A DNA stretch of 37,059 nucleotides from a bacterium. GTDB taxonomy: Bacteria > CLD3 > SB21. The notes beneath the pieces were generated by a model, which saw only the letters and a program-made list of their open reading frames with translations, was not told the origin of the DNA and did no database searches. Below, piece after piece: positions 1 through 37,059 of this stretch. How positions within the stretch are numbered: the stretch's first letter is position 1; each line of letters opens with the position of its first letter. Location: contig JABWCP010000030.1 in the NCBI GenBank assembly GCA_013360215.1, positions 1-37,059 on the forward strand, written 5' to 3'. Both the position numbers and the translations under genes were made by a program.

Positions 1-106
1 AAAATTGCTACGCTTCCTACATTCAATCTTGACCTGCTCTGGAAATTCAAACTTGAAAACAACAGCCAAAGGGGGTATGATCTTATTCAGTATCCCTAAG
101 TTTACA

Positions 107-790
107 ATGAAATTTCAGGACTTTGAAAGAATAATGACAACCGCCAGATTGAGTCGCTATCAAGCGGCTTGCGGTGGTAATAGCAAAAGAGCCATGACGC
201 TTTACCGAAAGAACCTGCAACTTTCACAGGAGCTTTTTACTGTCATCAGTTGCTTTGAGATTGCTTTGCGAAACGCCATAGACAAGCAGCTTCTTCAAAC
301 ACGCGGAAATGATTGGTTGCGAAACGGTGCAACCGCAGGCGGAATTTTTGACAATCCCAATTGCCGATTAACAAAAGAAAACATTGACGATGCAATGCAT
401 AAGTTGAATCATTTTTACACACACAACAAACTTGTGGCTGAATTGGGTTTTGGATTTTGGCGTTACATGTTTGCTCCAAACCAATTTGCTGCGACCGGCA
501 AAACGCTTCTTCAAATATTCCCGGCTAAGCCAACAAGCACAGCAGCTATTCAGTATAATCATACATTTGTATTTAATCAGTTAGCTCAAATAAACAATAT
601 GCGAAACCGCATCGCTCATCACGAACCTATTTGTTTTGTTCCAGGACAATCTGTAAAAGGAACAACTTATGCACGGCAACACTACGGACTGATTTTGCAA
701 TTATTTCAATGGATGAGTATCGACGAGGGAAAATTACTTTACGGAATTGACCACATTAACACAGTTTGTAATCAAATAGATGCCTTATAA
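107..790 (+). CDS. Abi_2-family (AbiD/AbiF-like) HEPN abortive infection protein
   Basis: Abi_2 proteins belong to the HEPN superfamily of RNA-cleaving toxins, many of which abort phage infection. The protein shows the family's N-terminal region (FERIMTTARLSRYQAACGGN, then the AMTLYRKNLQLSQELF and CFEIALRNAID motifs). Near the C-terminus it carries MRNRIAHHEP, a HEPN R-x4-H catalytic motif with R166, N167 and H171. I chose ATG 107 because the family normally begins just before the FE-x-I motif. ATG 77 is also in frame, sits 1-2 nt after AAAGGGGG, and would add 10 residues; the frame is open to the window edge. The gene is 227 aa, about 70-100 residues shorter than many Abi_2 proteins. It is AT-rich compared with the genes after 2060 and lies beside an AbiEi-like gene, so it looks like transferred defence DNA. 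The family call is firm. The antiphage role is inferred. Confidence 0.85.
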   Translation: MKFQDFERIMTTARLSRYQAACGGNSKRAMTLYRKNLQLSQELFTVISCFEIALRNAIDKQLLQTRGNDWLRNGATAGGIFDNPNCRLTKENIDDAMHKLNHFYTHNKLVAELGFGFWRYMFAPNQFAATGKTLLQIFPAKPTSTAAIQYNHTFVFNQLAQINNMRNRIAHHEPICFVPGQSVKGTTYARQHYGLILQLFQWMSIDEGKLLYGIDHINTVCNQIDAL

Positions 791-1033
791 AACAAGATGC
801 AACTTGTAGAGAAAGAAACCCTGCCACCAAAACGGGTTTGGGGCGAAATGCTAAAATCAAGTGCAGTTTTTCAATTTAAATTTAGTACTTATTGATCCCT
901 CAAGTTTGCGGGATGCTCCTAAATCCCCCACTGCGCAAGGCCGTGTCCGTTAACAAGGTGTTAAAGAAAAAGTAGAGTATGGTAACTTCACAAGACCGTT
1001 GCGAGGTTACAATCATTTGGTTTAATCTTAAAA
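791..1033. other. Non-coding gap between the two defence-type genes
   Basis: No convincing reading frame was found here. It contains short hairpins: CAAG/CTTG right after the HEPN gene stop, ATCCC/GGGAT around 895-915, and an 8 bp stem with one G-T wobble at 982-1010 (GTAACTTC with GAGGTTAC, 13 nt loop). The segment GTTAACAAGGTGTTA near 950 resembles the end boxes of cassette recombination sites, but I could not pair it into a full attC-like structure. AbiF-type HEPN proteins have been reported to work with adjacent non-coding RNAs, so this gap is a place to look for one. The sequence alone does not prove an RNA. Confidence 0.4.
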
Positions 1034-1086
1034 TGTCCAGTTTTTTTAATAATAAACTGGACAAATCGATTGCTTTTTATTATAAT
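1034..1086 (+). promoter_or_regulatory. Palindromic operator overlapping a sigma-70 promoter
   Basis: A perfect inverted repeat with 10 bp arms, TGTCCAGTTT at 1034-1043 and AAACTGGACA at 1054-1063, is separated by a 10 nt AT-only loop. Its right end TGGACA (1058-1063) is also a good -35 box, 17 bp upstream of a perfect -10 box TATAAT (1081-1086). A protein bound to the palindrome would block RNA polymerase. AbiEi-type antitoxins are known to repress their own promoters through inverted repeats, so the gene at 1095 is the obvious candidate repressor. The -10 box ends 8 nt before the ATG, so the mRNA should be leaderless or nearly so, in keeping with the absence of a Shine-Dalgarno sequence. 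Confidence 0.7.
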
Positions 1087-1094
1087 CATGCATA

Positions 1095-1820
1095 ATGAAA
1101 GTAACTGATTATATATTATTTACCATTAATAGACTCCCAAAAGGATACGTATTCACCTATGCCGATTTTAAAAAAGAGGTTGGTCAAAAAGAAGCAATCA
1201 TAAAAGCCCTGAACCGTATGGCGGCTTCGGGCAAAATTGCCAAACTTTCCAAAGGAAAATATTACAAGCCCGAAAGCACCCCATTTGGCAATCTTCAGCC
1301 CAATCAGTCACAAGTAGTAAAAGATTTGTTGGAAGAAAATGGAAAAGTAACCGGGTATCTCACCGGCTATAGCATTTATAACCGATTGGGCCTAACCACA
1401 CAGGTAAGCAACGTCATACAGATAGGTAAAAATCAAGTTCGCCCCCGTTTTAAAAGAGAACTCTATACTATTGCTTTTATAAAGCAAAAAAACACCATCA
1501 CCAAAGAAAATGTCCCATTGTTGCAGTTACTTGATGCTATCCGGTACATCAAAAAAATACCGGATGCCAATATAGAAACATCCTGTAAACGATTTTTGGC
1601 AATCATCAAAAACTTTACGGACAAAGAAATCAATACCCTGGTTCGGTTAGCATTAAAATATCCACCCGCTACAAGGGCCCTATTAGGTGCATTATTGGAA
1701 CAATTGCGAAAAGGCAACACGGCTGAATCACTTTTCAATTCATTGAACCCGATTACTAAGTATAAACTAATCGGTGCAGCGAAAGTGTTAACCACCGCTG
1801 AAAAATGGAATATCAAATGA
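1095..1820 (+). CDS. AbiEi-like antitoxin / DUF6088-type transcriptional regulator
   Basis: This 241 aa protein has an N-terminal winged-helix segment (residues about 5-60; GYVFTYADF, then IIKALNRMAASGKIAKLSKGKYYKP), as in AbiEi antitoxins and DUF6088 proteins. The middle part (VTGYLTGYSIYNRLGLTTQV and the RPRFKR stretch) matches the C-terminal domain of those families, which in type IV toxin-antitoxin pairs is needed for antitoxicity. The final 80 residues are helical and Lys-rich. The ATG follows a TATAAT box by 8 nt and has no Shine-Dalgarno. The stop overlaps a following ATG (ATGA at 1817-1820), exactly where an AbiEii nucleotidyltransferase toxin gene would start, but only a short frame follows. 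Family assignment is good. Whether it still neutralises a toxin elsewhere in the genome is unknown. Confidence 0.75.
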   Translation: MKVTDYILFTINRLPKGYVFTYADFKKEVGQKEAIIKALNRMAASGKIAKLSKGKYYKPESTPFGNLQPNQSQVVKDLLEENGKVTGYLTGYSIYNRLGLTTQVSNVIQIGKNQVRPRFKRELYTIAFIKQKNTITKENVPLLQLLDAIRYIKKIPDANIETSCKRFLAIIKNFTDKEINTLVRLALKYPPATRALLGALLEQLRKGNTAESLFNSLNPITKYKLIGAAKVLTTAEKWNIK

Positions 1821-1924
1821 AGCTGCACCACGACATGAAATTCACAGAAGAAGAATCAAAAAGGGCATTTACCGAGTTGTTGGGGCATTACGAACCTGAC
1901 ACACAATCAATAATAAAAAAATGA
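1817..1924 (+). pseudogene. 35-codon frame, possible remnant of an AbiEii-type toxin
   Basis: This frame starts with an ATG that overlaps the stop of the AbiEi-like gene (ATGA), the usual toxin position in type IV toxin-antitoxin operons. It begins MKLHHDMKF, which resembles AbiEii starts of the kind MKLH-x-D. The nucleotidyltransferase core motifs (for example the EKDYW segment) are absent and it ends after 35 codons with TAA-rich DNA behind it. An internally deleted toxin gene is one explanation. A chance small frame is another, as only the first few residues and the position support the link. Confidence 0.3.
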
Positions 1925-2062
1925 GAAGCACCGGCTATAACACAAGTTTTGCATCAAACAGAATGACACTTAAACTTGAATTTTGACCCCATGTTATGAA
2001 GAAGTCTGAAAAAATTGATAGCATACAACCCTGAACCGTTTTAGAATCCATTATATTCGTAA
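1925..2062. other. Intergenic DNA with a weak cassette-end-like palindrome
   Basis: Downstream of the defence patch, ATAACA (1937-1942) and TGTTAT (1992-1997) can pair as outer arms, and TCAAA/TTTGA as inner arms, around a central segment of about 30 nt. That geometry recalls an attC-type integron cassette site, where two short paired boxes survive in unconserved DNA. Pairing is imperfect and the box spacing is larger than usual, so this is only a hint that the upstream genes arrived as cassettes. TATATT near 2052 may belong to the promoter of the Crp/Fnr gene that follows. Confidence 0.2.
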
Positions 2063-2674
2063 ATGACTACACTCAAGCATGCCATGTCTCATCACCTCCT
2101 GCTCACTAATATCGCCAAACACATCACACTGACATCGGAAGAAAGTGCGTTTTTTGTGTCGCTGCTGTCGGAAAAATCTCTGACAAAAGGCGCGTACCTG
2201 CTGCGCGAAGGGCAGATTTGCAGGCATCAGTCGTTTGTCGCCAAAGGATGCCTGAAAACATTTTATATGAATGAAAACGGGTCCGAACATATCATTGATT
2301 TTTTGATCGAATCGTGGTGGGCGGACGACCTCTACAGTTTGTTTACCCAAACCGAAGCGACCTACAATATCCAGGCCATCGAAGACACGGATGTTTTGCA
2401 AATCAGCCGGGATAACCTGGAACAGCTGTATAAAAAAATTCCGAAATTTGAACGCTTTTTCAGGATACTTTTTCAAAACGCCTATGTTGCTCAGCGCGAA
2501 CAAATCAATGCCAACCTCTCCACCGATGCGGAAGAGCGTTATAGACTGTTTTTACGAAAAAAACCGTACGCCGAAACACGCTTTCCCCAAAAAGATATCG
2601 CCTCCTATCTCGGTATCACACCCCAGTTTTTTAGCGCCATGAAGAAAAAAATGCGCCGCGTTAATGTAGATTAA
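2063..2674 (+). CDS. Crp/Fnr-family transcriptional regulator
   Basis: The protein is 203 aa, near the usual length of Bacteroidetes Crp/Fnr regulators. Residues about 20-125 form a cyclic-nucleotide-binding-like beta roll (KGAYLLREGQICRHQSFVAKGCLKTFY, then NGSEHIIDFLIESWWADDL). The classical phosphate-binding RxS motif is not evident, and no Fnr-type cysteine cluster is present, so the ligand is unknown. The C-terminal helix-turn-helix is FPQKDIASYLGITPQFFSAMKKKM. The recognition helix reads QFFSAMKKKM where relatives commonly have a FLSRIRKKL-type sequence, so its DNA site may differ. ATG 2063 is used; ATG 2084 is an in-frame alternative and neither has a clear Shine-Dalgarno. It precedes, and may control, the M24/hydrolase genes 62 bp downstream. 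Confidence 0.85.
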   Translation: MTTLKHAMSHHLLLTNIAKHITLTSEESAFFVSLLSEKSLTKGAYLLREGQICRHQSFVAKGCLKTFYMNENGSEHIIDFLIESWWADDLYSLFTQTEATYNIQAIEDTDVLQISRDNLEQLYKKIPKFERFFRILFQNAYVAQREQINANLSTDAEERYRLFLRKKPYAETRFPQKDIASYLGITPQFFSAMKKKMRRVNVD

Positions 2675-2736
2675 TTCATCCTCCGCCTTTCATGTTTATC
2701 TTTATCGGTAACCCCCTATGAAAGAAAGGATGAACA

Positions 2737-3402
2737 ATGATCAACGCGTATCTCGCCCATGCCGAAAAAACCACGCTTGCACTATTTGATGCCGTCGTAA
2801 ACCAAAACCTCATTGTTCCCGGCAAATCGGAATCCCAATTGGTACAGGATATCAGCAATTTAGCCGAATCCAAAGGTATCGTTTATCATTGGCACAAAAA
2901 AATCGTACGGGCCGGACAAAACACGGTCTGTGCCTATCCTGAAAATCCCCCGGATACCGTCATCCGTGATAACGACATTGTCATATTGGATTTTGGTCCG
3001 ATCGTGGACGGGTACGAAGCGGATCTGGGCCGAACCTACGTACTCGGCAATGACCCGATCAAAGTACAAATACAACGCGACGTCGAAAAAGCATGGTACG
3101 AAGTTCAAAATTGGTATAAGCGCTATACCAAACTGAAAGCATCGGATCTCTATCACTACGCCGTTCACAAAGCCGAAGAATACGGATACGCATTCGGCGG
3201 TGAAATAGCGGGCCATATCGTTGGCAAATTTCCGCACGAACAGCCTGCCGATCCCAAAAGCCTTGAACTGGACATTCACCCGTCCAATCATAACGACATG
3301 TTTTTAACGGATGCCAAAGGAAACCCGCGCCATTGGATTTTGGAATTACTGTTTATTGATAAAAAACATCGCATCGGCGGCTATTTCGAACAACGGCTAT
3401 AA
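2737..3402 (+). CDS. M24-family metallopeptidase-like protein (Xaa-Pro dipeptidase fold)
   Basis: A compact pita-bread fold protein of 221 aa related to methionine and Xaa-Pro aminopeptidases, which cleave N-terminal residues or dipeptides with a two-metal centre. All five expected metal ligands can be placed: D85 (ILDFGP), D96 (GYEADLGRT), H160 (AGHIVGKFPHE), E203 (WILELLF) and E218 (GGYFEQRL). It lacks the N-terminal creatinase domain, and the part after H160 is shorter than in typical aminopeptidases. There is no signal peptide, so it should be cytoplasmic. AAGGA lies 7-8 nt before the ATG and supports this start. The next gene starts 19 bp after its stop, so the two are probably co-transcribed. 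Confidence 0.85.
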   Translation: MINAYLAHAEKTTLALFDAVVNQNLIVPGKSESQLVQDISNLAESKGIVYHWHKKIVRAGQNTVCAYPENPPDTVIRDNDIVILDFGPIVDGYEADLGRTYVLGNDPIKVQIQRDVEKAWYEVQNWYKRYTKLKASDLYHYAVHKAEEYGYAFGGEIAGHIVGKFPHEQPADPKSLELDIHPSNHNDMFLTDAKGNPRHWILELLFIDKKHRIGGYFEQRL

Positions 3403-3421
3403 CACCATCCATCGGAGTTTT

Positions 3422-3997
3422 ATGAAAAATCTCACGCCGAAAGATCGGCCTGCACTTCTATTAGTTGACCTTCAAAAAGGTTTTGACACGATTTCTTATT
3501 GGGGCAATGAAAGAAACAATCCGGGCGCCGAAGAGAATTGCCGTTCGTTGCTGGAATTATGGCGCAGCAAAGATCTGCCCGTCGTGCATGTACAGCACTG
3601 CTCGGCCAACCCGAATTCTCTTTTGGCCGACACCCATCCGGGAAACGCCTTCAAAGACATCGTTCAGCCTTTGCCATGGGAAACCGTAATCCAAAAAAAT
3701 GTGAACAGCGCTTTTATCGGTACCACACTTCAAAAACATCTCACTGTCAATTCTATTTCCAAGCTGGTCATCGTCGGGCTCACCACCGATCACTGTATAT
3801 CCACGACGACGCGGATGGCCGGAAACTATGGATACGATGTATTCCTTGTCTCCGATGCCACGGCGACATTTGACAAAACCGGTATGGACGGAAAAAATTA
3901 TTCGGCCGAACTAATTCATCAGACGGCGCTGGCCAGTCTTCATGGTGAATTTGCAACCGTGTTTCCGATGAAAACTTTATTACAAAATTTTTCTTAA
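3422..3997 (+). CDS. Cysteine hydrolase of the isochorismatase-like family
   Basis: This 191 aa enzyme of the isochorismatase/nicotinamidase superfamily hydrolyses C-N or ether bonds through a catalytic cysteine. The triad is visible: D16 in LLLVDLQKGF, K92 in IQKNVNSAF and C125 in LTTDHCISTT. A cis-peptide-like turn precedes the cysteine, as in the family. The nicotinamidase metal motif (DxHxxxH) is not present; the equivalent region reads HVQHCSANPNSLL, so a nicotinamidase is unlikely. The start is ATG 3422, four nt after GGAG. A longer frame upstream merely overlaps the preceding peptidase gene. The substrate is not deducible; the closest annotation is a general cysteine hydrolase. Confidence 0.85.
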   Translation: MKNLTPKDRPALLLVDLQKGFDTISYWGNERNNPGAEENCRSLLELWRSKDLPVVHVQHCSANPNSLLADTHPGNAFKDIVQPLPWETVIQKNVNSAFIGTTLQKHLTVNSISKLVIVGLTTDHCISTTTRMAGNYGYDVFLVSDATATFDKTGMDGKNYSAELIHQTALASLHGEFATVFPMKTLLQNFS

Positions 3998-4053
3998 AAA
4001 ATATTGATCGCGGCCGATAGCATCGGACGCCATAAACTAACCGGATTTTTATC

Positions 4054-6078
4054 ATGAAAACACTTGGACTGATTTTACTTTTGTCGCTTGTGAATTTAAG
4101 CGCTTGCAAAACCGATACGCCACACCCCTACAGATCGCTGGCGCAAGAGGCGGATACCACGCGTCGGCCGGGCGATGATTTTTTTTCGTATGCCAACGGA
4201 AAATGGATCGCATCCACCGTTATGCCGGAGGGCAAAGAGCGCTGGAATGCCCGTCATGAAATAACAGGGCTTACCAAAAAGCAGGTAGCTAAAATTTTCG
4301 AAGAAGCACAGACGGCGCCTCACGGAACAAATGCACGTAAAGTGGCCGATTTTCGTGCAGCCTACATGAATGAATCAGCCATCCAGGCGGCCGGTATCAC
4401 ACCGATCAAACCCCTGCTGGATGAAATTGATCCCATAACCGATAAAACAGCGTTGGTCAAATTACTCGGTCGCAGGCTCCGTGCCGATGCCGATTGGTTT
4501 ACTTATCGTTCTACGGGATTGTTGGGTTTGTCTGTGGAAGTAGGATATTTCGGCGAAAAAACCTACGTGCCTTTTTTAATGCAGGGCGGCCTTGGACTGG
4601 AAGAGCGTTCATATTACCTCAGCGAGGACGCGGCTAATAAAAAAATCAGAGCAACCTATCAGAACTATATTTCTCAGCAATTCAAACAAGCCGGATTGAG
4701 CCATCCCGAACGGCGTGCACAGTCGGTACTTGGTATCGAAACCTTATTAGCCAAAACCCATGCGAGCGATGAATTTTCCAACAATGACCGCAACGGTTCG
4801 CATCGCTGGTCGCGCACCGACTTTGAACGACGGGCTCCGGGTATGGATTGGTCCGTATTTTTTGAAGAGGCCGGTCTGAAGCATCAGGAATCGTTCGTAG
4901 TTTGGCAACCGGACGCGATCACCGGATTGGCTTCGCTTATCGCCGCACAGCCCGTGGAAGTGTGGAAGGATTATCTGAGGTTTCAAGCAATCCATGCGTA
5001 CGCCGATGTATTACCTTCGGCTTTCGCGGAAGCGGGGCTGGTATTGCGCTCGTCGATACAAGACGCGCCTTCCCCTGCCCGTTCACAACGTGCGCTCGAT
5101 GCGACACAGAAATTTTTGGGTGAAGCCGTCGGCCGGTTATATGTAGAACGTTATTTTCCCGCTTCCCAAAAAGCCCGTGTACAAGCGATCGCGACGAACG
5201 TCATCGCTTCGCTCCGCGAACGGGTCAAAACCGTGTCGTGGATGTCCGACGAAAGCAAAATACAAGCCATGGTAAAACTTCAGACATTGTACTTTGGTCT
5301 CGGTTACCCCAATGTATGGCAAGATTATTCGGATCTGAATATAGACCCTGCCAATCCCGTAAAAAATTTACAAAACATCGCCGATCGCAACTATCGCCGC
5401 GCTTTGGCACGGCTTGGAAAACCGCCGGATACCACCGAATGGGCGATGACACCCCATACCGCGGGCGCTCTGCTTTTATTCCAATACAACGCCTGCAATT
5501 TTGCTGCCGCCTTACTACAAGCGCCCAAGTTTGATTCCACATTATCGGAGGCGGCCAACTATGGCGCTATCGGCGCTATTGTCGGTCACGAATCAAGCCA
5601 CTTTATTGATCCTTTGGGAGCCGAATGGAATGCTGAAAGAGAACTAAAGCATTGGTGGACACCCGACGATATGAAAAAGTTTCAATCGGCCGCCAAACCG
5701 CTGGTAGAGCAGTTTTCCGGTTATCGCCCGTTTGATGATCTCGCCGTTAACGGTGAGTTTACCCGATCGGAAAATATCGCCGACCTTGCGGGACTTGCCG
5801 CCGCTTTTGATGCGTATCGAAAAACCTTAGGGGATAAAATTCAAAATCAGGACTATGTACGCCAACAGGATCGTGAGTTTTTTATCGGTTTTGCACAGAG
5901 CTGGCGCAGCAAAACCACCGAAAAAGGCCTGCGCGTACAAATCGCGACGGATCATCACGCACCGGAACAGTACCGCATCGCTATTGTACGCAATCTCGAC
6001 GCGTGGTATGACGCATTTGATGTCAAACCCGGCGATAAACTGTACCTAACACCGGAATCACGCGTACGCATCTGGTAA
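4054..6078 (+). CDS. M13-family (neprilysin/PepO-type) metallopeptidase lipoprotein
   Basis: A zinc endopeptidase of 674 aa that cleaves oligopeptides, probably anchored on the periplasmic side. The N-terminus is a lipoprotein signal with lipobox LSAC (Cys18). The M13 entry motif follows as RPGDDFFSYANGKWI. The catalytic motif is H512-E-S-S-H516 (VGHESSHFID), and the third zinc ligand E573 sits in ENIADLAGLAAAFDAY. The substrate-binding NAxY-type motif appears as NACNFAAALLQAP, a small departure from the usual NAYY. The family's C-terminal RV-x2 ending is present as SRVRIW. GGA about 8 nt before the ATG gives a weak ribosome site. It probably starts its own transcription unit, since 56 bp separate it from the hydrolase gene. 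Confidence 0.93.
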   Translation: MKTLGLILLLSLVNLSACKTDTPHPYRSLAQEADTTRRPGDDFFSYANGKWIASTVMPEGKERWNARHEITGLTKKQVAKIFEEAQTAPHGTNARKVADFRAAYMNESAIQAAGITPIKPLLDEIDPITDKTALVKLLGRRLRADADWFTYRSTGLLGLSVEVGYFGEKTYVPFLMQGGLGLEERSYYLSEDAANKKIRATYQNYISQQFKQAGLSHPERRAQSVLGIETLLAKTHASDEFSNNDRNGSHRWSRTDFERRAPGMDWSVFFEEAGLKHQESFVVWQPDAITGLASLIAAQPVEVWKDYLRFQAIHAYADVLPSAFAEAGLVLRSSIQDAPSPARSQRALDATQKFLGEAVGRLYVERYFPASQKARVQAIATNVIASLRERVKTVSWMSDESKIQAMVKLQTLYFGLGYPNVWQDYSDLNIDPANPVKNLQNIADRNYRRALARLGKPPDTTEWAMTPHTAGALLLFQYNACNFAAALLQAPKFDSTLSEAANYGAIGAIVGHESSHFIDPLGAEWNAERELKHWWTPDDMKKFQSAAKPLVEQFSGYRPFDDLAVNGEFTRSENIADLAGLAAAFDAYRKTLGDKIQNQDYVRQQDREFFIGFAQSWRSKTTEKGLRVQIATDHHAPEQYRIAIVRNLDAWYDAFDVKPGDKLYLTPESRVRIW

Positions 6079-6169
6079 TGGAAAATTATAGAATATGACG
6101 GCAGGTTTTTGATATATTGGTGTGCATTATTCATCGCGTTTATCACGCTAATTATCTCAGGAGAATATC

Positions 6170-7570
6170 ATGCTATTTATATTGGGAGTACTTGCCGTCA
6201 TGGGTACTAATGATTTTGATGCTTATTTTACCGGCCAGACGATGCGGTTTGACTATTATCACAGCGGCACGGCCAAAGAAGAACATATCAGTCCCGACGA
6301 ATACCGCATCGAAGGCGTGTGGCCGGGCAGTAAAACGGTGTTATTAGATGAAACCGGTCTCGGCAAATATTTGTTTGAAGTGAGTGATGTTGCATCCGGA
6401 AAATTGCTTTATTCACGTGGTTTTGCGAGCATCTACGGCGAATGGGAAACAACCGGCGAAGCGGCCAAGGGCGTGTGGCGCTCATTTCACGAATCGCAGC
6501 GTTTTCCCGAACCCAAAAATACGGTCAAATTAACACTCAAAAAACGCGGCGCTGATAATCGTTTTGCGTCGTTTTATGAAACAACCATTGACCCCAAAAG
6601 CCGGTTCGTCAATCGTGCGCCCGCCGTTAAGAACGGCGAAGTGTGGAGCGTTTTTGAAAACGGCGACCCTTCGCAAAAGGTGGATCTGCTGATTCTCAGC
6701 GACGGTTACACGGCCGGCGAAAAGAATAAATTTCACGCCGACGTCGAACGTTTGGTCAAAGTGATGTTTGAAACCGAACCCTTCAAATCCCGCAAAAAAG
6801 ATTTTAATGTTCGTGCGATGGATGTGGCTTCTGCCCAATCCGGTATCAGTAACCCGCGCAAAGATATTTGGCGTAAATCGGCGCTCGGTTTGAGTTTCAA
6901 TTCGTTTGACTCCGATCGTTATGTACTGACGTATGAAAATAAAAATCTTCGTGAAACGGCCGCCAATGCACCCTACGATGCATTGATCCTTTTGGCCAAT
7001 GATCGCAAATACGGCGGCGGCGGTATTTTTAATCTGTGGGCGACGGTCACGGCCGATGCGGAACCGGCGGCGTATGTTTTTGTACACGAATTCGGCCATT
7101 CTTTTGCGGGTCTCGGCGATGAATATTATACCTCACCCGTTTCGTATGAAAACTTTACCGCGCCGAGTACCGAACCTTCCGAGCCGAATATTACCGCTTT
7201 GCTCGATCCGAAAAATCTCAAGTGGAAACATCTTGTATCTAAAGACACCCCTTTGCCGACACCGTGGAATAAAACCGCGTACGATACGTATGAAATCGAG
7301 ATGCAAAAAAAACGCGCTAAACTAATCGAGGAAAAAGCGTCCGAAGAAACGATGGAAGCGCTCTTTAGAGAAGTAAAAACCAAAACGACGCCGATGCTTA
7401 ATACGGACAAATATTTCGGAAAAGTGGGCGCTTTTGAAGGCGCAGGTTACGAAGCCAAAGGTTTATATCGCCCGGAATTAGACTGCATCATGTTCACACG
7501 CAATAATGTTCCTTTTTGTAAAGTATGTCACGAAGCGATCGAGCGAATTATAGATCTGTATGCCAAATAA
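6170..7570 (+). CDS. M64-family metallopeptidase (IgA peptidase M64 type)
   Basis: This 466 aa protein has the two-part M64 layout. An N-terminal beta domain spans about residues 15-130 (MRFDYYHSGTAKEEHISPDEYRIEG region), followed by a metzincin-like catalytic domain opening with KVDLLILSDGYTAGEKNKF. The zinc site reads H306-E-F-G-H310-SFAGLGDEYY, with D317 as probable third ligand. Cysteines near the end (DCIMFTRNNVPFCKVCHEAI) are typical of the family. Members were named after an IgA-cleaving enzyme, but most have unknown substrates, so immunoglobulin cleavage should not be assumed. The ATG follows AGGAG by 7 nt and an in-frame stop lies just upstream. The hydrophobic start is short (MLFILGVLAVMG), so export is likely but not certain. 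Confidence 0.9.
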   Translation: MLFILGVLAVMGTNDFDAYFTGQTMRFDYYHSGTAKEEHISPDEYRIEGVWPGSKTVLLDETGLGKYLFEVSDVASGKLLYSRGFASIYGEWETTGEAAKGVWRSFHESQRFPEPKNTVKLTLKKRGADNRFASFYETTIDPKSRFVNRAPAVKNGEVWSVFENGDPSQKVDLLILSDGYTAGEKNKFHADVERLVKVMFETEPFKSRKKDFNVRAMDVASAQSGISNPRKDIWRKSALGLSFNSFDSDRYVLTYENKNLRETAANAPYDALILLANDRKYGGGGIFNLWATVTADAEPAAYVFVHEFGHSFAGLGDEYYTSPVSYENFTAPSTEPSEPNITALLDPKNLKWKHLVSKDTPLPTPWNKTAYDTYEIEMQKKRAKLIEEKASEETMEALFREVKTKTTPMLNTDKYFGKVGAFEGAGYEAKGLYRPELDCIMFTRNNVPFCKVCHEAIERIIDLYAK

Positions 7571-8012
7571 GAAAGAGTTTATTCAAACCTTAGTCATTCA
7601 TACGTCGCCGGAAAATATCTGGCGCGTATGGATGGCTGTAGACGAGTGGCCCCTCTGGACCGACACGATCCTATCCATAAAAAAACTATCGCCCGGTTCT
7701 TTACAAACAGATAGCCGGGTCCTCATCGAGCAACCTAAACTTGCCAAAGCGGTTTGGAAGGTTACCGAATTTGAACCCGTGAAACAATTTACGTGGAGCA
7801 AAACAAATTTGCTTCTGCGTATCGACGCGATTCACGCTTTAGAATCAACTTCCGGCGGATGTATTGTCACATTGGTTATCAAATTCTCCGGTCTTTTTGC
7901 TAATCTGATTAACAAAAAAACCTGCGCTTTGGTTGATTCGTATCTGGTAAGGGAATCACAAAATTTGAAACAATTCTGTGAAAACAAATTTTCTAACGGC
8001 GCTGCATCCTAA
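7560..8012 (+). CDS. SRPBCC (START/polyketide cyclase-like) family protein
   Basis: A 150 aa protein with the one-domain SRPBCC fold, which binds small hydrophobic ligands. Recognisable parts are the opening IHTSPENIWRVWMAVDEWPLWTDTI, the central VWKVTEFEPVKQFTWSK, and the amphipathic C-terminal helix CALVDSYLVRESQNLKQFCE. The ATG lies inside the end of the M64 gene (11 bp overlap) and its own end overlaps the next gene by 35 bp, so the three are translated from one message. The family has no fixed reaction, and no catalytic motif is seen. Confidence 0.8.
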   Translation: MPNKKEFIQTLVIHTSPENIWRVWMAVDEWPLWTDTILSIKKLSPGSLQTDSRVLIEQPKLAKAVWKVTEFEPVKQFTWSKTNLLLRIDAIHALESTSGGCIVTLVIKFSGLFANLINKKTCALVDSYLVRESQNLKQFCENKFSNGAAS

Positions 8013-8379
8013 AATACTGTACGCGGCGCTGATACTCTCTTCACTGATCGGTTACCTCGAATGGGGTAACGGTAACCACACTTTTCTCGTGCAAGCAGAG
8101 TTTGATATCATCCGCAAGTTTTTCACACATAGCGACTCGATCGTCCATCCGATGATAGCGTTACCTTTAGCGGGGCAGATGTTATTGGTTTTCAGTCTGT
8201 TTCAGAATAGACCGCACCCGGTCGTTGTTTTAACCGGCCTACTGGGGTTAGGCGCTTTGCTGTGGTTTATATTTTTGATTGGTTTGATTTCTCTCAATCT
8301 AAAAATAACCTTCGCTGCACTTCCTTTTCTGATCGTCAGTATCATTGTTTTGTATTCGATGCGTAAAGGCGGGAAATGA
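7978..8379 (+). CDS. Small four-helix membrane protein, function unknown
   Basis: A 133 aa protein with four predicted membrane segments, around residues 13-30 (ILYAALILSSLIGYLEW), 58-74 (MIALPLAGQMLLVFSLF), 81-106 (VVVLTGLLGLGALLWFIFLIGLI) and 110-127 (ITFAALPFLIVSIIVLY). The likely start is GTG 7978, inside the end of the SRPBCC gene, as no ATG exists further in. Its position suggests translational coupling to the SRPBCC protein. I do not recognise the family. The convergent murI gene ends 71 bp downstream, with no clear terminator between. Confidence 0.65.
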   Translation: MKTNFLTALHPKILYAALILSSLIGYLEWGNGNHTFLVQAEFDIIRKFFTHSDSIVHPMIALPLAGQMLLVFSLFQNRPHPVVVLTGLLGLGALLWFIFLIGLISLNLKITFAALPFLIVSIIVLYSMRKGGK

Positions 8380-8450
8380 CGTTGAGAGATCGTAGTAAAA
8401 AACTTCGCTACGTGAAATTTTACGATGCGTTGGAAAACGGTGGCACTATA

Positions 8451-9335
8451 TCAAAAACCCATCACTTCGACATTGACGGTTTCGACGCTGTCTATTTTCG
8501 ATCCTAGAAACATTTCGCCCACACGCATAAAGTTCTTAGGAAGATCCGTCACATAAAAGCGGTGGTAGGGCTTTTGTCCGGATGTGTTAAGCAGTTTTTT
8601 TTCATCTAATATCTGTCGGGTTCTTTTGGCTGTTTCGACACCGCTGTCAATCAAAGTGACCGGTCGGCGCATGATCGTATTCATCGCCTCTTGTATCGCA
8701 CCGCTCAATATCGGATAATGCGTACACCCCATGACGAGCGTATCAATGTCTTTATCGGAAAAAACATTCAAATACTCCGCAGCAATGCGTTGTGTCACAT
8801 CATGACGAAGCCACCCTTCTTCGGCCAGCGGTACAAATAACGAACACGGCTGAGAAAACACCTCACATTGGGCATCCAATGTGTGAATGGTTTTTTTATA
8901 CGTTTGCGAATTGACCGTAGTATGCGTTCCGATAACACCGATTTTTTTTCGCAGACTTTTTCGCACGGCCGCTTCCGACCCCGGAACGATCACGCCGATG
9001 ACGGGTATTTTGAACATATTGGATAAAAAGTCGAGTGCTACGGCACTGGCCGTATTGCATGCGATGATGATCATTTTGACATTATGCTCAAGCAAAAAAA
9101 GGCAACTTTGCAACGTAAACGATTTGATCGTACGATCGGATTTGGTTCCGTAGGGTACGCGCGCCGTATCACCGAGATAAATAATACGTTCATGCGGCAG
9201 TTGGTTCATTACCTCTTTGACGACAGTAAGTCCGCCGATGCCCGAATCGAAAATTCCAATCGGTTGTTCCGAAGCCGGGGGCGCCGATTGGATGGCAGGT
9301 ACAACCGAAGGTTCCGGTGTTTGTGAACGCATCAT
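8451..9335 (-). CDS. murI: Glutamate racemase
   Basis: MurI converts L-glutamate to D-glutamate for peptidoglycan. It works by two catalytic cysteines, seen here as C93 (IIACNTAS) and C204 (VMGCTHYP), with D30-S31 in GIFDSGIGGLTVV binding substrate. The 294 aa length exceeds the usual 260-270 because of a 25-residue Pro/Ser/Ala-rich N-terminal extension before PIGIFDSG. The start ATG overlaps the stop of the response-regulator gene (ATGA), so it is the last gene of the long minus-strand operon starting with the HAD gene. The placement of a cell-wall gene under the same operon as comEC and a sigma-54 two-component pair is unusual. Identification is certain. Confidence 0.96.
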   Translation of the reverse strand: MMRSQTPEPSVVPAIQSAPPASEQPIGIFDSGIGGLTVVKEVMNQLPHERIIYLGDTARVPYGTKSDRTIKSFTLQSCLFLLEHNVKMIIIACNTASAVALDFLSNMFKIPVIGVIVPGSEAAVRKSLRKKIGVIGTHTTVNSQTYKKTIHTLDAQCEVFSQPCSLFVPLAEEGWLRHDVTQRIAAEYLNVFSDKDIDTLVMGCTHYPILSGAIQEAMNTIMRRPVTLIDSGVETAKRTRQILDEKKLLNTSGQKPYHRFYVTDLPKNFMRVGEMFLGSKIDSVETVNVEVMGF

Positions 9336-10780
9336 ATATTTTCTTTCGCTTCCTGGATGTTCAGTTCCAGCTCTTTGAGCTTTTGCTGAAGATATTGCCG
9401 TTTCATACCGAGTTTGTTCGCTGTTTGCGATATGTTCCAGTTATTCATGCGAACCGCTTCCATAAAAAATTCGCGCTCAAACGTCTGTACGACACGATGC
9501 TTGGCATCCTGAAAATTAATATCGCCTTTTTCCAGCATATCGCGTACGCCCAGTGTCGTCGGTCGTCCTCCGCCGATGATCTCAGATGGCAAAATGTCGC
9601 GCCGGATTTCTTCTTCAGTACTAAGCACGACACAACGCTCTACCACGTTGATCAATTCGCGTACATTGCCGGGCCACTCGTATTCGAGCATCGCTTTGAG
9701 CGCGTCCTGCGAAAAACGCGTCACCTGCGCTTTATGTTTTTGTGCAAACATCACAAGGTAATGATTCACCAAAAGATGAATATCCTCCGAGCGGGACCGC
9801 AGCGGCGGCAATTCGATCTCAACAACATTGATACGATAATACAAATCTTCGCGAAACTGACCGTCGCGGATAAATCGCGCCAGGTCGCGGTGCGTTGCGC
9901 TCAGAATGCGTACATCCACGCTGATGGATTCGGTACCGCCGACGCGTTCAAACTTTCGCTCCTGGATGACACGCAAAACTTTGGCCTGCGTTTCAAGCGA
10001 CATATCGCCGATTTCATCCAAAAACAACGTGCCGCCATCGGCCAATTCAAACCGCCCTTGTTTGGAAGATATGGCGCCGGTAAATGCGCCTTTTTCGTAA
10101 CCGAAAAGTTCCGACTCGATAAGCTCTTTGGGCAGTGCGGCGCAATTGATCGAAATAAAAGGGCCGTTACGACGATCGCTTTTTTCATGTATCGTGCGGG
10201 CGACTAACTCTTTTCCGGTGCCGCTTTCGCCGCGTATCAGTACCGTTATATTATTTCGGCTTACCCGTTCCAGTAAATCATACACCTGACGCATGGGTTT
10301 GCTGCTGCCGACAAATTGCCCGAAACCTTTGGCTTCTTTGAGCTCGGCACGTAATCGTTCGTTTTCATGCACGACGGCGATTTGTTGTGCCGCATGCGAT
10401 ACGAGCGCTCGCAATTCTTCGATATCGTAGGGTTTGGCCAAATAATTAAACGCACCGGATTTGATAGCCTCGACGGCAAGACGTTCCGATCCGTGCGCCG
10501 TGATCACGATGACAAAACAATGCGGTGTACGTTCTTTTATTTTTTTCAGCAAATCCATGCCGTTCATGCCGGCCATGGATACATCCGTAATGACGATATC
10601 AAAGGGATTATTGGCCATGAGATTGAGCGCCGATAATCCGTCGTCGGCTTCCGATAATTTGTAACCTTCGGGTTTGAGCGCTTTGAGCATACCATAACGC
10701 GCCGCTTTTTCATCATCCACGACGAGAATGCGAATATGCGATGTGTGCTCTTGAGAAGATTCGACCGGTATGTCACTCAT
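9332..10780 (-). CDS. NtrC-type sigma-54-dependent response regulator
   Basis: A 482 aa transcription activator with three domains. The receiver domain (about residues 15-130) has D22/D23, phosphorylation site D66 (VITDVSMAG), T94 and K116. The AAA+ domain (about 155-390) has Walker A GESGTGK at 184-190, the sigma-54-contact loop GAFTGA at 231-236 and Walker B TLFLDE at 251-256. A Fis-type helix-turn-helix ends the protein (NNWNISQTANKLGMKRQYLQQKL). It overlaps the sensor kinase gene by 4 bp (ATGA), marking the two as a cognate pair. By analogy it opens sigma-54 promoters when phosphorylated. Its targets are unknown; no obvious -24/-12 element was recognised in the window. Confidence 0.95.
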   Translation of the reverse strand: MSDIPVESSQEHTSHIRILVVDDEKAARYGMLKALKPEGYKLSEADDGLSALNLMANNPFDIVITDVSMAGMNGMDLLKKIKERTPHCFVIVITAHGSERLAVEAIKSGAFNYLAKPYDIEELRALVSHAAQQIAVVHENERLRAELKEAKGFGQFVGSSKPMRQVYDLLERVSRNNITVLIRGESGTGKELVARTIHEKSDRRNGPFISINCAALPKELIESELFGYEKGAFTGAISSKQGRFELADGGTLFLDEIGDMSLETQAKVLRVIQERKFERVGGTESISVDVRILSATHRDLARFIRDGQFREDLYYRINVVEIELPPLRSRSEDIHLLVNHYLVMFAQKHKAQVTRFSQDALKAMLEYEWPGNVRELINVVERCVVLSTEEEIRRDILPSEIIGGGRPTTLGVRDMLEKGDINFQDAKHRVVQTFEREFFMEAVRMNNWNISQTANKLGMKRQYLQQKLKELELNIQEAKENI

Positions 10781-13080
10781 GATCGGGATGTACTTTCGCT
10801 GGGAATATACACTTCAAACGACGTTCCTACCTGGAGTTCGCTGCGTAAAACGAGACGACCTCCGAGTGCTTGTATTTTATTTTTAACTATAGCGAGACCC
10901 AAACCGGTACCTTCGCTTTTGGTTGTAAAAAATGGTTTAAAAATTTCGCCCAAGCGTTCCGGCGGAATACCGTGCCCCGTATCCGTTATGGCGATTCGTA
11001 AACATTTTGTTTTACCGGCTTCGGGCGGAAGTATGATTTCCGTACCGGGATCTTTTTTAATCGCTTCTATTTTTTTTGCTGTGACGGCTTCAGCGCTCCA
11101 TTCCGTCCAACCAGCCGACGGATCGTCGGGATAAAGTTTGTCAAAAACGCCGACTTCCGTTTCCGCTCCGCCGATAAAATAGTTGGCGTCCATTTGTACG
11201 TACGCGCCATGGATCATCAGACGTCCGCCTTCGGGCATGGATTGGATCGCGTTGATAATAAGGTTAAATATGATTTCTTTCAAGTCGCCTTGGCGTGAGC
11301 GAATGACGAGCGGTGCATGGTCATAACGCGTAAAAATGCGGATATTGCGAACCCGCGTTTCCTGACGTGAGATCGTAAGGATGGCATCTATAATTTTGAT
11401 AATATCAATACGATCCATGCCCGAACTGTCGCTTCGTGCAAAACGCAGAAGCTGATTGACAACGGATGACAAGCGATCAATTTCTTCGTTAATAATTTCC
11501 AAATCCTGGATCGCTTCCGTGTCGGTGTTTTCCTTTTTTTTCTGATCGTGCATAGATTGCACGATACTTTTGATGGAGCTCAGCGGATTTTTCACTTCGT
11601 GCGCAATACTGGTGGACAACATACCCAGCGACGTCAGTTTGTCCGCTTCAAACATTTTGGATTCGAGTTCGATACGACGTTGGAGAAGCTGTATGTTTTC
11701 GATAGAAATCGCAACCTGACTCGCTACTGTAAGTAATAATTCTTTTTCTTCGAATTCAAAATCCTCATTGCTCTTCTTTTTTCCGATCGCCAAGATCCCT
11801 ACCAGTTCGTTATCCAAAACAATCCCGAGATAAATTTGATACGGCACTTCGGCACTGCGAAGGTGAAAAATGTTCATCTTCCGCGCATCATACAGACCGT
11901 TTCCTTTTTGAATATGGCGCGTAATCTTTTCAAGATTAAACGTTTTGATATCACCGTATGCATGCACGATACTGTATAGCGTTCGCTCTCCGGATACGGT
12001 TTTATTCAACGTGTATAGCCCGACTTCTTCGACATGCAGTGCATCCACGATACCGGCACGAACAGCTTTTGTCAATTCGGCGAGATTGGCGGCGCTGACG
12101 ATATGCTCCGTGATCTTACGAATCAACGATTGGAAATACGATTTTTCATGCAACGCAAATTGTCCCGCGATGCGGCGTACAAGGTATTTGGTCGGTTCGT
12201 ATATGAGAAACAACATGGATACAAGCACGATCTCAAGAAATTCGACGTTTAATTCAGGATTTTCCTCCGCCATTTTGCGAAGCGCTTTGGAGCTCATAAT
12301 GAATACTACGAGAAAAACACCCGAAATGGTGATCAATAAAAACCGACGCCTTGCGACCGTCGAATAAAAAGGATATTTGTACAGCAGATACACCATCGCA
12401 CCCGTCGGTATCAACGACGAAATCATAATCATGTTTTTGAGCGACCGATCCAGACGCACGTTGCCTGTACCGCCATAAAAATAGAAATACACCAAAAGCA
12501 CGGAGATGACGATCGTGATGATAAGTTCGACGATAAAAAATTGTCGCCATTTTTCGTTGCGGCTGAGACGTATAATGCGTGACGATAAAAAACCGGAAAC
12601 TAATAAACATACGATCAGCCAAAAAACATAAGGCGGTATAAAACTCATGCCCTCATCCAGAATGCGGCGACGTCCGTCAATGATCGTGTATTGGCTAAAA
12701 TAAAGTATCGCCAAAATCGGCGCATACATAATGTAGGGAAACCAGGCTAATATACGTGAGCGGCGGTTGATCAGATTGAGCACGTATTCCAAAAACGACG
12801 CATGCAGATGCACGACGAGCGGCGGAAAAAACGCTATCGCATACAAAGAGATGTAACGGAGTTCGGAGTAAATCTCCAGCGCCGGGCGGCCAAATACTTG
12901 TTTGATGAGCATTCCGAGAAACTGAAATCCGTGCCAAAACGTAAGTATCGCCACGAATACCAGAAACACATATTCATGCTTCAGTTTATTCTGACGCTTG
13001 AGAGTCTCGGCAAACAGCACGCTATAAAGTATCGCGCCGACAAAAAAACCGAGCAGAACTATAAGATCGTAGCCTAACAT
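10777..13080 (-). CDS. Membrane sensor histidine kinase with GAF domain
   Basis: A 767 aa hybrid-free sensor kinase. Residues 1 to about 300 hold multiple membrane helices (MLGYDLIVLLGFFVGAILYS, FFPPLVVHLHASFLEYVL, FVFWLIVCLLVSGFL-like, LIITIVISVLLVYFYFY and others), an N-terminal sensor of the 7TM type. A GAF-like domain follows at about 330-475, then a coiled linker. The phosphoacceptor is H494 in TSIAHEVKNPLSS. The ATPase domain shows N box NLIINAIQSMPEGG, G1 DTGHGIP and G2 GTGLGLAIVKNKI. It starts 3 bp after the comEC stop and overlaps the response regulator gene, so one message encodes all three. The signal is unknown. Placement next to Bat and ComEC genes points to an envelope or oxidative cue, an inference from context only. 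Confidence 0.92.
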   Translation of the reverse strand: MLGYDLIVLLGFFVGAILYSVLFAETLKRQNKLKHEYVFLVFVAILTFWHGFQFLGMLIKQVFGRPALEIYSELRYISLYAIAFFPPLVVHLHASFLEYVLNLINRRSRILAWFPYIMYAPILAILYFSQYTIIDGRRRILDEGMSFIPPYVFWLIVCLLVSGFLSSRIIRLSRNEKWRQFFIVELIITIVISVLLVYFYFYGGTGNVRLDRSLKNMIMISSLIPTGAMVYLLYKYPFYSTVARRRFLLITISGVFLVVFIMSSKALRKMAEENPELNVEFLEIVLVSMLFLIYEPTKYLVRRIAGQFALHEKSYFQSLIRKITEHIVSAANLAELTKAVRAGIVDALHVEEVGLYTLNKTVSGERTLYSIVHAYGDIKTFNLEKITRHIQKGNGLYDARKMNIFHLRSAEVPYQIYLGIVLDNELVGILAIGKKKSNEDFEFEEKELLLTVASQVAISIENIQLLQRRIELESKMFEADKLTSLGMLSTSIAHEVKNPLSSIKSIVQSMHDQKKKENTDTEAIQDLEIINEEIDRLSSVVNQLLRFARSDSSGMDRIDIIKIIDAILTISRQETRVRNIRIFTRYDHAPLVIRSRQGDLKEIIFNLIINAIQSMPEGGRLMIHGAYVQMDANYFIGGAETEVGVFDKLYPDDPSAGWTEWSAEAVTAKKIEAIKKDPGTEIILPPEAGKTKCLRIAITDTGHGIPPERLGEIFKPFFTTKSEGTGLGLAIVKNKIQALGGRLVLRSELQVGTSFEVYIPSESTSRS

Positions 13081-13083
13081 AGT

Positions 13084-15489
13084 TTACCGAGTGCGTTGTA
13101 TGGATTTACCATCGAGCCAAAACTGAACAGCGCCCCATTGGTCCGTTCGTAAGATCTGCGTACCGGCATTGCGCCAGGCATTTACGGTTTCCAAATCAGG
13201 GTGACCGAATTTATTTCCTTCTCCGCAAGATATTACCGCGTACGCCGGAGACGCGGCTTGGATCAATTTTGCCGTCGTACCGTTGGAAGAACCGTGATGT
13301 GCGATTTTGACAATATCGGCCTTTATCACCATCCCGGAATCGGACAACGCATCCCACGTTTCGGTCTCTGCATCCCCGCTAAATAAAATCCGATTTTCGC
13401 CGTATTCCAAAACAAATACAAGCGACGTATTATTGATATCATACGGCGGCGGCTCATCGCTTCGCACGAACGATACCCCGGGATGCAGTATACGTATTCG
13501 CGTCTCCGGACCAAAGGTAACAACCCGGTCCTTTTGCAAAACTTGATAATCTATAGATTTTTCAGCAATGGTATTCAAAATATTTTTATAAATCGCCGAC
13601 GGATAATATTGACCCGGATCAAAAACCCGTTTTACATTAAAATAATTGAGTAAAAATCCGGCGCCGCCGATGTGATCGTCATGCGGATGCGATAAAATCA
13701 ACGCATCAATCGAAGTAATCCCTTGTTTCCACAAATAAGGCGCGACAACCCGCTCGCCATAATCAAACTGCGGATCCTGATCTCCTGCATCGATCACGAT
13801 CGTACGCCCATCATCCAGATGTACGACACACGCATCGCCTTGACCCACATCTAAAAATGTAATCACCGTTTTTTTAGAAGTCGGTATATTTTGGAAAATC
13901 ACTCCAACACTTAAAGCTGCAATAACAACCCAAACGGCCCAGCGGCGCACCAATTTCCTGTCCCAAAAAAACCACACGGCCAGCAATAAATAATAAACGC
14001 TCAATACGATCATATCCATGCGGTAAAACTGCGTGTAGGCAAAGGGAAGTTTAACGGAAAACCGGGCCGTGGCGATCATCAATCCGATCAGATAATCGTT
14101 GAGATGGGCATACCATTGGGCAAGAGTAAACGAAAAGGAACCGACTATCGCGGACAAAAATCCCAAAGCCATCACCGCCGATGAAATCGGTGATATAAAA
14201 ACATTTGCTATCAACGCAGTAAGTGGAATTTTATAAAAATAATATGCCGTAAACGGTAAAGTACCGATTTGCGCCGCTACCGACACCAATAACCCCATAA
14301 TGACCCATCGCAACACCGCCGGCGTACGTTCCGTTAGAATTCGTCGCTTTTTGCACCATGCTTCCAGACGCGGATAGATAATAACCAATGACAACACCGC
14401 CAAAAACGAGAGCTGTAAACCGATATCAAAAATCGCCAAAGGATCCCAAAAGAGAATGATCAGCAGTGAAACGCACAGAGAATTGATAATATTCGTTCGA
14501 CGCTCCAATAACGTACCGAATAACACGACGCCGGTCATGATACCGGCACGCACCGCCGGCGGCACAAAATCGGCTATCCACACATACAAAAAAAGACTGA
14601 TCAGCGTAAGAATAATACGCCATGCGTACGGCACACGTAAGACACTAAATAGTCCGAGGATTAAAAGCGAAATAAAAACCACATGTAAACCGCTGATCGA
14701 AAGAATGTGAATCGCGCCGCTATACGAAAATGCATTAAGAATCTCCTGCGGTATATCGCTGCGATCACCGACGATAAGACCACTGGCTATGGCGGCATGC
14801 AGCGGCGGAAGCGTTTTTTCATTGAGCTCAATGATAAAGTGTTTGATCGGTAAGATAAAAAATTCTGTCACCGGATTCAGTGACGTATGACCTTCGATGC
14901 GAATATTGGCCGCGTCGCCGGCATACATGACACCATATAATCCGTGGTATGCAGCATACGCCGCAAAATCAAACTCTCCCGGATTACGACTTCCGCGCGG
15001 AGAACGCAGATACCCCCAAATCGAAATGCGATCGCCATACGCCGGGCGAACGGTCGAATCAGTAAAGCATACAACCTGGATTTTTCCAGACGACGGTAAA
15101 ATTAAATTTCGGGTAAAAACGACCGAGTCGGTTTCCACCGCAAAACGTGTTCGCTGAGTGTTGATTTGAGGATCGTTGACGACAGTCCCGTGTACCAATA
15201 CTTTCTGATTCAAATCAAGGTAAGATGAAACGTGATGCGCTTGAAATTGGTTATCGGGCATACGGCCCAATACAAGAAAAAACACGACGGTGACTTGAAC
15301 AAACAAACCCCAAAAGTGATTTTGGAAGCGCCAATACAAAACGATACCGGTCAAAACAACGAGCGAAGATACAATGGCATTATTTATCGGCCAATGGATT
15401 TCCGGAGATACTGCATCGAGAATAAGTATGGAAACGATGTAGAGAATGGTAAGCTTGAGCGCGGGATAAACCGATGTATCGCTTCGCAT
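13084..15489 (-). CDS. comEC: ComEC/Rec2-family DNA uptake channel
   Basis: ComEC is the inner-membrane channel that brings single-stranded DNA into the cytoplasm during natural transformation. This 801 aa protein has all three parts: an N-terminal DUF4131 region with an OB-like soluble domain (about 1-200), the multi-helix Competence domain (about 215-490, with FSYSGAIHILSISGLHV, the family signature) and a C-terminal metallo-beta-lactamase domain (about 525-790). The metal site is H601-x-H603-x-D605-H606 (LSHPHDDHIGGAG), followed by FSGDAETE and KIAHHGSSNGT. An intact metal site agrees with a nuclease-type C-terminus. It starts 1 bp after batE. Presence of ComEC suggests competence, but other com genes are not in view. 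Confidence 0.95.
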   Translation of the reverse strand: MRSDTSVYPALKLTILYIVSILILDAVSPEIHWPINNAIVSSLVVLTGIVLYWRFQNHFWGLFVQVTVVFFLVLGRMPDNQFQAHHVSSYLDLNQKVLVHGTVVNDPQINTQRTRFAVETDSVVFTRNLILPSSGKIQVVCFTDSTVRPAYGDRISIWGYLRSPRGSRNPGEFDFAAYAAYHGLYGVMYAGDAANIRIEGHTSLNPVTEFFILPIKHFIIELNEKTLPPLHAAIASGLIVGDRSDIPQEILNAFSYSGAIHILSISGLHVVFISLLILGLFSVLRVPYAWRIILTLISLFLYVWIADFVPPAVRAGIMTGVVLFGTLLERRTNIINSLCVSLLIILFWDPLAIFDIGLQLSFLAVLSLVIIYPRLEAWCKKRRILTERTPAVLRWVIMGLLVSVAAQIGTLPFTAYYFYKIPLTALIANVFISPISSAVMALGFLSAIVGSFSFTLAQWYAHLNDYLIGLMIATARFSVKLPFAYTQFYRMDMIVLSVYYLLLAVWFFWDRKLVRRWAVWVVIAALSVGVIFQNIPTSKKTVITFLDVGQGDACVVHLDDGRTIVIDAGDQDPQFDYGERVVAPYLWKQGITSIDALILSHPHDDHIGGAGFLLNYFNVKRVFDPGQYYPSAIYKNILNTIAEKSIDYQVLQKDRVVTFGPETRIRILHPGVSFVRSDEPPPYDINNTSLVFVLEYGENRILFSGDAETETWDALSDSGMVIKADIVKIAHHGSSNGTTAKLIQAASPAYAVISCGEGNKFGHPDLETVNAWRNAGTQILRTDQWGAVQFWLDGKSIQRTR

Positions 15490-15490
15490 A

Positions 15491-16243
15491 TCAAAGAATG
15501 CCGACAGCCGGTCGTTTTATCCATCCCACGTTTCCGTCATCCAAACGCAGTTCCAACCATTCGTTGCGCTCCGATCGAATAACAGCTTTCGTGCCTTCGT
15601 GCAGTATGAATACGGTCGTTGATGTTTCAATCGGTTCATTTTTAATTTCCACATAAGGAACCAAAATCACGGCTTCGACCCGATTGGATTCGCTGTAGGC
15701 ACGCCATAAAAAAACAGATGCGTTGATACAAAGAAGTGTGATCCATACCATGCGCAATATCCGGCCCGTGCGCGCCCTTCGCCATTGCGGGCGTACTCTT
15801 TGAGCAACCAATAAAGCGACAAATCCGTTTACAATACAAACCAGCACAAAACCCCATTCGGCAAGCGAAATCGCTTGAAGCGTAGCGATCATCCATACGA
15901 CCCATTCCGGTCTGGGCGGTGTGACGATTTTATCTTTAAGCTGCAGACGTGTCAATTCGAGATTAAACCGTACATCTTCGTCGGCAGGATGCAAACGTAA
16001 TGCTTTTTCGTAATAAAACACGGCCATACCAAATTGTTTCGTCCGGTAATAGGTATTGGCTAAATTATAAAACAACGCGCCGGAAACCGAACCTTGATCA
16101 ACGAGTTTTTGGTATGCATCACGGGCCGCTACAAAATCACGCGCCTCATAAAAAGCATGCGCCTTCGCAAACAGGGTATCATTTTCCTGTGCCCATAACA
16201 CCGGTGCAGCGCTCATCACGATCCAAAATAAAAAACGATTCAT
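15491..16243 (-). CDS. batE: BatE-like TPR and SH3 domain protein
   Basis: A 250 aa protein with signal peptide (MNRFLFWIVMSAAPVLWAQ), two or three TPR units (about residues 20-105; AKAHAFYEARDFVAARDAYQ, ALFYNLANTYYRTKQFGMAV), two membrane helices (about 118-145 and 165-180), and a C-terminal bacterial SH3 segment (residues about 195-250, ending EWLELRLDDGNVGWIKRP). This matches BatE of the Bacteroides aerotolerance cluster, thought to act with BatD in the envelope. It starts by a 4 bp overlap with batD (ATGA) and ends 1 bp from comEC. The usual batA/batB (von Willebrand) partners and the MoxR gene are not adjacent. Confidence 0.85.
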   Translation of the reverse strand: MNRFLFWIVMSAAPVLWAQENDTLFAKAHAFYEARDFVAARDAYQKLVDQGSVSGALFYNLANTYYRTKQFGMAVFYYEKALRLHPADEDVRFNLELTRLQLKDKIVTPPRPEWVVWMIATLQAISLAEWGFVLVCIVNGFVALLVAQRVRPQWRRARTGRILRMVWITLLCINASVFLWRAYSESNRVEAVILVPYVEIKNEPIETSTTVFILHEGTKAVIRSERNEWLELRLDDGNVGWIKRPAVGIL

Positions 16244-18021
16244 AGCGCATTGTCCATATTTAAAATAGCTGCACGAATACGCTCGTACGCATCATCCATC
16301 CGTGCGCGCGACTTCCCGTCGGGTGAAAAACGCGCTTCATCACACATGTGCATGCAGTCCATATATTCCGTTATCAAATTGTTTTCCACATTCCGTTCGC
16401 GCAAAATTTCTGTTATGTGCTCGCGAGTGTACACATTTTCACCGACATGCAATTTATCGGTGATAAGGCCGTTTAATGTTTTGGAAAGTTCGGTATAAAA
16501 CGAATCCTGTTGATTGGATTTCATCAACGCTTCAGCCGCTTTGAGACGTTTACGCGCCAGGGGACTGGCTTTGCGATATCGCAAACCGATACCGTCTTTT
16601 TGCAATTCTTCGTGTTTAATCGCCCACACATATACCGTACCCCACAAAAGAAGCGGAAATATCATTCCCGCGATAAACCACCAGCGAAAATAAACCGGCG
16701 CATAACTTTCTTCCGAAAGATTTTCCGTTTTGATAAAACGAATGTCTTTCGCCAACAACGCGATTTCCTCTTTACTCAGCGCGTTATGCGAAAAAATACC
16801 GCCTCCCGTACCTTGTGCTATGGTCACACGGTGAGGACCTGATGATTTAGTAACGTATTTTTTCAAAACCGGATCGTAATAAGAGAGATTAAAAACCGGT
16901 ATCTCCACTTGGCGCGGTAGCCGCGGCACACCGACATATTCAAAAACTTTACTGCCGCTGACGAGATTAGAATTTTTATTCAGCGTTTCGGACGATTTCG
17001 GATCGTACCGCTCAAAATCATCGCCGAAAGGCGTCGGTGGAATCTCGGCGGATTTAATGTTTCCTGTTCCCGATATGGTGATCGTATACGTCAGCGCTTC
17101 ACCCGTTTTCAAACTGTTTTTGTCAACCGCTGTTTTTACGTCAAATTGTCCGACCAAACCCGAAAAATCCGACGGCGCATTTTCTTTGGGCAACGGGAGA
17201 ATATTCAGCTTCACAGGTTCCGATTGCAACTTGACCGTAGCTGTCTGTCCGAAAGGATCGCCGAACGGAGAAAATAAATCATCCAACGAGTTTCTGCTGC
17301 GGCGTGGAATGCGCAGTTCGCATTCGATTTCCGACGGATCTATCGTTAGCAAACCGGATCGCGTTGCAAAAAGCCCTACCCGCTTGATCGTATATACCGC
17401 ATACGCCACGCCGTTGATTTGTTCACGGGTAGATTGTATTTGTTGCGGCATGGGAAATTCTTCAGCCCAAAATCCTGTAAAACCCGGCATCCGGCTTGGC
17501 GCGTATTGAGTGATCGGAATCCGGCTGTAAATTTTTAGTTCGGCCGTAATTTGTTCACCTTGGAACGCTTCTTTTTTGGAAACCGTCAATGCGAGAAACG
17601 CATCGTTAGTTTTTTCCGAACGCTGGGAACCGGATATGCTTCCGCCCGGAACGACTTCGATCGTGAGCGCCTGCGAGGATACCGTTTTTCCGTCCACACC
17701 CACGGCCACTGGAGGGATCGTCCAGCGACCCACATCTTTCGCACGCAAAATAAAATCGTACGATTTGGACATGGAGCGACGACCGTTGATAATAGATATG
17801 GACGTGGATTCGCCCGCACCCTGATGCATGACCTCAAGGCCTTTCATTTCAGGCAATTGGGGAAGCGATGTGATGCGCAGGTTTTCGCCCGACACTTCGA
17901 TGCGCAGTTGAAATGACGTACCTTGTTCGATGACGGACTGCTCTACAGAAGCCACGCATTGGACGGTCTGCGCTTGCAACGCCGAATACGATAAAAAAAT
18001 TAAAATCGCTACACTTCGCAT
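16240..18021 (-). CDS. batD: BatD family protein
   Basis: BatD (oxygen tolerance) is an envelope protein of the Bat aerotolerance operon. Visible features are a signal peptide (MRSVAILIFLSYSALQAQ), repeated Ig-like beta domains (for example VEQSVIEQGTSFQLRIEVSGENL and DVGRWTIPPVAVGVDGKTV), a membrane helix around FRWWFIAGMIFPLLLWGTVYVW, and a cytoplasmic helical tail of about 150 residues. I chose ATG 18021, giving 593 aa, because a good signal peptide begins there. A TTG at 18090 touching the HAD stop would add 23 residues and cannot be excluded. Its 3' end overlaps batE by 4 bp. Confidence 0.88.
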   Translation of the reverse strand: MRSVAILIFLSYSALQAQTVQCVASVEQSVIEQGTSFQLRIEVSGENLRITSLPQLPEMKGLEVMHQGAGESTSISIINGRRSMSKSYDFILRAKDVGRWTIPPVAVGVDGKTVSSQALTIEVVPGGSISGSQRSEKTNDAFLALTVSKKEAFQGEQITAELKIYSRIPITQYAPSRMPGFTGFWAEEFPMPQQIQSTREQINGVAYAVYTIKRVGLFATRSGLLTIDPSEIECELRIPRRSRNSLDDLFSPFGDPFGQTATVKLQSEPVKLNILPLPKENAPSDFSGLVGQFDVKTAVDKNSLKTGEALTYTITISGTGNIKSAEIPPTPFGDDFERYDPKSSETLNKNSNLVSGSKVFEYVGVPRLPRQVEIPVFNLSYYDPVLKKYVTKSSGPHRVTIAQGTGGGIFSHNALSKEEIALLAKDIRFIKTENLSEESYAPVYFRWWFIAGMIFPLLLWGTVYVWAIKHEELQKDGIGLRYRKASPLARKRLKAAEALMKSNQQDSFYTELSKTLNGLITDKLHVGENVYTREHITEILRERNVENNLITEYMDCMHMCDEARFSPDGKSRARMDDAYERIRAAILNMDNAL

Positions 18022-18086
18022 GACGTGTTGACTAAAGCCGATGATGTGTTTTACCTGATCTATACGCAAAAAGCTCACAATAGGAT

Positions 18087-18704
18087 TCAATCTATAATTT
18101 TGAGAAAACGCAATTCTTTGCGCAGCTGATCCGGATTTTTGTAATGAATCGCGTGTATGCCCAGTCTCTTCGCCGCCTCGGCGTTTTGTTCACGGTCATC
18201 TATGAAAACGCATTCTTCAGGTTTACTATGCGTAATCCGGAGCGCTGTTTCGTAAATTTCTTTGGTCGGTTTGGTAACACCCAAATAACATGAAGAACAA
18301 AACACCTGAAAATACTGTTTGAGCTTGAAACGCGCGATGCGGTATTCGTTCAGCGGCAGCGATTCATTGTTCAATGTGGCCATAAAACAACGGCCCGCCT
18401 GCGCGACTTCCGTCAGCACATCCATTCCCGGTAGAAGCTCGGATTGGCCAAACATGGATTCTTTAAACGGCTCGCGGGCGACGTGATGCATATCAAAGAG
18501 CGTCATATCAAGATATTCATCCAGCGAATAATGCCCGGTCTCAAATCCTGCGGCGACTTCACGATGACGGTCGCCGAATTCGTCTAAATGTTGTTTTTCC
18601 GTAATTCCATGCGAATTCAGCACTTTGATTCGCTGTTCGCGATCCCAGGCATTGGTCAAAACTACTCCGCCGAGATCCCAAAACATCGTCGTGATGGGTC
18701 GCAT
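18087..18704 (-). CDS. HAD-superfamily hydrolase (subfamily IA, YihX-like)
   Basis: A 205 aa phosphatase-like protein. Motif I is FWDLGGVVLTN with nucleophile D10; the second acidic residue is replaced by Gly, as in the YihX branch of HAD phosphatases and haloacid-type relatives. Motif II is T/N in FMATLNNESL, motif III is K in GVTKPTKEIYE, and motif IV is FIDDREQNAEAAKRLGI. YihX acts on sugar phosphates such as glucose-1-phosphate, but substrate cannot be assigned here. It is the first gene of the murI operon, with an AAGAG-type ribosome site about 8 nt upstream and a candidate promoter at 18753-18779. Confidence 0.88.
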   Translation of the reverse strand: MRPITTMFWDLGGVVLTNAWDREQRIKVLNSHGITEKQHLDEFGDRHREVAAGFETGHYSLDEYLDMTLFDMHHVAREPFKESMFGQSELLPGMDVLTEVAQAGRCFMATLNNESLPLNEYRIARFKLKQYFQVFCSSCYLGVTKPTKEIYETALRITHSKPEECVFIDDREQNAEAAKRLGIHAIHYKNPDQLRKELRFLKIID

Positions 18705-18752
18705 AGTCGTGCTCTTTCAATTAAGTGTTTTTTTAAAATTGAAACGAGGGAA

Positions 18753-18779
18753 CTTATACAGTGCACAGGCTTTTTTCAA
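18753..18779 (-). promoter_or_regulatory. Candidate sigma-70 promoter for the HAD-bat-comEC-murI operon
   Basis: On the minus strand TTGAAA (18779-18774) and TATAAG (18758-18753) are separated by 15 bp, shorter than the ideal 17. They lie about 50 bp upstream of the HAD start in the divergent gap with the glycosylase gene. The boxes are good but the spacing is poor, so confidence is limited. Confidence 0.35.
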
Positions 18780-18860
18780 TACCTATATGCTAAAAGAATT
18801 TACTGAGGAGCATATCCGTTTCCGTCATTAACGTTCCTCTTTCCTGGCATGGCGTTTCGC

Positions 18861-18889
18861 TTGATAAAAAAGCGGAATATGGTTATAGT
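18861..18889 (+). promoter_or_regulatory. Sigma-70 promoter giving a probable leaderless mRNA
   Basis: TTGATA (18861-18866) and TATAGT (18884-18889) are separated by exactly 17 bp. A start point 6-8 nt after the -10 box falls on or beside the ATG at 18896, and no Shine-Dalgarno precedes that ATG. Both facts point to a leaderless transcript for the uracil-DNA glycosylase gene and its operon. Confidence 0.6.
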
Positions 18890-18895
18890 GTGATC

Positions 18896-19666
18896 ATGAG
18901 CAATACCTTGCACGATGATATCCGTAGATTGTTGATTCAGGAACAGGATTTGTACGGCGATGAATTTACCCGCGACCCCGCCGCTTCCGGTCTTTGGAAT
19001 CATGTCTCATGGGATACGCCGGAATATTCTACCACCGATGATGAAAGGCCGCCGGTTGTCGCCGAGCGGATCGAAACCGACATGCCCAAAAACATCCCCC
19101 TTCCGACGTTATCCGCTCTCCAGCAAACCATCAGTACCTGCACCAAATGCGAATTGTGCAAAACGCGCAAGCAAACAGTGTTTGGCTCCGGTAATCCGAA
19201 TGCCGACATCATGTTTATCGGTGAAGCGCCGGGTGCCGATGAAGATGAACAAGGTTTACCTTTCGTAGGTCGCGCCGGTCAGCTTTTGACGAAGATGATC
19301 GAAGAGCCGCGTTCTCTCAATCTGCCGCGTTCGGAAGTGTATATAGCCAATATCCTGAAGTGCCGACCGCCGGGCAACCGTAAACCTTTACCCGCCGAAG
19401 TCGCACAGTGCGAACCTTATCTCATCACGCAGATCGAATTGATCAAGCCGCGTATTATTTGTGCACTCGGTGCGACATCCGCCAATACGTTACTGAAAAA
19501 CAACACACCGATCGGTGCGATGCGCGGGCAAACGTTTGATTATCACGGCGTACCTTTACTCATAACGTACCATCCGGCCGCTTTGCTGCGCAACCCCAAT
19601 TGGAAAAAACCGGCCTGGGACGATATGCTTACACTCCGCGCCATGTATGACAAATTGAAAAAATAA
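18896..19666 (+). CDS. Family 4 uracil-DNA glycosylase (iron-sulphur)
   Basis: This enzyme removes uracil from DNA as the first step of base excision repair. Family 4 markers are clear in the 256 aa protein: cluster cysteines C82, C85 (TCTKCELC), C156 ([12 protein letters not shown]) and C172, motif [24 protein letters not shown] from residue 109, and motif [11 protein letters not shown] with H226. An N-terminal extension of about 75 residues, acidic and not conserved, precedes the core. ATG 18896 is used; GTG 18890 would add two residues but falls inside the expected promoter-start zone. It heads an operon with holA, 12 bp downstream. Confidence 0.94.
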
Positions 19667-19678
19667 ACACCACTTCTC

Positions 19679-20728
19679 ATGGCCCGCGAAGAAAAAGAAA
19701 AAAACGCCTCGTACAATGATGTCCTCAAAGACGTGCGCAAAGGAAACGTCGCTCCGATGTATCTGCTCTACGGCAGCGAAGTTTTTCTCGCTGATCAATT
19801 GGCCGATGCGATCGTTCAAGCTGTTTTTAATGCCCCCAAAGACGACTTTAATTTGCATATTTTTTACGGCAAAGAAGCGCCGCTGGATACGGTGATCAGC
19901 ACGGCCTTGGGTTTTCCCGTCATGGCCGATCGGCAAGTTATTATTTTGCGCGAAGCCGATCAGTGGAAACTGACTAAAGATAAACGCGACGACCTCAAAG
20001 ATCTATTCCCCAAGTTCCCGGATACTACCGTATTTATAGCGATCGGCAGCGGCATTGATGTGCGTACCAATCCCTGGGCATGGATGCGAAAAAACGGCAT
20101 CGCCATCGAATTCAAACCGTTACGCGAAAATGAAATTCCCGTATGGATCGATCAATTTCTTGATGAACGCGGAAAAAAAATCACGGATCAGGCGTCGTTG
20201 TTGCTTCGAACGCGCGTAGATCTATCGCTCAGAGAGGTGCATAATCAGATTGATAAATTATGCACGTATATCGGCGATCGCGATACGATCAATGAAGAAG
20301 ATGTCGAAGAGGCCGTCGGCATTTCCCGCCAATACAATATTTTTGAATTTTGTAATGCCATCGGTAAACGCGATCTGACTAAAGCCATGGCGGTGTATGA
20401 ACAAATGGCGCGTTTTGGCGGTGAGCCGGTGTACATGATCGTTATGCTCACGCGGCACTACCATATTCTCCTCAAAATGTGCGAAATGCGTGATCAGGGC
20501 ACCGCGCCTTCACAGATTCAAGCCGTGATGATGACCGAAAACCGGATTTTTCCCAATTTTTTTCAAACCGACTATTGGCCGCAGGCGCAGAAACATAAAA
20601 CATCGGATGTCAAACTCGCTTTCCGTTGCCTTTTGCAGGCGGATATTCAGCTTAAGTCCAGCGCCGTTGACAAAGACATGCTCATGCAACATCTGATCTA
20701 CCAGCTCGCCACGAGTACCGCCGTATGA
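19679..20728 (+). CDS. holA: DNA polymerase III subunit delta
   Basis: HolA is the clamp-loader subunit that opens the sliding clamp at the replication fork. The 349 aa length is standard. Recognisable parts are the start of the AAA-like domain (VAPMYLLYGSEVFLADQLADAI), the strand-helix stretch MADRQVIILREADQWK, the conserved NEIPVWIDQFLDERGKKI and DLSLREVHNQIDKLCTYIG, and the collar helices after VGISRQYNIFEFCNAIGKRD. There is no ribosome site of note before ATG 19679. Its stop overlaps the sigma-factor start (ATGA). Confidence 0.92.
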   Translation: MAREEKEKNASYNDVLKDVRKGNVAPMYLLYGSEVFLADQLADAIVQAVFNAPKDDFNLHIFYGKEAPLDTVISTALGFPVMADRQVIILREADQWKLTKDKRDDLKDLFPKFPDTTVFIAIGSGIDVRTNPWAWMRKNGIAIEFKPLRENEIPVWIDQFLDERGKKITDQASLLLRTRVDLSLREVHNQIDKLCTYIGDRDTINEEDVEEAVGISRQYNIFEFCNAIGKRDLTKAMAVYEQMARFGGEPVYMIVMLTRHYHILLKMCEMRDQGTAPSQIQAVMMTENRIFPNFFQTDYWPQAQKHKTSDVKLAFRCLLQADIQLKSSAVDKDMLMQHLIYQLATSTAV

Positions 20729-21387
20729 CATCCGAAGAATCCAAACACGATCTCATCAGCGAAAGCCTCCGCGAACTGGTGCGTACGCCGCATTTGGTAC
20801 GGCAGGCCTTAAAAAATTATCAAAAATTGTCGGATGAAGAAGTGATCAACCGTTTTCAGGAAGGCGATCTCGTAGCTTACGACGTGATCGTGGCCCGATA
20901 CAAAGATCAGTTGATCAACTATGTGATGAGTTATGTCGGCGAAAAAAAAGATGCCGAAGATATCGTGCAGGATACGTTTGTCAAAATTTACCGTTTCAAA
21001 CAAATGTATAAACGCATTGCCAAGTTTTCTACATGGGTCTATACTGTCGCCGGCAATCTTGCCAAAAGCGAACTGCGCAAACGCAAACGCCAGCAACTGT
21101 ATCCGATTTCCAGCCTGGGGACGGATGAAAAAGAATTTGAAGCGGTCGAAACGCGGGTCAATGCGGATGAACTCACGGATTCCTCCGTGAAAAAAGATTT
21201 GATCAAAAAAGCGATTAAAACATTGCCGGAGCGATACCGCGAAGTGATTCGCCTTCGTGAGATAGAAAACCTTTCGTACGAAGAAATCGCGGAACAAACG
21301 CAACTTCCGATCGGCACCGTACGTTCGCGCATCAATCGCGCCCGTGTACAACTGCAATCCAAATTGAAATTTTTGGTGGAAAAATGA
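20725..21387 (+). CDS. ECF-type sigma-70 family RNA polymerase sigma factor
   Basis: A 220 aa sigma factor with region 2 at about 45-115 (GDLVAYDVIVARYKDQLINY, then DAEDIVQDTFVKIYR and FSTWVYTVAGN) and region 4 at about 160-215 (LPERYREVIRLREIENLSYEEIA and IGTVRSRINRARVQL). About 40 extra residues precede region 2. No anti-sigma gene with a zinc or membrane signature follows; instead moaC starts in its stop codon. So this sigma factor may be controlled by other means, such as its own expression level. Confidence 0.92.
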   Translation: MTSEESKHDLISESLRELVRTPHLVRQALKNYQKLSDEEVINRFQEGDLVAYDVIVARYKDQLINYVMSYVGEKKDAEDIVQDTFVKIYRFKQMYKRIAKFSTWVYTVAGNLAKSELRKRKRQQLYPISSLGTDEKEFEAVETRVNADELTDSSVKKDLIKKAIKTLPERYREVIRLREIENLSYEEIAEQTQLPIGTVRSRINRARVQLQSKLKFLVEK

Positions 21388-21881
21388 AAACGTCAAAAAA
21401 ACTTTCCCACGTGGACCATCGCGGCAAAGCGGCTATGGTCGATGTTTCCGGGAAATCGGACACCGAACGTAGTGCAACGGCAATGGCGCGCGTTACGATG
21501 AGCGCGGCGGCATTTGATGCCATACAAAACAACGCCATTAAAAAAGGCGATGTACTCACGGTGGCGCAACTCGCCGGAATCATGGCGGCCAAAAAAACTT
21601 CGGATCTTATTCCGTTGTGCCATCCGCTTAACATGAGCCGTGTGGATGTCGCCTGTTTTCCTGAACCGGACTCATTGTCCATTCGAATTGAAGCGACGTG
21701 CAAACTCCTGGGTAAAACAGGTGTTGAAATGGAGGCCCTAACGGCTGTAACGATTGCGGCGTTGACCGTTTACGATATGGCCAAAGCGATGGATAAAAAG
21801 ATGGTCATCCGCGATATATGCCTGCTCGAAAAAAGCGGCGGCAAAAGCGGGGTTTTCCGAAACAACAAAATGAAACCTTAA
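21384..21881 (+). CDS. moaC: Cyclic pyranopterin monophosphate synthase
   Basis: MoaC makes the cyclic pyranopterin precursor of molybdenum cofactor together with MoaA. The 165 aa length is normal, and conserved parts are all present: SHVDHRGKAAMVDVSGK, the IKKGDVL lysines at 53/54, LIPLCHPL with C79-H80, KTGVEMEALTAV, and VYDMAKAMDK with D131 and K134. It overlaps the sigma-factor gene by 4 bp and the next gene starts 5 bp after its stop. No moaA or other cofactor gene is in the window. Confidence 0.96.
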   Translation: MKTSKKLSHVDHRGKAAMVDVSGKSDTERSATAMARVTMSAAAFDAIQNNAIKKGDVLTVAQLAGIMAAKKTSDLIPLCHPLNMSRVDVACFPEPDSLSIRIEATCKLLGKTGVEMEALTAVTIAALTVYDMAKAMDKKMVIRDICLLEKSGGKSGVFRNNKMKP

Positions 21882-21886
21882 TTCTG

Positions 21887-22663
21887 ATGCGTTTTTTTTT
21901 CTGTCGTATTGTTTTTATCGGGGCGATTTTATGGGCGCCGCTTTCGGCCCAGCAAATACCCATCGGGGAACATACATCCTATAAACTTTCATACCTTTCG
22001 TTTTCGGCCGCTTCGGTTTCGTTTCAGGTAACCGGCATCGTCAATATCAACGACCGCCCATGTTATCGCCTCGTTACGGATGCACAAACCACATCTTTTT
22101 TTTCGGCGTTTTATGATTTGCATAATACGTATGAAACCTTTGTAGATACCGTAACCGGACTGCCTTTGCGTTATACCAAAAATATCGCGCAGAAAACCCT
22201 CCGCCAGCATTTGACTATAAATTACGATCATGATAACCAAACGGCGCAGTATGACGGCGGAAAATGGGATTCCGTGTTTACCGTAAATGTGCAACCGCAA
22301 TCGCATACTTTATTTTCAGCGCTATTTGATTTGCGACGACGGACGATGTACGAAGGAAAACAATGGGTTTACAATTTGGATAATGAGACCGAACCGTGGA
22401 AGATACAGGTCACCGTTTTATCGCGTGAAAATATCCCGGCGGCAGGAAAAGAGTATCCCGCTTACAAATTAGAAGTTCGATTCATCCCCGTCGGCGAAGA
22501 AAAAAAACGAAAGCATACCGACATCGTTACGCGGCGATTGGTACAAAGTGCGACAAAACTATATTATTGGATTGAGGCGGATGCGCCGCATAGGGGTGTG
22601 CAGATCGAACATGAAACGTCCCCGTTTAGTACCTACACCATTCTGACCGGTACCGGTAAATAA
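21887..22663 (+). CDS. DUF3108 periplasmic protein
   Basis: A 258 aa protein with a clear signal peptide (MRFFFCRIVFIGAILWAPLSAQ), then a beta-rich DUF3108-type body: GEHTSYKLSYLSFSAASVSFQVTG, DLHNTYETFVDTVTGLPLRYTKN, and WIEADAPHRGVQIEHETSPF near the end. The family has no assigned biochemical role and occurs in Bacteroidetes and Proteobacteria, often as an envelope protein. I start at ATG 21887, because the longer frame from 21818 runs through the end of moaC and hides the signal peptide. It is the last gene of the operon. Confidence 0.82.
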   Translation: MRFFFCRIVFIGAILWAPLSAQQIPIGEHTSYKLSYLSFSAASVSFQVTGIVNINDRPCYRLVTDAQTTSFFSAFYDLHNTYETFVDTVTGLPLRYTKNIAQKTLRQHLTINYDHDNQTAQYDGGKWDSVFTVNVQPQSHTLFSALFDLRRRTMYEGKQWVYNLDNETEPWKIQVTVLSRENIPAAGKEYPAYKLEVRFIPVGEEKKRKHTDIVTRRLVQSATKLYYWIEADAPHRGVQIEHETSPFSTYTILTGTGK

Positions 22664-22667
22664 ATCA

Positions 22668-23489
22668 TTACGATTCTTTGAATATTCTATTCATGAATTT
22701 TTCATAAGATTTTTCATTGACCGGGCAAATCTCCGGCATCATGCTCAATGTAATGTCATAATGAATAAACGCACGATTGGCCGTAATCTTCAGGAAATCT
22801 TCCTTAAACTGCCATTCGGTATGAATATGCGGATTAAGGTCGTTGGGAAGCTTATTGATATAGTGGTCAATGGATTCATGACCGTAGCAAGGGCATAGTT
22901 CGTATTCGGCATTTTGTTTTTTCAAAAATGCACGCATCGCCGCTTTATCCAAATGAAAGGTATTACCCTGCCTTTTTCCGAATGTGTACCAAAGTTTGGT
23001 ATGATACTGCGCATAGTATGTCAGCGGATCCTGCCACCGTAGTACGATATTTCTCCCGTAGCAGCCGATAAAATCAGGATAAACGCTGACTTTGTTTGTA
23101 CCGCAATAGTCCTGCAGGTTTAGGTTCTTCCGATGACCCCAATATTGCTGATAACAGGCATACCACGTTTCAAAATCGTCTTTTTTGATCTCATCGCCTT
23201 TGAGAAAAAAACGCGTGTTTTTCCACGGTCCCGCCAGCGCATACAATTCCTGAAACTTGGAGAAATCTTTTTTGAAATAAATTGCACGAAACCACGTCAT
23301 GCCGCGCTCATCTACCAGCTCTACGAAAAATGGATTTTTTTTGGCTATGGCAATCGCCTGATCGAGCTTACCGGACGAAGCCATCTCAAATTCGATAGCC
23401 ACATACCAACCGCGGTCTATCCAGGCTACTTTGCGATGATCTTGAGCGGCGGCAGAGTCCGAAGCCGGTTCGACTTTATGTTTAAGCAT
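22668..23489 (-). CDS. Unrecognised protein of 273 residues
   Basis: I do not recognise this family. Starting at ATG 23489 (MLKHKVEPASDSAAAQ) gives a soluble, aromatic-rich protein without signal or membrane helices; a longer frame to 23606 runs into the terminator and has no conserved feature. Noticeable stretches are WIDRGWYVAIEFEMASSGKL, FETWYACYQQYWGHRKNLN and a C-terminal half with spaced Cys and His (ELCPCYGHESIDHYIN, NPHIHTEWQF, PEICPVNEKSYEKF). The Cys/His positions could bind a metal, though no known motif matches. It ends 4 bp from the convergent DUF3108 gene. Confidence 0.6.
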   Translation of the reverse strand: MLKHKVEPASDSAAAQDHRKVAWIDRGWYVAIEFEMASSGKLDQAIAIAKKNPFFVELVDERGMTWFRAIYFKKDFSKFQELYALAGPWKNTRFFLKGDEIKKDDFETWYACYQQYWGHRKNLNLQDYCGTNKVSVYPDFIGCYGRNIVLRWQDPLTYYAQYHTKLWYTFGKRQGNTFHLDKAAMRAFLKKQNAEYELCPCYGHESIDHYINKLPNDLNPHIHTEWQFKEDFLKITANRAFIHYDITLSMMPEICPVNEKSYEKFMNRIFKES

Positions 23490-23549
23490 ATTCCTGTTTA
23501 ATATGATTCCGTATGACTTATACTTTGAGTATAATAAAAAACCTTCAAC

Positions 23550-23583
23550 AAAAAAAGGCTGCCTTTCGACAGGCAGCCTTTTT
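23550..23583 (-). terminator. Intrinsic terminator, copy 1 of a 32 bp direct repeat
   Basis: A perfect 13 bp stem (AAAAAGGCTGCCT at 23552-23564 with its complement at 23571-23583) and a TTCGAC loop. On the minus strand a T run follows, so it stops transcription leaving the lipoprotein gene at 23648. The plus-strand T run is shorter. The 32 bases from 23550 to 23581 recur unchanged at 26028-26059. Confidence 0.9.
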
Positions 23584-23647
23584 GGTGTTCTACTATAGAA
23601 GTACATATATTTTCAATTAATGCATAATTAGCTTACCTGATTAAAAA

Positions 23648-24562
23648 TTATTGAATGTACTTTTTTGCAATTTGCACGGAACAACCCTGTATGGATGCAA
23701 TAAAATTAACTGTTGAAATTGAAAATGACCCAAAACACCCCGATACTCTGTCTCCGTATACGCTTGAATATTCCGATGGCTTGGAACCCATGATCTGATC
23801 TAAAAAACTCGAATATGTGGAGTCTGTCCCAAAACCTCGTATCTGGCCAAGCCGCCAGGAATAAAGAGAAAGATTTGAATCAAGCGTAACTACATTGCTG
23901 TATGATTCAGTATTGTCTGAATTATTATCAGACAGCAAAACAACACCGCTATCAATTTTCCCAAATGAAAACGCATACGAGAAGGGTACATCAACATCAT
24001 ACGAATTCTTATTTCGAACAAAATTCAACCTCGAATCAACATCTCGCGAATACTGTAAGTGGAATGCCCCTTCCAATGTTCCGTATTCTGTACGATTTAA
24101 ATAGAATTTATTTCCACAATATAGAGTATCATTATCGCCCGGAAACTCGATTACGGGATCGTTTGGAACTCTTGTGGTGCCCGTAATAATACGTCCATCG
24201 GTTAATTCTACTTGCAGAAAATAGCGATTCCCATTAATTATTTTAAGTTCCCTCTTTTTGTCAACAAATATTGTATATCCCCCTAGATACTCTCCTATAA
24301 ATGTAGTATCCAACTCCACGCTACCGGAATCACTCCAAATTTTAACTTTGGCATCGTCAATAGGAGTCTTCTTGTCTTGATTGACAATAAGGATACGGGG
24401 CCAGTAAACGCCAACTGTTGCTGGAAAAACAACATCAAGCTCTTTTATATATACTTTCGAAAGAACTCCTGTAACAATAACTCTGTCTTTCCGATTATCA
24501 TTTTCACATCCCCAAAAAATAGATAAAGCCAGTATTGATACTAAAATCATAATTGTTTTCAT
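23648..24562 (-). CDS. Lipoprotein, DUF4249-like in layout
   Basis: Starts at ATG 24562 (MKTIMILVSILALSIFWGCEND), giving 304 aa with lipobox FWGC (Cys at about 19). The body has beta-rich repeats such as VKIWSDSGSVELDTTFIGEYLGGYTIF and RYFLQVELTDGRIITGTTRVP, followed by a late hydrophobic segment SGCFGSFSISTVNFIAS. This order resembles DUF4249 lipoproteins of Bacteroidetes, often found beside TonB-dependent receptors, but I cannot confirm the match. No receptor gene is nearby. It is markedly AT-richer than the surrounding genes, as is the lipoprotein gene upstream, and the two form a pair ending in the terminator at 23550. Confidence 0.65.
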   Translation of the reverse strand: MKTIMILVSILALSIFWGCENDNRKDRVIVTGVLSKVYIKELDVVFPATVGVYWPRILIVNQDKKTPIDDAKVKIWSDSGSVELDTTFIGEYLGGYTIFVDKKRELKIINGNRYFLQVELTDGRIITGTTRVPNDPVIEFPGDNDTLYCGNKFYLNRTEYGTLEGAFHLQYSRDVDSRLNFVRNKNSYDVDVPFSYAFSFGKIDSGVVLLSDNNSDNTESYSNVVTLDSNLSLYSWRLGQIRGFGTDSTYSSFLDQIMGSKPSEYSSVYGDRVSGCFGSFSISTVNFIASIQGCSVQIAKKYIQ

Positions 24563-24569
24563 ATAAAAA

Positions 24570-24583
24570 TTCACGTGGTGTGG
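24570..24583. repeat. Left arm of a 14 bp inverted repeat
   Basis: TTCACGTGGTGTGG. Its exact reverse complement lies at 25914-25927. The two arms enclose the frame-disrupted lipoprotein gene with its start codon and ribosome site. The left arm sits immediately upstream of the next lipoprotein gene. Confidence 0.6.
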
Positions 24584-24594
24584 TTTTAAATTAA

Positions 24595-25885
24595 CTATTT
24601 AACAAACGTAATGCTATAATCACAAACCAGGTTCCCATAGGCATCCCGAACAGCAGGACAGCTAAATTCCGAAGACGAACCAAAACGAAAATTGAGGTTT
24701 GTTGGTGTTATTTGCAAGATATCGCCATTATAGAAAGAATCGTTTTTGCTTCCTTTATCATGAACATCCCAAATTTGATAGTGAAGATTCCATTGCGCAG
24801 GAAAAACCGATTTTGAGAGATCATGATAGTACTGTGCGCGAGCATATCTGCGTGTGTTGTTGACAGTAGTATATTTGTGATATGTTGTACCCGCAACCTT
24901 ATCATTCTCAATAAAAGACAGCCCCGTATTATTAAACGATGAAAGCAACTTTATTGGCGTAGAAAATATTTTTGTTTTGGTACCCTTCGGTTTTTCTGAA
25001 TCCGGTAAAGTATAGGTCGAGTACTTACTTTCCGAGTTTATTTGATTTGCATAGGCTTTGTCCTTAGGTGTACCTGAGACCATAAGTATTTCAATGTCAT
25101 CAGCGGATGAATCGTATTTTCTAAACAGTCTCATGGCTTTAATTTTAAATTCAAAAGCCGAACTATTGTTGCTTCCTTTATTTAAAACAGATGGATCATT
25201 TTCTTCAGCTTCAAGAGTTACCATGATAGCGTTATAAGGAAGAGACTCTAAAGTCAACTCGTTAAATTCCGTACGTGGGTCTAAACCGACCGCTTCAGAG
25301 GCCGTACTTGCCTGTGCAAGGTTTTCATTGTCATAGTTGGCGCCGTCATAGTCAAGGTTTTCTAAATGAACTACATCTACTGTGCCATCGGCCAATGTGA
25401 AAGGAACCTCCATTTCTTCCGCCGTCTCATCGTACACATAGTCAAAATCAGGATCAACGCCAACCCCTGGAGGTAACATAGCTTGCTTAGCAAGGCTCTC
25501 CTCTGTTAGTTCTGAACTGTTGTGATTAATTAACTCCAATTTTATGGAGTGCTTCTTACCATTTATCCATACATAATCCGGTATGTTTAATACTGCATCA
25601 TTGGATTTTTGCAAGGATTTTTTTAAAGAAGAAAACGGAACGGCGGTTTTACGAATTGATTGAAACAAAGAGAAATCGAACCAAGTTGGATTTGAACCCA
25701 ACGCCGAAGCAACTTCTTTTAGGTAAGGTGAAACTTGTTCTTCAGAATCGAAAGAAGGAATCTCCCCGAGTTGAAATCTATTATCGTTTTCGGGTTGATT
25801 GCAGGCTACAAAAGATAGAACTAACGCAAGGGCAACCCCCCCGCAAATTCCAAGCCAATTTTCTGGTTTTCAGAATCGAAATCAT
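24595..25885 (-). CDS. Frame-disrupted lipoprotein gene with a poly-G tract in its signal peptide
   Basis: An open frame runs from the stop at 24595 to beyond 25701, but its natural start is ATG 25885, one frame away, preceded by AGGGAG at 8 nt. Between them lies a run of seven G (minus strand, 25842-25836). With one G fewer the two frames join into a perfect lipoprotein start: MISILKTRKLAWNLRG, then VALALVLSFVAC with lipobox Cys28, followed by a 430-codon gene. As written, the ATG frame stops after 33 codons. The mature part (NQPENDNRFQLGEIP, then acidic and Asn-rich) has no family I recognise. The break could be a sequencing slip, a recent mutation or phase variation. Further support for a real gene is that the ~1100 nt after the tract is free of stops. 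Confidence 0.75.
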
Positions 25886-25913
25886 AAGTGTAACTCCCTA
25901 TTTATTTATTTTT

Positions 25914-25927
25914 CCACACCACGTGAA
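25914..25927. repeat. Right arm of a 14 bp inverted repeat
   Basis: CCACACCACGTGAA, exact reverse complement of 24570-24583, with the palindrome CACGTG inside. It sits between the candidate promoter at 25937-25966 and the ribosome site of the lipoprotein gene, so it would lie at the very start of the transcript. Confidence 0.6.
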
Positions 25928-25936
25928 GGTAATTCA

Positions 25937-25966
25937 ATTTTATGATTTTTGGGTCGGTTACGACAA
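25937..25966 (-). promoter_or_regulatory. Candidate promoter of the two-lipoprotein unit
   Basis: On the minus strand TTGTCG (25966-25961) and TAAAAT (25942-25937) are separated by 18 bp. Transcription would begin near 25930 and run through the right arm of the inverted repeat before the lipoprotein start at 25885. Boxes are reasonable matches; the DNA is AT-rich, so a chance match is possible. Confidence 0.4.
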
Positions 25967-26027
25967 AAACAGTATACAAACATGGTACTATAATAATTTT
26001 TTTTTAAAAAAATCAATAATTGTTCTT

Positions 26028-26059
26028 AAAAAAAGGCTGCCTTTCGACAGGCAGCCTTT
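26028..26059 (-). terminator. Intrinsic terminator, copy 2 of a 32 bp direct repeat
   Basis: Stem AAAGGCTGCCT (26032-26042) pairs with 26049-26059 around TTCGAC, and on the minus strand a T run follows. It terminates the outer-membrane protein gene that ends at 26082. All 32 bases match copy 1 at 23550-23581 in the same orientation. Confidence 0.9.
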
Positions 26060-26081
26060 GAAATCCATTTATTCTTTCAAA

Positions 26082-27482
26082 CTATTTTTTCTGATCGCCG
26101 AAAGGCAATTTGGTCGTAATGCCCACAAAAGGCATCACATAATTAACAGCCTTCAGAGATTTGTCTTTTTTCTCGATGAAAGTCCATTTGTAGTCAATAC
26201 CGGCTTGCATGACAAAAGGTCCCATCGTATAGGCTTCATAACCGAGGATCAAATGGGCTACGCTGCGTTTGCTGCGAAAACGAAATGCATCCGCAACACC
26301 GTCTAGGTATCCTTTATCATACGTTCCCGATACGATAACTTTAGGAATCAGATTAGGTGCGGACATTCCGATATGGATATAAGCGCTCTCGGACTTTTTA
26401 GCATTGTCGGGAATACTGATACCGCCTACAAATTGAATCTTGCCGATCAGATTGGCATAGATTTCACCGTAGTTGCCCTGGACGGCTTCGGCGTCGACGA
26501 CTTTGTAAGCCTTAGCGTCTTTATTGATTTCATAGACCGCGTCAAAATACTGCGGCATAAAGTCGCTGCTGAAAATACGACGTTCCAGTTTTACGCCTAA
26601 CTGGAATACATTGGCGATGAGATTAAATCGGAAATTACTTCCCAACGCAAAACCTTGCCCCGCGCCGTAGCTCTTGCCCATGCTCGCGGCGGAGTCGGCG
26701 AGATCATCGTTTTTCAACATGCGCGCAAATTCTGTATACGGTTGTATTTGTAGAAAACCATTATCCACAACCGTGATACCGGCATCTACACCCATGACGG
26801 TCATACCTTGAATGGCCGTCTTATTATCACGATCCGTCATATACGTTGCGCCGAATTCCGTACTTTTGATGATCGGTATATCCGTTTGTTTGAAAGGTTT
26901 GACGTACGGACGCACACCGTAAATGCTCACGCGATCAAAATCACTATACACCGCTTCGAAACCGTATTGCTGTTCGTAATTGATATCTACATTCATACCG
27001 ATCTTACGTTTTTCAAAGCTGATCCCGTTGGTATAATTATACATGATGAGACCATAACCCATCGTCGTTCCGGTCAGATCACCCAACCGCGCATAGACAG
27101 GATCTTTGTGTTTTACGCCATAACGGATATAGCGTATCATACGCAACGGCCCGACGCCGCCTTTAAATTCATCCGTACGCAGTTTGCCGTTTTCCGTGCT
27201 AAAAAGCAGAGGCACGTCCAAACCCATACCGAATTTTCCGAGCGTCAGTTCGGGTTGAATACGCAAACTGATATAACTTTTTCCGTCAATCGTTGTCACA
27301 CCCGCCGGCATGGTAAATTGACTTCCGCCGGAACCGTCATAAGGTCCTTGAAAATCAAAGCCACCCGACGAAGAAGCGCCTTCACCGGTTGTAGGATTAC
27401 CGCCTTCTTCTTGTGCTGACACGGAAAACGCTCCCGCGATAACCAACATCAGCATGACACGTAAGAACTTTTGAAAACGCAT
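26082..27482 (-). CDS. Predicted outer-membrane beta-barrel protein
   Basis: Starts at ATG 27482, 4 nt after a strong Shine-Dalgarno AGGAGGT, which overrides a longer frame to 27665. The 466 aa product has a signal peptide (MRFQKFLRVMLMLVIAGAFSVSAQ) and a Gly/Ser-rich linker, then many alternating short beta strands typical of a barrel (YISLRIQPELTLGKFGMGLDVPLLF, YGFEAVYSDFDRVSIYGVRPYV, IYANLIGKIQFVGGISI, and a final NYVMPFVGITTKLPFG). No plug or receptor domain is seen. Family not recognised; an integral surface protein is the best inference. It has its own terminator at 26028. Confidence 0.72.
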   Translation of the reverse strand: MRFQKFLRVMLMLVIAGAFSVSAQEEGGNPTTGEGASSSGGFDFQGPYDGSGGSQFTMPAGVTTIDGKSYISLRIQPELTLGKFGMGLDVPLLFSTENGKLRTDEFKGGVGPLRMIRYIRYGVKHKDPVYARLGDLTGTTMGYGLIMYNYTNGISFEKRKIGMNVDINYEQQYGFEAVYSDFDRVSIYGVRPYVKPFKQTDIPIIKSTEFGATYMTDRDNKTAIQGMTVMGVDAGITVVDNGFLQIQPYTEFARMLKNDDLADSAASMGKSYGAGQGFALGSNFRFNLIANVFQLGVKLERRIFSSDFMPQYFDAVYEINKDAKAYKVVDAEAVQGNYGEIYANLIGKIQFVGGISIPDNAKKSESAYIHIGMSAPNLIPKVIVSGTYDKGYLDGVADAFRFRSKRSVAHLILGYEAYTMGPFVMQAGIDYKWTFIEKKDKSLKAVNYVMPFVGITTKLPFGDQKK

Positions 27483-27594
27483 TGTACCTCCTGACATTAT
27501 TAAATGTACGCCATTCATCCGATTAAACGGGCTAAGGTAAAACGAATATCGTCTATTTGCAAACTTGAAAATATATGCCGACAAAATAAAATCT

Positions 27595-27622
27595 TTGAGC
27601 ATACAGGCTAAGATCATATATT
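27595..27622 (+). promoter_or_regulatory. Candidate promoter of the small membrane protein gene
   Basis: TTGAGC (27595-27600) and TATATT (27617-27622) are 16 bp apart, placing a start near 27629, about 24 nt before the ATG at 27653. Fair matches only. Confidence 0.35.
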
Positions 27623-27652
27623 GACGCCATAATTCTATTATCGGATTGACGT

Positions 27653-27880
27653 ATGAATATTTCATCTCAAAAAATTATTTACCCTTTACTCGCCAGTCTG
27701 ACACTCGGCCTAGCGCCTTTCTTTCCGGAACCTCATATTTGGAAACAAATTGTTAACATCACCAACGGAACTTTTACCGAGCCGCTGGATTGGTTTGATT
27801 TGGCCATGCATGGCGCACCGTGGATATGGCTGATCTATGCGCTTGTAAAACAATTCAACAAGCCCGTTGAGCCGTCATAG
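27653..27880 (+). CDS. Small conserved membrane protein
   Basis: A 75 aa protein with a hydrophobic first half (IIYPLLASLTLGLAPFFPEPHIW), an amphipathic middle (GTFTEPLDWFDLAMHGAPW) and a second membrane segment (IWLIYALVKQF). The LGLAPFFPEPHIW and DWFDL-x2-HG-x-PW pattern recurs in short proteins of Bacteroidetes and relatives, sometimes labelled RND transporter; that label is unsupported, since the protein is far too short. Function unknown. It is probably transcribed alone. Confidence 0.7.
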   Translation: MNISSQKIIYPLLASLTLGLAPFFPEPHIWKQIVNITNGTFTEPLDWFDLAMHGAPWIWLIYALVKQFNKPVEPS

Positions 27881-27978
27881 AATTTTTAAATCTGATAAAA
27901 TCTCTTTGTAATATATCACACGGATTCTACAAACCCTTGCCTGTAGCGGTTCTTCAGTGATTTTTTTATTTTTTTTTG

Positions 27979-28007
27979 TTGACTTCTTTTTTTAGACAGC
28001 CTATACT
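27979..28007 (+). promoter_or_regulatory. Strong sigma-70 promoter for the T9SS surface protein
   Basis: TTGACT (27979-27984) and TATACT (28002-28007) are separated by exactly 17 bp. A start near 28014 gives an unusually long leader of about 330 nt before the ATG at 28345. The rest of the 27881-28344 gap holds the short leader frame and hairpin listed next. Confidence 0.7.
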
Positions 28008-28177
28008 TGACCCGTTCTTATCTTTTCAAGTTATTCCTTTCTGATTTGTTTTATTCACTTCGGTCGCCTGTGACCAATCCGCAAAAGCATTTCCTTTGCT
28101 TTGGCGTTACGATTTAAAATTCTTCTGCTGCGTAAAGTAATTAACGCAGATTGTCGGTATTGACAAACCTTACTCTT

Positions 28178-28255
28178 ATGAGGAGGAGTATGAGGCTTGT
28201 TGTTCATCACCGCATTCCGGCTTTACAAAGGCCGTCCCTTTTTTGCCCGCCCTGA
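28178..28255 (+). CDS. Candidate 25-codon leader peptide (21 codons from the second ATG)
   Basis: Within the long leader a short frame starts at ATG 28178 or ATG 28190. The second start follows AGGAGGAGT, the strongest Shine-Dalgarno in this part of the window. From that start it reads MRLVVHHRIPALQRPS and ends at TGA 28253-28255, where a hairpin begins. Such an arrangement could regulate the downstream gene by translation-linked attenuation. The coding evidence is only the start signal and position; it could be accidental. Confidence 0.35.
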   Translation: MRRSMRLVVHHRIPALQRPSLFCPP

Positions 28256-28279
28256 ACGGTACGGATACCGTTTCGTTTT
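28255..28279 (+). terminator. Weak hairpin with U-rich tail, possible attenuator
   Basis: AACGGTA (28255-28261) pairs with TACCGTT (28266-28272) around a CGGA loop, followed by TCGTTTTT. The stem is short and only partly GC, so it is a weak terminator at best. It overlaps the stop codon of the candidate leader peptide and precedes the surface-protein gene by about 65 nt. Confidence 0.3.
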
Positions 28280-28344
28280 TCATTACTTCATTTTTATTAA
28301 ATAACAAATTTTCCAACGGCATGGTTATGAGGAGAGAATAACCC

Positions 28345-31300
28345 ATGAAAACAATGTTACGCCTAGTGCGTTATACTACACTATTATGTTTTAGTGTTCT
28401 GGCCTTTGCGCCGGTGTATGGACAACAATCCGTACCATCCTGGATTTCACAGGACAAATCGTTTAAAGAAACATCGAAAGAATTCGAACAGTACTGGAAA
28501 GGAAAAGATGTTCATGACAAAGCCGTGATTCGCGGCAAAGGATTCAAACAGTTTAATCGTTATCAATGGTTTTGGAGTACGCGTACCAACGCGCAAGGTG
28601 TTTTTGATCCCAGTTTGTACCTTGAAGCCAAAGCTGAAAAATATTCCAATTTTCCAAATTCCAATTTTGCACCGCGCCGCGGTATGAATCGCGCGATGGT
28701 CAACAGTTCCAACTGGACCACGCTCGGTCCGCAAACCGCCATACCGACGAACGGTGGCGCAGGACGTGTGAATTGCATCGTTTTTGATCCGAGCAACAGC
28801 AACACGATTTATATCGGTACGCCGGGCGGCGGTCTCTGGAAAACCACCAATGGCGGTACATCGTGGACAACCAATACGGATGAATTGGGTACTTTAGGCG
28901 TGTCGCATTTGGCGATTGACCCTACCAATACCAATACGATGTATCTTGCAACCGGTGACAACGACGCCGGCGATACGTATTCCATCGGTATTCTCAAATC
29001 CGTGGACGGCGGCTTGACCTGGTCGGCGACAGGATTGACATGGACAGCCAATCAACTTTATCGTATTTCAAAAATTAGTATCAATCCTACATCCACAAGC
29101 ACGCTCGTCGCTACGACCAGCAACGGTATTTATCGTTCGACGGATGCGGGCGCCACTTGGACACAAGTACAAACCGGTAACTTCAAAGATCTGGATGTCA
29201 ATCCATCCAACTATAATGAACAGTACGCCAGTTTTTACGGCAACGGCACCGCTTCTATTTATAAATCCGCCAACGGCGGCTTGACATGGACTAAATTGAC
29301 TTCCGGCCTTCCGACGACAGGTGTATTGCGTTGCGCCGTGGCCATCGCACCTTCGACACCGTCCACCGTGTATGCGATTTATTGTGATAACACCTCGGGC
29401 GGTTATGGTCTCTATGGTATTTATAAATCTACTAATAGCGGTTCGACGTGGACACAAGTCAAAACCTCTGCCAGCCCCAATGTACTCGGATGGAATAGTA
29501 ACGGCGGTGATACCGGTGTCGGTCAAGGTTGGTATGATCTCTGCATCACCGTTTCCCCGACGGATGCCAATACGGTTTATACCGGCGGTGTAAACATCTG
29601 GCGTTCTACCAATGGTGGTACAACATGGACACTGAATGCTCAGTGGCAAGGATCAGGCGCTCCTTACGTACATGCCGATCATCATGCGATCGAATTTTTA
29701 CCCGGCAGCGGTACCACTTTGTTTTCCGGTAACGATGGCGGATTCTTCAAAACTACCAATAGCGGAACAACATGGACCGATTTTAGTAACGGCCTCGGAA
29801 TCCATCAGTATTATCGTATCAGTGCAGCCAAAACCAGCGCTAATACGATACTCGGTGGCGCTCAGGATAACGGCACGGATCGTTATAACGGAACGAGCTG
29901 GTCACGCATCATTGGCGGCGACGGTATGGAATGTCAGGTAGATTATACCAACGCCAATATTCAATACGGCGCATTATACTACGGCGATCTGTATCGCACG
30001 ACTACAGGTGGTACCCCGTCCAATATTTCCGATCCTACAGAGGATGGCGCATGGGTGACTCCGTACGTATTGCATCCGACGACCAATACAACCATGTATT
30101 ATGCGACATCAAGTCGTATATATCGGTCAACCAATATCACCAATACCACCCCGACGTGGACCTCGATCAGCAGTGTGCTTGGTTCGGCAAGCGACCCGCT
30201 CACGGTCCTCGCTGTAGCACCTTCCAATGGAACAACGATCCTCACAGCTAATGCGGCAGGCGCTTGGAAAGGAACAGCCAGCGGCTCGACCTGGACATTT
30301 ACAAGTTTGTCAAGCAGCGGTTTGCCGGCCGGTGTTACCTCATTTGCATTTCACCCTACGGATGTAAATACCGCGTGGGCTACCATCGGCGGTTTCACGG
30401 CGGGTAGCAAAGTTTATAAAACCACCAATGGCGGTACTTCGTGGACAAATATTTCCGGTTCTTTGGTCAATGTACCAGCTAACTGCGTCGCCATACATCC
30501 TTCCACTCCGACCGATGTCTATATCGGAACCGATCTTGGTATATTTTATTCGTCCAATGGCGGCACTACTTGGGAAGCTTATGATACAGGATTGCCCAAT
30601 GTTATCGTTACCGATCTGGATATTCATGTAAGTGCCGGTAAAATTCGTGCAGCGACGTATGGTCGAGGATTATGGGAATCGCCGCTCAATACGACTACAC
30701 CTTCAAATTCGGTAACTGTCACAGCACCCAATGGCGGCGAGTCGCTTACCGGCGGCAGTGCTACGACGATCACATGGTCCTCGACAGGAACGATTGCTAA
30801 TGTCAAATTGGAATATTCCGTGAATGGCGGAACCAATTGGACGGTGATTACGGCTTCTACGACCAATGACGGTTCCGAAGCATGGACCGTTCCTTCTTCA
30901 GCGACGACGCAAGGTCGCGTGCGTGTCAGCGATGCATCCGTTTCTGCGACCAATGACATGAGTAATGCTAATTTTACAATCACGGTAAGCGCATCCAACA
31001 GTGTCACATTGACAGCGCCCAATGGCGGCCAATCGTTCACCGGCGGTAGCGCGACGACGATCACGTGGTCCTCCACGGGAACAATCGCCAATGTAAAACT
31101 AGAATACTCGCTCAATGCCGGCTCGACATGGACACAGATCACGGCTTCCACGGCCAATGACGGCTCCGAAGCGTGGACTGTTCCGAGTTCAGCAACCACC
31201 CAAGGGCGCATTCGCGTAAGTGATGCCGCAAATGCCGCTACGACGGATATGAGTGATGCTAATTTTACCATCACTACCGGTACGCCGCCGATTACGGCAG

Positions 31301-31959
31301 AGTCTGAAAGTAACGGTACTTCCGGAACCGCGGATGGTCCGGTGGGTACAGGTGTAGCCGTATCCGGAGCCATCTCATCAACTACGGATAACGACTATTA
31401 TTATTTTGATGTATCAACCGCAGGTTCCATCAATATTTCGATGAGTATTGCCACGGCGAATAAAGACCTTGATTTCTTCCTGTATAATGCCTCGCTTACG
31501 GAAGTAGCACGTGCTTACACAACGAATAATCCTGAAGTTGTAAATTATACCGCCGCGGTTGGACGTTACTATATCAAAGTAAACGGTTATAATAGCGCTC
31601 AATCGGCTTATACCTTGACCGTGAGCGGCGGATTGGCTCAAGTAACCCGTGGTGGCGAAAAAGGATTGGCCGGTATTCCGCAGAAAGTCGAACTTCTGCA
31701 GAATTATCCCAACCCGTTCAACCCGTCCACAATGATTCGTTTTGGTTTACCGTCTGAAAACGACGTCACGCTCAAAATCTACAATCTCATGGGACAAGAA
31801 GTACGTACGCTGTTCAGCGGACGTATGAAAGCCGGTCAAAATGAGGTTTTGTGGGATGGTCGCAATGCCGCAGGGCAGCAGGTCTCCAGCGGTACCTATA
31901 TCTATCGCCTGCAAGTCGGACAAGAAATCATTTCACGACGGATGAACTTTATCAAATAA
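28345..31959 (+). CDS. T9SS-exported beta-propeller (BNR/Asp-box) surface protein
   Basis: A 1204 aa secreted protein. After a signal peptide (MKTMLRLVRYTTLLCFSVLAF, cleaved near YGQ), residues about 110-780 hold nine or so Asp-box repeats of the type S-x-D/N-x-G-x-T-W (KTTNGGTSW, KSVDGGLTW, RSTDAGATW and others), a sortilin/VPS10-like propeller. Two Ig-like Ser/Thr-rich domains follow (788-884 and 885-980), then a pre-peptidase C-terminal (PPC) domain (about 985-1090; NDYYYFDVSTAGSINISM). The end (1117-1204) is the FlgD-like T9SS type A sorting domain, LLQNYPNPFNPSTMIRFGL through SSGTYIYRLQVG. No catalytic site typical of sialidases was found, so a binding or adhesion role is more likely. 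Family and export route are clear; the ligand is unknown. Confidence 0.9.
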   Translation: MKTMLRLVRYTTLLCFSVLAFAPVYGQQSVPSWISQDKSFKETSKEFEQYWKGKDVHDKAVIRGKGFKQFNRYQWFWSTRTNAQGVFDPSLYLEAKAEKYSNFPNSNFAPRRGMNRAMVNSSNWTTLGPQTAIPTNGGAGRVNCIVFDPSNSNTIYIGTPGGGLWKTTNGGTSWTTNTDELGTLGVSHLAIDPTNTNTMYLATGDNDAGDTYSIGILKSVDGGLTWSATGLTWTANQLYRISKISINPTSTSTLVATTSNGIYRSTDAGATWTQVQTGNFKDLDVNPSNYNEQYASFYGNGTASIYKSANGGLTWTKLTSGLPTTGVLRCAVAIAPSTPSTVYAIYCDNTSGGYGLYGIYKSTNSGSTWTQVKTSASPNVLGWNSNGGDTGVGQGWYDLCITVSPTDANTVYTGGVNIWRSTNGGTTWTLNAQWQGSGAPYVHADHHAIEFLPGSGTTLFSGNDGGFFKTTNSGTTWTDFSNGLGIHQYYRISAAKTSANTILGGAQDNGTDRYNGTSWSRIIGGDGMECQVDYTNANIQYGALYYGDLYRTTTGGTPSNISDPTEDGAWVTPYVLHPTTNTTMYYATSSRIYRSTNITNTTPTWTSISSVLGSASDPLTVLAVAPSNGTTILTANAAGAWKGTASGSTWTFTSLSSSGLPAGVTSFAFHPTDVNTAWATIGGFTAGSKVYKTTNGGTSWTNISGSLVNVPANCVAIHPSTPTDVYIGTDLGIFYSSNGGTTWEAYDTGLPNVIVTDLDIHVSAGKIRAATYGRGLWESPLNTTTPSNSVTVTAPNGGESLTGGSATTITWSSTGTIANVKLEYSVNGGTNWTVITASTTNDGSEAWTVPSSATTQGRVRVSDASVSATNDMSNANFTITVSASNSVTLTAPNGGQSFTGGSATTITWSSTGTIANVKLEYSLNAGSTWTQITASTANDGSEAWTVPSSATTQGRIRVSDAANAATTDMSDANFTITTGTPPITAESESNGTSGTADGPVGTGVAVSGAISSTTDNDYYYFDVSTAGSINISMSIATANKDLDFFLYNASLTEVARAYTTNNPEVVNYTAAVGRYYIKVNGYNSAQSAYTLTVSGGLAQVTRGGEKGLAGIPQKVELLQNYPNPFNPSTMIRFGLPSENDVTLKIYNLMGQEVRTLFSGRMKAGQNEVLWDGRNAAGQQVSSGTYIYRLQVGQEIISRRMNFIK
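30706..31281 (+). repeat. Tandem duplication of an Ig-like domain, 291 bp period
   Basis: Two adjacent copies encode nearly the same domain: (N)SVTVTAPNGGESLTGGSATT with DGSEAWTVPSSATTQGRVRV, and NSVTLTAPNGGQSFTGGSATT with DGSEAWTVPSSATTQGRIRV. At the DNA level many third codon positions differ, so the duplication is not fresh and the protein sequence has been kept by selection. Confidence 0.85.
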
Positions 31960-31982
31960 TTCATCGCGCTCGAACAAATACG

Positions 31983-32017
31983 AAGCCCGGTCTGAAATTT
32001 CAGATCGGGCTTTTTTT
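31983..32017 (+). terminator. Strong intrinsic terminator of the surface-protein gene
   Basis: AAGCCCG (31983-31989) through a self-complementary TCTGAAATTTCAGA core to CGGGCTT (32006-32012), with a seven-T tail at 32011-32017. It lies 24 bp after the stop. On the minus strand it has no T run, so it serves the plus-strand gene. Confidence 0.92.
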
Positions 32018-32049
32018 ATAAACCTGCTGAGAACCTGAGTTTGTTTTGA

Positions 32050-32706
32050 TCAGATGTGATGTACAACCTCAAACAATCGTTCTAACTTAGCTTTATCTAA
32101 TTTTCCGTCGGTTCGTACGCTGCTGCACAGATCTATACCAAAAGGTTGCACCGTTTCGATAGCTTCGCGTACGTTTTCAACATTGAGTCCGCCGGCCAAA
32201 AACAGAGGAACTTTGATCGCGGCTCGGATGCGTGCGCTGATTCGCCAGTCGTGTTTACGGCCAGTTCCGCCAAGTTCCTTGACGGCCAATTTTTGATTTC
32301 CCGAATCCAGTAATACCGCATCGGCAAACTCCGATACGCGTATCGCTTCGTTGATGGATGATTCGTCCGTCACATGTACGACTTGTACGATAGCGATCCC
32401 CGGCAAAGCTTTTCGGATAACTTCGTAAGTACCGTTCGTCAAATGATCACATATTTGAATCGTATTGGTTCCACAAAACTTTTGTTGTGTTACGATCGCG
32501 GCGGCATCTTGTTTACTGGTCAAAAGAAACGAAGCTATCGGAGGGGGGATGATCCGCGCGATATCCCTGATTATTTCATCGGAAATAACCCCCGGCCCGC
32601 TCGGCATGGACGAAACCAATCCCAATGCATCCGCACCGGTTTGAATCGCTGTACGCGCCTCTTCGCGTGAAGAAATGCAGCAGATTTTCACTCGAGTACG
32701 AGACAA
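32050..32706 (-). CDS. trpF: Phosphoribosylanthranilate isomerase-like protein
   Basis: TrpF catalyses the third step after chorismate in tryptophan synthesis, an Amadori rearrangement on a TIM barrel. The 218 aa protein from TTG 32706 (or GTG 32691) shows catalytic Cys in RVKICCIS (family: KICGIT), Asp in AVLLDSGNQ, the phosphate loop FLAGGLNVENVREAI and the ending GIDLCSSVRTDGKLDKAKLERL. It departs from common TrpF by KICC instead of KICG, and by GLVSSMPSGPGVIS where GF-x-F-x-KSPR-x-V is usual. No other trp gene is present, and the gene starts 13 bp after the transporter gene. A divergent or re-purposed TrpF is possible. The frame extending upstream to 32814 lies inside the transporter gene and is not part of it. 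Confidence 0.8.
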   Translation of the reverse strand: MSRTRVKICCISSREEARTAIQTGADALGLVSSMPSGPGVISDEIIRDIARIIPPPIASFLLTSKQDAAAIVTQQKFCGTNTIQICDHLTNGTYEVIRKALPGIAIVQVVHVTDESSINEAIRVSEFADAVLLDSGNQKLAVKELGGTGRKHDWRISARIRAAIKVPLFLAGGLNVENVREAIETVQPFGIDLCSSVRTDGKLDKAKLERLFEVVHHI

Positions 32707-32719
32707 AAAAAATTCCGTT

Positions 32720-35700
32720 CTATTTGGTATTGGTGGTACGAAGCCGTTGTACCAATACGGCGAAAATATTACGGGTGATTTCGACCTTATCAAACAAGAT
32801 CGAATAAAAATCATCCGATGACAGTTTTAAAAGCGTCGTATCGGCAACGGCGGTCACCGAAGCGGAACGCGGTTCGTTATCAAGCACGGCCATTTCACCG
32901 AAATATTTCTTTTCACCCAAAGTGGCCAAATCTTTGTTGCCTTTGTGGATCAAAACGGAACCGCTAACGATACCGTACATGGCATCGCCCTGATCGCCTT
33001 CTAAGAAAATATCTTGTCCCTTTTTGTACTTCACTTCTTCGATGGTATTGGCCAGCATGACCATATCTTCATCCGGCAAACTGGCAAAGAGATCTATTTC
33101 TTTGAGCAGCAGCACGCGCTTGAGTAAAGCCTGGCTATCCAATTCGGATGCGATATTGGCGCTTTCGCCTTCGATCATTTCCTCGACGGCGCTTTCTTCG
33201 ATTTGCGGTATGACCGGTTTGGGAGCGCCCCCGCCGGCGGCAGCGACTTTGGCCAATTGCTGGCGCAACCGTTGCGTAAGCATGCGGATCACGCCTTTGG
33301 CAATTTCGATACGATCGGCGATAATATCATAAAACGCTTCGGATTCTAATTTGAACATCAACGTGTCTTCCAATGCCGTGACGCTGGCCGATCGTTTTTC
33401 GTTATCCAAAATGGCCATTTCACCGAAACATTGGCCCGGCCCCATTTCTACCAATCGCGTCTCGCCTTTATGAATCAATACTTTGCCTTTGATAACGACA
33501 TAAAACGAATCGCCCGTCTCACCTTCGTGAAATACCGCTTCACCGGCATGACACTTGGCGGATTTCATTTGCAGGGCGATATTGGCAAGATATTCACCGG
33601 AAAGGGAGGCAAAAAAACTGACGCGTTTGAGGATCGCGACTTTTTGAATAATGTTTAGAACTTCTTTGCGCTCAAAACTGACCTGCGTATCGTGGATGAG
33701 TTTGCGCAGCGCAAACGCACGGTTGTGATCCCATTCGTCAAACTTCGGCGACGTGCTTACAAACTCCACGCACATTTTGAGCCAATCATGATCTTTGCCG
33801 TAAGCCGCCATCAGGGTATCAAAAAATTTGATCGCATCCCGCTCTTCGTTAAACTTATGCGAGATATGCGAATTGACGATTTGTACTACGGATGTGCGCA
33901 ATTCGCCTTCCAGCATATTATCCAGCACTTCGACGGCATTGGCCTGTACGCGTTTGTCGGTATTGGACAGATTGAGAAAAACCGTAGTGATCACTTTGTG
34001 GTCATGCAAAAAGCCGAGCAGTTTAAATACGCGTTCAAACACGCCGTGGCGAATATGCGTTACGGATTCGATCAAAATCGCAATGCCATCAAAGGGTTTT
34101 GCGGCATTTAACGTTTGCGTAAAAAAGCGATGCTCTTGAAATTCAAGATTGATCCATTTTTCGATCAAGTCGCGATCTAACTCTACGTCGTGGTTACGAA
34201 ATTGTATCTTGGCTAAGGAGTCTAATATTTTCAAACGCAGATACGGCCCGGCGTGATCGTAGTTTTTAAGCATGATGTCCGCACATTCCTGCGATGCGAT
34301 CATCTCAAAAACGCGGGGTATGTATAAACTGATTTCCTGATACTGCCGGCTAAACTCCAGATACGTTCGCAGGGTCGGTACGATATCGGCCGCATCAAAT
34401 GCCGACAGTGCCTCCATCGCTTTATGCCGTGTTTCTTTTTGTTTAAGCTTTTTGATGATCATCGGGATCAGATCGATCGCGTTGATGCGATGCGCCGCAT
34501 CAATGGCAAATATCTGCACTTCTTTGGATGGATCGTCGAGAAGTTTGATCAACGGTTTATGAAAATTTTTCAGTCCGATACGACCGATGATGCGCGCGAT
34601 TTCTTTACGATCATTGATGCGCGGACTTTCGAGCATCTGTTTGAAGATATCCACGGAATAAAATATACCGTCAATACCGTAATACTGCATTAACCCTGAA
34701 ATGGCCGCCCCTTTGATCTCCGAATCTTCGTCAATCAAAAACGATAATATGCGTTTGATGTGGTTGTCATCCCCATACGCCGAAAGCGTGAGGATAGCCT
34801 GCACTTTCACTTCGGTATGATCGTCTCCAAGGCGTTTGATGACTTCATCCACAGCTTGCCGCGGTGTGATTTTTTCGATGACGCGCAGAGCTTCGGTGCG
34901 CACGCGCGGTGACTTGTGATGCATCAATGTCAACACGTGCGGGATGAGATAAAATCCTTCGATATTTTTTAGCGCGTCTAAGCAATACAATACGCGGCGG
35001 TCGTCTTGACTTTCCAGGCCTTGTACAAGTATCTCGATGGCCGAACTGTCCGACACGTTAAAATTGATATCTTTGAAATCAATCTGGTTGGCTTTGAGCG
35101 TAGAGAAAAGCGATTTGACGTATTCGCGCTTAACGAGGAAAATAGCGATGATACAGATGATCAGTAACCCGACTACGGCCAGACTGATATCGTTTACGGC
35201 GACCGGAAAAAAATGGGCCGACAAAATCAGCAGTATCGCGCTTCCGCTCTTTGATAATGGTTTGATGATCCCGTCAACAAAAACTTTCGCACGCCCGCGC
35301 ACGTTGGCATGCAGCGGTACATACATCAGTTGGCTGGCCGACGAATAGATCGTATCGCTGAAAATTTTATCGCTCGCTTTCGCAAAAACGACCGCATTGA
35401 GTATCGGCATGAGATACAGCACCAATGAACCGATCATGACCGTGCCGGGAATCGCCGGCGCAAACCAAATACTGAGCGAACTGATCAGCAAAAAAATCGG
35501 CAGAATCAAAAGCGAAACAAGTATACCGTATTTTGATAAAATGCGCGAACTCAGAAAAAACTGAAATACCAGAGCGACGATACCCGTGTAACCGTAAAAC
35601 TGACCTAACACGGCTGCCAATTCATCATTACGGTAGTACTCTTTGAGCACCATTTTAAACTGGTAATCAATAAACATGAGCACCATCGTGATGATACTTA

Positions 35701-36421
35701 CGATGATGGCGATCAGTTTGAGATGATAGATACTGCCGAGTTTCTGCTTTTCTTCGGCTTTTTTATGCGCTTTTTTATCGGTCACACTGTGGGTTTCGCG
35801 TACCGTATCGGTAAATTCGCGGCGCGCAAGCAGGCGAACCAAAATCACGCACAACCCCATCAAGCCGCCGTACATCGTAATGAGATTGGACGTACCGATG
35901 GCATGCACCAAAGCTTTGATCGAAAAACCGCTGATCATACCGCCCAAAATACCGGCGCTCAGAATAATGCCGATCAGTCGTTTGGCCTGCCGCGTATCCA
36001 AAACGTCATTGGTAAATGTCCAAAACTGGAGTATGAGGAGGAAGTTAAATACTTCAAATCCCACATAGATCATGGGATACATCAGCGACCAACCGGAATC
36101 CACAAAAATACGTGTAACCCCGACGGCCAATATCATACCGCCGGTAACGGCATAGATCAGCCGGTCACGTCGGAAGCGATCCACTATGGCGTGAAACGCC
36201 ACGCCGCATACGCTGAGCGCAATGGAGATGGCAAGATACATGTACGACAGCTTGGTCGCATCAAAACGGCTAAGAAAAAGCGTGTCCGCAGCCGTTCGTC
36301 CGACGATGGTAGCCGCCGTCATAAAAAAAAGATATGCGAAGAGAATCCCCGTCTTAAAGTATTCCTCTCGTTCTACGGCAAGAATACGTCCAACGCGAAT
36401 CGTCGAGATTTTAGAAGCCAT
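32720..36421 (-). CDS. Npt1/Npt2-type nucleotide transporter fused to HEAT repeats and two cNMP-binding domains
   Basis: A 1233 aa fusion. Residues about 20-430 form a 12-helix transporter like ATP/ADP translocases (TGILFAYLFFMTAATIVGRT, SRFDATKLSYMYLAISIAL, FVDGIIKPLSKSGSAILLIL). Residues about 440-900 are HEAT-like helical pairs (SPRVRTEALRVIEKI, HTEVKVQAILTLSAYGDD, SKEVQIFAIDAAHRI). Two cyclic-nucleotide-binding domains follow at about 930-1055 and 1105-1228, each with the phosphate-cassette pattern FGEMA-x-LDNE-x-RSASVTA. A linker with a Gly/Ala/Pro stretch (AAAGGGAPKPVIPQI) separates them. Such proteins exist in other bacteria, but their substrate and regulation are mostly untested; nucleotide-gated transport is plausible. 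No obvious ribosome site precedes ATG 36421. Confidence 0.85.
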   Translation of the reverse strand: MASKISTIRVGRILAVEREEYFKTGILFAYLFFMTAATIVGRTAADTLFLSRFDATKLSYMYLAISIALSVCGVAFHAIVDRFRRDRLIYAVTGGMILAVGVTRIFVDSGWSLMYPMIYVGFEVFNFLLILQFWTFTNDVLDTRQAKRLIGIILSAGILGGMISGFSIKALVHAIGTSNLITMYGGLMGLCVILVRLLARREFTDTVRETHSVTDKKAHKKAEEKQKLGSIYHLKLIAIIVSIITMVLMFIDYQFKMVLKEYYRNDELAAVLGQFYGYTGIVALVFQFFLSSRILSKYGILVSLLILPIFLLISSLSIWFAPAIPGTVMIGSLVLYLMPILNAVVFAKASDKIFSDTIYSSASQLMYVPLHANVRGRAKVFVDGIIKPLSKSGSAILLILSAHFFPVAVNDISLAVVGLLIICIIAIFLVKREYVKSLFSTLKANQIDFKDINFNVSDSSAIEILVQGLESQDDRRVLYCLDALKNIEGFYLIPHVLTLMHHKSPRVRTEALRVIEKITPRQAVDEVIKRLGDDHTEVKVQAILTLSAYGDDNHIKRILSFLIDEDSEIKGAAISGLMQYYGIDGIFYSVDIFKQMLESPRINDRKEIARIIGRIGLKNFHKPLIKLLDDPSKEVQIFAIDAAHRINAIDLIPMIIKKLKQKETRHKAMEALSAFDAADIVPTLRTYLEFSRQYQEISLYIPRVFEMIASQECADIMLKNYDHAGPYLRLKILDSLAKIQFRNHDVELDRDLIEKWINLEFQEHRFFTQTLNAAKPFDGIAILIESVTHIRHGVFERVFKLLGFLHDHKVITTVFLNLSNTDKRVQANAVEVLDNMLEGELRTSVVQIVNSHISHKFNEERDAIKFFDTLMAAYGKDHDWLKMCVEFVSTSPKFDEWDHNRAFALRKLIHDTQVSFERKEVLNIIQKVAILKRVSFFASLSGEYLANIALQMKSAKCHAGEAVFHEGETGDSFYVVIKGKVLIHKGETRLVEMGPGQCFGEMAILDNEKRSASVTALEDTLMFKLESEAFYDIIADRIEIAKGVIRMLTQRLRQQLAKVAAAGGGAPKPVIPQIEESAVEEMIEGESANIASELDSQALLKRVLLLKEIDLFASLPDEDMVMLANTIEEVKYKKGQDIFLEGDQGDAMYGIVSGSVLIHKGNKDLATLGEKKYFGEMAVLDNEPRSASVTAVADTTLLKLSSDDFYSILFDKVEITRNIFAVLVQRLRTTNTK

Positions 36422-36653
36422 ACACCGTGTTTGGCAAGACCTGATTCCAGTAAATAACTAGCGGACACAACAGTATGTAATGTACATAACTTTTAACGAT
36501 AGATGCAAGCTGCGTACATGGCAAACCGGGAGACAACATATGGAAGATAAATAGATAATAAACGGAATAAAGTTCCTGTGGGATGAACTATGCGGCAGCT
36601 CTTTTTTTTGAAATTTTCTGACACCGCTCATATTGAAAGTAAACACAAAACAT
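36422..36653. other. Intergenic DNA upstream of the transporter gene
   Basis: No convincing gene. A minus-strand frame of 62 codons (36458-36646) lacks any recognisable feature. On the minus strand, TTGCAT and TACATT are about 18 bp apart near 36490-36520 and could form the transporter promoter, but the match is weak. Confidence 0.4.
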
Positions 36654-37059
36654 CTCGCAGAAACGCAAAGGAAAAACTGTTCAATTTCTTAGCAGCTTGG
36701 GGAAAATGAGTTCGTCATTGATCACTCCGATTCTTAATGCTCGTGAGTAAATCACCTCGCAAAGACGCAAAGGAATAAACTATTCAATTTCTTAGCGGCT
36801 TGACGAGAATGAGTTCGCCATTGATCACTCTGATTCTTGATGCTCGTGAGTAAATCACCTCGCAGAGATGCAAAGGAAAAACTGTTCAATTTCTTAGCAG
36901 CTTGGCGAGAATGAGTTCGTCATTGATCACTCTGATTCTTGATGCTCGTGAGTAAATTGGCTCGCAAAGACGCAATAGAAAAAACTATTCAATTTCTTAG
37001 CGGCTCGGCGAGAATAGTTCGTCATTGATCACTCTGATTCTTGATGCTCGTGAGTAAAT
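36654..37059. repeat. Four tandem ~102 bp non-coding repeats with hairpin arms, continuing past the window
   Basis: Units start at 36654, 36756, 36859 and 36961 (periods 102, 103, 102). Each opens with CTCGCAAAGACGCAAAG or a close variant and, after an AT-rich stretch, has CTTAGCGGCTTGGCGAGAA or a variant. The second element is the imperfect reverse complement of the first (CTCGC-x-AAG-x-CGC-x-AAG), so every unit can fold into a stem with several mismatches. A shared second half (TTGATCACTCTGATTCTTGA) completes the unit. There are stop codons in every frame. The CGCAAAGACGCAAAG motif is a common interspersed repeat in environmental Bacteroidetes-like genomes, from memory. Confidence 0.92.

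Follow-up and report, generated by a model that had tools for sequence, protein, structure and literature searches.

Most work on slipped-strand phase variation concerns host-associated bacteria. In Treponema pallidum, G tracts are reported to be linked to the expression of envelope proteins of the tpr/OMP group. Several of these tracts lie in promoters and act on transcription. In Campylobacter jejuni, the G tract lies within the frame of surface-related genes, a change of one base switches expression, and homologues without a tract exist (PMC6321876). A study of the Campylobacter phasome used seven G/C as its screening cut-off and states that switching has been demonstrated for tracts of at least eight (PMC6321876). 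In meningococci, homopolymers of at least eight are mostly variable in single colonies; slippage takes place at homopolymers and at short tandem units within or ahead of genes for surface determinants, and instability rises with tract length (PMC5084427).

Here we analyze a lipoprotein locus in the window, the whole 37,059-nt contig C30 (JABWCP010000030.1) of a 100% complete genome of 3.72 Mb, assembled into 56 contigs. The arrangement of this locus is most probably explained by slipped-strand phase variation of a surface lipoprotein, and both G-tract copies in the genome are assembled in what would be the OFF state. The locus resembles those of C. jejuni in having a tract inside the reading frame, where a change of one base would switch the frame, and in its tract-less homologues. 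However, a C. jejuni genome carries many G9-G10 tracts, against two candidates here, one of them only G7; switching has been measured there and is predicted from the sequence here, and the lineage and the protein family differ. As in Neisseria meningitidis, homopolymers and multi-base repeats occur side by side, whereas here the tract follows the n-region of a lipoprotein signal peptide and precedes its hydrophobic core, and the paralogues with arrays share a leader with unrelated repeat units. The tract lies inside the coding region, unlike the several promoter tracts of T. pallidum. Compared with the described systems, the G10 tract of the paralogue P0002 would be well inside the known switching range and the G7 tract of gene A at its edge.

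A G tract separates the start codon of gene A from its open frame

Gene A lies on the minus strand, where a Shine-Dalgarno-like AGGGAG (25894..25899) is followed by an ATG (25883..25885) and a G7 tract, C-GGGGGGG-TT (25836..25842), as described in the initial annotation. Translation in the ATG frame gives MISILKTRKLAWNLRGGCPCVSSIFCSLQSTRKR and ends at a premature TAA (25781..25783) after 34 codons, one more than the 33 counted in that annotation. The rest of the gene (24595..25839), which begins with GVALALVLSFVAC, is open at an offset of one base from the ATG and runs for 414 codons from the G run to the stop codon at 24597-24595, in agreement with the earlier report of an open frame of more than 1200 nt. 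This shifted frame contains no stop, versus 21 and 46 in the other two frames, and none of 2000 shuffles was fully open. Its coding score of 0.030 log-odds per nt is near that of three intact paralogues (0.040 to 0.056). Because it holds no ATG, GTG or TTG between the last upstream stop and the G run, no alternative start rescues gene A, and an alternative start codon for the shifted frame was ruled out. The minimum length adopted for a tract was at least seven G/C within or just ahead of a frame, which gene A only just reaches.

The claim that removing one G restores a lipoprotein signal also holds: at n = 6 the frame is continuous and starts with the hydrophobic signal GVALALVLSFVA followed by the lipobox Cys (25801..25839, minus strand; Cys codon 25803-25801). 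A change of one unit therefore decides between a 34-codon product at n = 7 and a continuous lipoprotein frame at n = 6 or 9. Read by eye, the shifted frame contains VALALVLSFVA-C, a hydrophobic core and then a Cys as in a lipoprotein. The Cys has the same position in the paralogue, and homologues of gene A likewise have a Cys after a hydrophobic core. The product is probably a lipoprotein, either surface-exposed or periplasmic. The gene A family is lineage-restricted. Searches of Pfam, NCBIfam and PDB gave sub-threshold chance matches only and placed gene A in no known domain family, and a protein search with P0001 for named relatives returned nothing. A protein search with the family alignment found one MAG only (JABWBZ010000008.1, ‘bacterium isolate MAG_43’), whose locus is the same as that of the relative G004. 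Structure prediction of lipoprotein A was unusable, with a mean pLDDT of 32.

Gene B, the second lipoprotein gene of an A-B pair, lies 3′ of gene A (23648..24562, minus strand), and the pair is found again elsewhere in the genome and in relatives. The window's gene B has a short local match, with 17 of 42 amino acids identical, to the B gene of a locus on contig C8, which is itself weakly DUF4249-like (E = 1.7e-5, below the cut-off).

Simple repeats at the paralogues of gene A

A search of the genome with the read-through product of gene A revealed the paralogue P0002 at C8:107887 (C8:107.9k). Its signal region reads ATG AAT CAG CAT CGT AAA ATG T-GGGGGGGGGG-TA GCG CTT ATT CTT GGG TTG TTT TTC ACT TCC TGC, with a G10 tract at the codon homologous to the gene A tract, 12 codons before the lipobox Cys in both genes (VALALVLSFVAC / VALILGLFFTSC). 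The assembled length of 10 is the in-frame length of 9 plus one, which leaves P0002 out of frame by +1 like gene A, although the two proteins are only 24% identical. Behind the tract, the frame of P0002 is intact over 420 codons and its coding score is near those of the intact paralogues. Runs of at least seven G/C are rare, with 25 in the 3.72-Mb genome and a single one above eight; no G/C run longer than the G10 of P0002 was found. G7 runs are also present inside the housekeeping genes rho and uvrA. Given these 25 runs, two G runs of at least seven would fall by chance within the 60-nt signal regions of five paralogues with a probability of about 4e-7.

The genome encodes five lipoprotein A genes, each with a simple repeat: two G tracts and three arrays in leaders. 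The paralogues with arrays have no G tract and their frames are intact. The C1 paralogue carries 12 copies of AATCC at −308 from its ATG (L082 8132-8191 = G000:C1:228132-228191), the C19 paralogue nine copies of TCTAT at −361 (L111 13856-13900 = C19:38856-38900), and the C8:128k paralogue nine copies of ATCTAAGCC at −353 (L096 14383-14463 = C8 about 129.4 kb). The C1 and C19 arrays stand just 3′ of a promoter-like TTGACA/TTGACT-N17-TATAGT. A search with the leader motif identified a fourth copy of the leader in the same genome ahead of C7:95.7k, which encodes another exported protein, with seven copies of CAATTC (L142, C7 about 95.85 kb) at the same place as the arrays of the paralogues. Apart from these, the 837-kb sample described below contains three short-unit arrays only (the C4 octamer, a 13-bp array at a contig end and four copies of TTTG), and this gives only a rough estimate of array density elsewhere because the sample was placed partly on array-bearing loci. 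The 13-bp array, seven copies of TCTCGTCGAATGT, occupies the very end of contig C18 (C18:1-91, L110 1-91), where the assembly possibly broke on a longer array.

Among the relatives searched there was no second genome of the same genus; six share the family and two more the class. Neither G tracts nor arrays were found in the gene A homologues checked, and none of five copies of the shared leader in relatives has an array. Each of the five lipoprotein A genes here is thus associated with a slippage-prone repeat, unlike the relatives' homologues that were checked. No conservation of the putative switch is seen outside this genome. The initial annotation had held that a fixed, non-repetitive sequence at this place in related genomes would speak against phase variation; such a sequence is indeed what the relatives carry, but the argument loses weight because tract-less homologues are normal in known phase-variable families (PMC6321876).

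Frame breaks elsewhere in the genome

Frame changes were scanned with a coding model in 800 kb of genome stretches plus the window (837 kb), a sample partly placed on known G7 sites and A loci and hence enriched for them. The scan is insensitive to short leaders and missed both G-tract genes, which came from direct search; its weak candidates were inspected in part. Within genes of this sample, A/T runs keep the frame in 93 of 93 cases for A8, 10 of 10 for A9, 62 of 63 for T8 and 6 of 6 for T9, and the same holds for 15 G/C runs of 7-8 located in other genes (seven G7, five C7 and three G8). The runs at which a frame changes are one G7, one T8 and one A10, together with a few of 6-7 A or T near gene junctions. 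These tallies indicate that the assembly is accurate at homopolymers and that breaks are concentrated at repeats in genes for exported proteins. Frameshift candidates at overlapping genes, such as the folK overlap in L078, were rejected as ordinary overlaps.

An outer-membrane-like gene (C13:24072-25000, plus strand, L019) has two breaks, one at a G7 and another at a T8, a state that looks more like decay than switching. A secreted caspase-like/FISUMP gene (C4 about 8826 to 6600, minus strand, L090) loses its frame at three copies of the octamer GACGCGAA, and a G8 tract lies 4 nt upstream of its ATG. Its homologue in G002 is open throughout, without the octamer repeat and the G8, and reads as if it had one octamer copy fewer. 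Finally, dnaX (L076 / G000:C1 about 440, minus strand) changes frame at an A10, as expected for programmed tau/gamma slippage; dnaX is known for programmed frameshifting.

Probable phase variation and its alternatives

Gain or loss of a single G by slipped-strand mispairing in the tract, which separates the n-region of the signal peptide from its hydrophobic core, would turn translation of gene A ON or OFF. With six (or nine) G, the ATG would be in frame with the signal, the lipobox and the mature protein, whereas with the assembled seven, translation would end after 34 codons and no lipoprotein would be made. P0002 appears to be built alike, with a G10 that would be in frame at n = 9, and the leader arrays of the other three paralogues could tune expression by their length. 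Tract-length variation in the living population, the reversibility of switching, the role of the arrays and the cellular location of the product are what we infer from this organization. Phase variation, as proposed in the initial annotation, is supported, though not proven, by the G10 paralogue, the arrays, the intact frames behind the tracts and the small number of homopolymer breaks elsewhere, and it is better supported than an assembly error or an inactivating mutation. Against the switching interpretation, G tracts are not abundant in the genome and the homologues of relatives lack the tract. A G7 is at the lower limit for efficient switching, so that the rate should be slow, and the in-frame G6 should be more stable still.

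Were the tracts fixed single-G insertions in G-rich codons, the two lipoprotein genes would be young pseudogenes. Null mutations commonly arise by slippage at a G6 codon run (CGG GGG GTT), the two homopolymer indels of the outer-membrane-like gene on C13 look like decay, and relatives lack the tracts. We nevertheless consider this unlikely, given that two paralogues are affected at the homologous codon, that a G10 is far longer than one insertion would produce, that no second lesion has accumulated in 414 or 420 codons, and that all other paralogues carry repeats too. Homopolymers are also the classic site of sequencing or assembly errors, and both lipoprotein genes are off by one base. An error is nonetheless very unlikely because almost all other long runs in genes of the 837-kb sample keep the frame, including A/T runs of 8-9 and G8; moreover, the break at the C4 octamer and the arrays are of another type, and a G10 at the signal site is abnormal whatever its exact length. 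A reversible switch is likelier than a sequencing slip since all five sister genes have a slippage-prone repeat, one of them a G10 at the homologous site.

Another explanation is programmed slippage of RNA polymerase or the ribosome at the G tract, which would yield some in-frame product from unchanged DNA. The change of frame of dnaX at an A10 in the same genome suggests that slippage-dependent expression probably occurs in this lineage, but the dnaX run consists of A, not G, and in bacteria the evidence for slippage is better for A/T runs than for G runs. Furthermore, the required shift within the signal peptide would cut expression and bring no obvious advantage, and homologues do not share the tract. 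We give this explanation hardly any credence.

Returning to phase variation, a more tentative extension, which we regard as possible but rather doubtful, is that the whole lipoprotein family consists of contingency loci of two architectures: G tracts in the signal peptide, in two paralogues bracketed by inverted repeats, and arrays in the leader. In this view, unrelated units of 5, 5, 6 and 9 bp would occupy one leader position, between promoter and gene, and array length would set the level of expression; that different units recur there would indicate that repeats were gained several times under selection. The mechanism itself is not new; to judge from the searches made, the lineage and the gene family appear to be undescribed, as do the array-bearing leader and the bracketing repeats. 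No simple-repeat contingency loci of uncultured bacteria turned up in the literature searched, although this is only weak evidence that none have been described. If true, a five-member family with repeats would suggest fluctuating selection on the surface, for instance by phages or predators. Automatic annotation would drop such genes or label them pseudogenes.

Inverted repeats and leader motifs

A perfect 14-nt inverted repeat, TTCACGTGGTGTGG, brackets gene A, with its 5′ arm 28-42 nt upstream of the ATG (25914..25927, minus strand) and its 3′ arm between genes A and B (24570..24583, minus strand). Of ten A loci, five have such a perfect inverted repeat, 11-17 nt long, around gene A, and both G-tract loci are among them; beside the window, these are L095, L004, L060 and L063. 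One arm precedes the ATG by 19-46 nt and the other follows the stop codon by 11-34 nt. When arms from different loci were compared as a control, complementarity extended over 6-11 nt and reached 11 in one of 45 comparisons. The sequence of the repeats varies by locus while complementarity is kept, which fits a long-range RNA helix or recombination (inversion) sites. The RNA helix is mildly favoured because gene A points towards gene B in all five bracketed loci.

The array-bearing loci have a different leader, whose ends are complementary (GGAAGAACAATATTACC ... GTAATA-CTTCC). Searches of Rfam with the leaders and the inverted repeats gave sub-threshold chance matches only. The leader motif GGAAG-N4-ATATTACC, with a complementary AGTAATA..CTTCC downstream, occurs ahead of genes for exported proteins in the bacterial family, with copies in L139, L142, L145, L146, L138, L140, L141, L143 and L144. 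Several copies of this leader also carry a strong AAGGAGGTGA.
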